NCBI RefSeq assembly: GCF_900537115.1
Contig: NZ_UNRG01000006.1
Span: 72,547-136,546, forward strand
Length of the DNA: 64,000 bases
Direction of reading: 5' to 3'
From: Arthrobacter sp. Alg241-R88
Lineage (GTDB): Bacteria; Actinomycetota; Actinomycetes; Actinomycetales; Micrococcaceae
How positions within the stretch are numbered: the first letter of the stretch is position 1; each line of letters starts with the position of its first letter. The notes under the pieces were generated by a model. That model ran no database searches. It was not told the origin of the DNA and saw only the letters and a list, made by a program, of their open reading frames with translations. The translations under genes and the position numbers were made by a program. Of the stretch, positions 1 through 64,000 are shown piece by piece.

Positions 1-560
1 TCGGATTTGTAGAGGACCACTTGGAAGTCTGTGGCTTCGACGGCGACCATCACCCAGTAGCTGCCCGCGCCGCCGTCGTACCGGATAACTTTGGGGTCGC
101 GGAACTCCGCGGAACCCCGGTTAAGGACGGGGTTGTCAGTGTGTTTTGTCCAGGTGTAGCCCCCGTCCAGGCTGTAGGCCAGGGACTGCGCCTGGACCCC
201 CGCATGCTCCGAGCCCGGCTTGAAAGCGCTGGTGTAGACGGCCACGAGCGGGGCGGCGGAGCCGGTGCCGAAGCCGCTGGTGTTGTGCCGGTCATGCACG
301 ATGCTGCCGGAGAAGATATCCTCGTCCTCGTCACAGGCGATGGCCACCGCGTGTTCGGTCCAGGTCAGCAGGTCGGTGGAGGTGGCGTGGCCCCAGGACA
401 TGTTTCCCCAGACGTTTCCCAGCGGGTTGTTCTGGTAGTAGAGGTGGTAGACGCCGTCATGGAAAATCAGGCCGTTGGGGTCATTGAGCCAGGTGTTCCG
501 GGCGGCATAATGCAGGGCCGGCCGGAAGGTCTCGGCTGTCGTGGCGGTCGCGGCAGTCAT
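1..560 (-). CDS. GH32 beta-fructosidase (levanase/sucrose hydrolase type), 3' end cut by window
   Basis: Glycoside hydrolase family 32 enzyme that cleaves beta-fructosyl bonds in sucrose, inulin or levan oligosaccharides. The visible N-terminal 186 residues carry three GH32 landmarks: WLNDPNG at 24-30 with Asp27 as expected nucleophile, FSGS at 83-86, and FRDP at 153-156, where the Asp stabilises the transition state. No signal peptide is visible, so the enzyme is probably cytoplasmic and acts on imported sugars. It is the last visible gene of the minus-strand operon regulator - two permeases - binding protein - hydrolase. The C-terminal beta-sandwich lies beyond base 1. Start chosen at 560 because the GH32 frame begins there; the ribosome binding site is weak. 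Exact substrate is not resolvable. Confidence 0.88.
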   Translation of the reverse strand, partial: MTAATATTAETFRPALHYAARNTWLNDPNGLIFHDGVYHLYYQNNPLGNVWGNMSWGHATSTDLLTWTEHAVAIACDEDEDIFSGSIVHDRHNTSGFGTGSAAPLVAVYTSAFKPGSEHAGVQAQSLAYSLDGGYTWTKHTDNPVLNRGSAEFRDPKVIRYDGGAGSYWVMVAVEATDFQVVLYKS

Positions 561-636
561 GAAGGTGGCGTCTCATTTCTTGGCAGGTGTGGTGTCTGCG
601 GGTCCCATGGGAGTGCCCGCAGGTGGATGAGTGGGC

Positions 637-671
637 GGGTGGGGCCGGCGCGGGCAGCGCCGGCCCCACCC
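637..671. terminator. Perfect 15-bp hairpin between binding-protein gene and GH32 gene
   Basis: Arms at 637-651 and 657-671 are perfectly complementary (GC-rich, 5-nt loop). A short T-run follows on the plus strand only, so in the direction of the operon (minus strand) it is not a classical terminator. Such hairpins after a binding-protein gene often protect the upstream mRNA end and raise binding-protein dose relative to downstream genes; that role is inferred. Confidence 0.6.
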
Positions 672-682
672 GTTTTTGGGTG

Positions 683-2290
683 TTAGGAGTTCTTTTTGTA
701 GCGGTCGTAGGCCTGCTGGTAGACCTCGACCATCTTGTCGACGCCGACGTTCTTGAGCTGGGAGACGTAGCCGTCCCATTCCTGCTCGATTCCTCCGGAG
801 ACGATCCACTTGGCCATGTTCTGCTTCACCAGTGACGTGACGTCGGTCTGGATGGTGCTGATCTGCTGGAGTTCCTCGTTCGAGAGGGCCACCGGGGGGT
901 AACCGTCGTTTCCGGCGAAGGGCTTGTAGAGTTCCTCAACGGTCTTCTGGCGTTCCGCTGCCCGCGGTTCCGGGGCAACCACCGTCGTGAAGTTCTCAGC
1001 GGTGTTTGCCTTCGGGCCGCCGGGAGCGACCTTTTGGCGGCGTTCACCTTCGCTGGTTCCGGCCGGGGCCGGGATCTGGGTCAGCAGGCCGCTGGCGTCC
1101 TTTTGCAGGGTTTCGCCGATCGGTCCCCAGTTGGCCTGTGCGGACTGGATGGGGTCGTAGAGGTTGTCGGCCCAGCGCATGGTGGCCGCCGGGTATTTGT
1201 TGTTCCGGGTGATGGCGAAGGCGCCGCGGGCGATTTCCTGGTTGTTGGCCTGGCTGGCGATCCGCTTGCCGTCCACGCCTTCCAGCACGGGGACCAGGGC
1301 GTAGTCGTTGGCGCGGTCCGCGCCGACCATTTCGGGAATTTCCCACCAGACAAAGGAACCGAGGTTTTCGGTGGCGGCCTTGCCCTTTGCCAGGTACGCC
1401 TTGTCGTCCTGCGAGAAGGACTCAGGGTCAATCAGGCCTTCCTGGTACCACTCGTGCAGGGTCTGGATTGCCTTTTTGTAGCCGTCCTGGGTGGCGGTGA
1501 AGATGACTTTGTCGTCCTGGACAATGCGGTGGTCCATGTTGTCCGGCACGCCGCCGAGGGCAGCGATCAGGTCCACGATGTCCCCGCACCAGGATCCGGG
1601 CATAAAGCTCAGCGGGATGGTCTTTCCGGTCCCGGACGCGTCCTGGGTCTTGAACGCCAGCAAAGCATCGTGGAACTCGTCCACGGTCTTCGGCATCGGG
1701 ATGTTGAGTTTTTTCAGCCAGGAGGTGTTGATGGCGAGTTCGTGGGGGAACTGGACCAGACCGAGTTCTTCGATGGAGGGCAGCGAGTAGATGTGCCCAT
1801 CGGAGGAGGTGATGGCTGCCTTGATGTCAGGCCGTTCGGATAGCAGCTTGGAAAGGTTGGGGGCGTTTTTTTCGATCAGGCCCTCGAGCGGAATGAGGGT
1901 GCCGCTGGCGGAGTAGGTGGCGATCTCGGCGTCGGTCAGGCCGGTGTTGAAGAACGCGTCGGGCAGGTCGCCGCTGGCCAGGATGAGGTTCTTCTTTTCC
2001 TGGAAGACCGTCTCGGGCAGGTTCTCCCAGTTGACGTGGATGTTGGTGGCCTTTTCCCATTCCTGCACCACAGTCATGGTGTTGTAGTCCGGGGCCAGTG
2101 CGGTTTTGGTGCCGGAGAAGGTCAGGTCAAGTTTCTTGCTGACGATGGGGAAGCCTGTTTCCTGGAAACCGAAGTCAGCGGAGGCGTCTTTGATCTCCGT
2201 GGTGCCCGAGCCGCCGCCGGAGCAGGCGGTGAACGTCAATGCTCCGGCCAGGACGGCGCCGAGGACGGCGTATTTGCGGCTGAATGCCAT
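683..2290 (-). CDS. Extracellular sugar-binding lipoprotein of ABC importer (LplA type)
   Basis: Solute-binding protein of a carbohydrate ABC importer. The N-terminus is a lipoprotein signal with lipobox LTFTAC followed by a Gly/Ser-rich linker, so the protein is predicted to be tethered outside the membrane. At about 535 residues it has the large size typical of LplA-like oligosaccharide binders. Start at 2290 is preferred over an ATG at 2296 because AAGGA (complement of 2297-2301) directly abuts the first ATG but sits 6 nt from the second. The two permease genes are immediately upstream and a GH32 gene downstream, so the ligand is probably a fructo-oligosaccharide. No ATPase gene is in the cluster; a shared MsiK-like ATPase encoded elsewhere is the usual solution in actinobacteria (inference). 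Confidence 0.9.
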   Translation of the reverse strand: MAFSRKYAVLGAVLAGALTFTACSGGGSGTTEIKDASADFGFQETGFPIVSKKLDLTFSGTKTALAPDYNTMTVVQEWEKATNIHVNWENLPETVFQEKKNLILASGDLPDAFFNTGLTDAEIATYSASGTLIPLEGLIEKNAPNLSKLLSERPDIKAAITSSDGHIYSLPSIEELGLVQFPHELAINTSWLKKLNIPMPKTVDEFHDALLAFKTQDASGTGKTIPLSFMPGSWCGDIVDLIAALGGVPDNMDHRIVQDDKVIFTATQDGYKKAIQTLHEWYQEGLIDPESFSQDDKAYLAKGKAATENLGSFVWWEIPEMVGADRANDYALVPVLEGVDGKRIASQANNQEIARGAFAITRNNKYPAATMRWADNLYDPIQSAQANWGPIGETLQKDASGLLTQIPAPAGTSEGERRQKVAPGGPKANTAENFTTVVAPEPRAAERQKTVEELYKPFAGNDGYPPVALSNEELQQISTIQTDVTSLVKQNMAKWIVSGGIEQEWDGYVSQLKNVGVDKMVEVYQQAYDRYKKNS

Positions 2291-2397
2291 GGTCATTCCT
2301 TATCTGAGGTGGAGGTGGTGCGAGGTGGAGTTGTTCCGGGGTGGGAAGTGCTGTTGCTGGCCGACGGCGGTTGCCGTGGCGGTGGTACTGGAAGGAG

Positions 2398-3357
2398 CTA
2401 TTTGACGGCGCCGATCATGGCGCCCTTGGTGAAGTGCTTCTGCATGAATGGCAGGGCAATCATGAGGGGCAGGCTCGAGACGACGATCATGGCGTACTTG
2501 GTGAGCTCTGCGATCCGTTGCGCTGCGGCATAGGATTCGATGTCTCCGCCGGTGGTTCCGGTGGATGAGACGTCTGACTGGATGAGGATGTTGCGCAGGA
2601 CGAGCTGCAGCGGGTATTTGGTGTCGTCGTTGAGGAAGATCAGTGCATCGAAGAACGAGTTCCAGTGCGCCACGACGTGGATCATGATCATGAGCATGAT
2701 CAGTGGTTTGGACAGGGGCAGCACCATCTTGAAGAAGAACTTGAAGTCGGTTGCACCGTCCATCTGGGCGGCTTCGCGCAGTTCGTTCGGGATGGTGTGT
2801 TCAAAGAACGACCTTGCGATGATCAGGTTCCAGACACCTACGGCTCCGGGCAGGACAACTGCCCAGACGGTGTCGAGCATGCCCAGGTCGCGGACCACCA
2901 GGTACTTGGTGATGAGTCCGCCGTCGAAGAACATGGTGATGACGAACAAGAGCATCAGGAATTTCCGGCCCGGCATGTCCTTACGGGATAGGGCGTAGGC
3001 GCCGCAGAGGATGGTGCTGACGCTGACGGCGGTACCGAGCACTGTGTAGACAAGGGTGTTGCCCAGGCCATTCCAGATCCTGCTGTCGGCGAAGATCCGC
3101 TCGTACCCTTCGGTGGTGATGCCCGAGGGGAGGAGCCAGACCTTTCCTTCGTAGACGGCGTTCGGGTCGCTGATGGAGGCGATCACGATGAAGTACAGCG
3201 GATACACCACGGCCAGGATGGACAGTACGAGGACGGCGGTGGCAGCGATGCCGAAGGCGCGGTCGCCGTATCTGGCCCGCAGTGATTGCTTGGGACGGGC
3301 CTGGCTGACGGTCCGGTTCGGGGTGTCGGTAGTGCGGGGGTTGGTTATCAGGGACAT
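2398..3357 (-). CDS. Carbohydrate ABC transporter permease (LplC/MalG type)
   Basis: Inner-membrane subunit of the sugar importer, about 319 residues with six predicted helices. The cytoplasmic EAA loop is visible as EAAQMDGATDFKFFFKMVLP, the site that docks the ATPase. Start at 3357 (MSLITNP) is used because a GGTGAT-type ribosome site overlaps the stop of the preceding permease gene, giving translational coupling (stop at 3365-3367). A longer frame reaching 3399 would overlap that gene and add an unlikely N-terminus. It is the third gene of the operon, followed by the binding lipoprotein after about 100 bases of G-rich spacer. Confidence 0.9.
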   Translation of the reverse strand: MSLITNPRTTDTPNRTVSQARPKQSLRARYGDRAFGIAATAVLVLSILAVVYPLYFIVIASISDPNAVYEGKVWLLPSGITTEGYERIFADSRIWNGLGNTLVYTVLGTAVSVSTILCGAYALSRKDMPGRKFLMLLFVITMFFDGGLITKYLVVRDLGMLDTVWAVVLPGAVGVWNLIIARSFFEHTIPNELREAAQMDGATDFKFFFKMVLPLSKPLIMLMIMIHVVAHWNSFFDALIFLNDDTKYPLQLVLRNILIQSDVSSTGTTGGDIESYAAAQRIAELTKYAMIVVSSLPLMIALPFMQKHFTKGAMIGAVK

Positions 3358-3364
3358 ATCGGCA

Positions 3365-4339
3365 TCACCACAAGGTCGCTTGGTTGGCCCGGCGCGCAAT
3401 CGTGTTGAAAACGAGCAGCAGCGCCAGGTTAAGGAGGGAGTTGAACAGGCCGATAGCGGCCGAGTAGCTGAACTGCGCCTGCTGCAGGCCCGCGTGGTAG
3501 ACGTACGTCTGGATGATCTCCGAGGATGAGATGTTCAGCGGCGTCTGCATCAGCAGCGCCTTCTCAAAACCAACGTTGAGCAGGTTGCCGATGGCCAGGA
3601 TGAACAGGATGGTCACCACCGGCATGATGCCGGGCAGATCGATGTGCCGGATGCGCTGAAGCTTCGAGGCGCCGTCCACCTTGGCGGCATCATGCAAGGC
3701 GGGATCGATGGCTGCCAGGGCCGCCAGGTAAACAATCATCGAGAAGCCGGCGTTCTGCCACACATCCGAGATCACGTATACGGGACGGAACCACTCCGCG
3801 GAGCCCATAAAGAACACAGGCTCCCCGCCGGCAAGCTGGATGGCGTTGTTCACCAGCCCGGACCGTGGTGAGAGGAGGACGAACATGATGCCCACCACCA
3901 CAACGGTGGAGATAAACGCGGGCGAGTAAAGCACCGTCTGGGTGAACTTCTTGAACCTTTCGCTTTGAAGCTGGTTGACCAGCAGCGCGAGGATGATCGG
4001 AATCGGGAAGGCCACCAGCAGGCCGAGGATGGCGATCCACAGGGTGTTTCCGACCACCTGGCCGAACTGGTAGGAGTTCACGAACCTGATGAAGTGGGTC
4101 AGGCCCACCCAGGGGCTGCCGGTGAAGCCGTCCACCGGGTTGTAGTTCTTGAAAGCTATCTGCACGCCGTACATCGGCCAGTACTTGAAGACCAGGATAT
4201 AGATGACGGCTGGAGCTAGTAATACGTATAACTGCCAGGCACGGGAAATTCTCTTGAGGCGGAGCGAAAGAGAATTTTTCCGCTGCGGCAGCGGTGCCGC
4301 AGCGGGACCGCCGTGTCGGGCCGGGATGGTGCGGCTCAT
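3365..4339 (-). CDS. Carbohydrate ABC transporter permease (LplB/UgpA type)
   Basis: Second membrane subunit of the sugar importer, 324 residues, starting MSRTIPAR. Helices begin near residue 35 (YVLLAPAVIYILVF) and the EAA-like loop reads DAAKVDGASKLQRIRHIDLP, typical of the LplB branch that pairs with LplC-type permeases and large binding lipoproteins. Its ATG overlaps the stop of the LacI gene by four bases (ATGA at 4336-4339), so the regulator and transporter are co-translated. Acts with the neighbouring permease to form the pore; substrate inferred from the GH32 gene at the operon end. Confidence 0.9.
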   Translation of the reverse strand: MSRTIPARHGGPAAAPLPQRKNSLSLRLKRISRAWQLYVLLAPAVIYILVFKYWPMYGVQIAFKNYNPVDGFTGSPWVGLTHFIRFVNSYQFGQVVGNTLWIAILGLLVAFPIPIILALLVNQLQSERFKKFTQTVLYSPAFISTVVVVGIMFVLLSPRSGLVNNAIQLAGGEPVFFMGSAEWFRPVYVISDVWQNAGFSMIVYLAALAAIDPALHDAAKVDGASKLQRIRHIDLPGIMPVVTILFILAIGNLLNVGFEKALLMQTPLNISSSEIIQTYVYHAGLQQAQFSYSAAIGLFNSLLNLALLLVFNTIARRANQATLW

Positions 4340-5379
4340 GGCGTCTCCTTGGGATGGGTCACTGAGTTCCGTTCGATCAGAGGGCAGTCCATGAGCTCGA
4401 CCCGGCCATCGGGTTCCGCATCCTGGAGGATCAGTTCAACCGCGCGCCGGCCCATGGCGACGAACGGCAATTCAAAGGTAGTCAGGCCCGGCCGCAGGAA
4501 CGGCGCCAACGTCGCTTGATTATCAAAGCCCACAACGGACACGTCGCCAGGGATTGAAAGGCGCAGGTCAGACACCGCTTGGTAGGCGCCCCAGGCACCG
4601 CGGTCGTTGGCGCAGAAGATCGCGGTGGGCGGGTTGCTGGAGGTCAACAGCTCCATCGCGTACTTGTAGCCGTCTTCCTCACCGCCACTGCCGAAGCGGA
4701 CCAGGTCCGGATCCAGTTCCAGTCCGGCTTCCTCAAGTGCTTTCCGGTAGCCGTCGTAGCGTCCGACGGCGGCCGGCAGCCCGCTTTCGAGGGTCTCAAT
4801 ATTGATCAGCGCGATCCGGGAATGCCCGGCCTGGAGCAGCCGTTGGGTAGCGGCATATCCGCCCGTGACTTCGTCGGGAGCTACGCTCGCAACCCTTCCG
4901 GCCCGATCCTGTGAATTCAGGACCACGGACCGGACGCCTGTCAGGGCCTCCGGAACATCCAGGCGGCGGTGGTACATGCCGGCGTAAACCACTCCTGCAA
5001 CCTTGTAGGAGAGCATTGTGTCCAGCGACGCGGCCTCAAGCTCCTTGTCCCCGCCCGTGTTGACCGTCAGCAGGAGGAGCCCGTCTTCCCACGCCCGCTG
5101 CTGCGCGCCTTCAATGATGGCGCCGGCAAAAGGGGTGGTGGCAACGGTGTCGCCGATGAAGCCGATCATCCCGGCCACGCCTTCGCGAAGTGTCTTGGCG
5201 TGGGCGTTGGTGCGGTAGCCCAGCCGATTTACTGCGTCCCGGACCTTTCGGCGCGTCTCCTCTGAGAATCGCGATCCTGAAGCCGAGTTCAACACCAGGG
5301 AAACGGTGGCCTGCGAGACGCCGGCGGCGGCTGCGACGTCATGCATCGTCGGTCCGGACTTTGGCCGTGATCCAGCCAT
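4336..5379 (-). CDS. LacI-family transcriptional regulator, first gene of the fructan uptake operon
   Basis: LacI/PurR-type repressor of about 347 residues. The N-terminal helix-turn-helix and hinge are clear (TMHDVAAAAGVSQATVSLVL), followed by a periplasmic-binding-like effector domain. Start at 5379 (MAGSRPK) is set by an ideal AAGGAGGT ribosome site five bases upstream; the frame extends to 5451 without support. Being promoter-proximal in the operon, it probably autoregulates: a near-perfect dyad lies at 5414-5427, about 35 bases upstream of its start. The inducer is likely a fructose or fructo-oligosaccharide derivative, judging only from the GH32 gene in the operon. Confidence 0.92.
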   Translation of the reverse strand: MAGSRPKSGPTMHDVAAAAGVSQATVSLVLNSASGSRFSEETRRKVRDAVNRLGYRTNAHAKTLREGVAGMIGFIGDTVATTPFAGAIIEGAQQRAWEDGLLLLTVNTGGDKELEAASLDTMLSYKVAGVVYAGMYHRRLDVPEALTGVRSVVLNSQDRAGRVASVAPDEVTGGYAATQRLLQAGHSRIALINIETLESGLPAAVGRYDGYRKALEEAGLELDPDLVRFGSGGEEDGYKYAMELLTSSNPPTAIFCANDRGAWGAYQAVSDLRLSIPGDVSVVGFDNQATLAPFLRPGLTTFELPFVAMGRRAVELILQDAEPDGRVELMDCPLIERNSVTHPKETP

Positions 5380-5413
5380 GAGGCACCTCCTTGGGCCGCT
5401 AGTAATTTCAGTA

Positions 5414-5427
5414 GTTATTCGTATAAC
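5414..5427. promoter_or_regulatory. Candidate LacI-family operator upstream of the fructan operon
   Basis: GTTATTCGTATAAC is a 14-bp dyad with a central CG and two mismatched positions (6 and 9), the usual form of LacI-family sites. It lies in the AT-rich gap between the lacI gene (minus) and the PRISE-like gene (plus), so binding could affect both. Function is inferred from form and position. Confidence 0.5.
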
Positions 5428-5552
5428 CGGCTCAACTGTAGCGGGCGTCACGTTGGAGCGTCAATAGGGCAGTGGATGACGGCGTGCAGGAATATCTCCC
5501 CTGGACGCGGGCTTGTCCCCAATGGCAGGAGCAGCACACCACGAGGAGGACC

Positions 5553-6644
5553 ATGACTATCGGCACGGGAACAACAGCGGGCACGGGGCGTACGGCTCTC
5601 GTGGTGGGCGCCACCGGCATTGCAGGATCGGCCCTGGTGGACGCCTTGGCAGGCGAAGGGTGGGACGTCCTTGCCCTGTCCCGCAGGCCCGGAGCGGAGC
5701 GCGCCGGGATCCGGTGGTTGTCCGCAGACCTGACCTCGGCTGCATCCCTTGCCAGCGTGCTCGGCCCGGAGAATCCCTCGCACGTCTTTTTCACGGCATG
5801 GTCGCGGCGCGACACGGAAGAGGAGAACATCGCCGTCAATGCCGGCATGGTCCGCGACCTGCTCGCTGCACTCCGCGGCAAGGACGTGGCCCATGTTGCC
5901 CTGATGACCGGCCTTAAGCATTACCTCGGACCCTTCGAGGCATACGCCGCCGGAGAGATGGCGGACACGCCCTTCCACGAGGAGGAGCCGCGCCTGCCGG
6001 TGCCGAACTTTTACTACGCGCAGGAGGATGAGCTCTGGGCCGCGGCAGCCGGGCAGGGCTTCACCTGGTCCGTGCACCGTGCCCACACCGTGATTGGGCA
6101 TGCGGTGGGCAACGCCATGAACATGGGCCTTACGCTCGCCGCCCAGGCCACCCTTTGCAGGGAGCGCGGGGAGCGGTTTGTCTTTCCGGGATCCGAAACG
6201 CAGTGGAACGGCCTCACCGACATGACCGAGGCGGGCCTGCTCGCCGAGCACATGCTCTGGGCATCCACTACGCCCCAGGCCGCGAACGAGGCCTTTAATA
6301 TCGTCAACGGCGACGTGTTCCGCTGGCGCTGGATGTGGCCGAAGCTGGCAGCCTACTTCGGCGTGGAGTGGGAGGGGTACCAGGGGGAGCCCCGGCCCCT
6401 CGAGCAGTCCATGGCAGGCCGGGAGGGCCAGTGGAGGGAACTTGCCCGGCGCCATAACCTCAGCGAGTCGGAGCTGGACCGCGTCGCCTCCTGGTGGCAC
6501 ACGGACAGCGACCTGGGGCGCAACATCGAGGTAGTGACAGACATGGGCAAGAGCCGGGACGCCGGTTTTACCGGCTACCGCCGGACGCTCGATGCCTTCA
6601 TCGCACTTTTCGAGCGCTACCGGGCGGACAACCTCATTCCCTGA
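5553..6644 (+). CDS. SDR-family NAD(P)-dependent oxidoreductase, PRISE-like
   Basis: Extended short-chain dehydrogenase of 363 residues. The Rossmann glycine motif GATGIAG is at 19-25. TGLKHYLGPF at 119-128 is the signature segment of the PRISE group (progesterone 5-beta-reductase/iridoid synthase-like), whose members reduce activated C=C bonds of enones with NADPH. The natural bacterial substrate is unknown. Start at 5553 has GAGGAG upstream; an upstream ATG at 5472 in frame lacks a ribosome site. Divergent from the lacI operon and convergent with the acetylesterase gene, so it is probably monocistronic. Confidence 0.85.
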   Translation: MTIGTGTTAGTGRTALVVGATGIAGSALVDALAGEGWDVLALSRRPGAERAGIRWLSADLTSAASLASVLGPENPSHVFFTAWSRRDTEEENIAVNAGMVRDLLAALRGKDVAHVALMTGLKHYLGPFEAYAAGEMADTPFHEEEPRLPVPNFYYAQEDELWAAAAGQGFTWSVHRAHTVIGHAVGNAMNMGLTLAAQATLCRERGERFVFPGSETQWNGLTDMTEAGLLAEHMLWASTTPQAANEAFNIVNGDVFRWRWMWPKLAAYFGVEWEGYQGEPRPLEQSMAGREGQWRELARRHNLSESELDRVASWWHTDSDLGRNIEVVTDMGKSRDAGFTGYRRTLDAFIALFERYRADNLIP

Positions 6645-6734
6645 CCATGGCGCTCGCCGGGGGCGGTGCCGCTGGAGCCCAGGCGCCGCTGCCCGCCCCC
6701 TGGGCTCCGGCCCTGGGACAAAGGATTGAAATCC

Positions 6735-6773
6735 CGACGGCGGGACGCGGCTCCCAGCCGCATCCCGCCGTCG
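6735..6773. terminator. Bidirectional hairpin between convergent genes
   Basis: Arms at 6735-6752 and 6756-6773 pair almost completely (one internal mismatch) around a CCC loop. It sits between the stops of the PRISE-like gene (plus) and the acetylesterase gene (minus), as expected for a shared terminator. No long T-run is present on either strand. Confidence 0.6.
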
Positions 6774-6785
6774 CTTCCTGCTCGG

Positions 6786-7979
6786 TTAGAGGCCCTGGCG
6801 TGCCAGGTCCTCCGCCACGAGCCGTGCCAGTTCAATGGCGCCGGCCCGGTTGGGGTGCAGGGCGTCGCCGGTCATGAACAGGGCCAGCGTTGCCTCCGGA
6901 CCAATCTCCGTGAAGTAGGCGGACGCCAGGACGTTCAGGTCAACCAGGGGGATGCCTTCCTCTTGGGCCAGGGCAACAGTGGAGTTGCGGTACCAGCGGT
7001 TCACCGAGGAGTGGACGCCGTCCACGAAGTCCGTTGCCCGGCCCTGCGGCGTGACCAGGACGGGCGTCGCTCCGGTGGCCGCCACCTGCCGGACCATGTC
7101 CCGCATGATCTCCTTGAACTCCGCCTCGGTGGTGGCGTTCTTGGCAGCAGTGTCATTGATGCCCATCTCCAGCAGGAACAGGTCGCCCGGCTTGATGTAC
7201 TGCAGGATGGCTTCCAGCTGGCCGTCGTTGCGGAAGCCGCGGGCGATCTGTCCGCCGGTTGCCATGTTCCGGATGTCGAAGGCTTCCGGGTCAACAAACT
7301 GAGGGAGCATCTGGCCCCAGCCGCCCTGCACGCTGGTCTCCAGGGGGTAGTAGCTGGCTACCGTCGAATCCCCGCCCACCCAGATGGTCGGGTCCATCTC
7401 CGGATGGCGGGACACCTTTTCGATTTCCAGTGCGCTCAGCGTGAAGGCCGTGCCAACCTTGCCTTCGGTGACCAGCAGGTTCAACTGGCCGTCAGTTACG
7501 GGAATCTCGAAGGAAGCCGTGGCACCGTTTCCGGTCAGGTTCATCTCCTGGAAGACGCCCTCGGCTGCAACGCTCGCGCGGGAGGTGTCACCGAGGGTGA
7601 CGGACACCTTGTACAGGCCTTCCTTCAGGTCCACATCAAAGGTGTTGGCGCTCTTGGTCCCGAACTGCAGGAAGCGGACGGCGTCGCTCCCTGCCCCGGT
7701 TCCCTTGGCGGGAACATTGGCCATGTGCTCGGGCGTGTTGAAGCCGTAACGCTTCTCGGGGCTGTACGCGTCGATGGCGCTGACCCCGATGTAGCCCTCT
7801 TCAACCGGTCCGCTGCCGAAGTCAAAGAGGTAGTTGCTGGGCTCAGCGTGGGCGGCGGGTGCGGACACGCTGAGTCCTGCGCCGCTCACCAGCGCCGCAG
7901 CTGCCAGGCAGCAGGCAAGGGTTTTTCGAGTGGGTTTGCCGGACGTGTTGGGCAGGCTGGGACTTTCGATCACGTTCAT
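6786..7979 (-). CDS. Secreted SGNH hydrolase, rhamnogalacturonan acetylesterase-like (CE12)
   Basis: Predicted secreted esterase that would remove acetyl groups from pectic rhamnogalacturonan. A signal peptide ends near AHA at 43-45. A galactose-binding-like beta domain occupies about 46-190 and the SGNH domain about 195-397: GDST at 203-206 (nucleophile Ser205), GIND at 273-276, and DALH at 372-375 (catalytic Asp and His). AAGGAG directly abuts the ATG at 7979, so translation may start at the in-frame GTG at 7973, which has ideal spacing; an ATG at 8036 has no ribosome site. No other pectin gene is adjacent, so it is an isolated enzyme. Family assignment is firm, substrate is by family. Confidence 0.87.
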   Translation of the reverse strand: MNVIESPSLPNTSGKPTRKTLACCLAAAALVSGAGLSVSAPAAHAEPSNYLFDFGSGPVEEGYIGVSAIDAYSPEKRYGFNTPEHMANVPAKGTGAGSDAVRFLQFGTKSANTFDVDLKEGLYKVSVTLGDTSRASVAAEGVFQEMNLTGNGATASFEIPVTDGQLNLLVTEGKVGTAFTLSALEIEKVSRHPEMDPTIWVGGDSTVASYYPLETSVQGGWGQMLPQFVDPEAFDIRNMATGGQIARGFRNDGQLEAILQYIKPGDLFLLEMGINDTAAKNATTEAEFKEIMRDMVRQVAATGATPVLVTPQGRATDFVDGVHSSVNRWYRNSTVALAQEEGIPLVDLNVLASAYFTEIGPEATLALFMTGDALHPNRAGAIELARLVAEDLARQGL

Positions 7980-8222
7980 CTCCTTCGATGACGGTGGAGC
8001 GGGGACCACGGCGTCGTGTTTCTTGTATCGATTCAAAATGTGCGCCGACGGGGCTGCTTGATTCGAACGGGGCTTGCCGGAGGGGGATGTGAAGTACCGG
8101 CGTTACAGCATTTGTAACAGCCCGTAACCAGAGCGGTCAAGACATTTTGGGAGATTCCTGTTCTGTTTTGTTCCGCAATGTATCAGGCGGAGCGCCCAAA
8201 ACTGGGTTGGCGGACCGGCCCG

Positions 8223-9152
8223 TTAGCCGAGTTCCCCGCTTCCGGCTGAAGCAATGGGCAGGATCCTGTCCCAGAAATCCGCGGGGATGTCCGTGCCGGC
8301 CAGCTGCAGCGTTTCCTCGACGCGGTCTGGTTCGGACATGCCCACGATGGTGGAGCTGACCCGGGGGTCGCGGGTGGAGAACTGCAGGGCAGCGGCCGCC
8401 AGCGGCACGGAATATTCGGCGCAGAGCGCCTCCATCTTCCGGACCCGGTCGATGATCGCCGGACTTGCCGGGCGGTAGCAGTAGTTGGGCGCGGCGTCGG
8501 GCCCCTTCACCAGCATGCCACCGCCAAAAGGTGCGGCGTTGATGAACGCTACCCCGCGTGCCATCGCGTCCTGGATCAGGGGCTCGGCGGTCTGGTCCAC
8601 CAGGGTGTAGCGGTTGTGGCTGATGACGACGTCGAACAGGTCCGTGGCCAGGTACTTCAGCTCCAGGTCAATCGGCCCGCCGGCCACGCCCAGGTGCCCG
8701 ATGACGCCCTGGTCCCGCAAATCCACCAGCGCCTCCAGCGGCCCGCCCTGCCCGGTGCCTTCCTCGAAGGTGATCTTTTCCGGATCGTGCAGGTAGACCA
8801 GCTGCAGCCGGTCCATGCCGAGCCGCTCGAGGCTTTCCTCCACGGAGCGGCGGACGCGGTCCCCGGAGAAGTCGTTGGTCCCGCGGATGGGGTCCACCTT
8901 GGTGGCCACTACGAAGCCCTCGGGGAGGCCGCCGGCCTCGGCAAGGGCCTGGCCGATCCGCTTCTCGCTGTTGCCGCCGTCGCCGTACTCGTTGGAGGTG
9001 TCGATGAAGTTGAAGGGGCTTTCCAGGACGCGGCGGATGGTTGCGACGGCGGTGTCCGTCCCGCGCGGAGCAGGGTGGCTGCCCAAGGAGCTGGTGCCGA
9101 CACAGATGGCTGAGACGGAGAGGCCGGTACGGCCCAGAACGCGGTAATCCAT
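8223..9152 (-). CDS. Aldo/keto reductase
   Basis: TIM-barrel NADPH-dependent oxidoreductase of 309 residues. Visible active-site elements are the Asp/Tyr strand (FNFIDTSNEYGDG), the Lys strand (VVATKVD) and the His strand (LVYLHDPE). The branch resembles D-threo-aldose/L-fucose dehydrogenases, but substrate cannot be read from sequence. Start at 9152 (MDYRVLG) has GAGGAG seven bases upstream; the frame stays open to 9257 without support. It is divergent from the DUF1232 gene. A second, only distantly similar aldo/keto reductase lies at 14616-15602. Confidence 0.88.
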   Translation of the reverse strand: MDYRVLGRTGLSVSAICVGTSSLGSHPAPRGTDTAVATIRRVLESPFNFIDTSNEYGDGGNSEKRIGQALAEAGGLPEGFVVATKVDPIRGTNDFSGDRVRRSVEESLERLGMDRLQLVYLHDPEKITFEEGTGQGGPLEALVDLRDQGVIGHLGVAGGPIDLELKYLATDLFDVVISHNRYTLVDQTAEPLIQDAMARGVAFINAAPFGGGMLVKGPDAAPNYCYRPASPAIIDRVRKMEALCAEYSVPLAAAALQFSTRDPRVSSTIVGMSEPDRVEETLQLAGTDIPADFWDRILPIASAGSGELG

Positions 9153-9271
9153 TGCTTGCTCCTCAAGGGTGGGTTTCCCGGAAAGGCTACCCCGATCTTG
9201 AGCCGGAACAACTGGAGTACGCTCGTCCAGGAGCCGGAGCCTCACCCGGCACACCACGCAGGGAGGTGCGG

Positions 9272-9691
9272 ATGACCTGGGAGACCGTCGCCGGAATTGC
9301 GGCCGGACTGCTGCTGGCGTACGCCGTGCTGCTGATCCTTCTGTGGTGGTACGCGCGCCGCCACCCCGAGACCGTCACCATGAAGGACGCGCTGCGACTG
9401 CTGCCGGACCTGCTCCGGCTCATCAGGAGGCTGGCCGCGGACCGGAAGCTCGCAGTCGGGGTGCGGGTGCGTCTGGTGCTGCTGCTTGCCTACCTGCTCT
9501 CGCCCATTGACCTGGTGCCGGACTTCATCCCGGTAATCGGCTACGCGGACGATGCGGTCATTGTGGCCCTGGTGCTGCGGTCGGTGCTCAAGCGGGCCGG
9601 GCCTGAGGCGCTGGAAAGGCACTGGCCCGGAAGCCGGCCCGGGCTGGACGTCATCCTGAAAGCGGCGGCCCCGGTCCGCCGTCGGCCCTAA
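9272..9691 (+). CDS. DUF1232 (YkvA-type) membrane protein
   Basis: Protein of 139 residues with one N-terminal transmembrane helix (AGLLLAYAVLLILLWW) followed by the DUF1232 core LLAYLLSPIDLVPDFIPVIG with the conserved SPIDLVPDFIP segment and a following helix (DDAVIVALVLRSVLKR). The family is widespread in bacteria and its role is unknown. Start at 9272 is preceded by GGAGGTGCG. It is transcribed away from the aldo/keto reductase and followed by a small acidic gene on the same strand. Confidence 0.9.
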   Translation: MTWETVAGIAAGLLLAYAVLLILLWWYARRHPETVTMKDALRLLPDLLRLIRRLAADRKLAVGVRVRLVLLLAYLLSPIDLVPDFIPVIGYADDAVIVALVLRSVLKRAGPEALERHWPGSRPGLDVILKAAAPVRRRP

Positions 9692-9764
9692 ATTCTTTGG
9701 CTTTGTCCGTTCCTTTCGCGCCGGGTGCTGTTAGCGTGGAGGCCCGGCCACTGAAGGAGGAGCA

Positions 9765-9953
9765 ATGACCATCAACTCACCAGATTCACTGCCCGACGAC
9801 GAGCTGCAGGAAGGCGCCACGGCCAGCAAGGGCAAGGACGACGGCGGCGTTCCCGGCGGGGAGGACGGCGTGGGCATCGGTGCGGATGCGGAGCCGAACA
9901 CCTTCGAACCGGAAGAGGACCCGGACGCAACCGATGGGCCGGAAACGGACTAA
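9765..9953 (+). CDS. Small acidic, probably disordered protein of unknown function
   Basis: A 62-residue protein preceded by a strong ribosome site (GAAGGAGGAGCA before the ATG). It is rich in Asp, Glu, Gly and Pro, has no Cys and no hydrophobic stretch, and ends DATDGPETD; an intrinsically disordered protein is likely. I do not recognise a family. Confidence that it is translated rests on the ribosome site and on codon choice like its neighbours. Confidence 0.65.
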   Translation: MTINSPDSLPDDELQEGATASKGKDDGGVPGGEDGVGIGADAEPNTFEPEEDPDATDGPETD

Positions 9954-10318
9954 AGCCCGGCGGCTTGTTGTTGCCATCGCCGGCTCAAGGTTCACTCAAG
10001 ATTCGCGGCAAATGGCCCAACCGGGCTTTCCGGTAGTTACCAGCCGGTAGATTTTTAGGTGCTTCCAACTTTTCCCCCAAAGCGGAAGCACAACGGAAGC
10101 CCCTGCGCTGGAGCTTGACTCGCGCAGGGGCTTCCCATCACACCTGCACGGGGACACGCTCGTCCTTGATGTCCGTGGTCCCAGCGTGGAAGAGACTGTC
10201 GGCGCCGGGTCATTTACAAACGCAGGGCCGAGGCCCAGAATGAGTCAAAATCATGGCCTCCATGGCTGGGAGAGGCTGCGCCGGCTGTTGCCGCAGCCAG
10301 CCAATTGGAGGAGTCCTT
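9954..10318. other. Intergenic region with a 14-bp hairpin at 10095-10135
   Basis: No gene seen. Arms at 10095-10108 and 10122-10135 are perfectly complementary with a 13-nt loop; no T-run follows. It may end transcription of the upstream small gene. The segment 10140-10318 should hold the promoter of the AhpD-like gene, but I could not pick convincing -35/-10 boxes. Confidence 0.5.
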
Positions 10319-10942
10319 ATGACCATCCTGAAGGTCACGCCCGAGTCTGAGGCCACCGGCGTGATAGCCGAGATTTACGACGCCGACCGCCAGTCGCTCG
10401 GCTATGTCCCCAGCCACACAAAGACCATGAGCCTGAACCCCGAGGCCTTCCTTGCCTGGGAGTCGCTTACCAAGGCCATTAGTACTTCCCTGGGGCTGCG
10501 GCGTTACGAACTCGTGACGCTGGCGGCCGCACAAGCCATCGGCTCCACCCACTGCAGGCTTGCCCACGGGAAGAAAACGCTCACGATCATCCCTGAGGAG
10601 CAGCTTCGTGCCATCGCCAGAGACTTCCACGACGCCGGCCTGCCGGAGGCTGAAGTGGCCATGATGGACTACGCGGTGAAGCTCAGCACCCACGCGGCTG
10701 CCATGACTGACAGCGATGCCCTGCGGCTGCGCGAGCTCGGCTTCAGCGACCGGGAAATCGCCGACATCACCATGGCTGCCGCCGCGCGAAACTTCTTCAG
10801 CAGGGCGCTGCTGGCTTTGAATGTTGACGTGGACGTTCCGGAAGAACTAAGTGATGAGCTGAGAAATGCGCTGTTCACGCCTCTGCCTTGGCCGCATGTT
10901 CCTGCGGTGGGCAGCGCTCCCGGTGGGCCCGCTGTCACCTAA
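10319..10942 (+). CDS. AhpD-like / carboxymuconolactone decarboxylase-family protein with one active-site Cys missing
   Basis: Helical AhpD-fold protein of 207 residues, of the kind often named peroxidase-related enzyme. AhpD uses Glu, Cys, Cys, His with spacing E-x11-C-x2-C-x3-H. Here the spacing is kept but the residues are Glu64, Ser76, Cys79 and His83: the first Cys is Ser. The remaining Cys could act as a one-cysteine peroxidase or the protein may have another function. Start at 10319 follows GGAGGAG; the earlier in-frame ATG at 10253 has no ribosome site. Monocistronic, flanked by non-coding DNA on both sides. Confidence 0.85.
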   Translation: MTILKVTPESEATGVIAEIYDADRQSLGYVPSHTKTMSLNPEAFLAWESLTKAISTSLGLRRYELVTLAAAQAIGSTHCRLAHGKKTLTIIPEEQLRAIARDFHDAGLPEAEVAMMDYAVKLSTHAAAMTDSDALRLRELGFSDREIADITMAAAARNFFSRALLALNVDVDVPEELSDELRNALFTPLPWPHVPAVGSAPGGPAVT

Positions 10943-11214
10943 CCGCTACAAGGTGAGTGGGGCCGGCGACGGCTGGGGGAGGTGCCCGCGGTCTCAGACG
11001 GACACCAACGTCGCCGGCCCCAGCCTGGTCCCCGGCAAATTTGCCGGGAAATCTAGGGGCTGAGAGCCAGTAGCGGGATTTGCTATCCCCGCTGTTGAAA
11101 AGACTAAATGGCTTGAGCCACGTGGACACGAGTAGTCAGTACTCGTTAACGGCAAGGACTCCACTTAGGAGAAAAGTGGCCGGTGGAGTCTGGGGGAGTT
11201 GCTGGGCCCACAGC
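10943..11214. other. Non-coding region rich in inverted repeats
   Basis: No gene seen. Contains a 13-bp pairing of 10959-10971 with 11009-11021, a perfect 18-bp palindrome at 11031-11048 (CCCGGCAAATTTGCCGGG), a short dyad around 11129-11145 and an 8-bp pairing of 11158-11165 with 11183-11190. The first may terminate the AhpD-like gene. Whether the rest is a structured RNA is unknown. Confidence 0.45.
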
Positions 11215-11250
11215 AAAAAAGGGCGCCGCTCCGGTTGGAGCGACGCCCTT
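11215..11250 (-). terminator. Intrinsic terminator of the CsbD gene
   Basis: On the minus strand, 15 bases after the CsbD stop, a stem of about 14 bp (11219-11250, one U-G pair, 4-nt loop) is followed by six T residues (complement of 11215-11220). This is the cleanest Rho-independent terminator in the first 20 kb. Confidence 0.85.
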
Positions 11251-11264
11251 CCCATGATTGGAAA

Positions 11265-11441
11265 TCAGTCTTTCTTGAATGCGTCTTTGACTTTTTCTCC
11301 GGCCTGCTTCAGGTCGCCTTTGGCCTGGTCGCCTTGGCCTTCGGCCCTCAGGCTCTCGTCGCCCGTAGCTTCTCCGGCGGCTTCCTTGCCCTTGCCGCCT
11401 AGCTTCTCGGCTGCGTTACCGATCTTGTCGTCCAAACCCAT
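11265..11441 (-). CDS. CsbD-family stress protein
   Basis: A 58-residue protein starting MGLDDKIGNAAEKLGGKGKE, with the Lys/Ala/Gly/Glu-rich repeats and KGDLKQAGEKVKDAFKK ending typical of CsbD, a general-stress protein family of unknown mechanism. GAAGGGAG precedes the ATG at 11441. It is followed by its own terminator. A decayed copy of the C-terminal half together with the same terminator stem occurs at 53294-53425. Confidence 0.9.
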   Translation of the reverse strand: MGLDDKIGNAAEKLGGKGKEAAGEATGDESLRAEGQGDQAKGDLKQAGEKVKDAFKKD

Positions 11442-11536
11442 GGTGATTCTCCCTTCGGTCGGAATCCGCCCGCATCGCGGTGACGGACTTACGCCACCAT
11501 CCTAGCTCGGCGGTTTACCGCGGGATCCTAGGCTTT

Positions 11537-12043
11537 CTAAAGAAATCCTTGGCTCTGCGTCTTTTCGTCAGCCACCCTGACGCCGTAGTGATAGGCAAGT
11601 TTGGCCGCCGAGGTAGCCGGAGGCGCCCACGATGGCGTAGCCCGCGAGGCTGAGGATGAAGGGGACGGTACCGAACTCCTGCTTGCCGTCTCCCAGCCTG
11701 AGGAAGAAGCTGACCGTGAAAAGCGCGACGGCGGTGAGGTTCAGTGACATGTGCACCAGCCCGTCCGGTGTGCTGGTGTGCCAGGCGTGAGCGTCATGAA
11801 ATCCATCAGGCCGAAGACGGCGGCGGCGAGTGCCCCGAGGATGCCGATTGCCACCAGCCACTGCGCGCCGATCAGGAAGGGCGCGTCATCGCTTCCGAGC
11901 AGGGCAGCCACGTCGAAAATGAGGCACGCCGTCCAGGCGCCAATGGGGATGGTCACCAGGGTGGGGTGGAGCGGGTGCCCGTAGGGGCCAGCCAGCGGTG
12001 TTCGGGGATGCTTTGACCGTTGGTGGGCGGTGGGGTTTTCCAT
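11537..12043 (-). pseudogene. DUF2231 membrane protein gene with two compensating frameshifts
   Basis: A DUF2231-type four-helix membrane protein can be read through 11537-12043 (about 168 residues) only by changing frame twice. Frame one gives HPLHPTLVTIPIGAWTACLI to FMTLTPGTPAHRTG; near 11758-11767 one base is missing and the next frame gives LVHMSLNLTAVALFTVSF to ASGYLGG; near 11603 one base is extra and the first frame resumes with KLAYHYGVRVADEKTQ and a stop at 11537. The opposite-sign errors restore the frame, so either sequencing errors or true decay are possible. ATG at 12043 has AAGGAG six bases upstream; an ATG at 12046 overlaps it. Confidence 0.75.
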
Positions 12044-12067
12044 CATGTGCTCCTTACTGGCGGTGCT

Positions 12068-12105
12068 GGTTGTTAGGGCTTGGGCAGGTTGTCAGGGCTT
12101 GGGCA
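12068..12105. repeat. 19-bp tandem duplication at the end of the GH15 gene
   Basis: Two adjacent 19-base units (12068-12086 and 12087-12105) differ at one base. The second contains the GH15 stop codon and the first a TAA in another frame, so the gene tail was copied just downstream. Confidence 0.75.
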
Positions 12106-13948
12106 GGGGATAGTCGCGAAGGGCGAGTGCGGCCTGGACCAGCGCGGAATGCGTGAGGGCCTGGGGAAAGTTGCCCAGGAGGATGCCAGAGGATGGGTCC
12201 AGCTCCTCGCTGAAGAGTCCCAGCGGTGAGCCCTTGTGCAGGAGGGCCTCGAACAGGGCGGCGGCTTCCGGGCCTTGGCCGGTCATTGCCAGGGCTTGGA
12301 CGAGCCAAAAGGAGCAGGGCAGGAACGCTCCCTCGGTCCCGGCAAGGCCGTCCTGGCCGGGCGGATAACGGTAGAGCAGCGGGAATCCGGCGGACAGTTC
12401 CTTGCGGACGGCATCGATTGTTCCCGCCAGTCGGGCCGAGCCGGGTTCTTCCAGGCCTGTGAGCGGCAGGACCAGGAGGGCTGCGTCGAGGTCATGGGAG
12501 CCGTAGGTGCGGGTGTACGAATTCTTGGAAGCGTTGTAGCCCTTCGTTCGCACCTGGGCCGCGATCTGGCTCCGGGCGGATTCCCAGCGGAGCCGGCGCC
12601 GTGTGCTGAGCCGGTGCGTAGCCGCGATGCGAAGGGCCCGGTCCAGCGCGAGCCAGGCCAGGACTTTGGAATGGACGTGCTGGGCTGCGTCGCCGCGGAT
12701 CTCCCAAATGCCGGCGTCGGGTTCCTGCCAGTTGGCGGCGACCAGATCGGCGAATCCGCGCATGGCCCGCCAAGTTTCGGACGTCAGCCTCCGGCCGCTG
12801 TCCACGAATGCCCAGGCGGCGTCCAGGACCCAGCCGTAGCCATCGAGCTGGTGCTGGCCCGCCGCGAGGTTGCCGGTCCGCACCGGGCTGCTTCCGGCAT
12901 AGCCGGGCCACTCTGAGAGGTTACGTTCTGCCGGGACGTGTCCCCCGGTCAGGGTGAGAAGGGCGGGAAGGTGCGGCCGTTCAAGGCGGCTGGCATGCAG
13001 GAGCCAGCCGAGGAAGTCCTCTGCCTCCTGCGTTTTACCCGCACGGAGGAAGGCGCCGACGCCGATGCTCGCGTCGCGGGGCCAGGCGTACCTGTAGTCC
13101 CAGTTGCGGATGCCTCCCGGGTGCTCAGGCAGCGAGGTGGTGGGAGCGGCCACCGGCGCTCCCGAGGGGGAGTAGGTGAGGAGCCGAAGCGTCAGCAAGC
13201 TGCGCACCACCGCATCGCGGCAGGGGATCGCGCCGTCGATCTCCTCCGTCCAGGCCTGCCACCGCGCCTCGTCCCTGCTCACCAGGTCCCACGCTGCCCC
13301 GGGGTCCACGTGGATCAGCGGTTCACCGTAGGCCAAGGCGAGGACAAGCGTGAGGGGTTTGCCCGGAACGATGTCGAACGTCAGGGGGCGCCCGGGCTCA
13401 AGATCGAGGGTGGGACTGGTTCCCAGGGAAGTTGCCAGGGGCCCCCAATTGCAGACAAGGTCCTGGCCGCGGCGCACGCGCGGGCGCCGGTGCTGTTCGC
13501 CAAGCCGCGGGTCGAAAAGCACTGTGGCGCGGACCGGTGAGCCTTCCGCTGCAAGGTGCCGCACCAGGATGGTGGTGGGCAGCAGTTCTCCGGCCACTTC
13601 CGCGATCATGGCTTCGGTCAGCGTGAGCCTGCCGTTCCCCGCCGCCCACACCGTTTCCAGCGTGGCGGTGTTCGGGCGGTACCGGCGAAAAATGATCGGG
13701 GCAGGGACAGCCGGTCCGGCGAGGAACTGCCCGGCCTCCGGTCCTCCCAGCAAGGCACCAAAGAGGGGCTCGCCGTCGAACGCGGGAGCGCAAAGCCAGT
13801 CCACTGACCCTGCCGCGGAAACAAGCGCCGCTGTCCGCGTGTCACCGAGCAGGCCGTAGTCAGCGATGGGCGTGGGTGTGCGCTGCTCCCACAACGTGCC
13901 CGGCAGCTCCCGCTCCTGCGGGGCCGTGTCCCAATGATCAACGCTCAT
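12092..13948 (-). CDS. Glycoside hydrolase family 15 protein (glucoamylase/trehalase-like)
   Basis: A 618-residue GH15 enzyme with the N-terminal domain common to actinobacterial trehalase/glucoamylase-like proteins (PIADYGLLGDTRTAALVSAAGSVDWLC near residues 26-52) and the (alpha/alpha)6 barrel with RNWDYRYAWPRDASIGVGAF and SKVLAWLALDRAL. No signal peptide, so cytoplasmic action on trehalose or alpha-glucans is likely. The start at 13948 overlaps the stop of the membrane-protein gene by four bases (ATGA); the longer open frame to 14185 runs through that gene and is rejected. Third translated unit behind the leader ORF and the membrane protein, so expressed as one operon. Confidence 0.88.
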   Translation of the reverse strand: MSVDHWDTAPQERELPGTLWEQRTPTPIADYGLLGDTRTAALVSAAGSVDWLCAPAFDGEPLFGALLGGPEAGQFLAGPAVPAPIIFRRYRPNTATLETVWAAGNGRLTLTEAMIAEVAGELLPTTILVRHLAAEGSPVRATVLFDPRLGEQHRRPRVRRGQDLVCNWGPLATSLGTSPTLDLEPGRPLTFDIVPGKPLTLVLALAYGEPLIHVDPGAAWDLVSRDEARWQAWTEEIDGAIPCRDAVVRSLLTLRLLTYSPSGAPVAAPTTSLPEHPGGIRNWDYRYAWPRDASIGVGAFLRAGKTQEAEDFLGWLLHASRLERPHLPALLTLTGGHVPAERNLSEWPGYAGSSPVRTGNLAAGQHQLDGYGWVLDAAWAFVDSGRRLTSETWRAMRGFADLVAANWQEPDAGIWEIRGDAAQHVHSKVLAWLALDRALRIAATHRLSTRRRLRWESARSQIAAQVRTKGYNASKNSYTRTYGSHDLDAALLVLPLTGLEEPGSARLAGTIDAVRKELSAGFPLLYRYPPGQDGLAGTEGAFLPCSFWLVQALAMTGQGPEAAALFEALLHKGSPLGLFSEELDPSSGILLGNFPQALTHSALVQAALALRDYPLPKP

Positions 13949-14421
13949 CGTGCCCCCAGAAGCAACCCAAGCACCGCGCCGTAAATGACATGCGCCACCA
14001 CGGCAACGGCAGGGGTCTGGATGCCGTAGTTCAGCCCCAGCAGGCCCGGCGGTTCCAGTACGGCGGTGGTGGTGGGACCGGCCCTGGTGGATGCCATCCG
14101 CGGATGGACTCCGGGCAGCAGGGGAAGGATGACCGTCAGGGCCACCGCCACGTGGAGGAGCCCCAGCAGTGCACCGAGCCACCACGTTGCCTGCCCCAGG
14201 AGCGCGAAGACCGCAGCGTAACCGAGGGCGAAGGCCTGCCCGGCGCCGAGGTGGATAAAGAACCCTGCCACCCGCGCCTTGTCCGGATCGGGCGTGACGA
14301 GGGTCCCGAGCACCAGCGGCAGATCCAGCCGGGTGAGCCCGGCCATTTGGGCGGCGATCATCACGGCGGTCAGCACAGAGGTTGCCACCAGCCCGAACAG
14401 GGCCCAGCCCTGCCAGTCCAT
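13945..14421 (-). CDS. Four-helix membrane protein of unknown function, coupled to GH15
   Basis: A 158-residue protein with about four hydrophobic segments (starting ALFGLVATSVLTAVMIAAQM; ending AHVIYGAVLGLLLG) and no recognised domain. Its ATG comes one base after the TGA of a 23-codon leader ORF and its own stop overlaps the GH15 start, so all three are likely translated in relay. I cannot assign a function; proximity suggests a link with sugar metabolism or stress but that is only context. Confidence 0.75.
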   Translation of the reverse strand: MDWQGWALFGLVATSVLTAVMIAAQMAGLTRLDLPLVLGTLVTPDPDKARVAGFFIHLGAGQAFALGYAAVFALLGQATWWLGALLGLLHVAVALTVILPLLPGVHPRMASTRAGPTTTAVLEPPGLLGLNYGIQTPAVAVVAHVIYGAVLGLLLGAR

Positions 14422-14422
14422 C

Positions 14423-14494
14423 TCAGGTCACCTGACCGTTACAGCTGAGCGCGTGGATGCACCTGTGCGTTATGCCCGGATCCCCACAGCGCAT
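14423..14494 (-). CDS. 23-residue Cys-containing leader ORF
   Basis: An ATG at 14494 with a strong AAGGAG six bases upstream opens a 23-codon frame (starting MRCGDPGITH, Cys at 3, 12 and 18) that ends with TGA one base before the ATG of the membrane-protein gene. The membrane-protein gene itself has no comparable ribosome site, so ribosomes probably reach it by reinitiation. It could be a leader peptide for coupling or a Cys-responsive attenuator; evidence is only position and ribosome site. Confidence 0.5.
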   Translation of the reverse strand: MRCGDPGITHRCIHALSCNGQVT

Positions 14495-14500
14495 CGTGGA

Positions 14501-14574
14501 CTCCTTCTAAAAGTAGATAACCTAACTTTAGAAGCCGCGGCGAGTTTAAACAAGGGATGTGTTTTTAGAAGGAG
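14501..14574. repeat. 12-bp inverted repeat flanking the promoter region of the GH15 operon
   Basis: CTCCTTCTAAAA at 14501-14512 is the exact reverse complement of 14563-14574. The left copy includes the ribosome site of the leader ORF. Between them is AT-rich DNA (14512-14556) expected to hold the minus-strand promoter, including a partial dyad AAGT...ACTT at 14511-14528. Confidence 0.55.
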
Positions 14575-14615
14575 GGCGTGCGGGGACCCGATGTTCGCGC
14601 GCGTGGGGAACCGGC

Positions 14616-15602
14616 TTAGGCCGGGATCAGGCCCCGCTCCTGCAGGTCCTGCCACAGCTTCTCGGGCACCTCGGTGGACATGCGTTCGGCGCTTTCGCTG
14701 ATCTGCGCCGGCCTGCTGGCGCCGACGGTGACGTTGACGACTGCTGGGTGGCGGAAGGGAAACTGGATGGCGGCGGTGGGAAGTTCAACACCATGCTCTT
14801 TGCAGATGGCTGCCAGTTTGCGGGCCCGGTCCAGGATCTCTGCAGGGGCCTGGGAGTAGTTGTAATGCGCATCGGAAGGCAACTCGGGTTTGGCCAGGAT
14901 GCCGGAGTTGTAGACGCCCACGCTCACCACCCCGGTGCCCAGCTCCTGGCAACGGTCGAGCAGCCCTTCCCCGGGACGGCCGTCCGAGCCCGGCTGTTCC
15001 AACATGGTGAACCTCCCGGCCAGCATCAGGAGATCCAGGCTGGCCGCTTCCACGCACTGCAGGGCGGCCCCGGCGGTGTTGGTGCCGACGCCAATGGCCC
15101 GGACGAGGCCTTCGGCGCGGAGCTTCTCCAGGGCCGGCAGAGCCGACTTCACGGCATCTTCCATGCTGTACACGTCGGGATCATGCAGGTAGGCGATGTC
15201 GATGTAGTCCAAGCCCAGCCGTTCCAGTGACTGCTCGATGCTGCGCCGCACTCCTGCCTCGGAGGGATCCCATTCGCGCCGCAGTTCAGCGGGCACGTCA
15301 AAGCCTTCCGGATCCTTTGAGTCCCTGGTTGCGGGTGACGGGACGAGGACCCTGCCCACCTTCGTGGAGAGAATGAAGTCTTCCCGCGGTTTCCGGGTTA
15401 GGACCTCGCCGATCCGCCGCTCGGACAGGCCGAGCCCGTAATGCGGCGCTGTGTCGAAGTAGCGGATGCCGGCGTCCCAAGCCGCTTCCACCGTTGCAGC
15501 CGCCTGCTTGTCAGAAATGGCGCGGTACAGATTGCCCACTCCGGTGCCGCCAAAGCCGAGGCGGCCCAGCTGATCCCGTAACTGCCCGTTGTCCTCGTTC
15601 AT
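14616..15602 (-). CDS. Aldo/keto reductase (D-threo-aldose/pyridoxal dehydrogenase-like)
   Basis: A 328-residue TIM-barrel oxidoreductase. Active-site strands: IRYFDTAPHYGLGLSERRIG (Asp and Tyr), STKVGRVL (Lys) and IAYLHDPD (His). The arrangement fits the AKR branch that includes D-threo-aldose 1-dehydrogenase and pyridoxal 4-dehydrogenase; substrate unresolved. Start at 15602 (MNEDNG) is preceded by GGAGGAAC eight bases away. Tail-to-head with the GH15 operon but separated from it by the promoter region at 14500-14615. Confidence 0.87.
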   Translation of the reverse strand: MNEDNGQLRDQLGRLGFGGTGVGNLYRAISDKQAAATVEAAWDAGIRYFDTAPHYGLGLSERRIGEVLTRKPREDFILSTKVGRVLVPSPATRDSKDPEGFDVPAELRREWDPSEAGVRRSIEQSLERLGLDYIDIAYLHDPDVYSMEDAVKSALPALEKLRAEGLVRAIGVGTNTAGAALQCVEAASLDLLMLAGRFTMLEQPGSDGRPGEGLLDRCQELGTGVVSVGVYNSGILAKPELPSDAHYNYSQAPAEILDRARKLAAICKEHGVELPTAAIQFPFRHPAVVNVTVGASRPAQISESAERMSTEVPEKLWQDLQERGLIPA

Positions 15603-15703
15603 AGCGCTGTTCCTCCGCTTCCTTCGGCTCACAATGGCAGGAGCCTAAGTTGGGGCGTTGGTGCTGTCAACGGAATGTGGGAGGGACGGAGTGTGGAGTT
15701 CAG

Positions 15704-16864
15704 CTATAGGAGGCTTGTTCCGATTTCTTTGCCTATTTTTCGGAGCAGGGTGGCGGAGAGGTAGGGGTCTTTGGCGGAGTCCTGATCGGTGTATTCGGCC
15801 AGTGTGTATACGCGGGTGAGGGCCATCTCAGCCCATCGGTCCTTGGGGAGCAGTGAGCGGCCAGCGACGGCAATGATGGGACGGGTGCCTGATCGTCGTG
15901 CAACAGCGGCGGGAAGTTTGCCTGCCAGGGTTTGTTCGTCGATGCTGCCTTCTCCAGTGATCACCACATCGCAGCTGTCCTTGCGGGTGTCGAAGTCCAG
16001 CAGGTCCAGGAAGTAGTCGGCGCCGGATACCTGTTTGGCGCCGAGCAGCAGGCAGGCGTAGCCGATGCCGCCGGCGCTTCCTGCGCCTTCATGGGCTGCC
16101 AGTGACTGCGCGTCGGCGAATCCGGCTTCTGCCATTTTGGTCACGAAGTGTCCCAGACCCTCATCAAGGAATGTGACGTCCTCGGGCGTGGCACCTTTTT
16201 GTGGGGCGAAGACCGCCGGTGCGCCGTTGGGGCCGCGGAGGGGGTTGTGGACATCGCTCGCGACGACAAGTTCGGTGTCCAGCAGTTCCGGGAGCGAGCT
16301 GCGGTGAACGGACTGGACCTGTCCCAACGCTCCTCCGCTTCCGTAGAGCTGGCGCCCTTGGGAGTCGTGGAAGCTGTAGCCCAGGGCGGTGAGCATTCCC
16401 ATGCCGCCGTCGGTGCTGGCGCTGCCGCCCAGCGCCAGGACGATTCTTGCAGGGTTGAGGCTGAGGGCGTACAGGACTGCTTCGCCGAAACCGCGGCTGG
16501 AGGAGTTCAGTGCCGCCAGTTTGCCTTCGGGCAGCAGTCCGAGTCCGCAGGTGTTGGCGACCTCGACGACGGCGGTGGTGCCGTCGAAAGCGATGCTGGC
16601 CTGGACGGGTTGGCCGGTGGGGCCAGCAACTGTGTAGCTGCGGCGGGTGAAGCCGGAGGTGACGGCGGCGTCGACGCTGCCGTCACCTCCGTCCGCCAGG
16701 GGGAGGATCTCGCAGTGGACCGCTCCGGCCGTGCCTTGGACATCAGCGGCGGAGCGAAGCCCTGTGGCCAAGGCCTGCGCTACTTCGCTGGCTGTGAGGC
16801 TGCCCTTGAACTTGTCGGGGGCGATGAGGGTCCGGACGGTTTTGGGGGCGGTGGTTGTGCTCAT
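15704..16864 (-). CDS. Glycerate kinase (GarK/GlxK type)
   Basis: Phosphorylates D-glycerate with ATP to 2-phosphoglycerate (or 3-phosphoglycerate in some members). The 386-residue length and the start LIAPDKFKGSLTASEVAQAL are typical of family-1 glycerate kinases; further conserved segments are LPLADGGDGSVDA, ALGGSASTDGGMGML and VITGEGSIDEQT. The gene begins six bases after the dctA stop, so it is the last gene of the unit tartrate dehydrogenase - dctA - glycerate kinase. This fits a route in which tartrate is converted to glycerate and then to a glycolytic intermediate. Confidence 0.93.
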   Translation of the reverse strand: MSTTTAPKTVRTLIAPDKFKGSLTASEVAQALATGLRSAADVQGTAGAVHCEILPLADGGDGSVDAAVTSGFTRRSYTVAGPTGQPVQASIAFDGTTAVVEVANTCGLGLLPEGKLAALNSSSRGFGEAVLYALSLNPARIVLALGGSASTDGGMGMLTALGYSFHDSQGRQLYGSGGALGQVQSVHRSSLPELLDTELVVASDVHNPLRGPNGAPAVFAPQKGATPEDVTFLDEGLGHFVTKMAEAGFADAQSLAAHEGAGSAGGIGYACLLLGAKQVSGADYFLDLLDFDTRKDSCDVVITGEGSIDEQTLAGKLPAAVARRSGTRPIIAVAGRSLLPKDRWAEMALTRVYTLAEYTDQDSAKDPYLSATLLRKIGKEIGTSLL

Positions 16865-16869
16865 GAGAG

Positions 16870-18351
16870 TCAGACGGTCTCCGAGTGGCTGGGGCGAGGG
16901 CTCGTGGGGGCAAGCTCGGCAACCAGGCCTGCGTGCCTTGGAACGGTTTCTTTGGGCCCGTGGTGTCCATACTCGGTCAGGTCCTCGTCGATGTCGACGA
17001 CTTCGTCCAGATGGATGGGGTCCTCGGACGGCATGGGCTCCACGATTTCACCGGCGAAGACGCGGCGGGCGCGGTCTGCGTCCAGCGTGCGATCCCACCA
17101 TGCGATAAAGAGGGTGGCGACGGCGTTGCCGGTGAAGTTCACCAGGGCGCGGCATTCGGACATGAACTTGTCAATGCCAAAGATGAGCATGATGCCCGCA
17201 GCAGGGATGGTGCCGATGGTTGTCAGGGTAGCGGTGAGGGCGATAAAACCGCCGCCTGCAACGCCTGCAGCGCCCTTGGAAGTCAGAAGCATGACGGCGA
17301 GGAGGCCCAGCTGCTCGCCCAGGGTCAGGTCCGTGTTAGTGGCCTGGGCAATGTAGAGGGCAGCCAGGGAGAGGTAGATTGCCGCGCCGTCCAGGTTGAA
17401 GCTGTAGCCGGTGGGAACAACGAGGCCCACGGTCTCCTTCTTGACACCTGCGTGTTCGAGCTTGCGCATCAGGCCCGGCAGTGCCGGTTCGGCGGTGGAG
17501 GTGCCCAAGATGAGCATGTATTCCTCTTTGAGGTGGCGGATCATCGAGAAGATGTTCAGCCTCAGGAAGGCCATGATGGAGCCGAGCACGACCACCACGA
17601 AGAGGATGGAGGTGATGTAGAACAGGGCGATGAGTCCGCCCATGCTGGTCAGGGACGAGACGCCGAACTTGCCGACGGCGTATGCCATCGCGCCGAAAGC
17701 ACCAATGGGGGCGGCCTTCATGATGAAGCTGAGGATCTTGAACATGACCCCGGTGAGGCGCTGTACGCCGTCCAGGACGGGTGCGCCCACCTTGCCCATA
17801 GCGTTCAGGGCGATGCCGAAGATCACGGCGATGAAGATGATCTGGAGGATGTTGCCCTCAGCAAAGGGGGCAACCATGCTTTCCGGGATGACCTTGGTGA
17901 GGAACTGCCACCATTCCTGGTTCGCGCCGGCGTCGATTAGTTTTGCGGCGGACTCGGAAGTCTCGATGCTGTCCGCGTCGGCGTTGACGCCGTCACCCAG
18001 CCGGAAGATGTTGATGGCGACGAGGCCGAAGATCATGGCCAGGATGGTGCCGACCTGGAAGTAGGTCAGGGCCTTCAGACCCGTCATGCCCACCTTCTTG
18101 AGGTCAGCGACGCTGGCGATGCCGCCCACGATCGTGAGGAACACGATGGGACCGATAAGCATCTTCATTGCATCGACGAATGTGGTGCCGATGGGTTCCA
18201 TAGCGATGCCGACACTGGGCGCGAGCCAGCCGACAAGGATACCGACGACGATGGCGGTCAGTACCCAGAAATACAGTTGGCGGTACAAGGGTGTTTTGCG
18301 GGCCGCGTTTTGTGCTGTGTGCGCGCTGCCGGCAGAGCTGGTGTGATCCAT
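16870..18351 (-). CDS. dctA: C4-dicarboxylate:cation symporter, DctA family
   Basis: Membrane symporter of 493 residues in the dicarboxylate/amino acid:cation symporter family. The re-entrant loop motif is LILGTSTAEPALP (Thr/Ala in place of the usual SSS run) and the conserved TM7 segment PTGYSFNLDG is intact. The C-terminal tail is acidic and long. It lies between genes for tartrate dehydrogenase and glycerate kinase, so tartrate, malate or a similar C4-diacid is the expected substrate. The changed loop motif may reflect substrate choice (inference). Confidence 0.9.
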   Translation of the reverse strand: MDHTSSAGSAHTAQNAARKTPLYRQLYFWVLTAIVVGILVGWLAPSVGIAMEPIGTTFVDAMKMLIGPIVFLTIVGGIASVADLKKVGMTGLKALTYFQVGTILAMIFGLVAINIFRLGDGVNADADSIETSESAAKLIDAGANQEWWQFLTKVIPESMVAPFAEGNILQIIFIAVIFGIALNAMGKVGAPVLDGVQRLTGVMFKILSFIMKAAPIGAFGAMAYAVGKFGVSSLTSMGGLIALFYITSILFVVVVLGSIMAFLRLNIFSMIRHLKEEYMLILGTSTAEPALPGLMRKLEHAGVKKETVGLVVPTGYSFNLDGAAIYLSLAALYIAQATNTDLTLGEQLGLLAVMLLTSKGAAGVAGGGFIALTATLTTIGTIPAAGIMLIFGIDKFMSECRALVNFTGNAVATLFIAWWDRTLDADRARRVFAGEIVEPMPSEDPIHLDEVVDIDEDLTEYGHHGPKETVPRHAGLVAELAPTSPRPSHSETV

Positions 18352-18495
18352 GATTCCTACCTCGTTGTGGAATGTAGCTGGAAGATGTGGTGCAAGATGG
18401 GCATGACGGAGTGGGCGGCGGCGACTTGCTGCACCGCCGCCGACTCCGGGCGGGTTTGCTGCTGCCTGCCGGGATGTCTCCCGGCTGATTCGCGG

Positions 18496-19593
18496 CTAGA
18501 CGGCAGCCAGAGTGTTGGTCAGGGCCTTGATGATGGCCTCGGTGACGTCGTCGGTGTTGGCGTTCCCGCCGACATCGCGGGTCAGATGGCCCGAGCCGGT
18601 CGCCGTTTCGACCGCGGCTTCAACCTTGCGTGCTTCCTCGTGCAGGCCAAAGTGGTCCAGCATCAGCGCCGCGGAGGCGATGGCCCCGATGGGGTTGCTG
18701 ATGCCCTGCCCAGCGATGTCCGGGGCGGAGCCGTGAACCGGTTCGAACATGGACGGGAAGCGGCGCTCCGGGTTCAGGTTGGCGCTGGCCGCCAGGCCCA
18801 GGCTGCCGGCAAGCGCCGAGCCAAGGTCCGAAAGGATGTCGGCGTTCAGGTTGGACGCCACTACCACAGACAGGTCTTCGGGCTTGAGGATGAACTTCGC
18901 GCTCATCGCATCCACGAGCACGCTTTCGGTCTGCACATCCGGGTAGTCCAATGCCACGCGGTTGAAGACTTCGTCCCACAGGACCATGCCGTACTGCTGG
19001 GCATTGGACTTAGTGACTGAAGAAACCTTCTTCACCGTGCGGGTCCGGGCGAGATCGAAGGCGAAACGCATAATGCGCTCACAGCCCTTCTCGGTGAACA
19101 GGGCGGTCTGCAGGGCCACCTCGTTGCCGGGGCCGCGGCCGCTCAGGTTCCGTCCGCCGAGGCCGGCGTACTCGCCTTCGCTGTTCTCGCGGACAACAAC
19201 CCAGTCGAGCTCGGTGTTGTCGGCCTTGCGCAGCGGGGACTGGACGCCCGGGAGGAACTTCACGGGGCGGATGTTGGCCCACTGGTCGAAGTTCTGGGTG
19301 ATGTTCAGGCGCAGGCCCCAGAGGCTGATGTGGTCCGGGACATTTTCCCAGCCGACCGCTCCGAAGTAGATCGCGTCGAAGTCCTTCAGCGTCTCCAGGC
19401 CGTCGTCGGCCATCATCTTGCCGGTCTCTGCGTAGTAGCCGCAGCCCCAAGGGAACTCGGTCCAGTCAAAGGCGAACTTGCCGTTGGAGTTTGCTGCCAG
19501 CGCGTCCAGGACGCGGCGGCCTGCGGAGACGACTTCCTTGCCGACGCCGTCGGCGGGGATGGATGCGATGCGGAAATTCTGGGTGGCGCTCAT
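18496..19593 (-). CDS. Tartrate dehydrogenase / D-malate dehydrogenase (decarboxylating)
   Basis: Member of the isocitrate/isopropylmalate dehydrogenase family, TtuC/DmlA branch, 365 residues. Conserved features: IPADGVGKEVV at the N-terminus, WVVVRENSEGEYAGLGGR, the K-x-N Mg/substrate segment (SSVTKSNAQQYG), DAMSAKFIL and SMFEPVHGSAPDIAGQGISN for NAD binding. It oxidises tartrate or decarboxylates meso-tartrate to D-glycerate and D-malate to pyruvate, using NAD and a divalent metal. Start at 19593 follows GAGGAGGT. Glycerate kinase two genes downstream would use the glycerate. A LysR-type box lies at 19714-19728 upstream. Confidence 0.9.
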   Translation of the reverse strand: MSATQNFRIASIPADGVGKEVVSAGRRVLDALAANSNGKFAFDWTEFPWGCGYYAETGKMMADDGLETLKDFDAIYFGAVGWENVPDHISLWGLRLNITQNFDQWANIRPVKFLPGVQSPLRKADNTELDWVVVRENSEGEYAGLGGRNLSGRGPGNEVALQTALFTEKGCERIMRFAFDLARTRTVKKVSSVTKSNAQQYGMVLWDEVFNRVALDYPDVQTESVLVDAMSAKFILKPEDLSVVVASNLNADILSDLGSALAGSLGLAASANLNPERRFPSMFEPVHGSAPDIAGQGISNPIGAIASAALMLDHFGLHEEARKVEAAVETATGSGHLTRDVGGNANTDDVTEAIIKALTNTLAAV

Positions 19594-19713
19594 GTGCCTA
19601 CCTCCTCGTTGAGTGCTTAGCAGTGAGCCTGTTAGCGGGGTCACACTGTTCTTCCTCTTCAAGTAGACGGCCTGCTCCTGGACGGCGTCCAAGACCAAGA
19701 TTCGATAAGGCAT

Positions 19714-19728
19714 ATAGGCTCTGCCTAT
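19714..19728. promoter_or_regulatory. LysR-type box upstream of tartrate dehydrogenase
   Basis: ATAGGCTCTGCCTAT: a perfect ATAGG-N5-CCTAT dyad, 121-135 bases upstream of the tartrate dehydrogenase start. The same dyad occurs upstream of the LysR gene and, with one mismatch, upstream of the DASS transporter. Confidence 0.65.
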
Positions 19729-19747
19729 CGGTGCGGGTTGCGGCAGT

Positions 19748-20641
19748 TCAGGGCCCGGTTGAGGCGTGGAGTTCTGCTACGGCCAGGAAAGCCCGGGCAG
19801 CCGGCGTCAGATCTTCCTTCCTGCTGAGAACCGCAACGTCCAGGTGGGAGACGGGCTCGATCAGCAGGGTTCGTAGTCCTGATTTGTGGGCCAGCGGTGC
19901 CCAGGATGAGGGCATGACCGCGTGGCCCACGCCTGCCAGTACGAGGGGGAGGATGGAGGTCCGATGGGCGACTTCGACTACGATTTCGGTATTGACTCCA
20001 CGTGCCAGCGCGTCGTCGACCAGCCAGCGCATAAGGGATCCCCGCTGGCTCGCAATTAGCCGGTGGCCGCCCAAATCCTCCCGTTGAATCGACGCTCCGG
20101 GGTTGAACGTGTCCGCCTTCGGGTTGACGATGAGAATCAGGGGTTGGCGTTCCAGTTGAAGGACCTGGACTCCGGGCACCCGTATGGGTGTGGGGGAGCC
20201 GGCGAGGCCGATCTCGGTGCTGCCGGTCCGGACGGATTCTATGACTTCCTCGGGTGTGAAGGCAGCACCGACGTTGAGCCGGATGGAGGGGTGCAACCGG
20301 GTGAAGCCGGCGATCATGGATGTCAGCGGTTCGATGCCGGGGGAGGGCATGGTGATGATGTCCAGCCGCCCACTCCGGACGCCCCGCAGTGCCTGGACCG
20401 CCGAGGCAGCCGCATCAAGGTCACGCATGACCAGTCTGGCGGGCCCGACGAGTTCCTTGCCCGCTTCGCTGAGGACGGCGCGGCGGCCGATGCGGTGGAA
20501 CAACGGCACCCCCAGATCCTTCTCCAGGCTTGCGATGGTTTGCGAGAGCGAGGGCTGAGCGATCAACAGATGCTCTGCCGCCCGGTTGAAGCCGTCGTGA
20601 TCCACCACGGCCAAAAAGTACTTCAGCTTTCGCGTATCCAC
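19748..20641 (-). CDS. LysR-family regulator of the tartrate module
   Basis: LysR-type regulator of 297 residues. The N-terminal winged helix-turn-helix is clear (MDTRKLKYFLAVVDHDGFNRAAEHL, quoted in part; AQPSLSQTIASLEKDLGVPLF), followed by the substrate-binding effector domain. The gene sits upstream of the tartrate dehydrogenase unit on the same strand, with a perfect ATAGG-N5-CCTAT dyad 80-96 bases before its start, consistent with autoregulation. The effector is probably tartrate or a related C4-diacid. Regulation of the DASS transporter downstream by the same protein is inferred from the shared site. Confidence 0.9.
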   Translation of the reverse strand: MDTRKLKYFLAVVDHDGFNRAAEHLLIAQPSLSQTIASLEKDLGVPLFHRIGRRAVLSEAGKELVGPARLVMRDLDAAASAVQALRGVRSGRLDIITMPSPGIEPLTSMIAGFTRLHPSIRLNVGAAFTPEEVIESVRTGSTEIGLAGSPTPIRVPGVQVLQLERQPLILIVNPKADTFNPGASIQREDLGGHRLIASQRGSLMRWLVDDALARGVNTEIVVEVAHRTSILPLVLAGVGHAVMPSSWAPLAHKSGLRTLLIEPVSHLDVAVLSRKEDLTPAARAFLAVAELHASTGP

Positions 20642-20720
20642 AGCTGCTTCCCTACATCAATCACTAGTTCCGGTCGCGGCAGGCAGTCTGCCCTTATTGC
20701 GTCCCACTCAGAGGCCCTTT

Positions 20721-20737
20721 GATAGGGTGCGCCTATC
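20721..20737. promoter_or_regulatory. LysR-type box upstream of the lysR gene
   Basis: GATAGGGTGCGCCTATC is a perfect dyad with core ATAGG-N5-CCTAT, located upstream of the LysR gene. Its core equals the site in the tartrate dehydrogenase promoter. Confidence 0.65.
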
Positions 20738-20871
20738 GAGTGTATTGCTTCTAGGTCTTGGACGCTTTCAGCTAACGAACGCTCTAATGGGAACGACAGA
20801 GCAACCGGTTCGGAAGAAATGTTTGGGTAAGCCAGACGTCCACGCTGGCATCTAAATGAAGGTCATCACAT

Positions 20872-21126
20872 GTGCATCTCGAATCCGCGCGCGCCCCTTG
20901 GTCTCTCCAGTTCCCTTCGCCTCGAAGTGACGAACTGGCACCAGCTGAACCCCGACGACATGATCGTGCTGTTGACCTCAGACAAACTCAACCCCGGTTC
21001 GCCGGACGCGTCGATGAGATCTCCGCTGACGGCCACTACTTATGGCTGGTCCAGACCAACGGCGCCGGCCGCCGCCTGTTCCATCATGCCGAGGGGTACA
21101 CGACCCTTCTGGACTCAGTTCCCTAG
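20872..21126 (+). CDS. Small hypothetical protein, GTG start
   Basis: An 84-residue frame opening with GTG at 20872, eight bases after GAAGGT. The C-terminal half reads like a folded domain (PRFAGRVDEISADGHYLWLVQ then RRLFHHAEGYTTLL), whereas the N-terminal part is Pro/Arg-rich and less convincing; an alternative ATG at 20870 is in another frame. I do not recognise the family. It may be a remnant, since the N-terminal half has poor coding character. Confidence 0.45.
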   Translation: MHLESARAPWSLQFPSPRSDELAPAEPRRHDRAVDLRQTQPRFAGRVDEISADGHYLWLVQTNGAGRRLFHHAEGYTTLLDSVP

Positions 21127-21521
21127 CCCGTGCGGACACATGCCGGGGGTTCACTGATGACCTCGTCACCTCCTCCGACTGCCTGCCACTGAACTCATTG
21201 GCAAAGCAGGCGCAGTTGGCGGGGCAAAAGGTGAAACGCCTCGGCCAGGTAGCCACTAATGCAGCCGGGCCAGGCATCCCTTGCGTGTCTTTTGCGGCAC
21301 GGCGGTGCCGGGGGTATGTCCTGAGACCTGGCATCACGCAGTCGTGACTACTCTTAGTGCGCACCGATCCCGCCCTGCAACTTCCTGCCTCATGTCTTGC
21401 TGATGGCGGAGGGCTGGAGTGGAAAGATCGCGAGGCATGCGGGCCGTTCCTGCTGTGTACCACCCGGGACTGGTCTTAGCCACGCCTGGTGTGGGTACAG
21501 ACCAATCCCGGCGGGTCGTGT
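21127..21521. other. Non-coding gap, no gene seen
   Basis: About 395 bases between the small hypothetical gene and the DASS transporter stop. I see no convincing frame on either strand and no clear hairpin with a T-run. It may contain degraded coding DNA. Confidence 0.4.
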
Positions 21522-23150
21522 TTATCGGCCGATGCCGGTGACGCCGATCATGATCGGGACGATGCTGATGATGAGGATTGCGCCGAGGATGTCGAAGGCG
21601 AATCCGGTGCGGACCATGCGGGTGATGGGAACTGCGCCCGAGCCGTAGACGATGGCGTTCTGCGGTGTGGAGACGGGCAGCATGAAGCCGAAGGATGCCG
21701 CGAACGTTGCTGCCAGGGCGGGTACGAGGGGGTCCACTCCCATGGCGACGCACAGCGGGATGACGATTGGAACGACGACGGCGGCGGAGGCGGTGTTGCT
21801 GGTTGTTTCCGAGATGAGGATGGCCAGGACGGCCGAGAAGGCAGTGATCGCGACGACGCTGGTGACGCCCAGGTTGTCGGCGGCAGTCTTTCCGATGGTT
21901 TCGGCCAGGCCGGTGGAGGAAAGAAGGGCGCCGAAGATGATGCCGGTACCGAAAAGGATGATAGTGCCCCAGTCGATCTTCGCCGCGTCGGACCAGGTCA
22001 AGGTGGCTCGGCGTTCCTTCCAGTTGGTGGGAAGGATAAAGAGCAGGGAGGCGCCGATGACAGCGACGATGCCTTCGTCCAGGCGGTCATCTAAAAACGT
22101 GTACAGCTCAGAGTCCGGGCCAGCGATGAGGCTGGCGAAGGCCGGGAGCAGCCACAGTGTGACGGTCAGGCCGAAAGCGATCAGCGTATTGATTTCGGCC
22201 CGGGACATCTTGCCCTGCCGTTTCTTCTGCTCCTGGATGAATTCGTCAACGCCTTCGATCCTGCGGATTTCGGGCTTGTTGAGCAGGAACATGGTCAGGG
22301 CAAGCACTACGAACATGGCGGCGCAGAGTGGGGCCACGGTGGCTGTCCACTGGACGAAGGAAATTTCGATACCGGTTGCTTCCTCGATGAGGCCGCGGCC
22401 GATCAGGTTCGGAGGTGATCCGACGGGGGTCAGGAGGCCGCCGACGCTGGCGCCGTAGGCGAGCATCAGCATCAGTGCTGCTCCTACACGCAGGCGCAAC
22501 GGGTCAAAGTCCGCTTTCACGACGCCGCGGTCCTGCATCAGTTGCGCGATCACGGCGAGGATGCCTAGGGCGGTGGGCATCAGCATCGCCACGGTGGCCG
22601 TGTTGGAGACGAACGCTGACAACAGACAGGTGATTACGCCGAAGGCGATGATGACACGGTAGGTGGATTTGGCGACGCCGGGTATGGACAGGACGGCGAA
22701 GGCCAGTCGCTGTGCTATGCCGTGTTTGAGCATGGCGGCAGCGAGGATGAACGCGCCGATGAAGGTGAAGATGGTGGTTGAGCCAAAGGGCCGCAGGACG
22801 TCAGCGGCAGGTGCCACGCCGAGCAGGACTACGGCGGCCACACCAATGAGCCCGCCGACCGGAATCGGTACGGGCTCGCAGATCCAGAGGATGATGACGC
22901 CCAGCAACACGGCCGCGAGCAGCTGCTGGGTATGCTCCATTCCGGTCGGCAGCAGCGCGAAAATAATTGACACTGCCGGCGCCAGGAAGAATCCCAGCGT
23001 CTGCCGGGCCCGCTCGAACTTTTCCTCCCGCGGGGAGAGCCTCTGCTCACTCAAACTCCGGAAGGTCTTGCCACCCAGCAGGGCGGCACGAACGTCCGTC
23101 CGTTCAGGGGAGGACGCCGCCGCCGAAGACGGCGTTAGCTTGCTGGACAT
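21522..23150 (-). CDS. DASS-family sodium:anion (dicarboxylate) symporter
   Basis: Membrane transporter of 542 residues in the SLC13/DASS family, importing di- or tricarboxylates with sodium. The two inverted-repeat Ser-Asn-Thr motifs that bind sodium and carboxylate are present (AFVSNTATVAMLMP and SETTSNTASAAVVVP), as is the TPVGSPPNLIG segment after the first. A cytoplasmic basic N-terminus of about 55 residues precedes the first helix. Upstream at 23236-23250 is a variant of the LysR box found at the tartrate genes, so it probably serves the same regulon. Bases 23211-23221 and 23302-23312 are an 11-nt direct repeat around that site. Confidence 0.92.
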   Translation of the reverse strand: MSSKLTPSSAAASSPERTDVRAALLGGKTFRSLSEQRLSPREEKFERARQTLGFFLAPAVSIIFALLPTGMEHTQQLLAAVLLGVIILWICEPVPIPVGGLIGVAAVVLLGVAPAADVLRPFGSTTIFTFIGAFILAAAMLKHGIAQRLAFAVLSIPGVAKSTYRVIIAFGVITCLLSAFVSNTATVAMLMPTALGILAVIAQLMQDRGVVKADFDPLRLRVGAALMLMLAYGASVGGLLTPVGSPPNLIGRGLIEEATGIEISFVQWTATVAPLCAAMFVVLALTMFLLNKPEIRRIEGVDEFIQEQKKRQGKMSRAEINTLIAFGLTVTLWLLPAFASLIAGPDSELYTFLDDRLDEGIVAVIGASLLFILPTNWKERRATLTWSDAAKIDWGTIILFGTGIIFGALLSSTGLAETIGKTAADNLGVTSVVAITAFSAVLAILISETTSNTASAAVVVPIVIPLCVAMGVDPLVPALAATFAASFGFMLPVSTPQNAIVYGSGAVPITRMVRTGFAFDILGAILIISIVPIMIGVTGIGR

Positions 23151-23235
23151 CTTTGTCCTTTCGGTCGTAGGAATTTAATCCCACTGTGCCCCCGTGACAC
23201 GGATCACGTCTAAGACCAGTTCCCTACTGGACTGA

Positions 23236-23250
23236 TAGGAAAAACCAATA
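23236..23250. promoter_or_regulatory. Variant LysR-type box upstream of the DASS transporter
   Basis: ATAGGAAAAACCAAT matches ATAGG-N5-CCTAT except T to A at the third base of the right arm. It is 86-100 bases upstream of the transporter start, a spacing like that at the lysR gene. Confidence 0.5.
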
Positions 23251-23353
23251 CCAGCTCAGCGTGCTCTGCGCACTGAACCTGCGGAAAGGCGAAAAGGCGC
23301 GTAAGACCAGTTCACTGCCTGCTTCTACTCGTCCCTGTCGAACGCCGCTATTG

Positions 23354-23518
23354 GATATTCCGTCAACCTCCCACGGTGCGCCAACCGTATGTTTGCTGAT
23401 CACGCGGCCGGCACTGGTGGCGACTCTGGTCCGTCCATGGCTGGAGTAGGGAGCCGTCGGGGTAGCTCCCTGGCAGCAGTAGCGGTTGATAACCTACGAA
23501 AATTGTCCCCGGCTGTGT
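23354..23518 (+). repeat. Dispersed non-coding repeat, copy A (internally deleted)
   Basis: Shares with 53026-53193 the left block starting TATTCCGTCAA, the middle block GTCCGTCCAT, and a long right block (GGGAGCCGT, AGCTCCC, CAGCAGTAGCGGT, AATTGTCCCCGGCTGTG). About 25 bases present in the copy at 53 kb are missing here around 23441. The right block can fold (GGGAGC with GCTCCC). It holds no gene. Origin unknown; a miniature mobile element or the edge of a lost element is possible. Confidence 0.65.
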
Positions 23519-23622
23519 ACAGGCGGACCGGATTTTCGTTCGAAAGTAGTTCAGTTCCGGTTGTTCTGAGGACCAACACAAGAGAGCCTTGTGCCAGCGT
23601 GGAGTTGACGTGAAGCTGCAGT

Positions 23623-24855
23623 ATGGACAACTCATTTCGGGAACATGACCTCGTTCTCTACGGAGCGACGGGTTTCGTTGGCCGACTGATCGCCGCCTAC
23701 GTCGCGGAGCATGCACCGGCCGGTATGCGAGTCGGACTCGCGGGCCGGTCCAGGTCCAGACTCGAGGCGGTTCGGTCACAGTTGCCGGTCGAGGCGCACG
23801 GATGGGCCCTCATCGAAGCCGATACGGAGGACGCGAACTCGATCGCCGCCCTGGCCGCGGGCACGCACGTGCTCTTCACAACCGTCGGTCCATACGCGAA
23901 ACACGGACTACCCGTCGTCGACGCCTGCGCACGGGCCGGTACCCACCACGCCGACCTCGCGGGTGAGGTGTCCTTCATCCGAGAGGCGATTGATCGCTCC
24001 GACGCTCTGGCCAGGACGAGCGGGGCCAAGATCGTGCACTCCTGCGGCTACGACTCCGTGCCGTCCGACCTCGCGGTACTGCTGCTACATCAGGCGGCAG
24101 AAGCCGACGGCGCTGGGACTTTGGTCGAGGTCCAACTCGTTGCCACGGCCAAGGCTGGCATCAGCGGAGGAACGCTCGAATCGATGCGCGGGCAGCTGGA
24201 CGCGATGCGATCAAACACCGCCCTGCGGTCATTAGCCGCTGACCCCTACGCCCTGAGCCCCGACCGCACACGGGAGCCGACGACACAACAGCCTCCTGAC
24301 GCCGGTCCTGTGCGCCGTTCCGATGACGGCACCTGGACCGCGCCATTCATCATGGCCCCTGTCAACACCCGGATAGTGCGCCGCAGCAACGCATTGCAGG
24401 GCTGGGCCTACGGCCGCTCCCTCCAGTACGGCGAGGTAATGGGGGTGGCCCCCGGACCGGCAGGAGCAGTCCTCGCCAAGGCAACGGCACTCGGGCTCCG
24501 CGCATTCACGGGCGCGATGGCGTTCCCGCCCACCCGACGGGTGCTCGACCGCTTTCTTCCGGCACCAGGTACGGGTCCGAGCACCAGCACGCAGCGCGAA
24601 GGCTGGTTCCACTCCCAGGTCACCGCCCGCACAGAGAACGGGCACCGATACCAGGCGATTGCTGCCGGCCCCGGTGATCCCGGCTATGCCGCCACCGCCG
24701 TGATGGCAGGCGAGACTGCACTCGCTCTTGCCCTAGACGGTGACCGGCTGCCGACCGCGAAAGGGTCACTGACACCGGCCACCGCACTCGGCAACGTTCT
24801 CATACAGCGGCTCCGCGCGGCTGGCCACACTTACCAAGTAACCAAACTCGCCTGA
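23623..24855 (+). CDS. Saccharopine dehydrogenase-like NADP-binding protein (trans-acting enoyl reductase type)
   Basis: A 410-residue protein with an N-terminal Rossmann motif (LVLYGATGFVGRLIAAYVAEH) and conserved segments VGPYAKHGLPVVDACA, THHADLAGEVSF and HSCGYDSVPSDL, the pattern of mycobacterial Rv2449c/Rv2953-like proteins. Rv2953 is a trans-acting enoyl reductase in phthiocerol lipid synthesis; no polyketide synthase is near here, so the substrate is unknown. The ATG at 23623 has only a weak upstream site. It follows dispersed repeat copy A and converges on the RsbQ-like gene. Confidence 0.82.
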   Translation: MDNSFREHDLVLYGATGFVGRLIAAYVAEHAPAGMRVGLAGRSRSRLEAVRSQLPVEAHGWALIEADTEDANSIAALAAGTHVLFTTVGPYAKHGLPVVDACARAGTHHADLAGEVSFIREAIDRSDALARTSGAKIVHSCGYDSVPSDLAVLLLHQAAEADGAGTLVEVQLVATAKAGISGGTLESMRGQLDAMRSNTALRSLAADPYALSPDRTREPTTQQPPDAGPVRRSDDGTWTAPFIMAPVNTRIVRRSNALQGWAYGRSLQYGEVMGVAPGPAGAVLAKATALGLRAFTGAMAFPPTRRVLDRFLPAPGTGPSTSTQREGWFHSQVTARTENGHRYQAIAAGPGDPGYAATAVMAGETALALALDGDRLPTAKGSLTPATALGNVLIQRLRAAGHTYQVTKLA

Positions 24856-24971
24856 ACCCAGGCTCTCGCTGGCCTGACTTGGCGCAGGTGCTGGTCGGCC
24901 GCTTCCCTGCTGATCCCGTAAACGCGGCTAGGGACGAATTTGGAAATGCGGGGGAGGGCCAACGGCGCCTG

Positions 24972-25796
24972 TCACGAGCGGGTGTCGAGGTAGTGCAAAA
25001 CTGCCCGGGCCGTTTCTTCCGGGGCGCTGACGTGGGGGCAGTGGCCGGTGGCCTGAAGCTGCACCAGGGTGTTGTGTTCCAGATTCTTGTGCAGGTAGGC
25101 GCCCACTTCCGGCGGGGCAAGCCGATCGTTGGAGCACTGCAGGATCAGGCAGTTGGTGCGCACCTTTTTCAGTTCAGGGCGGGTGTCGGAAAAGAAGGTT
25201 ACCCCGGCGAAGTGCCGTGCGATGGCCGGGTTTGTCCGGCAGAAGCTGGCACGCAGGTCCTCCGCTAATTCCGGCTCCTGCGGGTTGCCCATAACCAGAG
25301 GCGCCACGGCCGCTGCCCAGGCGAAATAGTTGCTGTCCAGAGATGCCAGCAGGCCCTCGATGTCTTCCCGCGAAAACCCGCCCACGTAGCCGTCGTACGG
25401 GTCATCGGTATGACGGGGTGAAGGGGCCAGCAGGACCAGGTGGGAGAAACGGTTGGGGTCCTGCACCGCGGCGATCACGGCGATCATCGTGCTGACGCTG
25501 TGGCCCACCAGGATGATGTCCTCAAGGTCGAGGGCGGCGCAAATCTCCAGCAGGTCCGACGCGTACCCGTCCAGGGTCCCGTACTTCTCCCAGTCATAGG
25601 CGCTGATGTCGGAGTGTCCTGCGCCAACGTGATCAAAAAGCACCAGCCGGTAATCATCGACAAAGTAGGGCAGCAACTTCCGCCACATAGCCTGATCGCA
25701 GCCAAAACCGTGGGCGAACATCATGACAGGCCCATCATCCCGGCCGGTTATGGTGACATTGTTCCGGCGGATTACCGCAGCAGTTGCTTCAATCAC
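24972..25796 (-). CDS. Alpha/beta hydrolase, RsbQ-like
   Basis: Alpha/beta-hydrolase of about 274 residues closely resembling RsbQ, the hydrolase that relays energy stress to the RsbP phosphatase in Bacillus, and the plant KAI2/D14 group. Seen motifs: HGFGCDQAMWRKLLPYF, DYRLVLFDHVGAGHSD, GTLDGYASDLLEICAALDL, nucleophile elbow VGHSVS, acid loop CSNDRLAP and His loop ATGHCPHVSAP. A GTG at 25796 gives the family length; the frame extends to an ATG at 25910, which would add a hydrophobic N-terminus of 38 residues. No RsbP-like gene is in the window. Dispersed repeat copy B lies just upstream. Confidence 0.85.
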   Translation of the reverse strand: MIEATAAVIRRNNVTITGRDDGPVMMFAHGFGCDQAMWRKLLPYFVDDYRLVLFDHVGAGHSDISAYDWEKYGTLDGYASDLLEICAALDLEDIILVGHSVSTMIAVIAAVQDPNRFSHLVLLAPSPRHTDDPYDGYVGGFSREDIEGLLASLDSNYFAWAAAVAPLVMGNPQEPELAEDLRASFCRTNPAIARHFAGVTFFSDTRPELKKVRTNCLILQCSNDRLAPPEVGAYLHKNLEHNTLVQLQATGHCPHVSAPEETARAVLHYLDTRS

Positions 25797-25920
25797 GTTC
25801 TCACTGACCCTCGCATAGGGTGTTCTCCTGCCCCAGACTATCCACGGGAAATAGAGAAATCCCAGGGATCCTCCCACTATGACCTTCAAGACGACGTCGA
25901 TACAGCCCACTACATGCCGA

Positions 25921-25999
25921 AGATTCCGTCAACCTGATGAGGCTCGGACAAGCTGACCGTGGTGACTCTATCCCGCCCACAGTTGGGGTCAATTCGGGT
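25921..25999 (+). repeat. Dispersed non-coding repeat, copy B (left part only)
   Basis: Begins GATTCCGTCAACCTG, and includes GTTGGGGTCAATTCGGGT (25983-25999), which is identical to bases in the copy at 53 kb. The right block is absent. Lies between divergent hydrolase genes. Confidence 0.6.
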
Positions 26000-26114
26000 C
26001 CAAATCATCACCTCATTCACCACCTGTGGTGATGTTGGGTCACCACACGCATCCGTAGCTTTGGAAGTGTCCCCGGCACCCAGCCCAGGGCAAACCACAA
26101 TAACGGAGCCCGAG

Positions 26115-27143
26115 ATGGCAATGAGTTCGCTTACAGACCATACAAAGCGTCGCCGGCCATTCCGTCGCACACGAAAAATACTTGGCTTTGTCGCTATCAC
26201 TGCGCTGGGCATAACGTTTGCATCCACAGCGGCCAACGCACTGCTGGAACAGCAGGAGAGATCGAGCACTGCCCAATACGGCGAACTAGTGGAGGTCGCG
26301 GGAGGCTCACTGAACGTCGTTCGGGCTGGCACCGAAGGTGGACAGCCCCTGGTCCTGCTCAGCGGCCTGGGCACGATAGCTCCGGCGCTGGACTTCGCCC
26401 CTTTGATCAGGGAACTCGTGGCTTACGACGTCATCGTCGTCGAGCGCTTCGGGTACGGCTACAGCGACCTGAAAGCACGTGATCGGACCGTGGAGAATAT
26501 CAACACCGAGCTCCACGAGGCCCTCTCCTCACTCCACATCGGGAAGCCTTACGTTTTGGCTGGACATTCGATCGCGGGCTTTTACACACTCGACTACGCT
26601 AACCGGTACCCAAACGAAGTATCCGCCGTTATCGGCATAGACCCCACCGTGCCCACCGCCGAGCTGGAGAAGGAATCCGCGGCTGGCGGCGGAATCAATA
26701 TCATCGGGATACTTTCCGCAATTGGCCTGGTCCGGACCTTGGTGTCGGTCGCTCCCGGCGAGGTGGACCCAAAAAGCGACGACTTCACCACAACCGAATT
26801 GGAACGCATGCGGCAAATGACAATCTGGAACTTCGGCAACGCGGCAGTCGCGGACGAAAGCGCCCGAGTCGCCAGCAATGCCGCAGCACTCCACGGAGTG
26901 ACCTACCCTGAGAACACACCCGTTCTTCACTTCCTCGCCAGTGACAGTGTGACCACCTTGCCGAACTGGCTCGAGTCGCACAAGAACCAGCTAAAGAGCG
27001 TCAACCGCCACGAAATCGTCGAGCTCAAGGGCCTGCATAACCTGCACTGGACGCAGTCAGTGGCCATGGCTCAGAAGATCACACAATTCCTTCAGGACAC
27101 TGACAGAAACGGCCAGCCGGAGAACAAGGAACAGTCCTCCTAG
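26115..27143 (+). CDS. Membrane-anchored or exported alpha/beta hydrolase
   Basis: An alpha/beta-hydrolase of 342 residues with a basic N-terminus (TKRRRPFRRTRK) and one hydrophobic segment (ILGFVAITALGITFASTA), suggesting a signal anchor. The nucleophile elbow is GHSIAG, an oxyanion-type segment LLSGLGT precedes it, and the His is in GLHNLHW; the acid residue is not clear. Start at 26115 (MAMSSL) follows GGAG; an earlier in-frame ATG at 25959 lies inside repeat copy B. It is followed on the same strand by the LURP-one-like gene after 87 bases. Substrate unknown. Confidence 0.78.
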   Translation: MAMSSLTDHTKRRRPFRRTRKILGFVAITALGITFASTAANALLEQQERSSTAQYGELVEVAGGSLNVVRAGTEGGQPLVLLSGLGTIAPALDFAPLIRELVAYDVIVVERFGYGYSDLKARDRTVENINTELHEALSSLHIGKPYVLAGHSIAGFYTLDYANRYPNEVSAVIGIDPTVPTAELEKESAAGGGINIIGILSAIGLVRTLVSVAPGEVDPKSDDFTTTELERMRQMTIWNFGNAAVADESARVASNAAALHGVTYPENTPVLHFLASDSVTTLPNWLESHKNQLKSVNRHEIVELKGLHNLHWTQSVAMAQKITQFLQDTDRNGQPENKEQSS

Positions 27144-27230
27144 CAGGAGCTAGTGAAAGCCAGGCAGACAACATAGCATCAGGCGAACCTCGAATTATTT
27201 GAGACCGCCCCAACCACGGAGGACGCACCC

Positions 27231-27827
27231 ATGACAGAACTTGCAGAGCGCATCGAGCAGTTCACCGTGACTCAGAAGCTCACGTTGATGGTCAATCGCT
27301 ATGAGATACGTTCCGTCGCCGGAGACGGGCAACCTGGGCACCTGCTCGCCGTCGCCCAGCAGAAGCGGGCCGCTTTCAAGGAACAGGTGACCTTCTACCA
27401 GGACGAGTCAAGGACCCTGCCGCTTTTCTCCTTCAAGGCCCGGCAACGCCTCGACCTCGGCGCCACATACGACGTGCTGGACGCCAATGGACAAGCGATC
27501 GGCAGCTTCCGGAAAGACTTTGGCAAGTCCCTGCTGCGGTCCACCTGGCACCTCGAAGCGTCCGGACTCAAGGTCACCGGAAGTGAGCGCAGCCTCGGGG
27601 TGGCCATCGGCCGGCGTATCTGGGAAGCGACGCCTATCGGTGATGCGGTCCCTTCGCCCTTCCGTTTCCACTTCGACTTTGTGGACTCGAACGGAGAAGT
27701 GCTCATGACATCAGAACGGGGACGGTCCCTGCGCGACCGCTACCTCATCACCCTTCCAGGCGCACGACTCGACGGCCGGGTTGCGGCTGCGATGGCAGTG
27801 GCACTGGATGCTCTCCAGTCCCGGTAG
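27231..27827 (+). CDS. LURP-one-related (Tubby C-terminal/scramblase-like) protein
   Basis: A 198-residue protein matching the LURP-one-related fold, a beta-barrel around a central helix shared with Tubby and phospholipid scramblases. Typical features are the early YEIRSVAG strand, the repeated strand pattern with F-x-D-x-x-G turns, and a hydrophobic C-terminal helix (RVAAAMAVALDALQ). Bacterial members have no agreed role; lipid or membrane association is proposed for the fold. GGAGG precedes the ATG. Same strand as the hydrolase before it. Confidence 0.75.
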   Translation: MTELAERIEQFTVTQKLTLMVNRYEIRSVAGDGQPGHLLAVAQQKRAAFKEQVTFYQDESRTLPLFSFKARQRLDLGATYDVLDANGQAIGSFRKDFGKSLLRSTWHLEASGLKVTGSERSLGVAIGRRIWEATPIGDAVPSPFRFHFDFVDSNGEVLMTSERGRSLRDRYLITLPGARLDGRVAAAMAVALDALQSR

Positions 27828-27919
27828 AGCAGTCGATTCCTCCAACGGTGAGGACGGGAAAAATCCACGAGAGTGCGGGTCCGGGCGGGCGGCCGCTGCA
27901 GCTGGCCCGGACGCATCAG

Positions 27920-30379
<2,460 letters not shown>

Positions 30380-30700
30380 CTAGTGCGCTGCACCCAGCTC
30401 GATGAGCAGGACACCGCCGATGATGAGCCCCAGCCCGAGCATCATGATGGGGGTGATCGTCTCCTTGAAGAAGACCCGGCTGGCGAGGGCGGTCAGCGCG
30501 ACGCCGGCCGCGGCCCAGATGCCGTAAGCAACCCCGAGGCTCATTCCCTGGTCCAAGGTTAGGGTGAGGAGCGTGAACGCCAGGAAGTACCCGACGCCGA
30601 CAGGTAAGTACCAGCGTCGCTTACCTGCGGATGCGACGCGCAGGAACAGGGTGGCGGTCACCTCGGTCAGGATTGCCCCAGCCAGCAACAGCCACATCAT
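30380..30700 (-). CDS. Small multidrug resistance (SMR) efflux subunit, second of a pair
   Basis: A 106-residue four-helix SMR protein. The membrane-embedded Glu needed for proton/drug exchange is in LLAGAILTEVTATLFLR, and the TM3 segment is GVAYGIWAAAGVALTA. Its start overlaps the stop of the upstream SMR gene by four bases (30697-30700), the usual arrangement of two-component SMR pumps that work as heterodimers. No guanidine riboswitch is visible upstream, so a guanidinium exporter role is not supported. Confidence 0.92.
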   Translation of the reverse strand: MMWLLLAGAILTEVTATLFLRVASAGKRRWYLPVGVGYFLAFTLLTLTLDQGMSLGVAYGIWAAAGVALTALASRVFFKETITPIMMLGLGLIIGGVLLIELGAAH

Positions 30701-31053
30701 GAGCGGGCCATTTCTTTTGCCGGTTCTTTTGCAGGCTCTTTATGTGACCCGAGTTCCACGCAGAGGACGCCGGCGATGACCATGGCGACGCCGATCATCA
30801 TCACCGGCGTCAACGCTTCGCCAAAGATGAGGGCGGCCAGCAGCACCGTGAGGGTCACTCCCAACGCAGCCCAGATACCGTAGGCAACGCCGAGTCCCAG
30901 GCCTTTGCGGAGGACCGCCGCGAGAAAAGCAAAGGAAGCGGAATAACCGAGAACAACCACGACGAAGAATGCAGGATTCTCCAACGCCGCTTTCAAGGAG
31001 AGGGACGCCGTCACCTCACTCAGGATGGCACCGGCGAGGAGAAACCACTTCAT
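30697..31053 (-). CDS. SMR efflux subunit, first of a pair
   Basis: A 118-residue SMR protein with the conserved Glu in LLAGAILSEVTASLSLK and TM3 GVAYGIWAALGVTLTV. The C-terminus carries a short polar tail with KEPAKEPAKE repeats, absent from its partner. Start at 31053 (MKWFLL) is used because it matches the family N-terminus and has CAAGGA upstream; the frame continues to 31224. Works with the overlapping downstream SMR gene. Confidence 0.92.
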   Translation of the reverse strand: MKWFLLAGAILSEVTASLSLKAALENPAFFVVVVLGYSASFAFLAAVLRKGLGLGVAYGIWAALGVTLTVLLAALIFGEALTPVMMIGVAMVIAGVLCVELGSHKEPAKEPAKEMARS

Positions 31054-31123
31054 GAGATTAGTCCTTGAGATTCGTTGGGGCTTGGTCCCCGTGAATGCAA
31101 CGGCGCCAATGCTGCTGGTGTTC

Positions 31124-31163
31124 CCGGGCTTCCCACCCCGGCGACAACAGGTGGGAAGCCCGG
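31124..31163. terminator. Hairpin between isochorismatase-type gene and SMR pair
   Basis: Perfect 14-bp arms at 31124-31137 and 31150-31163 with a 12-nt loop, just downstream of the hydrolase stop on the minus strand. No T-run, so either a weak terminator or an mRNA-end stabiliser. Confidence 0.6.
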
Positions 31164-31171
31164 ACGCTGGC

Positions 31172-31810
31172 TTAAGCCTGGGGGACGAGCTCCAACCCGG
31201 CGACTGCTGAGCTCCCGAGATCACTCCTGGTGAGGGCCTGCTGCGAGGACAGTGCGTTGGTCCACGTGTCAGTATCGGCTACTGCTGCCCAGTTCGAGTT
31301 CAGCAGCGCGAGCAGCGTCGTGTGCACGGTCTTCGCGTCGGCGGAACCGGCATGGTTGGCAAGGTTGATGGCACCGGTGGCGTCTGAAAGGACTTCCGTG
31401 GTGAAGCCAAGGAACTCTGCCTCCACGGCGGAGGCGAGCACGCAGTTGTTGGTCATGTAGCCCGCCAAGGTGACCGTGTCGACGTCGTGCTTCCGCAGCC
31501 ATTCAGCGAGGTCCGTACCGGCGTATACGGAACCATACTGCTTAACCACCGACTTCCATTCGATAGTTTTGCGGCGTTCAATCTCGGGGTGCAGCCCGAA
31601 GCCCGGCGTGCCGGGCGCGAAGACGGGCGCATCTTCGCCGGCAGAGTGTTGGATGACGGCAGTCGGAATGCCCGCGGCGGTGGCTGCATCCACTGCCCGC
31701 GCAATCATGGGGAGGGACTCCTGGTGCGGCGGGTACTGGATTTCGAGGGGGCCGCCAAAGTACTGCTGCTGCACGTCAATGAGGATGAGGGCGCGGTGGG
31801 GTGTGCTCAT
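31172..31810 (-). CDS. Isochorismatase-family cysteine hydrolase
   Basis: A 212-residue hydrolase with the Asp-Lys-Cys triad of the isochorismatase/nicotinamidase family: Asp in LILIDVQQQYF, Lys in TIEWKSVVKQYGSVY region, Cys in GYMTNNCVLASAVEA. Family members hydrolyse amides or enol ethers (nicotinamide, N-carbamoylsarcosine, isochorismate); which applies here cannot be told. It is divergent from a GlxA-type AraC regulator across a 136-base gap, a pairing that suggests the regulator controls it. Confidence 0.88.
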   Translation of the reverse strand: MSTPHRALILIDVQQQYFGGPLEIQYPPHQESLPMIARAVDAATAAGIPTAVIQHSAGEDAPVFAPGTPGFGLHPEIERRKTIEWKSVVKQYGSVYAGTDLAEWLRKHDVDTVTLAGYMTNNCVLASAVEAEFLGFTTEVLSDATGAINLANHAGSADAKTVHTTLLALLNSNWAAVADTDTWTNALSSQQALTRSDLGSSAVAGLELVPQA

Positions 31811-31946
31811 GGTTGTTTTCTCCCGGATGGTGACTTTTGGCCGCCGATTGGCAACTTCTCAAGTCTTCCCGGTGCCTATCGGAGCCACCAGTGGCACGAA
31901 GGCAGTTATACGATGGATTCGGGCCAAGCTAGCGAAGGGCGTCAGA

Positions 31947-32912
31947 ATGAGGATTGCGGTCTACGCTTTCGACGGGGCGACGATGTTTCACCTTGCTGTT
32001 CCGCAGATGGTTTTTGACGAAGTGGCTCGTCAAGGCCTTGCCGAGTGGAAGACCTTTCTTTTCTCCGACCAGGAAGGCGAGGTCACAACCGCTGAGGGCT
32101 ACCGGCTGGGCGAGGTGAAAGGGCCGGAGGCAGCGGAAGAGGCTGACGTCGTGGTGGTGCCCTCGTGGTTCGACGACGGTCGCGTCCTCAGCGATTCGCT
32201 GCGGCAGGTGCTTCAAGGAGCACATGGGCGTGCGGTGCCCATCTTGGGGTTGTGCCTTGGTGCGATTCCCGTTGCCGACGCCGGCTTGCTCGCCGGGCGC
32301 CGGGCCGTCACGCACTGGCAGGCTTTTGATTCCCTTGCCGGGCGGCACCCGGATATCGCCCTTGATCAGTCGGTGCTCTACATCGACCACGGTGACGTCC
32401 TCACCTCCGCCGGCACCGCCTCCGCCCTGGACGCCTGCTTGCACCTTGTGCGTACCAAGCTTGGAGCGGAGGCGGCGAACCAGGTGGCACGCAGCCTTGT
32501 CATCGCTCCGCACCGGGAAGGCGGACAGGCGCAGTACATAGAGCACCCCGTGCCGGAGCGCTCCACCGACGATCCAATCTCGCGCCTGCTCGAATGGACC
32601 CTGGGCCGCCTGGGTGAACCGCTCTCCATCGACCGGCTCGCCGCGCAGGCGCACCTAAGCCGCCGCACCTTTGTCCGCGCATTCCGGGCAGCGACGGGGA
32701 CGACGCCGGCCGCCTGGATCCGCGCCCGCCGCCTGGACGCAGCCCGGCGGCTGCTCGAGACCACTGATCTTTCGATCGACCAGATATCTGCCGACTGCGG
32801 ATTCGGCAACGCCGTCACCCTCCGGCAGAATTTTGCAGCCGCCTTCTCCACGACGCCAACGGAGTACAGGCGCCATTTTGACGCCCGGGTTGGGTCAGCG
32901 GGCTCGCCCTGA
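31947..32912 (+). CDS. GlxA-family transcriptional regulator (DJ-1/PfpI domain plus AraC HTH)
   Basis: A 321-residue regulator: N-terminal DJ-1/PfpI-like domain (about 1-185; ILGLCLGAIPVADAGLLAGR contains the nucleophile-elbow Cys) and C-terminal AraC domain with two helix-turn-helix motifs (AAQAHLSRRTFVRAFRAATG and DQISADCGFGNAVTLRQNF). Start at 31947 (MRIAVYAFDG) matches the family; the frame is open upstream to 31470 through the divergent gene and is rejected there. Likely controls the divergent isochorismatase-type hydrolase. Ligand unknown. Confidence 0.92.
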   Translation: MRIAVYAFDGATMFHLAVPQMVFDEVARQGLAEWKTFLFSDQEGEVTTAEGYRLGEVKGPEAAEEADVVVVPSWFDDGRVLSDSLRQVLQGAHGRAVPILGLCLGAIPVADAGLLAGRRAVTHWQAFDSLAGRHPDIALDQSVLYIDHGDVLTSAGTASALDACLHLVRTKLGAEAANQVARSLVIAPHREGGQAQYIEHPVPERSTDDPISRLLEWTLGRLGEPLSIDRLAAQAHLSRRTFVRAFRAATGTTPAAWIRARRLDAARRLLETTDLSIDQISADCGFGNAVTLRQNFAAAFSTTPTEYRRHFDARVGSAGSP

Positions 32913-32919
32913 TCAATAA

Positions 32920-32955
32920 CGCCGGCGAGCGGGCAGCGTGGCCCGCCCGCCGGCG
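32920..32955 (+). terminator. Hairpin after the GlxA-type regulator
   Basis: Arms 32920-32934 and 32941-32955 pair over 15 positions with one mismatch and a 6-nt loop, eight bases after the stop. No T-run. Confidence 0.6.
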
Positions 32956-33029
32956 TCGAACATTGGTTTTCAGGGTCCGCGTCAGTCGACGAGGCCTGCT
33001 GCCCCCGGCTCGATGGGCAGGACACCGGC

Positions 33030-33353
33030 TCAAGTGAGCGGCGAGAGGGGAGTGACGGAAAACGGTACTGCCAATAGCGGTTCGACTTCCTTCACAAACT
33101 CCTTGACGTGGACTTCTTCGTTATGCGCTACGAGGTCTTCGTCACGCGCCCAGCCTTCGAAGAGAACGAAGGTGCCGGGCTGATGTTCGTCAGAGAAAAC
33201 GGTGTATTCCAGGCATCCCGGGTCTTTCCGGCTGAGCGTCTGCAGAGCGTGGAGGGCTTCCTGGAGGTCGGCTTCGTGCCCTGCTTTGGCGATGAAAACG
33301 GGCATGAGCCAGACTTCTGCAGTCTCCTGGCGGATCGGGAGGGGATGTGGCAT
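33030..33353 (-). CDS. Antibiotic biosynthesis monooxygenase-domain protein (YgiN-like)
   Basis: A 107-residue ABM-fold protein. The central part VFIAKAGHEADLQEALHAL, KDPGCLEYTVFSDEHQPG and FVLFEGWARDEDLVAHNEE is typical of small cofactor-free monooxygenases acting on quinols. Dimeric ferredoxin-like barrel expected. Neighbour downstream on the minus strand of a truncated Gfo/Idh/MocA gene but separated by a strong hairpin, so probably its own unit. Confidence 0.85.
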   Translation of the reverse strand: MPHPLPIRQETAEVWLMPVFIAKAGHEADLQEALHALQTLSRKDPGCLEYTVFSDEHQPGTFVLFEGWARDEDLVAHNEEVHVKEFVKEVEPLLAVPFSVTPLSPLT

Positions 33354-33380
33354 CTTGTCTTCCTTGGTTATGGTTTTGAG

Positions 33381-33417
33381 TTTCGGGAGGGACGGCTTTT
33401 GGCCGTCCCTCCCGAAA
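33381..33417. terminator. Perfect 16-bp hairpin between oxidoreductase relic and ABM gene
   Basis: Arms 33381-33396 and 33402-33417 are fully complementary with a TTTTG loop, directly after the stop at 33423 on the minus strand. AT-rich stem base resembles an intrinsic terminator without a long T-run. Confidence 0.7.
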
Positions 33418-33422
33418 ACGGG

Positions 33423-34245
33423 TTAATCGGTGATCTGTGGAACGTCCACCCATGATTCTTTTGCAGCAGATTCGACAATGGCGTCGTCGATGAGGGCCAC
33501 CTGGTAGCCGTCTGCGAAGTTGGGGCTCACGCTGCCGCCTTCTGCAATGGCCTTGAAAAAGTCGTACGCTTCGATGATCTTCGTTTCCCCGTAGCCAATG
33601 CCCAGAGCTGGAATGGGCCAGAGGCCTTCTCCGTAGGGATGGTCCGGGCCGGTGTAAACGGTGCGGAATCCCCGGCGGTCGGCCTGGTCGGAAGCGAAGC
33701 AGACCTGCAGCTCATCGCGCCGTTCGTAGTTGAAGACGATACTGCCATCGGTTCCGTGGATTTCGAAGGTGATGTAGTTGTTCCTTCCGTGGGCGTTGCG
33801 TGTCGCTTCCACGGATCCCACGGCTCCGTTTGCAAACCGGATCATTGTCATGACCTCGTCGTCCACATCAACCTCGCCCCGCGGGCCCTCTCCGCCCCGT
33901 ACGGTGCCGAGCGCATCGGCCCCGCCCGCCTGGAGGGGCCGCTCGGGGATCCAAGTGGACAGGACGGCGTTGACGGCGCTGAACTCGCCGACGAGGTAGC
34001 GGGCCATGTCGAAGACGTGCGTGGCGATATCACCCAGCGCGCCGGAGCCTGCGATCGACTTCTGGAAACGCCAGGACAATGGCGAGTTAGGGTCGGCGCT
34101 CCAGTCCTGCAGGTAGGTGCCGCGGAAGCTGATGACTTTGCCTATTGCACCTTCCTCGATGTACTTTTTGGCCAGCGCGACTGCGGGCGTTCGCCGGTAG
34201 TTGAAGGCGACCATGTGGACGATGTTCTTGTCTTTGATTGTTTCC
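33423..34245 (-). pseudogene. Gfo/Idh/MocA oxidoreductase, N-terminal NAD domain lost
   Basis: The segment encodes a good C-terminal two-thirds of a Gfo/Idh/MocA sugar oxidoreductase (VAFNYRRTPAVALAKKYIEEG, SGALGDIATHVFDMARYLVG, then the beta-sheet domain and a normal stop). The N-terminal Rossmann fold with its GxGxxG and the EKP motif is missing: upstream of about 34245 the frame stays open to 34607 but reads as unrelated sequence, and a membrane-protein frame runs there on the opposite strand. I regard it as truncated by a rearrangement. If translated it could not bind NAD in the normal way. Confidence 0.75.
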
Positions 34246-34506
34246 GCCCTGCTTGGCGTCGGCACGGGCCTGGTCAGCCACTCGTTCTGGGCCGCCGCGG
34301 TTGCAGGCAGCCTGGCTATCGGAGCGACCCTGTGGCTGAGGATGCCGCATTCACCGGCGGCTGCCACAGCAGTCATCGGTACCATGGCAACCACTGGCCA
34401 GGTCGCCTTTGTGGTGTGCTCCGGCATCGCGGCCTGCATCCTCGTCGGGTTCGGAATTCTAGGGTCCCGGCTCCGCGGAGCCACGTATCCCATGTACTGG
34501 ATCTGA
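34213..34506 (+). CDS. Small three-helix membrane protein of unknown function
   Basis: A 97-residue frame with about three hydrophobic segments (FLSLIVSALLGVGTGLVS; AAVAGSLAIGATLWL; VAFVVCSGIAACILVGFGIL) and a C-terminal GATYPMYWI. GAAGG lies five to six bases before the ATG at 34213, but the first 10 codons overlap the end of the truncated oxidoreductase on the other strand, so the 5' end may be a rearrangement product and the true gene may have been longer. No family recognised. Confidence 0.5.
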   Translation: MWTMFLSLIVSALLGVGTGLVSHSFWAAAVAGSLAIGATLWLRMPHSPAAATAVIGTMATTGQVAFVVCSGIAACILVGFGILGSRLRGATYPMYWI

Positions 34507-34662
34507 CAAGGAACGGCAGCCTTCAGAGCCTGACCGCGGACAGCGTAGCCAGCGGGCCCAGTGGCCGGCGGCCACGCTGTCCGGGAACCAGTCCAACCTG
34601 ACTCCATAGGCCTTTTGCTTGTTGTGGTCCATTCCGCGCCCGCTCATAATGTGGCTGTGGGG

Positions 34663-35448
34663 ATGTCGCTGCTCTTTGGCGTCGTGACTGCCAGTGCTTT
34701 GGTGCTGGGGGCCCTCGCCGGTGTGCGCTTTGAGCTGCCCAAGCGCGTCCTGGCTATCATCCTGTCCTTCGCGGCAGGTGCCCTGATCACTGCCCTGACG
34801 TTCGAGTTGTTCGAGGACTCCTTCGAGCGCGGCGGAGTCTGGCGCGCGGGTATTGGCCTGTTCGTTGGTGCCTTGGTGTTCACGGTGTTGAGTGCATTGC
34901 TCGACCGGTGGGCCCAAGCCGGATCCGAGCCGGTTCCCGCGGATGAATACCGGGGCAGTCCCAAGCTCGACACTGACGCCGCTGCCGAGGGCCGTGCCCC
35001 GTCCGCCGCCTCCACCAGGGGTGCGGCGGGCCTGGCTTTGCTGGCTGCCGCCACGCTGGATGGCGTGCCGGAGAATCTCGCCCTCGGCGTCTCGTTGGGT
35101 GAGGGGACCGGCGGCCTGGCGCTGCTGGCCGCGATCTTCGTCTCCAATCTGCCCGAGGCCCTTGTGGGTGCAGCATCAATGCGCAGCCAAGGGATGTCCA
35201 CGGCCGCCGTTATCAGGCTCTGGGGCGTGTGCTCGGTTGTACTGGTCCTTGCCGTCGTGGTTGGTGCCGGCCCGCTCTCCGGCAGCAGCCCCGAGACGAT
35301 CTCGTTGCCGCTGGCCTTCGCGGCTGGAGCGGTGATCGCCGCCCTCGCGGACACCATAATGCCCGAGGCGTTTGAACATGGGGGACCGGCAGTTGCATTG
35401 AGCACGGCGGCCGGGTTCGTGGTTTCGTTCCTGTTGTCCCTGGCGTAG
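34663..35448 (+). CDS. ZIP-family metal transporter
   Basis: Membrane protein of about 261 residues of the ZIP family, which imports zinc or related divalent metals. The metal-binding helices are visible as LLAAATLDGVPENLALGVSLG (TM4, where many ZIPs have HNxPEG) and AAIFVSNLPEALVGAASM (TM5). The TM4 His of the usual motif is replaced by Asp (DGVPEN). A loop rich in Ala, Glu and Asp separates TM3 and TM4. Start at 34663 is a choice among GTG 34651/34657 and this ATG; no strong ribosome site is present. Confidence 0.85.
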   Translation: MSLLFGVVTASALVLGALAGVRFELPKRVLAIILSFAAGALITALTFELFEDSFERGGVWRAGIGLFVGALVFTVLSALLDRWAQAGSEPVPADEYRGSPKLDTDAAAEGRAPSAASTRGAAGLALLAAATLDGVPENLALGVSLGEGTGGLALLAAIFVSNLPEALVGAASMRSQGMSTAAVIRLWGVCSVVLVLAVVVGAGPLSGSSPETISLPLAFAAGAVIAALADTIMPEAFEHGGPAVALSTAAGFVVSFLLSLA

Positions 35449-35607
35449 GAGCCGCTGCCGGTTCGTACCCGGCGGCACCCGGGGCCCCCAAATACGCTGT
35501 CCGAGAACCGCCCCAACTTCTCCTGCGCATCCACCGGCCCACCCCAGCCGCCGGACGTAAACTGACCTTCGCACCACACCTTGTGGACACTGTGTCAGGA
35601 GCCCCCC

Positions 35608-37353
35608 ATGCTCTGGAAGCTGCTTGTTGAATACGTCCGGCCGCACCGGAAGCTGCTGGCCGCCGCCGTGGTTTTCCAGTTGGCGCAGTCCATCGCGTCC
35701 CTGTACCTGCCCACCCTGAACGCGGACATCATCGACGAGGGCGTGGCCAAGGGCAACGTCGGGTACATCCTCAGCCTGGGCGGTGTGATGCTTGGGATCA
35801 CCCTGCTGCAGATCGTCTGCGCCGTGATCGCGGTCTACTTCGCGGCAAAGGCGGCGATGGGCGTGGGCCGGGACCTCCGGGTCGCCATCTTCACAAGGGT
35901 GGGTGACTTCTCCGAGCAGGAGGTCACCAAGTTCGGCGCGCCCAGCCTCATCACCAGGTCCACCAACGACGTCCAGCAGGTCCAGCAGCTGGTGCTGATG
36001 TCCGCCACCATGCTGGTCACCGCACCCATGCTCAGCATCGGCGGCGTGATCATGGCCGTGCGGCAGGACGCGCAGCTGTCCTGGCTGATCGCCGTCGCCG
36101 TCCCGGTGCTGCTGATCGGCGTCGGCCTGATCACCGTCCGGATGGTGCCGCTGTTCCGCAAGATGCAGAAGCGGATCGACACCGTGAACCGGGTCCTCCG
36201 CGAGCAGCTCACCGGCATCCGCGTGGTGCGCGCCTTCGTCCGCGAGGACATCGAGACCGAGCGCTTCGCCCGTGCCAACGAGGACGTCACGGACACCGCC
36301 CTGCGCGCCGGCCGGCTCATGGCGCTCGCCTTCCCCGTGGTGATGCTGGTCCTGAACGTCTCGTCCGTGGCCGTGATCTGGTTCGGCTCGTTCCGCATCC
36401 AGGACGGCTCCATGCAGGTGGGCACGCTCATCGCGTTCCTGAGCTACCTGCTGCAGATCCTGATGTCCGTCATGATGGCCACGTTCATGGCCGTGATGAT
36501 CCCGCGCGCCGCGGTGTCCGGGGACCGGATCGGGGAGGTGCTGCGGACCGAGTCGAGCGTCCGGCCGCCGCTTCATCCCGTGAGTACGACGGCGGGACAG
36601 GACGGACGTCCCGGCGAGCTGGAAATGCGCGACGTCGGATTCGCCTACCCGGGTGCCGATCAGCCGGTCCTCACCGGGATCAGCTTCACCGCCAAAGCAG
36701 GGCAGACGACGGCGATCATCGGCAGCACCGGCGCCGGCAAAACCACCCTGGTGAACCTCATGCCCCGGCTCTTCGACGCCACGGAAGGCTCGGTCCGGAT
36801 GAACGGCGTGGACGTCCGCGAGCTGCACCCGGACCTGCTCTGGGGGCACATCGGCCTGGTCCCGCAGCGGCCCTACCTGTTCAGCGGCACCGTCCGCAGC
36901 AACCTGCTCTACGGCAAACCGGACGCCACCGAGGACGAGCTCTGGACCGCCTTGGAGATCGCCCAGGCCCGCGATTTCGTGGAGCGGATGGAGGAGGGGC
37001 TGGACGCGCCCATCAGCCAGGGCGGCACCAACGTCTCCGGCGGGCAGCGGCAGCGGCTGGCCATCGCCAGGGCCCTGGTGAAGCGGCCCGAGCTGTACAT
37101 CTTCGACGACTCGTTCTCCTCGCTGGACACCGGCACCGATGCCCGGCTCCGGCAGGCCCTCAAGCGCAGCACCGCCGGCGCCACGCTGGTGATCATCGCC
37201 CAGCGCGTCTCCAGCATCGTGGACGCGGACCAGATTTTAGTGCTCGACGACGGCAGGATCGTCGGGCGCGGAACGCACCGGGAGCTGCTGGAGACGTCCG
37301 AGACGTACCGCGAGATCGTCTCCTCCCAGCTGGCAGCGGAGGAGACGGTATGA
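35608..37353 (+). CDS. Heterodimeric ABC exporter, half with degenerate catalytic residue
   Basis: A type-I ABC exporter half-transporter of 581 residues: six helices then the nucleotide-binding domain. Walker A is GSTGAGKTTL (about 371-380), the signature VSGGQRQ is canonical (about 475), but Walker B ends IFDDS rather than LDE, so the catalytic Glu is Asp. This is the pattern of the non-catalytic partner in heterodimeric exporters such as BmrC/BmrD and TM287/288. Start at 35608 follows CAGGAG. Its stop overlaps the start of the partner gene by four bases. Substrate unknown; drugs or lipids are usual. Confidence 0.92.
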   Translation: MLWKLLVEYVRPHRKLLAAAVVFQLAQSIASLYLPTLNADIIDEGVAKGNVGYILSLGGVMLGITLLQIVCAVIAVYFAAKAAMGVGRDLRVAIFTRVGDFSEQEVTKFGAPSLITRSTNDVQQVQQLVLMSATMLVTAPMLSIGGVIMAVRQDAQLSWLIAVAVPVLLIGVGLITVRMVPLFRKMQKRIDTVNRVLREQLTGIRVVRAFVREDIETERFARANEDVTDTALRAGRLMALAFPVVMLVLNVSSVAVIWFGSFRIQDGSMQVGTLIAFLSYLLQILMSVMMATFMAVMIPRAAVSGDRIGEVLRTESSVRPPLHPVSTTAGQDGRPGELEMRDVGFAYPGADQPVLTGISFTAKAGQTTAIIGSTGAGKTTLVNLMPRLFDATEGSVRMNGVDVRELHPDLLWGHIGLVPQRPYLFSGTVRSNLLYGKPDATEDELWTALEIAQARDFVERMEEGLDAPISQGGTNVSGGQRQRLAIARALVKRPELYIFDDSFSSLDTGTDARLRQALKRSTAGATLVIIAQRVSSIVDADQILVLDDGRIVGRGTHRELLETSETYREIVSSQLAAEETV

Positions 37354-39383
37354 GCGCGCCGCACCGCCCGCCGTCGTCCGCTCCAGGAACCACCGCGGGA
37401 ACCGCACCCGGGGCCAAAACGGCAAGCGCCGACGTCGTCCGCATTCCCCGTCCGGCAGGCGGGCCCGGAAGGGGCGGGCCGTTCGCGGGGATGAACGTCC
37501 CGGCGGAGAAGGCGATGAACTTCTGGCCGTCAGCCAAGCGGCTGATGGGGACGCTGCGGCCGGAACGGGCATGGCTGCTGCTGGTGTTCGCGACGGCGGT
37601 GGCCGGCGTGGCGCTGTCCGTGATCGGGCCGCGGCTGCTGGGGGAGGGCACCAACCTGATCTTCGCCGGCGTGGTGTCCCGGGAGCTGCAGGCCGGGGTG
37701 AGCAAGGAGCAGGTGATTGCGCAGCTGCGGGCGTCCGGGGAGGGGCAGCGCGCGGACATGCTCAGTGCCATGGACCTGGTACCGGGGCAGGGAATCGACT
37801 TCGCGGCGCTGGGCAGTGTGCTGACGTGGGCGCTGGTGCTGTATGTGCTGTCGTCGGCGTTTATGTGGGTGCAGGCGTATGTGCTGAACGGGGTGGTGCA
37901 GCGGACGGTGTTCGGGCTGCGGGAGCGGATCGAGGCGAAGATCAACCGGCTGCCGTTGCGGTATTTCGACTCGATTCAGCGCGGCGAGCTGCTCAGCCGG
38001 GTCACCAACGACGTGGACAACATTTCGCAGAGCCTGCAACAGACCATCAGCCAGGCGGTCACGTCAGTGCTGACCGTGGTGGGTGTGCTGGTGATGATGG
38101 TGATCCTCTCGCCCACGCTGGCGCTGATCGCGCTGGTGACCATTCCGCTGACGCTGGGGCTGACAGCGCTGATCGCCAAGCGCTCGCAGAAGCTGTTTGT
38201 GGCGCAGTGGAAGCACACGGGGGAGCTGAACGGGCAGATCGAGGAGACGTACACCGGGCATGCGCTGGTGAAGGTGTTCGGCCGGCAGCAGGAGGTGGGG
38301 GAGCGGTTCCGGCAGAAGAACGCGGAGCTGTACTCGGCCAGTTTTGGTGCCCAGTTCATTTCCGGGCTGATCATGCCGGCCATGACGTTCATCGGGAACC
38401 TGGTGTATGTGGGGATCGCCGTGGTGGGCGGGCTGCAGGTGGCGTCCGGGGCGATGCAGCTGGGCGATGTGCAGGCGTTCATCCAATATTCGCGGCAGTT
38501 CACCATGCCGCTGGCGCAGCTGGGGTCCATGGCGAACGTGCTGCAGTCCGGGGTGGCGTCCGCCGAGCGGGTGTTCTCTTTGCTGGATGAGGAGGAGGAG
38601 TCTGCTGAGCCTGCGCCTTCTGCCGGGCCGGTGTTTGGGCGGGGGCGGCTGGTGTTCGAGGATGTGTCGTTCTCGTATTCGCCGGAGCAGCCGCTGATTT
38701 CTTCGCTTTCCCTGGTGGCGGAGCCGGGGCAGACGGTGGCGATTGTGGGGCCCACCGGGGCGGGGAAGACCACGCTGGTGAACCTGATGATGCGGTTCTA
38801 CGAGATTGATGCGGGGCGGATAACGCTCGACGGCGTGGACGTCACCTCGGTGCCGCGGCGCGAGCTGCGCTCGCGGATGGGGATGGTGCTGCAGGATACC
38901 TGGCTGTTCGCGGGGTCGATCCGGGACAACATTGCGTATGGGCGGCCTTCTGCCTCCGAGGCTGAAATTCTTGAGGCGGCGCGGGCGACGTATGTGGACC
39001 GGTTCGTGCGGTCATTGCCGGACGGGTACGACACGCTTTTGGAGGACGAGGGGTCCAACGTGTCCGCGGGGGAGAAGCAGCTGCTGACGATTGCGCGGGC
39101 GTTCCTGGCCCGGCCGTCGGTGCTGATCCTGGACGAGGCCACTTCGTCGGTGGATACCCGGACCGAGGTGCTGGTGCAAAAGGCGATGAGCGCGTTGCGG
39201 TCCGACCGGACTTCGTTCGTGATCGCGCACCGCCTGTCCACGATCCGCGACGCCGACCTCATCCTGGTGATGGAGGCCGGCCAAATCGTCGAGCAGGGGA
39301 CGCACGCTTCACTGCTGGCCGCCGGCGGGGCTTACGCGCGGCTGTACGAGGCGCAGTTCGCGGCTCCTGTGGCGGAGGTTTGA
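37350..39383 (+). CDS. Heterodimeric ABC exporter, catalytically competent half
   Basis: Partner half-transporter, 677 residues with a Pro/Gly/Ala-rich N-terminal extension of about 55 residues before the first helix and an extended loop between TM1 and TM2. The nucleotide-binding domain has Walker A GPTGAGKTTL (about 467) and an intact Walker B/catalytic pair LILDEATSSVD, but the signature is VSAGEKQ instead of LSGGQ. Paired with the first half, one site (this Walker B plus the partner VSGGQ) is canonical and the other is degenerate, as in known heterodimers. Codon use shifts visibly to more G-ending codons from about 37.8 kb. Confidence 0.92.
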   Translation: MSAPHRPPSSAPGTTAGTAPGAKTASADVVRIPRPAGGPGRGGPFAGMNVPAEKAMNFWPSAKRLMGTLRPERAWLLLVFATAVAGVALSVIGPRLLGEGTNLIFAGVVSRELQAGVSKEQVIAQLRASGEGQRADMLSAMDLVPGQGIDFAALGSVLTWALVLYVLSSAFMWVQAYVLNGVVQRTVFGLRERIEAKINRLPLRYFDSIQRGELLSRVTNDVDNISQSLQQTISQAVTSVLTVVGVLVMMVILSPTLALIALVTIPLTLGLTALIAKRSQKLFVAQWKHTGELNGQIEETYTGHALVKVFGRQQEVGERFRQKNAELYSASFGAQFISGLIMPAMTFIGNLVYVGIAVVGGLQVASGAMQLGDVQAFIQYSRQFTMPLAQLGSMANVLQSGVASAERVFSLLDEEEESAEPAPSAGPVFGRGRLVFEDVSFSYSPEQPLISSLSLVAEPGQTVAIVGPTGAGKTTLVNLMMRFYEIDAGRITLDGVDVTSVPRRELRSRMGMVLQDTWLFAGSIRDNIAYGRPSASEAEILEAARATYVDRFVRSLPDGYDTLLEDEGSNVSAGEKQLLTIARAFLARPSVLILDEATSSVDTRTEVLVQKAMSALRSDRTSFVIAHRLSTIRDADLILVMEAGQIVEQGTHASLLAAGGAYARLYEAQFAAPVAEV

Positions 39384-40029
39384 GCAACTGAGCGTGCCGA
39401 CAATATCTGAATCGAACTCTGAAGCTGTTTGGATGGGGTTGAACCTGAGGCAAGTGCGGATGCAGTTGTAATCACCAGCGTTTGGTCGGTGAGATTCGCA
39501 CTGCCCTTCAGCTTCGACCATGAGGACTTCGTACAGATCCTGACGGACATCGCAGGGAAGCTGGGGCCGGCCTTGGGGTGGACTCCAAAAGATGGCAGCG
39601 CGGCATCCTAGTCGTCATGGTTGCCCAATTGGGCGGCTGCTCACGACCCGGGACGCGCCTCGCAGGCAACAGTTCCCCGATATCTGCCCCGGCAGGAGTT
39701 GGACCCTAACGAGTGCAATCGCGGGCATGTCCGATCCGTTGCAGTGGACCGCGCTGTTACTCCTGCGGTGGTCTGGTGCAATACGGGACGAGATCCGGCG
39801 GCTCACCGCGTGAGCGTGAGCTCACTACTGACGCGCAGCTTCGTGGGTGCCCGCGAGAGGCTGAACGGCACCTAGCTACACATCCCCGAATATGACAGCT
39901 GCTAGTTAACCTTGCAGACACCTCCAGCCTTGGTGCAAGTTCGCAACAATCTCTCTAGAGCTAGGAGGCAAAAGCGATGACGGATTGGTCCTTTCACCTC
40001 CGACCAGAGTGAACTGTCATTCTTATCGA
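39384..40029. other. Non-coding start of accessory island
   Basis: About 650 bases without a supported gene. Several short open frames occur but lack ribosome sites and domain character. Base composition drops after the ABC genes. This looks like the left edge of the accessory island; no integrase, tRNA or direct-repeat attachment site was found. Confidence 0.45.
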
Positions 40030-40332
40030 GTGAAAAGAGCCGCTGAAGTCTATGGATTATTCCTCTAAATAGTTGGATTTGCGGCGCTTGGCGTATTTGG
40101 AATATCCGAATTACAGAAACAGGACCCTCGAGGGGTCGCCATACTCGCCCTGCTGGTGGGCGGCCTTGTCCTTACACTCATCCATATTTGGGCTCACAAT
40201 CGCCGTGTCCGAAAGACACAACGGTTCTTGGTAGGAAGACCATTCCGTGCGCACACTTTCCACACATCAGCGTCGGAAGAGTATGCATATCCTCCAGCGG
40301 ACGTGTGGGATGTGATCCGGGGGCCGAGGTAG
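40030..40332 (+). pseudogene. Membrane-protein gene remnant with an in-frame stop
   Basis: From a GTG at 40030 the frame reads VKRAAEVYGLFL, then TAA at 40066-40068, then continues IVGFAALGVFGISELQK, a clear second transmembrane segment GVAILALLVGGLVLTLIHI and a soluble tail ending ADVWDVIRGPR. The region after the stop has no start codon of its own before the second helix, so the simplest reading is one gene broken by a nonsense change and probably truncated at the 3' end. Family not recognised. Confidence 0.55.
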
Positions 40333-40504
40333 CCATCCCCGTAGACGGCGCTCACTCACCAGCGGCGGACGCCGCTCAACGCGACACAAGCCCAAAAACC
40401 AATCCACGGCGGGACCCGGAACAACGACGGTCCCCATCCCCGTCGCAGCACCGTCAACAATTCAACTACGCTGAAACACCGATGTCTTTTGCAGAGGAAA
40501 ACCA

Positions 40505-40543
40505 GAGCAGGCCAGCGAATACCGTGCTGGCCCGCTCATTTTT
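40505..40543. terminator. Bidirectional terminator at the end of the defence-like operon
   Basis: Arms 40505-40516 and 40526-40537 pair with one mismatch (9-nt loop), followed by five T on the plus strand; on the minus strand it lies 14 bases after the stop of the last operon gene and is followed by TGGTTTT. Confidence 0.75.
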
Positions 40544-40550
40544 GGCGTCG

Positions 40551-41807
40551 TCATGATCTCCAGTCGGCTGGGGTATCAAAAGCATTTCCCCAAAGTGCTG
40601 GCGCCTCGGTTGGTGACTCCAGAGGTGGCGTCGGGCCGGAATAGAGCCACTCATCAAACCCTTCCCCAGTCAGTCCGACAGCAGCCCCGAGCACCCACCC
40701 CGAAACGGTCGTACGCCAAAACCAAATTACTTTTCCATCGGCGGATCTTCTCATTTCGATGCAGGGATCGGCCGGCAATCCTGCCTGCTGGAAGTCTTTC
40801 GCGCGGTAGAGATCCCCAATTATGGCTCGCTGCACGGCCCCATGTTGAGACAGTTGTGCTATTGCCGGGGTAAGTAGCTTTCTCAGCATGGCCCTTGTTT
40901 CGCGGAACTCTCGGTTGTCTATTCGCTGGCCTTTCTCGTTTACACCATCAATGCCGGTGTTCTTGGCCTCACGGTCCCGGCGAAGCCGCTGTGCTTCCTG
41001 TTGGGCCAACGGCTGTGCCCATTGGACTAAGGCGTGAATGACAGACCAGGTCTTGGCAGAGTTTTCCTTGGTGTCATAAGCAAGCTCGCGTCCATGTGCA
41101 ATTGCGTGGCGGGACAAGCTTCCCGCCGCTTGGGTTTCTCCTGCACCCTCCCCGAAGATGGCCTGAAGGGTTGAGAGGCAAGCCTCGATACTGACCAACT
41201 GAGTTGGATTGATGAGATTGGCCTTTTGCGGACCCTTCGTAAAGAACTTCTTTCCCGACGACAGATCTATCACCAGCCCCTCAATTTGGGCATGAATGAT
41301 CGGAATCGAAGCATCGTAGCGCCTGGCTTGGTGATGCTCGTGGGCCTTGCGGAGGAGGCGGGCCCGTTGCCTAAACAAATTGTGGTAGGCATGCTCACCC
41401 TCACCTGCCCCCATAACGGAGACACGGGAACACACCTGGCCCGTGAGTCTTCCGTCCTCCCATTGGCCGGCCAGCAAGGCATCTGCCTCAGCAGGGCGAC
41501 CTAAACGGACCAGAGCGACAGCCGAAGCCACTACCGCCGAATCCATGTTGAACGGCGCCCACCCACGAGGAACCAGAACCTCCAAAGCATCTTCCATAGA
41601 CCGGAGGAGTTCGACATACTCGTCTTTCCTTGCCGCCATGGACGCAAACTGACCGGCGACTTCTCGGTCCAGCGTTGAAAGCCAGCCGTAGAGGTCCGGC
41701 GCTGCATCAATAGCGGCGAACATCATTGACTGCTTGCCGGTGGGATCAACAGCCCGGCGAACCTGCTCTCTGATACTGCTAGTGCTGCCACCCTCAGCCG
41801 ACTCCAC
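40551..41807 (-). CDS. Hypothetical protein with HEPN-like RHxxxH motif; third gene of putative defence operon
   Basis: A 418-residue, mostly helical protein with no membrane segment. Residues 140-270 resemble the HEPN-type helical domain of abortive-infection proteins: a paired-helix region (HNLFRQRARLLRKAHEHH, then ASIPIIHAQIEGLVIDL) followed by RHAIAHG at 233-239, which fits the HEPN R-x4-H catalytic motif, and a long helix WSVIHALVQWAQPLAQ. HEPN proteins with this motif are often RNases. The C-terminal 60 residues form a separate Trp/Pro-rich part. Its ATG is directly adjacent to the stop of the membrane-protein gene (41808), so the three genes are translated together. The HEPN call is a pattern judgement. 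Confidence 0.6.
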   Translation of the reverse strand: MESAEGGSTSSIREQVRRAVDPTGKQSMMFAAIDAAPDLYGWLSTLDREVAGQFASMAARKDEYVELLRSMEDALEVLVPRGWAPFNMDSAVVASAVALVRLGRPAEADALLAGQWEDGRLTGQVCSRVSVMGAGEGEHAYHNLFRQRARLLRKAHEHHQARRYDASIPIIHAQIEGLVIDLSSGKKFFTKGPQKANLINPTQLVSIEACLSTLQAIFGEGAGETQAAGSLSRHAIAHGRELAYDTKENSAKTWSVIHALVQWAQPLAQQEAQRLRRDREAKNTGIDGVNEKGQRIDNREFRETRAMLRKLLTPAIAQLSQHGAVQRAIIGDLYRAKDFQQAGLPADPCIEMRRSADGKVIWFWRTTVSGWVLGAAVGLTGEGFDEWLYSGPTPPLESPTEAPALWGNAFDTPADWRS

Positions 41808-42620
41808 CTAGCCGACCTTCTCATCGTCGGCCGCGGCACGCTTCAAGAGTGCAGGCTTGACTGTTACGAGGTCCTCCTGCGGGTCTCCATTCTCATCCAC
41901 ATAATGAATAGTGAAGTCGACGCCTTCGCTCATGCCGTTGTCTGTGGGCTGCCCTTCAAAGTACTTCCCTGAGAATCCGCCGCCGATTCGGCCCTCGAAC
42001 GGGTCCGGGAAGCGCGGATCATACCCCCCAAAATCGAAGTATTCACTAGGAGCGGTCAACCGCACCTTGCTCACGGGGTATGCGTAGTTGTAAAGGGCGT
42101 AGTTAACCTGACCACGATGTTCCTGCGGTCGAATCTCCCAGTCCGGCTTCCGCACGGCGGCGCGTTCTGCGGCCACCTCAGCACTACGCTTTGCATAGCC
42201 CGCATCGAACTTCAGCCGTTTTGCGTCCCGTTGTTGCTCCGCTGCTAGTCGAGCCTTCGCCCAGCGGTGCTTCCTGACTGTAACGGGGGCGCGGAAGCGA
42301 AGGCCAGTAACAAAGTCCCATAGCGCAGCCCAGCGTGCTCTGCCCCTTTTCTGAACGATGGACTTGATCAGCAAGAGCAGAACAACGGCTCCGACAATCC
42401 AGGGGACAGTCCGCCAGAGGAGGCTCCCAATACGCGCGAATATTGCTGTAGGCGGTTCATTTTCTACCGGCTTGACAACGACGTATTCGAATAACACGCC
42501 AAAAATCGCTATACCTACGCCTATGAAAATCGGCAGTATGACGGTGTAAACCCAGGACTTCTTGTACCAGGGACGACCCTGTTTTTGGTTGTTCACTTGT
42601 GAATCCTCAGGCGACGTCAC
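41808..42620 (-). CDS. Two-helix membrane protein, second gene of putative defence operon
   Basis: A 270-residue protein with a short cytoplasmic N-terminus, helix one at about 23-47 (VYTVILPIFIGVGIAIFGVL), helix two at about 70-88 (TVPWIVGAVVLLLLIKSIV), a highly basic Arg/Lys/Ala stretch (about 90-155, possible coiled coil) and a C-terminal soluble part rich in Tyr, Phe and Gly. No family recognised. Start overlaps the stop of the TIR-like gene by four bases and its stop abuts the next gene, so fixed stoichiometry is likely. Could be the membrane effector or an anchor. Confidence 0.75.
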   Translation of the reverse strand: MTSPEDSQVNNQKQGRPWYKKSWVYTVILPIFIGVGIAIFGVLFEYVVVKPVENEPPTAIFARIGSLLWRTVPWIVGAVVLLLLIKSIVQKRGRARWAALWDFVTGLRFRAPVTVRKHRWAKARLAAEQQRDAKRLKFDAGYAKRSAEVAAERAAVRKPDWEIRPQEHRGQVNYALYNYAYPVSKVRLTAPSEYFDFGGYDPRFPDPFEGRIGGGFSGKYFEGQPTDNGMSEGVDFTIHYVDENGDPQEDLVTVKPALLKRAAADDEKVG

Positions 42621-43912
42621 GCTTCCTCGCCGCTCGTAAGAGCCAGTAGCGAGCGGAAGTCGTGTTGCCCTGCGACGGGCACAGGGAAACTTCCCTCAAA
42701 AGATTGGTGATATCCGCGGGCGGTGATGCGCCATTCCGCTAAAACCTCTGAGGCATGGGCAATCAGTACAAAATCATCTCCATCGCTTACCCAAGGTGTC
42801 TGTGGTCGAAGGTTGTCCAACTCGACGACCACCTGGACCCCAGCGGGCTCGTTGCGCCAAGTCAGCGGGTAGGAACCCGTAACCACGGGGCCGGGAATGT
42901 ATTGGTGGATAAATGAGTGACCATATGGGTTGGAGGCCGGTATGACCGGCGGAATGAGCGAATCAAGGTCAAGGTCATCCAGATCCTTCTTGTCCAGCCC
43001 TGTCGCATTTTTAAAAAGTATGTCAATCCGCACTGACTCTAAGAACTGTTGCTTGGTATTGCTGACCTTGATGACCGGAGCGGCAAGCGTGAAGCTGGCC
43101 AGTTCATTCAAGATATCCGGCCACGATTCAATGATTTCCTTCTGCCAGGCCTTTGCTTTCGTTTCGAATGCGTCGGACGTCAGGCGCGAAACTCCTAGCA
43201 ACGCCCTGGCTGAGGACAAGTTAAGCGAGAACGGCCCGGCTTCCGCGGAATCTTCCTCGACCTCCTCTCGTCGTGCCCTCTCAATCTCGTTTTCGATGAG
43301 TTGATCTCTGGCATCCTTGGAGTGCAGGACAATGTGTGCTGCACCATTGAGCGAGACGTCGAACTGTGGTTGGTTAGCCAGTTTTCGTGAAACTGCTCCG
43401 GCCGGCTCATGTGAATCACGAACGACCGCTGGTTCTGTATCCGCTGTAGACCGAAGGCCCAACTTCTTGACTTGATCACGGATGGTTATTGCAGGCGCGT
43501 TGAGCGCGGCAGTGACGTCGCCATCACGTCGGGGACGATACCTAGCCTGGGTGACTCCTGCCAAGTCCGAGGGAAGTTTTAGATCAAGTCCGTGTGGCTG
43601 CACCATATAAGTGCGATCTCTACCAAGGGCCCCGATAAAAAGGCCGAGTTCAAAAATAACGTTGTCGCGGGGTGCCTGGGCAATGGTATCTCTACTGGAC
43701 ACGGTGTCATCAGGACTTAGCACCAGGACAGCGAAGTCAGACGTCTGTGCCTGTCGGATCAGGCCGTCCAGCACATGCTCCCCGAGATCAAACACGCCGT
43801 AAGTCCAGATATTGGTTTCGGCCGAGCCGTCAGCCTCCAGGTGCACTGCTAGACGCTGGGCAACATCCCTCCCCTCTGAGGACGATCCAATAAATATTCT
43901 GGGCACGCGCAT
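42617..43912 (-). CDS. TIR-like nucleotide-binding domain protein (PF10137-type), first gene of putative defence operon
   Basis: A 431-residue protein. Residues 5-125 match the TIR-like fold found in bacterial STING-TIR and Pycsar TIR effectors: RIFIGSSSEG at the first strand, WTYGVFDLGEHVLDGL, DFAVLVLSPDD, the diagnostic RDNVIFELGLFIGALGRDR at 82-100 with Glu88 as presumed NADase residue, and LPSDLAGV. Residues about 180-431 are not STING, SAVED or a cyclic-nucleotide domain that I can see; they include a helical part and a beta-rich C-terminus. No cyclase gene is nearby, so the trigger is not an obvious cyclic nucleotide. Local GC is low (29 of 60 at 43021-43080, against 45 of 60 in metH at 46021-46080). 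Confidence 0.8.
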   Translation of the reverse strand: MRVPRIFIGSSSEGRDVAQRLAVHLEADGSAETNIWTYGVFDLGEHVLDGLIRQAQTSDFAVLVLSPDDTVSSRDTIAQAPRDNVIFELGLFIGALGRDRTYMVQPHGLDLKLPSDLAGVTQARYRPRRDGDVTAALNAPAITIRDQVKKLGLRSTADTEPAVVRDSHEPAGAVSRKLANQPQFDVSLNGAAHIVLHSKDARDQLIENEIERARREEVEEDSAEAGPFSLNLSSARALLGVSRLTSDAFETKAKAWQKEIIESWPDILNELASFTLAAPVIKVSNTKQQFLESVRIDILFKNATGLDKKDLDDLDLDSLIPPVIPASNPYGHSFIHQYIPGPVVTGSYPLTWRNEPAGVQVVVELDNLRPQTPWVSDGDDFVLIAHASEVLAEWRITARGYHQSFEGSFPVPVAGQHDFRSLLALTSGEEA

Positions 43913-44136
43913 TCTTATCTCCTGCAGTGGAAAGGTCTGTGATCACTCTAATTGCTGCGGCAGCCCCACAGCCGCTAGTGAGCGCCCCGGTACGCAATGA
44001 CGGTAAGACGCCCACTAGCTGGGGAGCATCAGGAACCGGTAAGGCACCACAAGAACGACTGATTTTGAATGTACTTGTATCTGGCGACGGTGCCACGGTG
44101 CCGGTTCCTAGCGGACGACTGCGTTTGCCTGGCTTC

Positions 44137-44751
44137 CTATTTGAACAGTAGTTCCGCTAGCACGCGGCCGGGCCATGGGATAGTCATTAGTGCTAGCTCG
44201 CGAAGGACCTTACGACTGCCGCTCTCGCCTTCGTCGATGTCAGTGTTGATGAGAAGGCCTCGTAAACTTGGTACAGCAGTCCCCTCTACGAGGAACTCTG
44301 CCATCCATTCAGCTTTTCGAGGCAAGTGCCCAGGATTGAAGCCAATTTGAGCCTTTTCGGTTCCGATGGCCTGCATTGCCATTCCCGGGGAGTAGCCGAC
44401 TGTACTGGTTGTGCGGATCAAGCCCATAAATGTTGCGTCGAGTCCAACCCAGAGCGGCTGATTCTGATCGAAGTGATCTCGGGTGATGTCGTGAGGACCT
44501 ACATTCTTTAGCCGCAAGGTCACAAGCTGCGGGTCATTCACGGGCATTCCTTTGTATGTGAAGCCGAGGCCTTCCCGTGGCCCTCCAGTAGGCATGAGAT
44601 TTGTGACGTGGTAAGCCAGCAGTAGTCTTCCCCTGCGGTTTCCCCAACGCCGTGCTGCCCAGATGCTGAAGAAGATCGCAGCAATAGCTATGACGCCGCC
44701 AATCACGATGCTCCAGAAGGCCAGCCATTCACTGCTCGTCCACTTGTCCAT
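44137..44751 (-). CDS. One-helix membrane protein of unknown function upstream of the TIR-like gene
   Basis: A 204-residue protein (from MDKWTSSEW at 44751; an ATG at 44811 is also in frame) with one transmembrane helix at about 13-33 (WSIVIGGVIAIAAIFFSIWA), a basic stop-transfer (RRWGNRRGR) and a soluble beta-rich domain containing QLVTLRLKNVGPHDITRDHF. No family recognised. It is on the same strand as the TIR-like operon but 224 bases upstream, so it may be part of it or stand alone. Ribosome site is weak at both starts. Confidence 0.65.
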   Translation of the reverse strand: MDKWTSSEWLAFWSIVIGGVIAIAAIFFSIWAARRWGNRRGRLLLAYHVTNLMPTGGPREGLGFTYKGMPVNDPQLVTLRLKNVGPHDITRDHFDQNQPLWVGLDATFMGLIRTTSTVGYSPGMAMQAIGTEKAQIGFNPGHLPRKAEWMAEFLVEGTAVPSLRGLLINTDIDEGESGSRKVLRELALMTIPWPGRVLAELLFK

Positions 44752-45241
44752 TCGACTATCTTGACCCAGCTCCGGTACAGAAGACTGGACTTTGCTGGGA
44801 GCCGTCGCCAACTGGTTTCAATCGACTGTCTCCGAGCCGCGCGACTGGGCGCTAGGGGAGTCACTGACGCGGGAGCCGGACTTCAGTTGCTCGGCCCTGA
44901 TTTCCCGGTAGTCAAAAACGACCGTTTGCCAGTGTCGACGACCAAGCACGGAGTCCTCTCAAAAAGCCGGCTTTAGTTGGTGCATCGCCGTGTCAGAGTT
45001 CGACACCGGAAACTACTGGAGCGACCGTGGTCAAAACTTGGCGAGGGAGGTTTTTTGGATTGAGGAAGCCGGAGCCCGTTATCAACTTTGTGCAGTGGGT
45101 GGTCGTTGAATGTGGTCGCTCTTACCGTCACATGTAGAGACTTGGCTTGGCGCTCGCTGTATGGCGCCCGGCATCGCACCCCCGCCGTAGCACACAGAAA
45201 CACTAAGCAATGTAATTGGCCTCCCCGCGTAACCTTGTTTG
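44752..45241. other. Divergent intergenic region before metH
   Basis: About 490 bases without a supported gene, between the minus-strand membrane protein and metH. No SAM or cobalamin riboswitch consensus was recognised. It marks the right edge of the low-GC island; no attachment site found. Confidence 0.45.
45230..45235 (+). promoter_or_regulatory. metH: Candidate -10 box implying a leaderless metH transcript
   Basis: TAACCT ends seven bases before the ATG at 45242, which would place transcription start at or next to the start codon. No Shine-Dalgarno sequence is present upstream of the ATG, in agreement with a leaderless mRNA. No good -35 box seen. Confidence 0.4.
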
Positions 45242-48200
45242 ATGCCCCGTTTTGCGCTCGACATCGAATTCGTCCCCCGCCCTGCCCGTGCGCAGGAGCT
45301 CCTGGACGCAGTGAACCACCGCGTCGTCATTGCCGACGGCGCCATGGGCACCATGCTGCAGGGCCGGGACCTGTCGCTCGAGGAAGACTTCCTGGGGCTC
45401 GAAGGCTGCAACGAGATCCTCAACGACACCCGCCCGGACGTCCTCGCGGACATCCACGATGCCTACTTCGCCACCGGCATTGACGCCGTCGAAACCAACA
45501 CCTTCGGCGCCAACTGGTCCAACCTTTCCGACTACGGCATCGACGACCGCATCGCCGAACTCGCCCGCAAGGGCGCCCAGATCGCCCGCGAACGCGCAGA
45601 AGCCGCAGAAAAAACAGACGGCCGGATGCGCTGGGTCCTGGGCTCGATGGGGCCGGGCACCAAGCTCCCCAGCCTCGGGCACACCACCTACGACTACCTC
45701 AAGCAGACCTTCGCCCTGCAGGCCGAGGGCCTCATCGACGGGGGAGCGGACGCCTTCCTCATCGAAACCAGCCAGGACCTCCTGCAGACCAAGGCCGCGG
45801 TCAACGGCTGCAAGCAGGCCATCGTGTCCCGCGGCATCCGGCTTCCCATCTTCGTGGAGGTGACGGTCGAGACCACCGGAACGATGCTGATGGGCTCCGA
45901 GATTGGCGCCGCGCTCACCGCACTCGAGCCGCTCGGCGTCGACGCCATCGGCCTGAACTGCGCCACCGGCCCGGACGAGATGAGCGAGCACCTCCGCCAC
46001 CTCTCCAAGCAGTCCTCCGTCGCCATCGCCTGCATGCCCAACGCCGGCCTGCCGGTCCTCGGCCCCAACGGCGCGCACTACCCGCTCTCACCCACCGAAC
46101 TCGCCACCGCGCACGAGCAGTTCGTGCGCGAGTTCGGCTTGGGCCTGGTGGGCGGCTGCTGCGGTACGACGCCGGAGCACATGGCCGCCGTCGTCGAACG
46201 CCTTGCGCCCTTCCGCACCAAAGCCGTGGCCGCCAAGAGCGAAAACGGCGCCGCCCGCACCCCCACCGAGCGGGAAGCAGGCATCGCCTCCCTCTACCAC
46301 CATGTGCCGTTCGACCAGGATTCCGCCTACCTCGCCATCGGTGAGCGCACCAACGCCAACGGTTCCAAGGCGTTCCGCCAGGCGATGCTCGAAGAGCGCT
46401 GGGACGACTGCGTGGACATCGCCCGCGAGCAGGTCCGCGTCGGCGCGCACCTGCTCGATGTCTGCATCGACTACGTGGGGCGCGACGGCGTCGCTGACAT
46501 TAAGGAGGTCGTCTCGCGTTTCGCGTCGGCCTCCACCCTCCCGCTCGTCATCGACTCCACGGAACCGCCCGTGCTGCAGGCCGGGCTCGAACTCATCGGC
46601 GGCCGCCCGGTGGTCAACTCCGTCAACTACGAGGACGGCGACGGCCCCAACAGCCGCTTCGCACGCATCATGCCGCTGGTAAAGGAACACGGCACCGCCG
46701 TGATCGCCCTGACCATCGACGAACAGGGCCAGGCCCGCACCACCGAAGGCAAGGTGGCCATCGCCTCCCGCCTGGTCGACGCCCTGGTGGGCGAATGGGG
46801 GATGCGCGTCGAGGACATCATCGTTGACGCCCTGACCTTCCCCATCGCCACCGGCCAGGAAGAAACCCGCCGGGACGGCATCGAAACCATCGAGGCCATC
46901 CGCCAGATCACCGCGAAGTACCCCGGCATCAACACCACCCTCGGTGTCTCCAACGTCTCCTTCGGCCTGAACCCCGCGGCGCGCGTGGTCCTGAACTCGG
47001 TGTTCCTGCACGAGGCCGCCCAGGCGGGCCTGACCAGCGGCATCATTGACGCCGCCAAGATCGTGCCGCTCGCCTCCCTGCCGGAAGAGCAGCGCAAGGT
47101 GGCACTGGACCTCGTCTGGGACCGCCGCGAATACGACGCCGACGGCAACACCACATACGACCCCCTGGCCGTCATGCTGGACATGTTCGCCGGCGTCGAC
47201 ACCGCAGCACTAAAGGACCAGCGCGCCGCCGAACTCGCGGCGCTGCCCACCGGCCAGCGTCTGGAACGCCGCATCATCGACGGCGAGGGCAAGGGCCTCG
47301 AAGAGGATCTCGACCTGGCCCGCAGCGAGGGCCTGACCCCTCTCGGCATCATCAACGACCACCTGCTCGAAGGCATGAAGGTGGTGGGCGAGCGCTTCGG
47401 CGCCGGCGAAATGCAGTTGCCGTTTGTGCTGCAGTCCGCCGAGGTGATGAAGAACGCCGTCGCGCTGCTCGAGCCGCACATGGAGAAGTCGGATTCCTCG
47501 GGCAAGGGCACCATGGTGATCGCCACCGTGCGCGGCGACGTGCACGATATCGGCAAGAACCTGGTGGACATTATCCTCACCAACAACGGCTACAAAGTCA
47601 TCAACATCGGCATCAAGCAGGGCATCGCCGAGATCATGGCCGCGGCCGAGGAGCACAACGCCGACGTGATCGGCATGTCCGGGCTGCTGGTGAAGTCCAC
47701 CGTGGTGATGAAGGAGAACCTCGCCGAGCTGCAGTCCCGCGGCCTGGCGAAGAAGTGGCCCATCATCCTCGGCGGCGCAGCCCTCACCCGCGCGTACGTG
47801 GAGCAGGACCTGGCCGAGCAGTTTGACGGCGTGGTCAGGTACGCCAAGGACGCCTTCGAGGGTCTCGCCCTGATGGAACCGCTGGTGCGCGTCGCCCGCG
47901 GCGAGTCACCGGACGACGTCGGCCTGCCGCCTTTGAAGAAGCGCATCCACAAGGGCGGCGCGAAGTTTACGGTGACCGAGCCCGAGGCAATGCCCGGCCG
48001 GTCCGATGTCGCCGCCGACAACGCGGTGCCCGCGCCGCCGTTCTGGGGCACCCGCATTGTGCGCGGCGTGGCACTCCACGATTACGCCGCCTTGCTCGAC
48101 GAGCGCGCAACGTTCATGGGCCAGTGGGGCCTCAAGCCCGGCCGCGGCGATGACGGCGCCTCCTACGAGGAACTGGTGGAACGCGAAGGCCGGCCGCGCC

Positions 48201-48886
48201 TGCGCTACTGGCTGGACCGCATCCTCGCCGAGGGAATGCTCGACGCGTCCGTCGCCTACGGCTACTTCCCGGTGGTTTCCGAGGGGGAACAGGTGGTGGT
48301 GCTGCACCACGGGGAGGATCACGACGGCGTCCTGGGCACCGCGGGTCTGCTCGCCCCCGATGGTGGTTCAGGTGGCCCGATCGGCACCGACCGGCTGCGG
48401 TTCGACTTCCCGCGCCAGCGCCGCGACCGGCACCTGTGCCTGGCCGACTTCGTGAAGGGGCGTGAATCGGGACAGATCGACGTGCTGCCGGTGCAGCTGG
48501 TCACCGCCGGCTCGAAGATCGAGGAGTTCACCTCCAAGATGTTCGCCGCCAACCAGTACCGCGACTACTACGAGCTCAACGGCCTGGTCATGCAGCTCAC
48601 CGAGGCGCTGGCGGAGTTCTGGCATGCGCGGATCCGCAAGGAGCTGGGGTTCGCGGCCGAGGAGCCGAAGGACACGGCAGGGTATTTCAAACTCGATTAC
48701 CGCGGTGCACGGTTCTCGCTCGGCTACCCGGCGTGCCCGGACATGGAGGACCGCCGCAAGGTGACGGAGCTGCTGAAGCCCGAGCGGATGGGTGTTGTTT
48801 TGAGCGATGAACTGATGCTGCACCCCGAACAGTCCACCGACGCCTTTGTGTTCCACCACCCGGAGGCGAAGTACTTCAAGGTCTGA
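45242..48886 (+). CDS. metH: Cobalamin-dependent methionine synthase MetH
   Basis: Transfers the methyl group of 5-methyltetrahydrofolate to homocysteine via cobalamin. All four modules are present in 1214 residues: homocysteine/zinc domain (about 1-325; zinc Cys240 in GLNC and Cys306/Cys307 in GGCCGTT), pterin-binding domain (about 350-630; AIGERTNANGSKAFR, NSVNYEDGD), cobalamin cap and binding domain with DVHDIGKNLVD (about 766-776) where His is the lower axial ligand, and the AdoMet-dependent reactivation domain (about 900-1200; RARFSLGYPACPD-type segment GARFSLGYPACPD). Start ATG at 45242; a TTG just before it is in frame. Predicted leaderless. Confidence 0.97.
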   Translation: MPRFALDIEFVPRPARAQELLDAVNHRVVIADGAMGTMLQGRDLSLEEDFLGLEGCNEILNDTRPDVLADIHDAYFATGIDAVETNTFGANWSNLSDYGIDDRIAELARKGAQIARERAEAAEKTDGRMRWVLGSMGPGTKLPSLGHTTYDYLKQTFALQAEGLIDGGADAFLIETSQDLLQTKAAVNGCKQAIVSRGIRLPIFVEVTVETTGTMLMGSEIGAALTALEPLGVDAIGLNCATGPDEMSEHLRHLSKQSSVAIACMPNAGLPVLGPNGAHYPLSPTELATAHEQFVREFGLGLVGGCCGTTPEHMAAVVERLAPFRTKAVAAKSENGAARTPTEREAGIASLYHHVPFDQDSAYLAIGERTNANGSKAFRQAMLEERWDDCVDIAREQVRVGAHLLDVCIDYVGRDGVADIKEVVSRFASASTLPLVIDSTEPPVLQAGLELIGGRPVVNSVNYEDGDGPNSRFARIMPLVKEHGTAVIALTIDEQGQARTTEGKVAIASRLVDALVGEWGMRVEDIIVDALTFPIATGQEETRRDGIETIEAIRQITAKYPGINTTLGVSNVSFGLNPAARVVLNSVFLHEAAQAGLTSGIIDAAKIVPLASLPEEQRKVALDLVWDRREYDADGNTTYDPLAVMLDMFAGVDTAALKDQRAAELAALPTGQRLERRIIDGEGKGLEEDLDLARSEGLTPLGIINDHLLEGMKVVGERFGAGEMQLPFVLQSAEVMKNAVALLEPHMEKSDSSGKGTMVIATVRGDVHDIGKNLVDIILTNNGYKVINIGIKQGIAEIMAAAEEHNADVIGMSGLLVKSTVVMKENLAELQSRGLAKKWPIILGGAALTRAYVEQDLAEQFDGVVRYAKDAFEGLALMEPLVRVARGESPDDVGLPPLKKRIHKGGAKFTVTEPEAMPGRSDVAADNAVPAPPFWGTRIVRGVALHDYAALLDERATFMGQWGLKPGRGDDGASYEELVEREGRPRLRYWLDRILAEGMLDASVAYGYFPVVSEGEQVVVLHHGEDHDGVLGTAGLLAPDGGSGGPIGTDRLRFDFPRQRRDRHLCLADFVKGRESGQIDVLPVQLVTAGSKIEEFTSKMFAANQYRDYYELNGLVMQLTEALAEFWHARIRKELGFAAEEPKDTAGYFKLDYRGARFSLGYPACPDMEDRRKVTELLKPERMGVVLSDELMLHPEQSTDAFVFHHPEAKYFKV

Positions 48887-49085
48887 GGTGGGTGTGGTCT
48901 TTGGTCTGCGCGTGTGGAGGCCAAAACGCCTGGTCGGACCGATGCTGCCACGGTCAGCTTCGAAATTAGGGCTGCCAACGGAAGGCTGCAGTAAACGCGT
49001 TTGGACTCTATTCCGACGGTATTTTGAGGGGCAGTCCGGCGTCAGGTTGGGGTGTGCCCTAGCTGGACGAACTTCGGGCCGTCCT

Positions 49086-49290
49086 TTAGAGCGGGTCTTT
49101 GAGCCGCTGAGTCGGCGTCGCGAAGCCTGGGGCTCGGACCATAACGAAGTCGTCTTCGAACTCGACGTAGTCAAGGATCCCGCCGCGGACCAGGTGCGCG
49201 ACGCGTTTGCCATGACGTGTTCGGGGCGGTGACGTGATCGACGCCGAGCTGGCCGAGGATTTCGGCGTGGGGTTCGGAGGTGGCTTGGCC
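49086..49290 (-). pseudogene. Relic of a TrkA/KtrA-type potassium uptake regulator
   Basis: Reading the minus strand gives SEPHAEILGQLGVDHVTAP, then one missing G, EHVM, another missing G, and GKRVAHLVRGGILDYVEF with a normal end before the stop at 49086-49088. This is the last part of the RCK N-domain and linker of TrkA/KtrA proteins, which gate K+ uptake by NAD(H)/ATP binding. The N-terminal nucleotide-binding motif is gone. Two single-base losses and the truncation mean it is dead. No Trk/Ktr channel gene is adjacent. Confidence 0.65.
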
Positions 49291-49900
49291 TAGATCCGGG
49301 GGCCTAGGAATTTCAGGAGCCGGGAGGTGGTGAGGATAGCCCATGCAGGATGAACCTGGCGGCTATACAAGTCTTAGCTGGGCTAGAAGCACCTGAGATT
49401 CTGTTTGAGGCTTTGAAAGCCTACGGAATCGATCCGACCTGTAGCCATCTGGTCATGGAAGGACCGGCAGCGGCGGACTACATCATCAAAAGCGGGCGCC
49501 CAACATCATTTGATCATCAAGCCTGGGGGAACCAGCGACGGCTATCTGTGCTGCCGGTCTTGCTCACAGACCATCACGTTAGGGGATTTTAGGGGCACCA
49601 CAATGAGGGGGTACCGGGGGTTGTTTCTGATGCTTCCTGCACCAACACTGATCGAACTGGGCATTGTCTGTGGCATTCAACTCCGGGGAGCGACATGGAC
49701 TATCCATTTCTTCACAAGGGCGGACGTGATGGAGGTCCCAGGGCTTCCTGGCTTTTGGTAAGGCGGGGAGTTGAGCTCCCTACAGATCAATCGGAGCGAT
49801 GGTGCTTGCCGCCGTTCTGACCCTTACAGGATGCAGTGGCAGTGGCGGTCAAGATGCCAAGGCCACTGACACGCCCAAGCCCACAACGGATAGGAAATCC
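49291..49900. other. Scrap region ending in a lipoprotein-signal fragment
   Basis: No convincing complete gene. At 49778-49900 the plus strand reads RSIGAMVLAAVLTLTGC, a normal lipoprotein signal with lipobox LTGC and a Gly/Ser/Lys/Thr linker, but a TGA lies just upstream and no basic n-region with start codon is present. It runs in frame into the phytase start at 49901. I read it as the broken 5' end of another lipoprotein gene. A GGGGAG...CTCCC hairpin lies at about 49765-49780. Confidence 0.5.
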
Positions 49901-52684
49901 ATGGCTCAGAATGTTAGTGCTCGACACGCGCAAGCGGCTGCGGGATTCTTGCGCCCCGCTCCTGCGCTGCTCCGGCTCCTGCTTGTCGCGGTTTTAGCTG
50001 CGGCCCTCGCAAGCCTCACCGTGCTCACCGCCCCGCAAGCGCATGCGGCGGACGTCCTTGTGGCTCCGTCGGCGGAGACGACACCCGTTCCGAGCTCCAG
50101 TGACGCGGCAGACGACACCGCGATCTGGATACACCCCACGGATCCGTCGCAGAGTGTGGTGATCGGCACGGACAAATTAAGTACCGGAGGCGTGGGGGTC
50201 TACGACCTGTCGGGGCGCCAGTTACATTTTTACCTGCACGGCAGTATGAATAACGTCGATCTCCGATACAACTTTCCGTTAGGCAGTGAACGCATCGCCC
50301 TCGTTGGTGTAACCGAGAGGAACGTAGATTCGACCGGCGTTCGGTTCTACAAGGTAAACGTGGCAGATCGCTCACTGACAGAGGTGGGGCGCATCAGTAC
50401 CCCGGGCAGGCCTCGCGGCTTCGGCATGTATCACTCCCCAGTCTCCGGGAAGTATTACGCCTTTGTGCATGACTTCAACACGAACGTGATAAGCCAGTTC
50501 GAGCTGGACGGCTCCAACGGATCGGTTCGAGGGACTTCCGTGCGTTCCTTCGACAACGGCGACAGCTCCGAAGGCATTTCGGTAGATGACGAGCTTCAAC
50601 GTCTCTATGTATCCGAGGAGGAAGTCGGCGTGTGGCGGTACGGAGCTGAGCCGGGGGACGGTTCAACCCGGACACTCGTGGATCGCACCGTGGCAACCGG
50701 CGGACGAATAGTGGACAACATCAAGAACACCGCCATCTACTATGGCCGGCAGGGGACCGGCTATTTGATTGTGTCGAGCCAAGGCGGATCCAACTTCGTC
50801 GTCTACAACCGCAATGACAACGCCTTCGTCGGCTCCTTCAAGATCATCGATGGCGGTGGCGTTGACGGTGTGAATGGTCAAGACGGCATTGATGTCACCA
50901 ATTTCCCGCTCGGCCCTTCCTATCCCGCTGGACTATTTACAAGCCAGGACCACAACAACACCAATGCGGGCAACGGCAACAGCGGTAACCAAAACCACAA
51001 ACTCGTCTCCTGGCAGCGAATTGCCGATGCTTTCAGCCCAAAGCTGCTTGTGGACACCACTTTTGACCCGCGCCAGATAGGAGCAGAGGGCGGAGGAGGA
51101 GACCCCGGACCGGACACCACACCGCCCGATACGTCGATTACGGGTGGTCCATCAGGGACCAGTGGCAGCACTTCGGCTGAGTTCACGTTCACTGCGACGG
51201 AGCCTGGGATCTTCGAGTGTGCCCTGGATGGAGGAGCCTTCGCGGGATGTACGTCGCCCAAGAGCTACGCTAATCTCGCAGTTGGCTCGCACGTCTTCGC
51301 AGTACGGGCGACCGACGCGGCGGGCAACGCGGATCTAACTCCTGCGGAGCGAACTTGGACAATCGATACCTCGACGCCGCAAACGGTGACGTTGACGGCC
51401 ACAGCGGACACGTACGTGTCTAGCGGGTCGGCGACGACGAACTTCGGGACGGCGCCGAAGCTCGCAGTGGACAACAGCCCCGTGGAGAATGCCTACCTGA
51501 AGTTTGATACGTCGGCACTCGCAGGCAAGACGATCGTCAGCGCGAAGCTTCAACTGCGGGCGACGACCAGCGGCTCAGTGGGTACCCAGAACGTCAGGTT
51601 GGTTACGGACGACACATGGACTGAGAGCGGCCTTACCTACAGCCCAAGGCCCGCGTTGGGCAGCAGCGTGCTGGGCAGCCTTGGACCGGTTACGTCGAAC
51701 ACCAATTATGAAGTGACGCTGAATGCGTCAGCTCTGCAGGGTGAGCTCGGCGGCCTTCTCTCGCTTGGCATCAACGGCACCAGCAGCGACGGGGCCGACT
51801 TCGGCTCAAGAGAGACTACAACCCCACCCAAGCTGGTGCTCCAATTGGGATCGGGCACGGGGACGCCACCCGGGGATACCACAGCACCCACGGTGACCTC
51901 AGTGACTCCGGCAGAGAATGCACCAAACGCAGCGATCACCGGAAATGTCACGGCTACATTTTCGGAGGCCATGAACTCGACGACGGTCAACAACACGACG
52001 TTCACGCTCGCCGAGGGAACGTCAACCACTCCTGTGGATGCGGTGGTCACACTCAGCAACAACACCGCTGCATTGGATCCCACAGCCAATCTCAAGCCTG
52101 GTACGCAGTACACCGCGAGGGTTAGCGGAGCGAAGGATTCCGCCGGTAACACAGTCGTGTCTAAGACGTGGACTTTTACTACAGCCGCGGCTACTACGCC
52201 CTCGGAGACGGTGACGTTGACGGCCACAGCGGACACGTACGTGTCTAGCGGGTCGGCGACGACGAACTTCGGGACGGCGCCGAAGCTCGCAGTGGACAAC
52301 AGCCCCGTGGAGAATGCCTACCTGAAGTTTGATACGTCGGCACTCGCAGGCAAGACGATCGTCAGCGCGAAGCTTCAACTGCGGGCGACGACCAGCGGCT
52401 CAGTGGGTACCCAGAACGTCAGGTTGGTTACGGACGACACATGGACTGAGAGCGGCCTTACCTACAGCCCAAGGCCCGCGTTGGGCAGCAGCGTGCTGGG
52501 CAGCCTTGGACCGGTTACGTCGAACACCAATTATGAAGTGACGCTGAATGCGTCAGCTCTGCAGGGTGAGCTCGGCGGCCTTCTCTCGCTTGGCATCAAC
52601 GGCACCAGCAGCGACGGGGCCGACTTCGGCTCAAGAGAGACTACAACCCCACCCAAGCTAGTGCTCCAACTGCAACAACCGTAG
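49901..52684 (+). CDS. Secreted beta-propeller phytase with Ig-like and duplicated CBM96-like modules
   Basis: A 927-residue exported protein. A long twin-part signal peptide ends at about APQAHA (49). Residues about 60-400 form a six-bladed beta-propeller phytase (DDTAIWIHPTDPSQSVVIGTD near the start; SSEGISVDDELQRLYVSEEE; NGQDGIDVTNF), a calcium-dependent enzyme releasing phosphate from phytate. Then follow an Ig-like module (about 405-490), a CBM96/DNRLRE-like carbohydrate-binding module (about 494-645), an SbsA-type Ig-like module (about 655-765) and an identical second CBM96-like module (about 769-925). Start at 49901 (MAQNVS) has AGGA upstream; the in-frame ATG at 49799 belongs to a lipoprotein-signal fragment. 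A clear terminator follows. Confidence 0.88.
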   Translation: MAQNVSARHAQAAAGFLRPAPALLRLLLVAVLAAALASLTVLTAPQAHAADVLVAPSAETTPVPSSSDAADDTAIWIHPTDPSQSVVIGTDKLSTGGVGVYDLSGRQLHFYLHGSMNNVDLRYNFPLGSERIALVGVTERNVDSTGVRFYKVNVADRSLTEVGRISTPGRPRGFGMYHSPVSGKYYAFVHDFNTNVISQFELDGSNGSVRGTSVRSFDNGDSSEGISVDDELQRLYVSEEEVGVWRYGAEPGDGSTRTLVDRTVATGGRIVDNIKNTAIYYGRQGTGYLIVSSQGGSNFVVYNRNDNAFVGSFKIIDGGGVDGVNGQDGIDVTNFPLGPSYPAGLFTSQDHNNTNAGNGNSGNQNHKLVSWQRIADAFSPKLLVDTTFDPRQIGAEGGGGDPGPDTTPPDTSITGGPSGTSGSTSAEFTFTATEPGIFECALDGGAFAGCTSPKSYANLAVGSHVFAVRATDAAGNADLTPAERTWTIDTSTPQTVTLTATADTYVSSGSATTNFGTAPKLAVDNSPVENAYLKFDTSALAGKTIVSAKLQLRATTSGSVGTQNVRLVTDDTWTESGLTYSPRPALGSSVLGSLGPVTSNTNYEVTLNASALQGELGGLLSLGINGTSSDGADFGSRETTTPPKLVLQLGSGTGTPPGDTTAPTVTSVTPAENAPNAAITGNVTATFSEAMNSTTVNNTTFTLAEGTSTTPVDAVVTLSNNTAALDPTANLKPGTQYTARVSGAKDSAGNTVVSKTWTFTTAAATTPSETVTLTATADTYVSSGSATTNFGTAPKLAVDNSPVENAYLKFDTSALAGKTIVSAKLQLRATTSGSVGTQNVRLVTDDTWTESGLTYSPRPALGSSVLGSLGPVTSNTNYEVTLNASALQGELGGLLSLGINGTSSDGADFGSRETTTPPKLVLQLQQP
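51383..51834 (+). repeat. Exact 452-base direct repeat, copy 1 (CBM96-like module)
   Basis: Compared line by line with 52208-52659 (offset 825); no difference seen. The next base differs (G here, A in copy 2), then nine more bases match. Encodes the carbohydrate-binding-like module of the phytase. Confidence 0.9.
52208..52659 (+). repeat. Exact 452-base direct repeat, copy 2 (CBM96-like module)
   Basis: Second copy, at the C-terminus of the phytase. Lack of even silent differences implies a very recent duplication or active gene conversion (or an assembly artefact). Confidence 0.9.
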
Positions 52685-52761
52685 GTAACGCAGCTTGACC
52701 AGCTTCAGGCCTTGCCTGCGTAGCAAGAGGTGGCGTCTCCATTGACGCCCCTGGAAAGATC

Positions 52762-52792
52762 AAAAGGCGGGGTCCAGTGGATCCCGCCTTTT
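52762..52792 (+). terminator. Intrinsic terminator of the phytase gene
   Basis: Stem 52762-52775 with 52779-52792 (14 bp, one G-U), loop AGT, starting with AAAA and ending in TTTT followed by GCTTGCTT. Works on both strands by symmetry. Confidence 0.85.
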
Positions 52793-53025
52793 GCTTGCTT
52801 ATTAGACAACCCCGTTGTGTCCTCATCCTTCGGGGGCTTCGGGCTTGGGGCCCTGGGCGTTGCCCCGTTCACGAAAAAGCCTTGATCAACTCAGGGCGCA
52901 GCTCCACACCGTTTCTATCGACTGCTGGTCAGCACGGGCGAGGTAGAACCAGAACCTGACGAAGCGTAGGCCGGAGCCCCTTCCGGAGCTCCTCCCTCTC
53001 ATACTTATGAGCCGATAATGAATAT

Positions 53026-53193
53026 TCCGTCAAACCTGCGTCACCGGGCAAGGACACGTTGCGCTCAGTGACCCTGCTCCGTCCATAGTTGGGGTCAATT
53101 CGGGTTATCCACGGTTGGAATCGGGAGCCGTTGGCTTAGCTCCCGTAGCAGCAGTAGCGGTGGATGACTTATAGGAATTGTCCCCGGCTGTGG
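53026..53193 (+). repeat. Dispersed non-coding repeat, copy C (most complete)
   Basis: Contains all blocks: ATATTCCGTCAA, CTCCGTCCATAGTTGG, GGGGTCAATTCGGGT, the hairpin GGGAGCCG...AGCTCCC, CAGCAGTAGCGGTGGAT and AATTGTCCCCGGCTGTG. Copy A (23.4 kb) lacks the third block and copy B (25.9 kb) lacks everything after it. No gene inside. Confidence 0.65.
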
Positions 53194-53293
53194 GCGGCGG
53201 CGCCGATCCTCTTAGTAACCCACATCTAAGTTTCTTATTTCTAGGGCCCACGCCGACGCCCCTTAAGTCAGTTTTGGCTGTGAATACTCGGAC

Positions 53294-53425
53294 ATGTCCA
53301 CCGGCGAAACTGCCCAGGCCAAGGCTGAGCTGAAGCAGGCCAGCGAAAACCCCAAGATTGTCTTCAAAGAACCGCATGACAGGAAGGGCGCCGCTCCCTA
53401 TTGGAGCGGCGCCCTTCCTGGTTGA
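53294..53425 (+). pseudogene. CsbD C-terminal relic
   Basis: A 43-codon frame starting STGETAQAKAELKQASE, clearly the C-terminal repeat of a CsbD protein (compare GDQAKGDLKQAGEKVKD at 11 kb), then diverging into non-family sequence that reads through the terminator stem. The following hairpin has the same stem sequence as the CsbD terminator at 11219-11250. No ribosome site. A decayed paralogue fragment. Confidence 0.6.
53381..53419. terminator. Perfect 17-bp hairpin, same stem as the CsbD terminator
   Basis: Arms 53381-53397 and 53403-53419, 5-nt loop. Lies 18 bases past the stop of the minus-strand CNNM gene, so it can serve that operon as well. No T-run on either strand. Confidence 0.7.
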
Positions 53426-53436
53426 TGCAGTTTTGG

Positions 53437-54477
53437 TTAGGCGCTGGTGGCGTCCTGGACTTCGCCGACGAGTTCTTCGATGATGTCTTCCAGGAAGAGC
53501 ACGCCGGTGGTGTTGCCGTTGGCATCGAAAACCCTGGCAACGTGGGCACCGGTGCGGCGCATCGTGGCCAGCGCGTCCTCGAGCTCGGCGCCGCTGAAGG
53601 CGGAGGCGAGGCGGCGGATCCGTTTCACCGGCACGGGCCGGGCGAATTTCTCCGTGGTGGTCAGGTCCATTACGTCCTTGAGGTGCAGGTAACCGGACGG
53701 GACGCCGTCATTATCGGTGAGGATGTAGCGGGAGTACCCGTGCTTGGCCACCGCCTTCTGGATGTCAGCCGGAGTCGCGGATTCGGGCAGGAGCACCATC
53801 TCGGCGATCGGTACCTCGACATCTGCCACTGTTTTGGCGGTGAACTCGAAGGCGGCGGTCAGGGTTCCGCTGGTGTCGGTAAGCATTCCGTCGCGCGTCG
53901 ACTGCTGGACGATGTTCGCGACCTCGTCCAGGGTGTAGGCGCTGGTGGCCTCATCCTTCGGTTCCACCTTGAACAGCCGCAGGATGGAGTTCGCGATCCC
54001 GTTGAGCGTCCAGATGACGGGTTTGAAAACCCGAGCAACCATCACCAGCGGCGGTGCCAGGATCAGCGCCGCACGGGTGGGAACGGAGAAGGAGATGTTC
54101 TTGGGGACCATCTCCCCAAGGACCACGTGCAGGAACGTCACCATCAGCAGCGCGATCACGAAGGCAATGATGCTGATCGCTTCGTAGGACAGGGATGTCA
54201 GTCCCAGCGGGATCTCGAGCAGGTGGTGGATGGCCGGTTCGGAGACGTTAAGGATCACCAGCGAACACACAGTGATGCCCAACTGGCTGGTGGCCAGCAT
54301 CAACGTGGCATGCTCCATGGCCCACAGCGTAGTCTTCGCGGCTTTGCTGCCTGCCTCTGCCTTGGGTTCAATCTGGGAACGGCGGGCCGATATCACGGCG
54401 AATTCGGCGCCCACGAAGAAGGCATTGACCACGAGGAGAACAACCAGCCAGATGATGCCGGGAAGGTATTCACTCAT
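53437..54477 (-). CDS. CNNM/CorC-type hemolysin-family membrane protein (DUF21 + CBS pair)
   Basis: A 346-residue protein: DUF21 transmembrane domain (about 1-190; NAFFVGAEFAVISARRSQIE, VVLGEMVPKNISFSVP) and a cytoplasmic CBS pair (about 205-340; ATPADIQKAVAKHGYSRYIL, FLEDIIEELVGEV). CNNM/CorC proteins move or sense Mg2+ and other divalent cations. It lacks the C-terminal CorC/HlyC domain present in its partner. The genes overlap by eight bases (54470-54477), so they are one operon and may form a hetero-oligomer. Confidence 0.9.
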   Translation of the reverse strand: MSEYLPGIIWLVVLLVVNAFFVGAEFAVISARRSQIEPKAEAGSKAAKTTLWAMEHATLMLATSQLGITVCSLVILNVSEPAIHHLLEIPLGLTSLSYEAISIIAFVIALLMVTFLHVVLGEMVPKNISFSVPTRAALILAPPLVMVARVFKPVIWTLNGIANSILRLFKVEPKDEATSAYTLDEVANIVQQSTRDGMLTDTSGTLTAAFEFTAKTVADVEVPIAEMVLLPESATPADIQKAVAKHGYSRYILTDNDGVPSGYLHLKDVMDLTTTEKFARPVPVKRIRRLASAFSGAELEDALATMRRTGAHVARVFDANGNTTGVLFLEDIIEELVGEVQDATSA

Positions 54478-55831
54478 GGGTCAGCTCCTGTGTGAGGTCA
54501 TCGATGATGCGGTCGTGGGCACTTCGTGGTGCTTCCTGTGAGGTGTCCGGGGTGAAGCGGATCCGCTCCACATGGGTTCCCAGGACCCGCTCCACACGGA
54601 GGGTGCCGCCGTCGATCTTCACTTCATCGCCCAGTTCCGGGATGCGGTCCAGCTGGTCGGTAACGAAACCGGCCAAGGTGTCATACTCCTCGCCGTCCGG
54701 CACCGCTATGCCGGTCCGGTCCAGCAGTTCATCGGGCCGCAGGGAGGCATCAAAAGTGATGGAGCGCCCGGTCCTGACGACGCCGGTCCGGGCCCGGTCG
54801 TGTTCGTCCTCAAGCTCGCCGACAATCTCTTCCACGAGGTCCTCAAGGGTGACGATGCCGGCAGTTCCGCCGTGTTCGTCCGAGACGATGGCCACCTGCA
54901 GGCCCTGTTTGCGCAGCAGGACCAAGAGGGTGTCCACCCCCATGGACTCGGGCACCCTCAGCGGTTCGATCATCAACTCCGAAGCACGGACGTGGGCCCG
55001 TTCTTCCAGGGCGACGGCGAAGGCCTGCTTGACGTGCAGCACGCCCAGCACGTCGTCACGGTCTTCCCCGATGACGGGAAAGCGGGAGTAACCCGTGGCG
55101 GTGGCAAGGGCGACAATCTCTTCGGCGGTATCATCGGCGTTTACTGCCGTCATCCGCACACGGGGTGTCATGACGTCCGCCGCGGAGTGCTCCGAAAACC
55201 GCAACGTCCGGTGCAAGAGGACGGCGTGGTCGGCATCGAGGACGCCTTCCATCGCTGAGCGCCGGACCAATGAGCTGAGCTCCTCGGCGCTGCGGGCACC
55301 GGAAAGCTCCTCCTTGGGCTCAATCCCAAAAGAGCGGATGATCCGGTTGGCAGTGTTGTTGAACAGCAGGATCACAGGCTTGAAGACGGTAGTGAACAGG
55401 GTCTGGAACGGAACCACGACTTTGGCCGTGGCCAGCGGCAGGGCAAGGGCGAAGTTTTTGGGCACCAGCTCGCCGATCACCATCGAAAAAATGGTGGCGA
55501 TGAAGATGCCCACCACTGCGCCGAGGCCGGGGACAACACCTTCAGGGATTCCCACCGAGAGCAACGGGCCGCGCAGGATGGAGCTGATCGCGGGCTCGAA
55601 GGTGTAACCGGTGAGCAGGGTAGTGAGGGTAATACCCAACTGGGCACCAGAGAGGTGCGTCGAGGTGATCTTCAGCGCCTTGATGGTGGAGCTGAGGCGC
55701 TTTTCCCCGCGGGCCTGGCGGGCTTCAAGATCGTTGCGGTCCAGATTGACAAGCGCGAACTCGGAAGCAACAAAGAAACCGGTACCGACCGTGAGAACGA
55801 GGCCGATGCCGAGCATGATCCATTCATACAT
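54470..55831 (-). CDS. CNNM/CorC-type hemolysin-family membrane protein (DUF21 + CBS + CorC domain)
   Basis: A 453-residue protein with the full layout: DUF21 (about 1-200; FFVASEFALVNLDRNDLEAR, MVIGELVPKNFALALP), CBS pair (about 215-340; VMTPRVRMTAV, GYSRFPVIGEDRDDVLGVLH, VTLEDLVEEIVGELEDE) and the C-terminal CorC_HlyC FAD-like domain (about 350-430; EYDTLAGFVTDQLDRIPELG). Divalent cation transport or homeostasis is the expected role. First gene of a two-gene operon; divergent from the riboswitch-TerC unit. Confidence 0.9.
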   Translation of the reverse strand: MYEWIMLGIGLVLTVGTGFFVASEFALVNLDRNDLEARQARGEKRLSSTIKALKITSTHLSGAQLGITLTTLLTGYTFEPAISSILRGPLLSVGIPEGVVPGLGAVVGIFIATIFSMVIGELVPKNFALALPLATAKVVVPFQTLFTTVFKPVILLFNNTANRIIRSFGIEPKEELSGARSAEELSSLVRRSAMEGVLDADHAVLLHRTLRFSEHSAADVMTPRVRMTAVNADDTAEEIVALATATGYSRFPVIGEDRDDVLGVLHVKQAFAVALEERAHVRASELMIEPLRVPESMGVDTLLVLLRKQGLQVAIVSDEHGGTAGIVTLEDLVEEIVGELEDEHDRARTGVVRTGRSITFDASLRPDELLDRTGIAVPDGEEYDTLAGFVTDQLDRIPELGDEVKIDGGTLRVERVLGTHVERIRFTPDTSQEAPRSAHDRIIDDLTQELTHE

Positions 55832-56097
55832 TCGGGCGCCCCTCTCCCGTGATGGCCGGCGAACCGGTCAGAAGGTGGAGGGGCCAGGGCATATGTGAAG
55901 GAGGGTCATCCATAATGCACCCCATTCTATCGGCCGGGTTTGAACCCCTCCCCGCCTCTACGCCCACAGCGGAAGGGCAACAGCCTTCTCAGCCCACCAT
56001 TCCAGGCCTCGTTTGTGGCGAGATTCTGGATGGCGCTGACTGCTAAAGCGGCATTATGTCGGTTTGGACGACGGTGGAGGTCGGCTATGATTTTCTT

Positions 56098-56200
56098 ATC
56101 AAGGGGAGTACTCCCGTCTGTGATCGGCCCGTCAATACGGATGCACTGAAGCATCTCGGGTCGACGGTTCCGGTGCTATCCGGGCGGAGGAGACCTTGGC
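56098..56200 (+). ncRNA. yybP-ykoY-type manganese riboswitch
   Basis: The leader of the TerC gene has the class hallmarks: AAGGGGAGTA at 56101-56110 on the 5' side and GGAGGAGACCTTGG at 56186-56199 on the 3' side, with CAAGG (56100-56104) pairing CCTTG (56193-56197) as P1. This class senses Mn2+ and is often found before TerC/Alx and Mn2+ efflux genes. Downstream, CCCCTT at 56219-56224 can pair with the 5' AAGGGG and lies next to GGGAG (56225-56229), the ribosome site, so control of translation start is plausible. Confidence 0.8.
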
Positions 56201-56236
56201 GTAACTGTCCAGCGCCTACCCCTTGGGAGCATCCTC

Positions 56237-57313
56237 ATGCAGGTCACACCTCTGATCTGGCTCGTCACGATTGCCGTCACGATCCTGTTTTTCGTCTACG
56301 AGTTTTTCGCCCACGTGCGCAAACCCCACGAGCCATCCATTGCAGAATCGGCGCGTTGGTCCGCGTTCTACATCGGACTCGCTCTGCTGTTCGGGGTGGG
56401 GATCGGCATGGTGGCGGGATGGACGTTCGGCGGTGAATACTTCGCCGGCTACCTGACTGAGAAGGCCCTGTCGATCGACAACCTGTTCGTGTTCCTCATC
56501 GTGATGGCTGGATTCGCAGTACCGAAGAAGTACCAGCAGAAGGTGCTGATGATCGGGATTGTCATCGCACTGATCCTGCGCGGCGGGTTTATCGCCATCG
56601 GAGCGGCCCTGATCGAAAACTTCTCCTGGGTCTTCTACATCTTCGGTGTCCTGCTCCTCGTCCTGGCCTACCGGCAAGCGTTCAGCAATCACGACTCCAA
56701 CCCCGCTGACGGTAAATTCATGAGTCTTGTGCGCCGGGTCCTGCCTGTCACTAACGAGTATCACCAGGACAAGGTCACCGTCATGCAGGGCGGGAAGCGT
56801 TTCGCCACGCCGATGCTGCTCACCATCATTGCGATCGGCTTCGTAGACCTCATCTTCGCCGTCGACTCGATCCCGGCAATCTACGGCCTGACCAACGAGG
56901 CGTACATCGTCTTCACCGCCAACGCGTTCGCGCTGATGGGTCTGCGTCAGTTGTTCTTCCTCATCGGAGGCCTGCTCGAGCGCCTGGTCTACCTCGCCCA
57001 GGGGCTGGCCGTCATCCTCGCCTTCATCGGCGTGAAGCTCGTCTTCCACGCCCTGCACGTCAACGAGCTCCCCTTCATCAACGGCGGGAAACCGCTCCTC
57101 TGGGTGCCGGAGATCCCCATCTGGCTCTCCCTGCTCTTCATCGCCGCCACCATCGTCGTAGCGACCGTCGCGAGTTTGCTGAAGACCCGCGGCGACGAGC
57201 ACAAGGATGACCGCGGACCGATCCACAACGAACCACGGGTGATCACCGCCGACCAGCCGAACGAGGAATCCGAGGTCGACAAGAAGGCGGTGCCGACTGC
57301 CAAGTCCGAGTAG
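56237..57313 (+). CDS. TerC-family integral membrane protein
   Basis: A 358-residue protein of the TerC/Alx family with about eight helices. Conserved acidic membrane motifs are visible: AGYLTEKALSIDNLFVFLIV and IGFVDLIFAVDSIPAI. TerC/Alx proteins export Mn2+ or metallate exported proteins. The C-terminal 50 residues are polar and acidic. Start at 56237 follows GGGAG in the riboswitch expression platform. Metal role is supported jointly by the family and the leader RNA. Confidence 0.93.
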   Translation: MQVTPLIWLVTIAVTILFFVYEFFAHVRKPHEPSIAESARWSAFYIGLALLFGVGIGMVAGWTFGGEYFAGYLTEKALSIDNLFVFLIVMAGFAVPKKYQQKVLMIGIVIALILRGGFIAIGAALIENFSWVFYIFGVLLLVLAYRQAFSNHDSNPADGKFMSLVRRVLPVTNEYHQDKVTVMQGGKRFATPMLLTIIAIGFVDLIFAVDSIPAIYGLTNEAYIVFTANAFALMGLRQLFFLIGGLLERLVYLAQGLAVILAFIGVKLVFHALHVNELPFINGGKPLLWVPEIPIWLSLLFIAATIVVATVASLLKTRGDEHKDDRGPIHNEPRVITADQPNEESEVDKKAVPTAKSE

Positions 57314-57400
57314 CTCCCCACCGGCAGGCGAGCCGGGGACAGGAGGCGGGAATGTGGTCCCGGCCTTAGGACTGCTGCCGGATGGTTTGTACACCCGCTG

Positions 57401-57589
57401 TCAGCGGACGCCGAGGTCGCTGTCAATATACGAACCCGGGCGGTTTTCAGTGCCATGCTGGCAATTGCAGCCACCATCCAGCTGCAGCCGAACGGTCACC
57501 GGACTCGGTGCTTCGAGCCGGATGTCAACCGGCTCCTTCCCGTTGCTGCTAAGGCTGAGAATTGATTCTTGGTCGTTGCCATGGGTCAT
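57401..57589 (-). CDS. Small hypothetical protein with GGCNC motif
   Basis: A 62-residue frame with AAAGG upstream of the ATG at 57589. The sequence has a short beta-like stretch (PVDIRLEAPSPVTVRLQLDG) followed by GGCNCQHG. Its C-terminus converges on terC. It is on the same strand as the formaldehyde dehydrogenase gene, 98 bases downstream and beyond a strong hairpin. Not recognised; could bind metal or zinc through the two Cys and His. Confidence 0.5.
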   Translation of the reverse strand: MTHGNDQESILSLSSNGKEPVDIRLEAPSPVTVRLQLDGGCNCQHGTENRPGSYIDSDLGVR

Positions 57590-57627
57590 GTGAGTACCTT
57601 TGCTGATGCAGGGAGAGCGGATGCGCG

Positions 57628-57662
57628 CTGGTGGCGCGGGCCAGGAAGGCCCGCGCCACCAG
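57628..57662. terminator. Perfect 15-bp hairpin after formaldehyde dehydrogenase
   Basis: Arms 57628-57642 and 57648-57662 with AGGAA loop, 26 bases past the dehydrogenase stop on the minus strand. GC-rich, no T-run. Confidence 0.65.
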
Positions 57663-57687
57663 GGCGGGTTGCTACTTACGTAAAGTT

Positions 57688-58905
57688 TTACGCCTTGACG
57701 TATCCGTTCGGATTCAGCACGAATTTCGTGGCCGAGCCGGCGTCGAATTCGGCGTAACCGCGCGGTGCATCCTCAAGGGGGATCGCTGTGGCGTTTACTG
57801 CCTTGGCAATCTGGACCTTGTCGTGCAGGATCGCCATCATCAGCTGGCGGTTGTAGGACATGACGGGGCACTGGCCGGTGGTGAAGGACAGGGACTTTGC
57901 CCATCCGGTGCCCAAGGATAGCGACAGGGAGCCGTGCTTGGCGGCGTCGTCGATTCCACCGGGGTCGCCGGTGACATACAGGCCGGGAATGCCAAGGGCC
58001 CCGCCTGCGGCGGTGATGTCCATAAGGGAGTTCAGCACAGTGGCCGGGGCTTCGTGCGAGGCGTCCTTGCCGTGCCCCCGGGCTTCGAATCCTACGGCGT
58101 CCACGCCGCAATCCACTTCAGGAACGCCCAGAATTTGCTCGATCTGGTCCTTCGGATCGCCGTTGGAGACATTCACGGTTTCGCAGCCGAAAGAGCGGGC
58201 CTGAGCCAGCCGGTCTTCGTTCATGTCCCCGACAATTACGACGGCGGCACCGAGCAACTGCGCTCCGACGGCGGCCGCGAGGCCCACCGGGCCGGCGCCG
58301 GCAATGTAAACGGTGGATCCGACGCCCACACCGGCAGTGACGGCGCCGTGGAAGCCGGTGGGGAAGATGTCGGAAAGCATGGTCAGGTCCATGATCTTTT
58401 CCAGGGCCTGGTCGCGGTCCGGGAACTTGAGCAGGTTCCAGTCAGCGTAGGGAACCAGCACGTATTCCGCCTGGCCGCCCACCCAGCCGCCCATGTCCAC
58501 GTAACCGTAGGCGCTGCCCGGGCGGTCCGGGTTCACGTTCAGGCAGATGCCGGTCTTGCGCTCCTTGCAGTTCCGGCAACGGCCGCAGGAGATGTTGAAA
58601 GGTACAGAGACGATGTCCCCGACCTTGATGAACTCCACGTCCGGACCGACTTCCACCACTTCGCCGGTGATTTCGTGGCCGAGGACCAGGTCCTTGGGAG
58701 CCGTGGTCCGGCCCCGCACCATGTGCTGGTCCGAGCCGCAGATGTTGGTGGTCACTGTACGCAGGATCGCGCCGTGGGGTACCTTTCGGCCCACATTGGC
58801 CGGATTAACGCCGGGCCCATCCCTAAGTTCCAACGTCGGGTAGTCGGTGTTGATGATTTCGACGACACCGGGTTCTTTGTAGGCGACGGCTCTGTTTCCT
58901 GACAT
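57688..58905 (-). CDS. fdhA: Glutathione-independent formaldehyde dehydrogenase
   Basis: Zinc-dependent medium-chain dehydrogenase of 405 residues that oxidises formaldehyde with bound NAD. Catalytic zinc ligands: Cys in TNICGSDQHMVRG and the GHE motif; structural zinc cluster CGRCRNCKERKTGIC; long insert characteristic of the Pseudomonas putida FdhA branch (PGSAYGYVDMGGWVGGQAEY); Rossmann motif AGAGPVGLAAAVGAQ. Start at 58905 follows AAGGAG. Preceded by a highly structured leader. Lying beside choline and betaine aldehyde dehydrogenases, it probably removes formaldehyde made when betaine or sarcosine is demethylated. Confidence 0.93.
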   Translation of the reverse strand: MSGNRAVAYKEPGVVEIINTDYPTLELRDGPGVNPANVGRKVPHGAILRTVTTNICGSDQHMVRGRTTAPKDLVLGHEITGEVVEVGPDVEFIKVGDIVSVPFNISCGRCRNCKERKTGICLNVNPDRPGSAYGYVDMGGWVGGQAEYVLVPYADWNLLKFPDRDQALEKIMDLTMLSDIFPTGFHGAVTAGVGVGSTVYIAGAGPVGLAAAVGAQLLGAAVVIVGDMNEDRLAQARSFGCETVNVSNGDPKDQIEQILGVPEVDCGVDAVGFEARGHGKDASHEAPATVLNSLMDITAAGGALGIPGLYVTGDPGGIDDAAKHGSLSLSLGTGWAKSLSFTTGQCPVMSYNRQLMMAILHDKVQIAKAVNATAIPLEDAPRGYAEFDAGSATKFVLNPNGYVKA

Positions 58906-58930
58906 GGACACTCCTTTTAGTAGGGGTATG

Positions 58931-59135
58931 GTGCAAGGTCTTCCGTTCGGATGGCCTTGCACTGGCCCGGCAAAGTTGCAGGCTCTGCCCCATGCCCGAA
59001 AGCGGTGCTTCGATGAGGATACCTCCCCAGGTTTCAGGCCACCGAAGCACCCTTTACGGGCACGGGACAGCTCTTCCTTCGCGAGGGCGAAGGCTGTCAG
59101 TGGGATGCCGTGCCCAGTGGAACAGCATCCCGCTG
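58931..59135 (-). promoter_or_regulatory. Structured leader of the formaldehyde dehydrogenase gene
   Basis: Four stems in the 230 bases before the start codon: 59098-59108 with 59125-59135; 59076-59082 with 59087-59093; a long two-part arm pairing 58985-58998 with 59057-59070 (14 pairs, two G-U) that encloses a perfect 9-bp stem 59004-59012 with 59043-59051; and 58931-58938 with 58955-58962 just before the ribosome site. Wobble pairs in the long arm work only in the minus-strand RNA. No known riboswitch consensus was recognised. The rest of the gap to 59416 shows no gene. Confidence 0.5.
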
Positions 59136-59390
59136 CTGCCTGCCCGGCGCTGAATCGGACAAGTATGGGTCCGAAGTTCGAAGAGCCTGTAAGGATGAGA
59201 CTAGGGTCACAAGGCTTGCAATAAAAGCGCAAAGTCTTGGTGATAATCATGCGGAATAGCTGCATGATCGGTGCACGGCTCATCTCGCAACACGTGCGCC
59301 GGAAGGCTTCCGGAACCGGCCATAAACAGCACCGTCAGGACCGGGCAGCGCGTCCCGGGTTGGACCGTGCCACGGGTAGGTATTGCTACT

Positions 59391-59423
59391 GAGGGCTGAG
59401 GGCTAAGGGCTAAGGGCTAAGGG
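59391..59423. repeat. 7-base tandem repeat at the permease stop codon
   Basis: Four and a half units of RAGGGCT (59391-59423). The permease stop codon (59417-59419) lies inside the array, so copy-number changes would alter only the untranslated tail. Confidence 0.8.
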
Positions 59424-61018
59424 GTGGAAACGGGTGCGGACACCAGCTGAGGCGCAACTGGAGCATCCGGCCCGCTGACATCCATAGCCGCCTGGGCGGT
59501 TGCGGCGTGTTCAGCCAGGACGCCCGTCTGGTGCCTGATCTTCAGGCGGTACAGCAGTGCCCCGCCTCCGGCGACGGCGGCCACGAAGATCACGCCGCCC
59601 CACTGCAGGTACCACTCAAACGGGGGCACCGAGTTGTAGATCTCCGGGCGGGGCCAGATGAGGTTCAGGGTCATGGCGCCGCCCCACAGAACCGCGAGGA
59701 TGTTCACGGGCAACCCCCACTTGCCCAGGCTGAAGCCCGGCTCGGTGCCGTCATCGGCAAGCGGCCACTTTTTCTGGAACCGCTTGCGGAGCAGCGGAAC
59801 GGTGACCAGCAGGTAGGACAGGTAGATCAGGACGATGCTGATGCTGGAAAGGATGGTGAAGATGGCGGGCTGGGAGACGTTGACGATCAGCGGCATGATG
59901 GCGATGACACCGATGACGATGGCCGCCACCGTGGGCGTCTTCCGCTCGGGATGCACCTTGCTGAGCTGCCGGCTGAAGGGCAGGTTGTTATCCCGGGCCA
60001 TGGCGAACATCATGCGGATGGCGGCAGCGTGAACGGCCAGGGTGCAGACGGTCACGGCCACCACGATGCACACCAGGAACGCCTTGCCGAAGGGGCCCCC
60101 CAACACGGAGAGCACGATGTACTGCAGGCCGCCGTCGGCAGCGCCCAGCTTGGGGTCGTTGAGGTCAGGAGCGGCCAGGAGTCCGCCCAGGAGAATCAGG
60201 CCGCCGAGGATGAAGGACGCCGTGATGGCACGGAGGATGGCCTTGGGGGCGGTCTTTTTCGGGTCCTTCGTCTCCTCGCCCAGGGAACTGGCGGTGTCAA
60301 AGCCATACATCACGTAACCGGAGGCCATGGCGCCGATAAGGAACACCCCAAAGAAGCCAAGGTCGTGGTCCATGCCGTAGCCTTCGGTGCTGAAAAGAAC
60401 TTCCGGCCCCCGCACCACATGCCAGCCAAGGGCCAGGATGAGGAGCACGGCGGCGGCGAGCTCCACGAAGACGCCGATGCTGTTGATTTTGGTCATCAGC
60501 TTCACGCCGAAGGCGTTGATGAGGGTGGAGATGGAGATCATGATGCTGGCAAGCAGCACGCCGTTGAGGGCGAAATCGTAGGTGCCGGTGCCGTCGCCGA
60601 TGATCTGGAAACCGGACCAGATCTGGGGCAGGGTGAGCTGCAGGGCAAGGGCCACGGCGCCGAGCGCCACGATCGAGGAGATGAGCAGCAGCCAGCCCGC
60701 CAGCCAGGCGAACGTCCCGGACGAGAGCCGCTTGGCCCAGTTGTACACCGAGCCGGCCACCGGATACCGTCCGGCAAGCTCGGCGAAGCAGAGCGCCACC
60801 ATGAGCTGGCCGGCGAAAACGAGGGGCCAGGACCACGCGTAGGCAGGGCCGGCCATGGAGAAACCAAAGTAGAACAGCTGAAATACGCCGGTGAGAATGG
60901 AAATGTAGCTGACTCCGGCCGCGAAACTGGCGAATTTGCCGATGCTGCGGTCCAGGGTCTGGGCATAGCCGAACTCGTCCATGCCGCTTGAATCAGTACT
61001 CTTGCTGGGTTCGAACAT
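59417..61018 (-). CDS. APC-family amino acid/amine permease
   Basis: Twelve-helix amino acid-polyamine-organocation transporter of 533 residues. The conserved TM1 segment is FAAGVSYISILTGVFQLF and the TM6-7 family signature GYVMYGFDTASSLGEETKDP is present. Members of this branch carry amino acids, GABA or choline. Start at 61018 (MFEPSKS) follows TAGGAG; an ATG at 61075 lacks one. It lies between betaine-aldehyde dehydrogenase and formaldehyde dehydrogenase on the same strand, so choline or betaine uptake is a reasonable guess. Confidence 0.88.
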   Translation of the reverse strand: MFEPSKSTDSSGMDEFGYAQTLDRSIGKFASFAAGVSYISILTGVFQLFYFGFSMAGPAYAWSWPLVFAGQLMVALCFAELAGRYPVAGSVYNWAKRLSSGTFAWLAGWLLLISSIVALGAVALALQLTLPQIWSGFQIIGDGTGTYDFALNGVLLASIMISISTLINAFGVKLMTKINSIGVFVELAAAVLLILALGWHVVRGPEVLFSTEGYGMDHDLGFFGVFLIGAMASGYVMYGFDTASSLGEETKDPKKTAPKAILRAITASFILGGLILLGGLLAAPDLNDPKLGAADGGLQYIVLSVLGGPFGKAFLVCIVVAVTVCTLAVHAAAIRMMFAMARDNNLPFSRQLSKVHPERKTPTVAAIVIGVIAIMPLIVNVSQPAIFTILSSISIVLIYLSYLLVTVPLLRKRFQKKWPLADDGTEPGFSLGKWGLPVNILAVLWGGAMTLNLIWPRPEIYNSVPPFEWYLQWGGVIFVAAVAGGGALLYRLKIRHQTGVLAEHAATAQAAMDVSGPDAPVAPQLVSAPVSTP

Positions 61019-61088
61019 CTGAACTCCTAAGTCAGAAAAGCACGATGGTGATGACCCGTGGCCGCCGTTGGACACGGGTTATATCGGC

Positions 61089-61118
61089 GGCCGGGCGCCG
61101 CGCCTGCGGCGCCCGGCC
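61089..61118. terminator. Perfect 13-bp hairpin between betB and permease
   Basis: Arms 61089-61101 and 61106-61118, 4-nt loop, 20 bases after the aldehyde dehydrogenase stop. No T-run; may limit read-through into the permease gene. Confidence 0.65.
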
Positions 61119-61137
61119 ATTTCCCCAAATGCTGGTG

Positions 61138-62691
61138 CTAGCCGGCGGCCCCCACCCCGGTGTCGCTGGCAGGTGAGCCGAACCAGCCGCTGGGCGCGGG
61201 CTGGATGTTCTGCCAGATATGTTTTGCCTCGCGGTATTCGTTGAGGCCGGCGCTGCCAAGTTCGCGGCCAATGCCGGACTTCCCAAAACCGCCCCACTCC
61301 GCCTGCGGGACGTACGGGTGGTAGTCATTGATCCATACTGTTCCGTGCCGCAGGGCTCCCGCAACGCGCTGCGCCTTCGACGCGTCCGATGTCCAGACTG
61401 CGCCCGCCAGGCCGTACTCCGTGTCGTTGGCGATGGCGACGGCTTCCTCCTCGGTCCGGAACGTCTCGATTGTCAGTACCGGGCCGAAGGATTCCTCCCG
61501 CAGTACGCTCATGCCGGAGCGGCAGTTGCCGAGAACGGTGGGCGGGTAGAAGAAGCCGGCCGCAAGGGGCCCGTCGTCGGGGATGTAGCCGCCGCACAAA
61601 AGCTCGGCGCCCTCCGCGATGCCGGCCTGGACGTAGGCGTGGACCTGGTCACGGTGCCTGGCGGAAATCAGAGGGCCCGTTTCCGCGTTGGGATCGAAAG
61701 GCCCGCCCATGCGGATCTTTTTGGCGCGTTCCACCACCTCGGCCACGAAGCGCTCCGCGATGGACTCCTCGACCACGAGCCGCGCCCCTGCCGAGCAGAC
61801 CTGGCCGGAGTGGAGAAACACGGCGGTCAGGGCATTGTCGACGGCGGCGTCCCAGTCGGCGTCAGCGAAGACGACATTGGGGTTCTTCCCGCCGAGCTCG
61901 AAGGCGACCCGCTTCACGGTCTCGGCGGCTGCCGCCATGATGGTTTGACCCGTGGCCAGGCTCCCGGTCAGGGAGACGAGGTCCACGCGCGGATCTGAAC
62001 TCAGCAGCGGGCCCACCCTCGAGCCGCTACCCGTGACCAGGTTCGCGACGCCGGCCGGAACGCCGGCCTCCGCCAGCGTTTCCATGAGGAGGATGGAGGT
62101 GGACGGCGTGAGCTCGCTGGGCTTGAGCACGAAGGAGTTTCCCGCAACGAGTGCGGGCGCCACTTTCCAGGCCGCCTGCAGGAGCGGGTAGTTCCAGGGG
62201 GCGATGAGGGCGCAGACGCCGAGCGGTTCGTAGACCACACGGCTGATGGCGTTCGGCCGGCCGGTATCGATGACCCGTCCGGCATCGAGGCCCGCTATTT
62301 TGCCGTAGTAGCGGAAGCAGGAGGCGATGTCGTCAATGTCGTATTCGGCCTCGACGAGGCGCTTGCCCGTATCCAGTGCTTCGGCGCGGGCATAAGCTGC
62401 CTTGTCCCGCTCCAGCAGCGCGGCGATGCGAAGCAGGACCTCCCCGCGTTCGATGTCGGTCAGCCGGCGCCACGCACCGCCGTCGAACGCTGCCCGGGCA
62501 CTGGCGATTGCCCGCTCCGCGTCCTCCGGGGTGGACGAGGCGACCACCGCCACTTCGCGCCCGTCCGCCGGGCAGCGTACAACGGTTGTGCCGCCGTCGG
62601 ATGCCTGGTGCCAGGCGCCGTCAATGTACAAGCCCTTGATGGCGTCCTGCGCCTGTCCGGCGTCGCGGACCTGCTCAGCGGTGGCGGTCAT
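61138..62691 (-). CDS. betB: Betaine-aldehyde dehydrogenase (aldehyde dehydrogenase family)
   Basis: NAD(P)-dependent aldehyde dehydrogenase of 517 residues. Active-site residues: Asn in APWNYPLLQAAWK, general base Glu in KRVAFELGGKNPNVVF, nucleophile Cys in FLHSGQVCSAGARLVV. Directly downstream of the choline dehydrogenase gene (31 bases), it most likely oxidises betaine aldehyde to glycine betaine; the residues alone do not prove this substrate. A Gly/Ala-rich tail ends the protein. GAGAAACG precedes the ATG. Confidence 0.9.
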   Translation of the reverse strand: MTATAEQVRDAGQAQDAIKGLYIDGAWHQASDGGTTVVRCPADGREVAVVASSTPEDAERAIASARAAFDGGAWRRLTDIERGEVLLRIAALLERDKAAYARAEALDTGKRLVEAEYDIDDIASCFRYYGKIAGLDAGRVIDTGRPNAISRVVYEPLGVCALIAPWNYPLLQAAWKVAPALVAGNSFVLKPSELTPSTSILLMETLAEAGVPAGVANLVTGSGSRVGPLLSSDPRVDLVSLTGSLATGQTIMAAAAETVKRVAFELGGKNPNVVFADADWDAAVDNALTAVFLHSGQVCSAGARLVVEESIAERFVAEVVERAKKIRMGGPFDPNAETGPLISARHRDQVHAYVQAGIAEGAELLCGGYIPDDGPLAAGFFYPPTVLGNCRSGMSVLREESFGPVLTIETFRTEEEAVAIANDTEYGLAGAVWTSDASKAQRVAGALRHGTVWINDYHPYVPQAEWGGFGKSGIGRELGSAGLNEYREAKHIWQNIQPAPSGWFGSPASDTGVGAAG

Positions 62692-62722
62692 CGTTTCTCC
62701 TTTTCCAGTCCATCAATCATGC

Positions 62723-64000
62723 CTATGCCTGTGCTGCGGGGGCAGCTGCACCGGCGGTGCCGTTACGCTCGAGCGGGCTGATTCCGTGCCGGTAAAACTC
62801 GGCATGCTGCGGCGCCAGCGGGGCCTTCCCTGCAATGAGGTCGGCGGCCTTTTCGGCGAGCATCATGACGGGGGCGTAGATGTTGCCGTTGGTCACGTAG
62901 GGCATGGCCGAGGCGTCCACAACCCGGAGGCCCTGCGTTCCGTGGACGGACATGTCGAGCGGGTTCACCACTGCCATTGGGTCGGACTCCGGGCCCATCT
63001 TGGCGGTGCAGGAGGGGTGCAGGGCGGTTTCCGCGTCGCGGGCCACCCAGTCCAGGATTTCGGCGTCGGTGCGGACGCTCTGCCCGGGCGAAAGCTCCCC
63101 GCCGTTGAAGGGCGTCATGGCGGACTGGCCCAGGATGTCACGGGCCACGTGGATGGCCTCCACCCATTCGCGCCGGTCCTGCTCCGTGGAGAGGTAGTTG
63201 AAGAGCATGGACGGGTGGACGGTGGGGTCCGTGGACTTGATCTTCAGGGTGCCGCGGGCATCGGAGTACATGGGGCCGATGTGCACCTGGTAGCCGTGCT
63301 TGGCGTCCGCCTTCTGCCCGTCGTAGCGCACTGCCACGGGCAGGAAGTGGAACATCAGGTTGGGGTAGGCAACGTCCTCGTTGGAGCGGACGAACCCGCC
63401 GCCTTCGAAGTGGTTGGTGGCTGCGGGGCCCTTGCGTCCCAGCAGCCACTGCAGGCCGATGAGGGGGTAGCGCCAGAGGTCCAGGTTGGGCTGCATGGAT
63501 ACCGGCTGGGTGCAGGCGTGCTGGATGTAGACCTCCAGGTGGTCCTGCAGGTTCTCGCCGACGCCGGGAAGGTTGACCACGGGGTTGATTCCGAGGGAGT
63601 TCAGGTGTCCCGCTTCGCCCACGCCGGAGAGCTGCAGCAGCTGCGGGGTGTTGATGGCGCCGCCGGACAGGATGACCTCACCGGCGTTGACCACGTGGGT
63701 CTGGCCGTTGCGGCGGTACGTGACACCGGTGGCTACCGTGCCCTTGAAATTGACCTTGGTGACCATCGCGCGGGTGAGGACGGTGAGGTTAGGACGGGCG
63801 GCGTTGGGGCGGATGTGTGCCCGGGATGCCGAGAGGCGCTGGCCCTTGTGGACGTTGCGGTCGAAGGCCGCGAAGCCTTCCTGGCGGTAGCCGTTGACGT
63901 CGTCGGTCAGGGGGTAGCCGGCTTCCTGGGCGGCCTTGAAGAAGGCCTGGAAGAGCGGGTTGGTGGCCGGACCGCGTTCCAGGACCAGCGGGCCGTCATG
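62723..64000 (-). CDS. betA: Choline dehydrogenase (GMC oxidoreductase), 5' end cut by window
   Basis: FAD-dependent GMC oxidoreductase, C-terminal 425 residues visible; the N-terminal FAD motif lies beyond base 64000. Visible features: [20 protein letters not shown] and [18 protein letters not shown] (substrate-side BetA segments), the GMC signature [17 protein letters not shown], and the catalytic His in [11 protein letters not shown] with the C-terminal [19 protein letters not shown]. Converts choline to betaine aldehyde. Heads the visible betA-betB pair. The BetA identity rests on close family resemblance plus the aldehyde dehydrogenase partner. Confidence 0.9.

What the first reader, a model, noticed from the sequence alone, without database searches (positions are those of the whole stretch)
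58931..59135. Strongly structured leader on formaldehyde dehydrogenase, unknown class
Four consecutive stems, one with 14 pairs whose two wobble pairs exist only in the mRNA-sense strand, precede the gene. I could not match it to glycine, THF, guanidine or SAM riboswitches. A formaldehyde-, THF- or methylamine-linked regulatory RNA is conceivable.
Basis: partly seen in the sequence, partly recalled or inferred. Interest (0 to 1): 0.5.

Follow-up and report, generated by a model that had tools for sequence, protein, structure and literature searches.

The report
New RNA hairpin beside formaldehyde-oxidation genes
Soil bacteria of the Arthrobacter group carry a conserved, apparently uncatalogued folded RNA next to genes that deal with formaldehyde and formate in glycine-betaine breakdown, which makes it a new candidate gene-control element whose trigger is still unknown.

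Summary
The fdhA leader (minus strand) folds far better than shuffles (z -8.8 in the mRNA sense). Only the central stem (58985-59070) is shared beyond the window's clade: a long hairpin capped by a near-invariant CCUGAA-ACCU-GGGG-AGGU-A, with 19 of 34 pairs showing both-side changes in 76 sequences. In the inner helix G-U outnumbers A-C 207 to 1, so the selected molecule is RNA of the fdhA-sense strand. No Rfam family matches. A covariance model finds 63 copies in 62 of 101 genus genomes; 54 lie directly before fdhA or a second moeA. In the samples searched, only Sinomonas has it outside that genus. Its setting is a glycine-betaine and one-carbon cluster (purU, dmgO, folD, formate dehydrogenase, folE, fdhA, moeA, fdhD). 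It is kept after folD where moeA is gone, so it looks like a transcript-junction element rather than only a leader. Most members lack a T-run (9 of 76 have one) and pairing with the ribosome site (1 of 58). Riboswitch action is possible but unproven.

The parts
58985..59070 (-). S3, the conserved RNA motif: long hairpin (37 pairs in the window's fold) with an asymmetric apical internal loop
59020..59038 (-). near-invariant cap CCUGAAACCUGGGGAGGUA (4-bp ACCU/AGGU helix with GGGG loop, CCUGAA on the 5' side)
   Evidence: CCUGGGGAGGU is invariant in A2 (76 sequences), but A2 members were picked by a pattern that requires it. Exceptions seen: L020 (GGGGAAGU, beside a broken moeA) and three Sinomonas loci (GGCA for GGUA)
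58931..58962 (-). S4, hairpin between motif and ribosome-binding site in the window clade
   Evidence: no gaps in 16 of 16 leaders, 170 of 192 cells paired, 2 of 12 pairs with both-side change
59076..59093 (-). S2, short hairpin, absent from some relatives
   Evidence: gapped in 5 of 16
59098..59135 (-). S1, hairpin, absent from some relatives
   Evidence: gapped in 7 of 16
58910..58919 (-). ribosome-binding site TAAAAGGAGT of fdhA
   Evidence: sequence; similar sites
57688..58905 (-). fdhA, glutathione-independent formaldehyde dehydrogenase
   Evidence: TIGR02819, 749 bits against a cut-off of 637
59178..59232 (-). probable promoter or operator block, shared with the lysR / Rieske-oxygenase intergenic region elsewhere in the same genome (84% identity over 55 nt)
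   Evidence: in 14 of 16 distinct leaders by reading. The sigma-70 consensus scan found no site on this strand
59417..61075 (-). amino-acid permease gene upstream, same strand (not part of the motif)
   Evidence: PF13520

Best explanation
It is a new family of cis-acting structured RNA, carried in transcripts for glycine-betaine breakdown and one-carbon oxidation in Arthrobacter-group bacteria. It folds into a very stable hairpin whose near-invariant cap is recognised by a trans-acting factor (a protein or nuclease, or less likely a metabolite). It acts at a junction in the transcript, where it most likely sets how much message continues into, or survives for, the genes that oxidise formaldehyde and formate (fdhA, moeA/fdhD), separately from the folate genes in front (folD, folE, formate dehydrogenase). 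Shown: the RNA structure, the strand, the gene setting, the separate promoter-like block in the window clade, the persistence where moeA is absent. Inferred: the trans-acting factor, and control by attenuation, processing or stability.
For: Structure: 34 pairs, 93.5% of cells paired, 19 pairs changed on both sides, 0 of 500 shuffles as high on any of five measures; slid controls 37-49% paired. Strand: G-U 296 against A-C 24 (140 other mismatches) overall, 207 against 1 in the inner helix. Setting: 54 of 63 copies lie within 600 nt before fdhA (37) or moeA (17); 37 of 41 fdhA copies at least 92% identical to the window's have it. Of 48 genomes with two or more MoeA matches 44 have the motif, and the other four (G024, G058, G082, G100) hold one locus matched in two halves; 18 of the 62 motif genomes show one MoeA match only. 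Neighbourhood. In the window clade fdhA has a promoter-like block of its own. Junction role: in 10 loci of the folD-motif-transporter type the motif is 94% identical on average against 60% for the next 80 nt although moeA is gone; a 52-codon moeA remnant is left in A. liuii (L125 and L199 are the same contig). In Sinomonas gamaensis it follows a transporter stop by about 30 nt. Link to moeA: in G030 moeA is frame-broken and the cap beside it has changed. Three assemblies listed with two copies (ISL-65, ISL-30 and the MAG RL56_bin.044) have each copy beside its own cluster, which favours action in cis. The ribosome site pairs mainly with the motif in 1 of 58 leaders scored.
Against: No expression data. 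A T-run (5 of 8) near the stem end is present in only 9 of 76 members and no terminator-like site was found in the window leader, so termination is unproven. No binding protein was identified. A pure terminator or processing hairpin would not obviously need an invariant cap. Four of 41 close fdhA copies lack the motif (G041, G035, G026 and a fragment in G092). In the fdhA-alone loci the motif (89%) is hardly more conserved than the 80 nt after it (85%), so conservation alone does not single it out there. The 3'-end reading rests on the folD-transporter type and one Sinomonas genome, where the facing frame is only weakly supported as a gene (Pfam 20.1 bits against a cut-off of 23.5). The A2 structure was derived from A2 itself and the sequences are related.
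Confidence: 0.45

Rival explanations
1. Riboswitch: the asymmetric loop and cap bind a one-carbon metabolite (a folate one-carbon form, formate, a formaldehyde adduct) or molybdenum cofactor and control fdhA or moeA.
For: Compact near-invariant loop on a covarying helix; the cluster holds folD, folE, purU, formate dehydrogenase, fdhD, moaE. THF-II riboswitches are also simple hairpins with conserved nucleotides in an asymmetric bulge (PMC6800512, passages).
Against: The 108-nt stretches with the motif fold at about -43 to -76 kcal/mol, so the hairpin should form in any case; I saw no competing fold, though I made no systematic search for one. No shared ribosome-site occlusion and few T-runs. 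Kept where no fdhA or moeA follows. The 3' side of the loop varies from 2 to 8 nt between fixed points.
Confidence: 0.22
2. Plain 5'-leader translation control of fdhA or moeA, by a protein binding near the ribosome site or by S4.
For: Motif end to fdhA start is about 35-95 nt in 37 copies; S4 sits beside the ribosome site in the window clade.
Against: The motif is retained in loci without a close downstream gene on the same strand; S4 was seen in the window clade only.
Confidence: 0.15
3. Ordinary intercistronic hairpin (terminator or stability element) without a sensing role.
For: Follows folD, folE or formate dehydrogenase in the multigene clusters; very stable stem; 9 of 76 have a T-run; position after a transporter stop in S. 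gamaensis.
Against: A near-invariant cap; one copy per genome save G061 with two; in the window clade it lies behind a promoter-like block.
Confidence: 0.12
4. Trans-acting small RNA encoded in the cluster.
For: Neighbours vary on both sides; in L007 the motif starts a few nt after the promoter-like block.
Against: Among the loci examined it lies inside these clusters or before fdhA, and is duplicated with the clusters.
Confidence: 0.04
5. DNA-level element (protein-binding palindrome or mobile repeat).
For: Long inverted repeat.
Against: G-U to A-C ratio of 207 to 1 in the inner helix; one convincing copy in the window's genome.
Confidence: 0.02

Closest known systems
Moco RNA riboswitch candidate (Regulski et al. 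2008, PMC2408646; abstract and section 5 read)
   Same: Linked to molybdenum-cofactor genes, here moeA, moaE and fdhD for a formate dehydrogenase
   Different: Moco RNA has up to five stems, with conservation round a multistem junction and a GNRA loop and receptor; this is one hairpin and Rfam's models do not hit it
THF-II riboswitch (folE motif; PMC6800512, passages read)
   Same: Simple hairpin with conserved nucleotides in an asymmetric bulge; folate-related genes
   Different: THF-II has the ribosome site in P1 and precedes folE in Rhizobiales; here folE, where present, lies upstream of the motif, the ribosome site is outside the stem, and Rfam gives no match
Terminator-embedded HMP-PP riboswitch (thiS motif; PMC6478431, title and abstract start seen in the listing only)
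   Same: An aptamer built into a hairpin would fit this anatomy
   Different: Few T-runs here; no sequence relation shown or tested beyond the Rfam scan
Orphan one-carbon motifs of Narunsky et al. 2024 (PMC11109978, passages), such as the fhsA motif of Leptotrichia
   Same: Structured RNAs by one-carbon folate genes
   Different: Other lineage; the words Arthrobacter, moeA and formaldehyde do not occur in the main text; supplements not seen

Membership tests
Cis-acting structured RNA family (orphan motif) | compensatory base-pair changes beyond shuffles | tested here: met
   19 pairs, 160 cells, 0 of 500 shuffles; the structure came from the same alignment and no phylogeny-aware test was run
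Cis-acting structured RNA family (orphan motif) | consistent gene setting and strand | tested here: met
   9 of 63 copies have neither fdhA nor an intact moeA close behind
Cis-acting structured RNA family (orphan motif) | non-coding | tested here: met
   spacings on both sides of the cap vary by single bases
Moco RNA | match to the Rfam model | tested here: not met
Moco RNA | multistem junction with GNRA loop and receptor | tested here: not met
   single hairpin with GGGG loop; definition
THF-II riboswitch | match to the Rfam model | tested here: not met
THF-II riboswitch | ribosome-binding site in the right shoulder of P1 | tested here: not met
   site lies outside the stem; it pairs mainly with the motif in 1 of 58 leaders
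Riboswitch in general | ligand binding | not testable with these tools
   needs in-line probing or ITC
Riboswitch in general | expression platform (alternative fold, ribosome-site occlusion or terminator) | tested here: inconclusive
   no shared ribosome-site pairing, T-run in 9 of 76; alternative folds not searched systematically
Intrinsic terminator | T-run after a GC stem | tested here: not met
   none in the window leader; 5 T in 8 near the stem end in 9 of 76 members (for example L148, L205), so met in a minority only

The most novel reading that the evidence does not exclude
The hairpin is the aptamer of a new riboswitch class that senses the load of one-carbon units (a folate one-carbon form, formate or a formaldehyde adduct) or molybdenum cofactor, and gates formaldehyde and formate oxidation during glycine-betaine breakdown.
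Probability: 0.2. Interest if true: 0.85.

Novelty: new member of a known kind. Interest (0 to 1): 0.55.

Why it matters
It gives a well-defined RNA family, with a model and named host genomes, tied to how soil actinobacteria dispose of toxic formaldehyde. It points to a post-transcriptional layer in betaine catabolism and offers a small construct for ligand or protein pull-down tests. If it senses a one-carbon metabolite it would be a new riboswitch class.

Tried and rejected
Rfam at gathering score on the window and on 18 of the 71 pattern loci: 0 matches; at E up to 10 eight sub-threshold matches, five of them microRNA models. Model searches in wider groups (stricter filters, sampled genomes): 45 of 395 family genomes, 8 of 396 order genomes, 6 of 394 class genomes. 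I read the weak hits outside the genus (G285, G722, G539, G156, G898, G870): they do not show the motif's fold and cap, so 44 of 395 family genomes stand. Pattern scan of named genomes: 71 loci; L158, L177, L185, L209 were dropped as chance because they do not fold like the motif.

A trans-acting small RNA, a DNA palindrome and a small protein gene were considered and disfavoured. Ribosome-site occlusion and T-run termination were tested; the T-run part misplaced the stem end in about a dozen loci and is replaced. Phages: no match. Plasmids: one match, Arthrobacter sp. StoSoilB13, without annotation in the stretch. The sigma-70 scan found no site on the fdhA strand.

Literature (seven searches answered): 7 papers; riboswitch, moeA, Arthrobacter: 2 papers; any two of Arthrobacter, structured noncoding RNA, riboswitch: 124 papers, 15 listed, none of those 15 with the word Arthrobacter; 75 papers, 15 listed; 54, 12 listed; 6; 0. 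Beyond listings I saw the outline and section 5 of PMC2408646 and passages of PMC6800512, PMC8632094 and PMC11109978. Weinberg et al. 2017 is not held. So 'not in print' is limited to these searches and to Rfam 15.

Selections to bear in mind: A1 used 33 of the 57 distinct cores (odd or near-redundant ones such as L022, L056, L061, L066 left out; L020, whose cap differs, had been dropped before). A2 used 76 distinct cores that match the search pattern, so its central invariance is partly by selection; 18 further cores and three Sinomonas loci were left out. The fdhA list is the 41 matches of at least 92% identity; the MoeA list was picked by hand as the copies on motif contigs. The ten transporter-type loci were chosen by hand; in L154 the locus ends before the transporter.

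Full report
The region. The finding lies upstream of a minus-strand gene, 57688-58905, that NCBIfam names glutathione-independent formaldehyde dehydrogenase, fdhA (TIGR02819, 749 bits, cut-off 637). Upstream on the same strand are an amino-acid permease, an aldehyde dehydrogenase and a GMC oxidoreductase, which from general knowledge looks like choline uptake and oxidation. The window lies on contig C6 of a 4.37-Mb genome.

The observation. The stretch 58931-59135 folds much better than shuffles, more so in the fdhA sense (z -8.81) than on the other strand (z -7.04). No Rfam family matches. So the stems are real and of no catalogued class.

What is conserved. A DNA search of 101 genomes of the genus found matches in 65, many of them covering only about query 170-256, that is S3 and its flank. 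The collected loci show S3 as a long hairpin with varying, compensating arms and a cap, CCUGAA, then ACCU-GGGG-AGGU, then A, that varies little. In 16 aligned leaders of the window clade S1 is gapped in 7 and S2 in 5, while S4 is kept there; I did not see S4 in the moeA-type leaders read.

Evidence for RNA. On 33 sequences RNAalifold gives 27 pairs, nine with both-side changes. On 76 sequences 93.5% of cells pair, 19 of 34 pairs change on both sides and no shuffle of 500 reaches the observed values; sliding the partners drops pairing to 37-49%. The structure came from the same alignment and the sequences are related, so this is strong but not phylogeny-corrected; the outermost pairs are the least regular. 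An independent sign is strand asymmetry: G-U cells 296 against A-C 24, and 207 against 1 in the inner helix. A DNA palindrome would show no such bias. Spacer lengths vary by single bases, so it is not coding.

Distribution. The covariance model R1 finds 63 copies in 62 of 101 genus genomes, 45 of 395 family genomes, 8 of 396 order genomes and 6 of 394 class genomes. Of the hits outside the genus, four genomes of one other genus are real: one (G281) has the contig length of a Sinomonas gamaensis record, so I take the genus to be Sinomonas. The other six (G285, G722, G539, G156, G898, G870) do not show the motif's fold and cap. The samples are partial and the filters strict, so other bearers may exist. 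A pattern scan of named genomes gave 71 loci: 67 in Arthrobacter, Pseudarthrobacter, Paenarthrobacter or Sinomonas gamaensis, and four by chance.

Gene setting. Genes were called in 40 fetched regions and the window (39 of these 41 showed the motif by pattern), and 16 reference proteins were searched in these and the named loci. The recurrent order is purU, dmgO (dimethylglycine oxidase-like), folD, formate dehydrogenase, folE, motif, fdhA, moeA, fdhD, moaE, iclR, with losses and insertions. Names rest. FdhA, FdhD, FolE and PurU pass NCBIfam cut-offs; MoeA, FolD, MoaE, the oxidase-like protein and the formate dehydrogenase part do not, so their labels are family-level, and gbcA/gbcB for the Rieske oxygenase genes is recalled. 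Among 63 copies, 28 precede fdhA then moeA, 9 fdhA alone, 17 moeA directly, 9 something else. Those nine are six folD-motif-transporter loci (G003, G009, G011, G017, G056, G074), G004 (Rieske genes and fdhA further on), G090 (an fdhA fragment) and G030 (a moeA in four pieces of different frame, with a changed cap). Of 48 genomes with two or more MoeA matches 44 have the motif; the other four show one locus matched in halves.

Leader or junction. In the window clade fdhA has a promoter-like block of its own, shared with the intergenic region of a lysR-type gene and a Rieske oxygenase gene elsewhere in the genome, and in one relative (L007) the motif starts close behind it; there it is a 5' leader. 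Yet in ten loci of the folD-transporter type the motif stays 94% identical while the next 80 nt fall to 60%, moeA is absent, and the transporter has a separate conserved promoter-like block. For comparison the same two figures are 80 and 61% in 14 moeA loci, 79 and 66% in 20 fdhA-moeA loci, and 89 and 85% in 10 fdhA-alone loci, where the contrast is small. One transporter-type species, A. liuii, keeps a 52-codon moeA remnant. In S. gamaensis the motif follows a transporter stop by about 30 nt and faces a frame that is only weakly supported as a gene. A role limited to fdhA or moeA translation does not explain these; the G030 case, where cap and moeA decay together, does point to moeA.

Mechanism. 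The hairpin is very stable, pairs with the ribosome site in 1 of 58 leaders scored (six more had no site found) and has a T-run in 9 of 76 members. I therefore favour a constitutive hairpin read by a trans-acting factor at a transcript junction (0.45), with a riboswitch next (0.22). Neither the factor nor a ligand is shown, and alternative folds were not searched systematically.

Comparison and novelty. Moco RNA and THF-II were compared from papers read in part (section 5 of PMC2408646; passages of PMC6800512) and fail on architecture and on Rfam match. The kind, a cis-acting structured RNA, is known; the family appears new within Rfam 15 and the searches listed.

Noticed in passing
window 59178-59392: The fdhA promoter-like block resembles the intergenic region of a lysR-type gene and a Rieske oxygenase gene, and a short plus-strand frame beside it (59237-59392) starts like that LysR protein, suggesting that this promoter was copied in front of fdhA.
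   Followed up: partly
G000:C5:138033-139244: A second fdhA paralogue (86% identical), where the model finds no motif; two fdhA types run through the genus.
   Followed up: partly
L125 and L199 (Arthrobacter liuii), after the motif: A 52-codon moeA remnant, pointing to loss of moeA between the motif and the transporter gene.
   Followed up: yes
L020 and L123 (G030): moeA after the motif lies in four pieces of different frame and the cap of the motif has changed.
   Followed up: partly
L121 (G093) and L149/L126 (G090): Short fdhA remnants between the motif and the next gene.
   Followed up: no
L132, L142 and related loci, between motif and transporter gene: A strongly conserved promoter-like block (TTGACA...TTGTTGCA...TTGTTGATCATCACGGAACGAA) before the transporter gene.
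   Followed up: no
window 57401-57589: A 62-aa minus-strand frame after fdhA with no Pfam match; a similar frame follows fdhA in L005.
   Followed up: no
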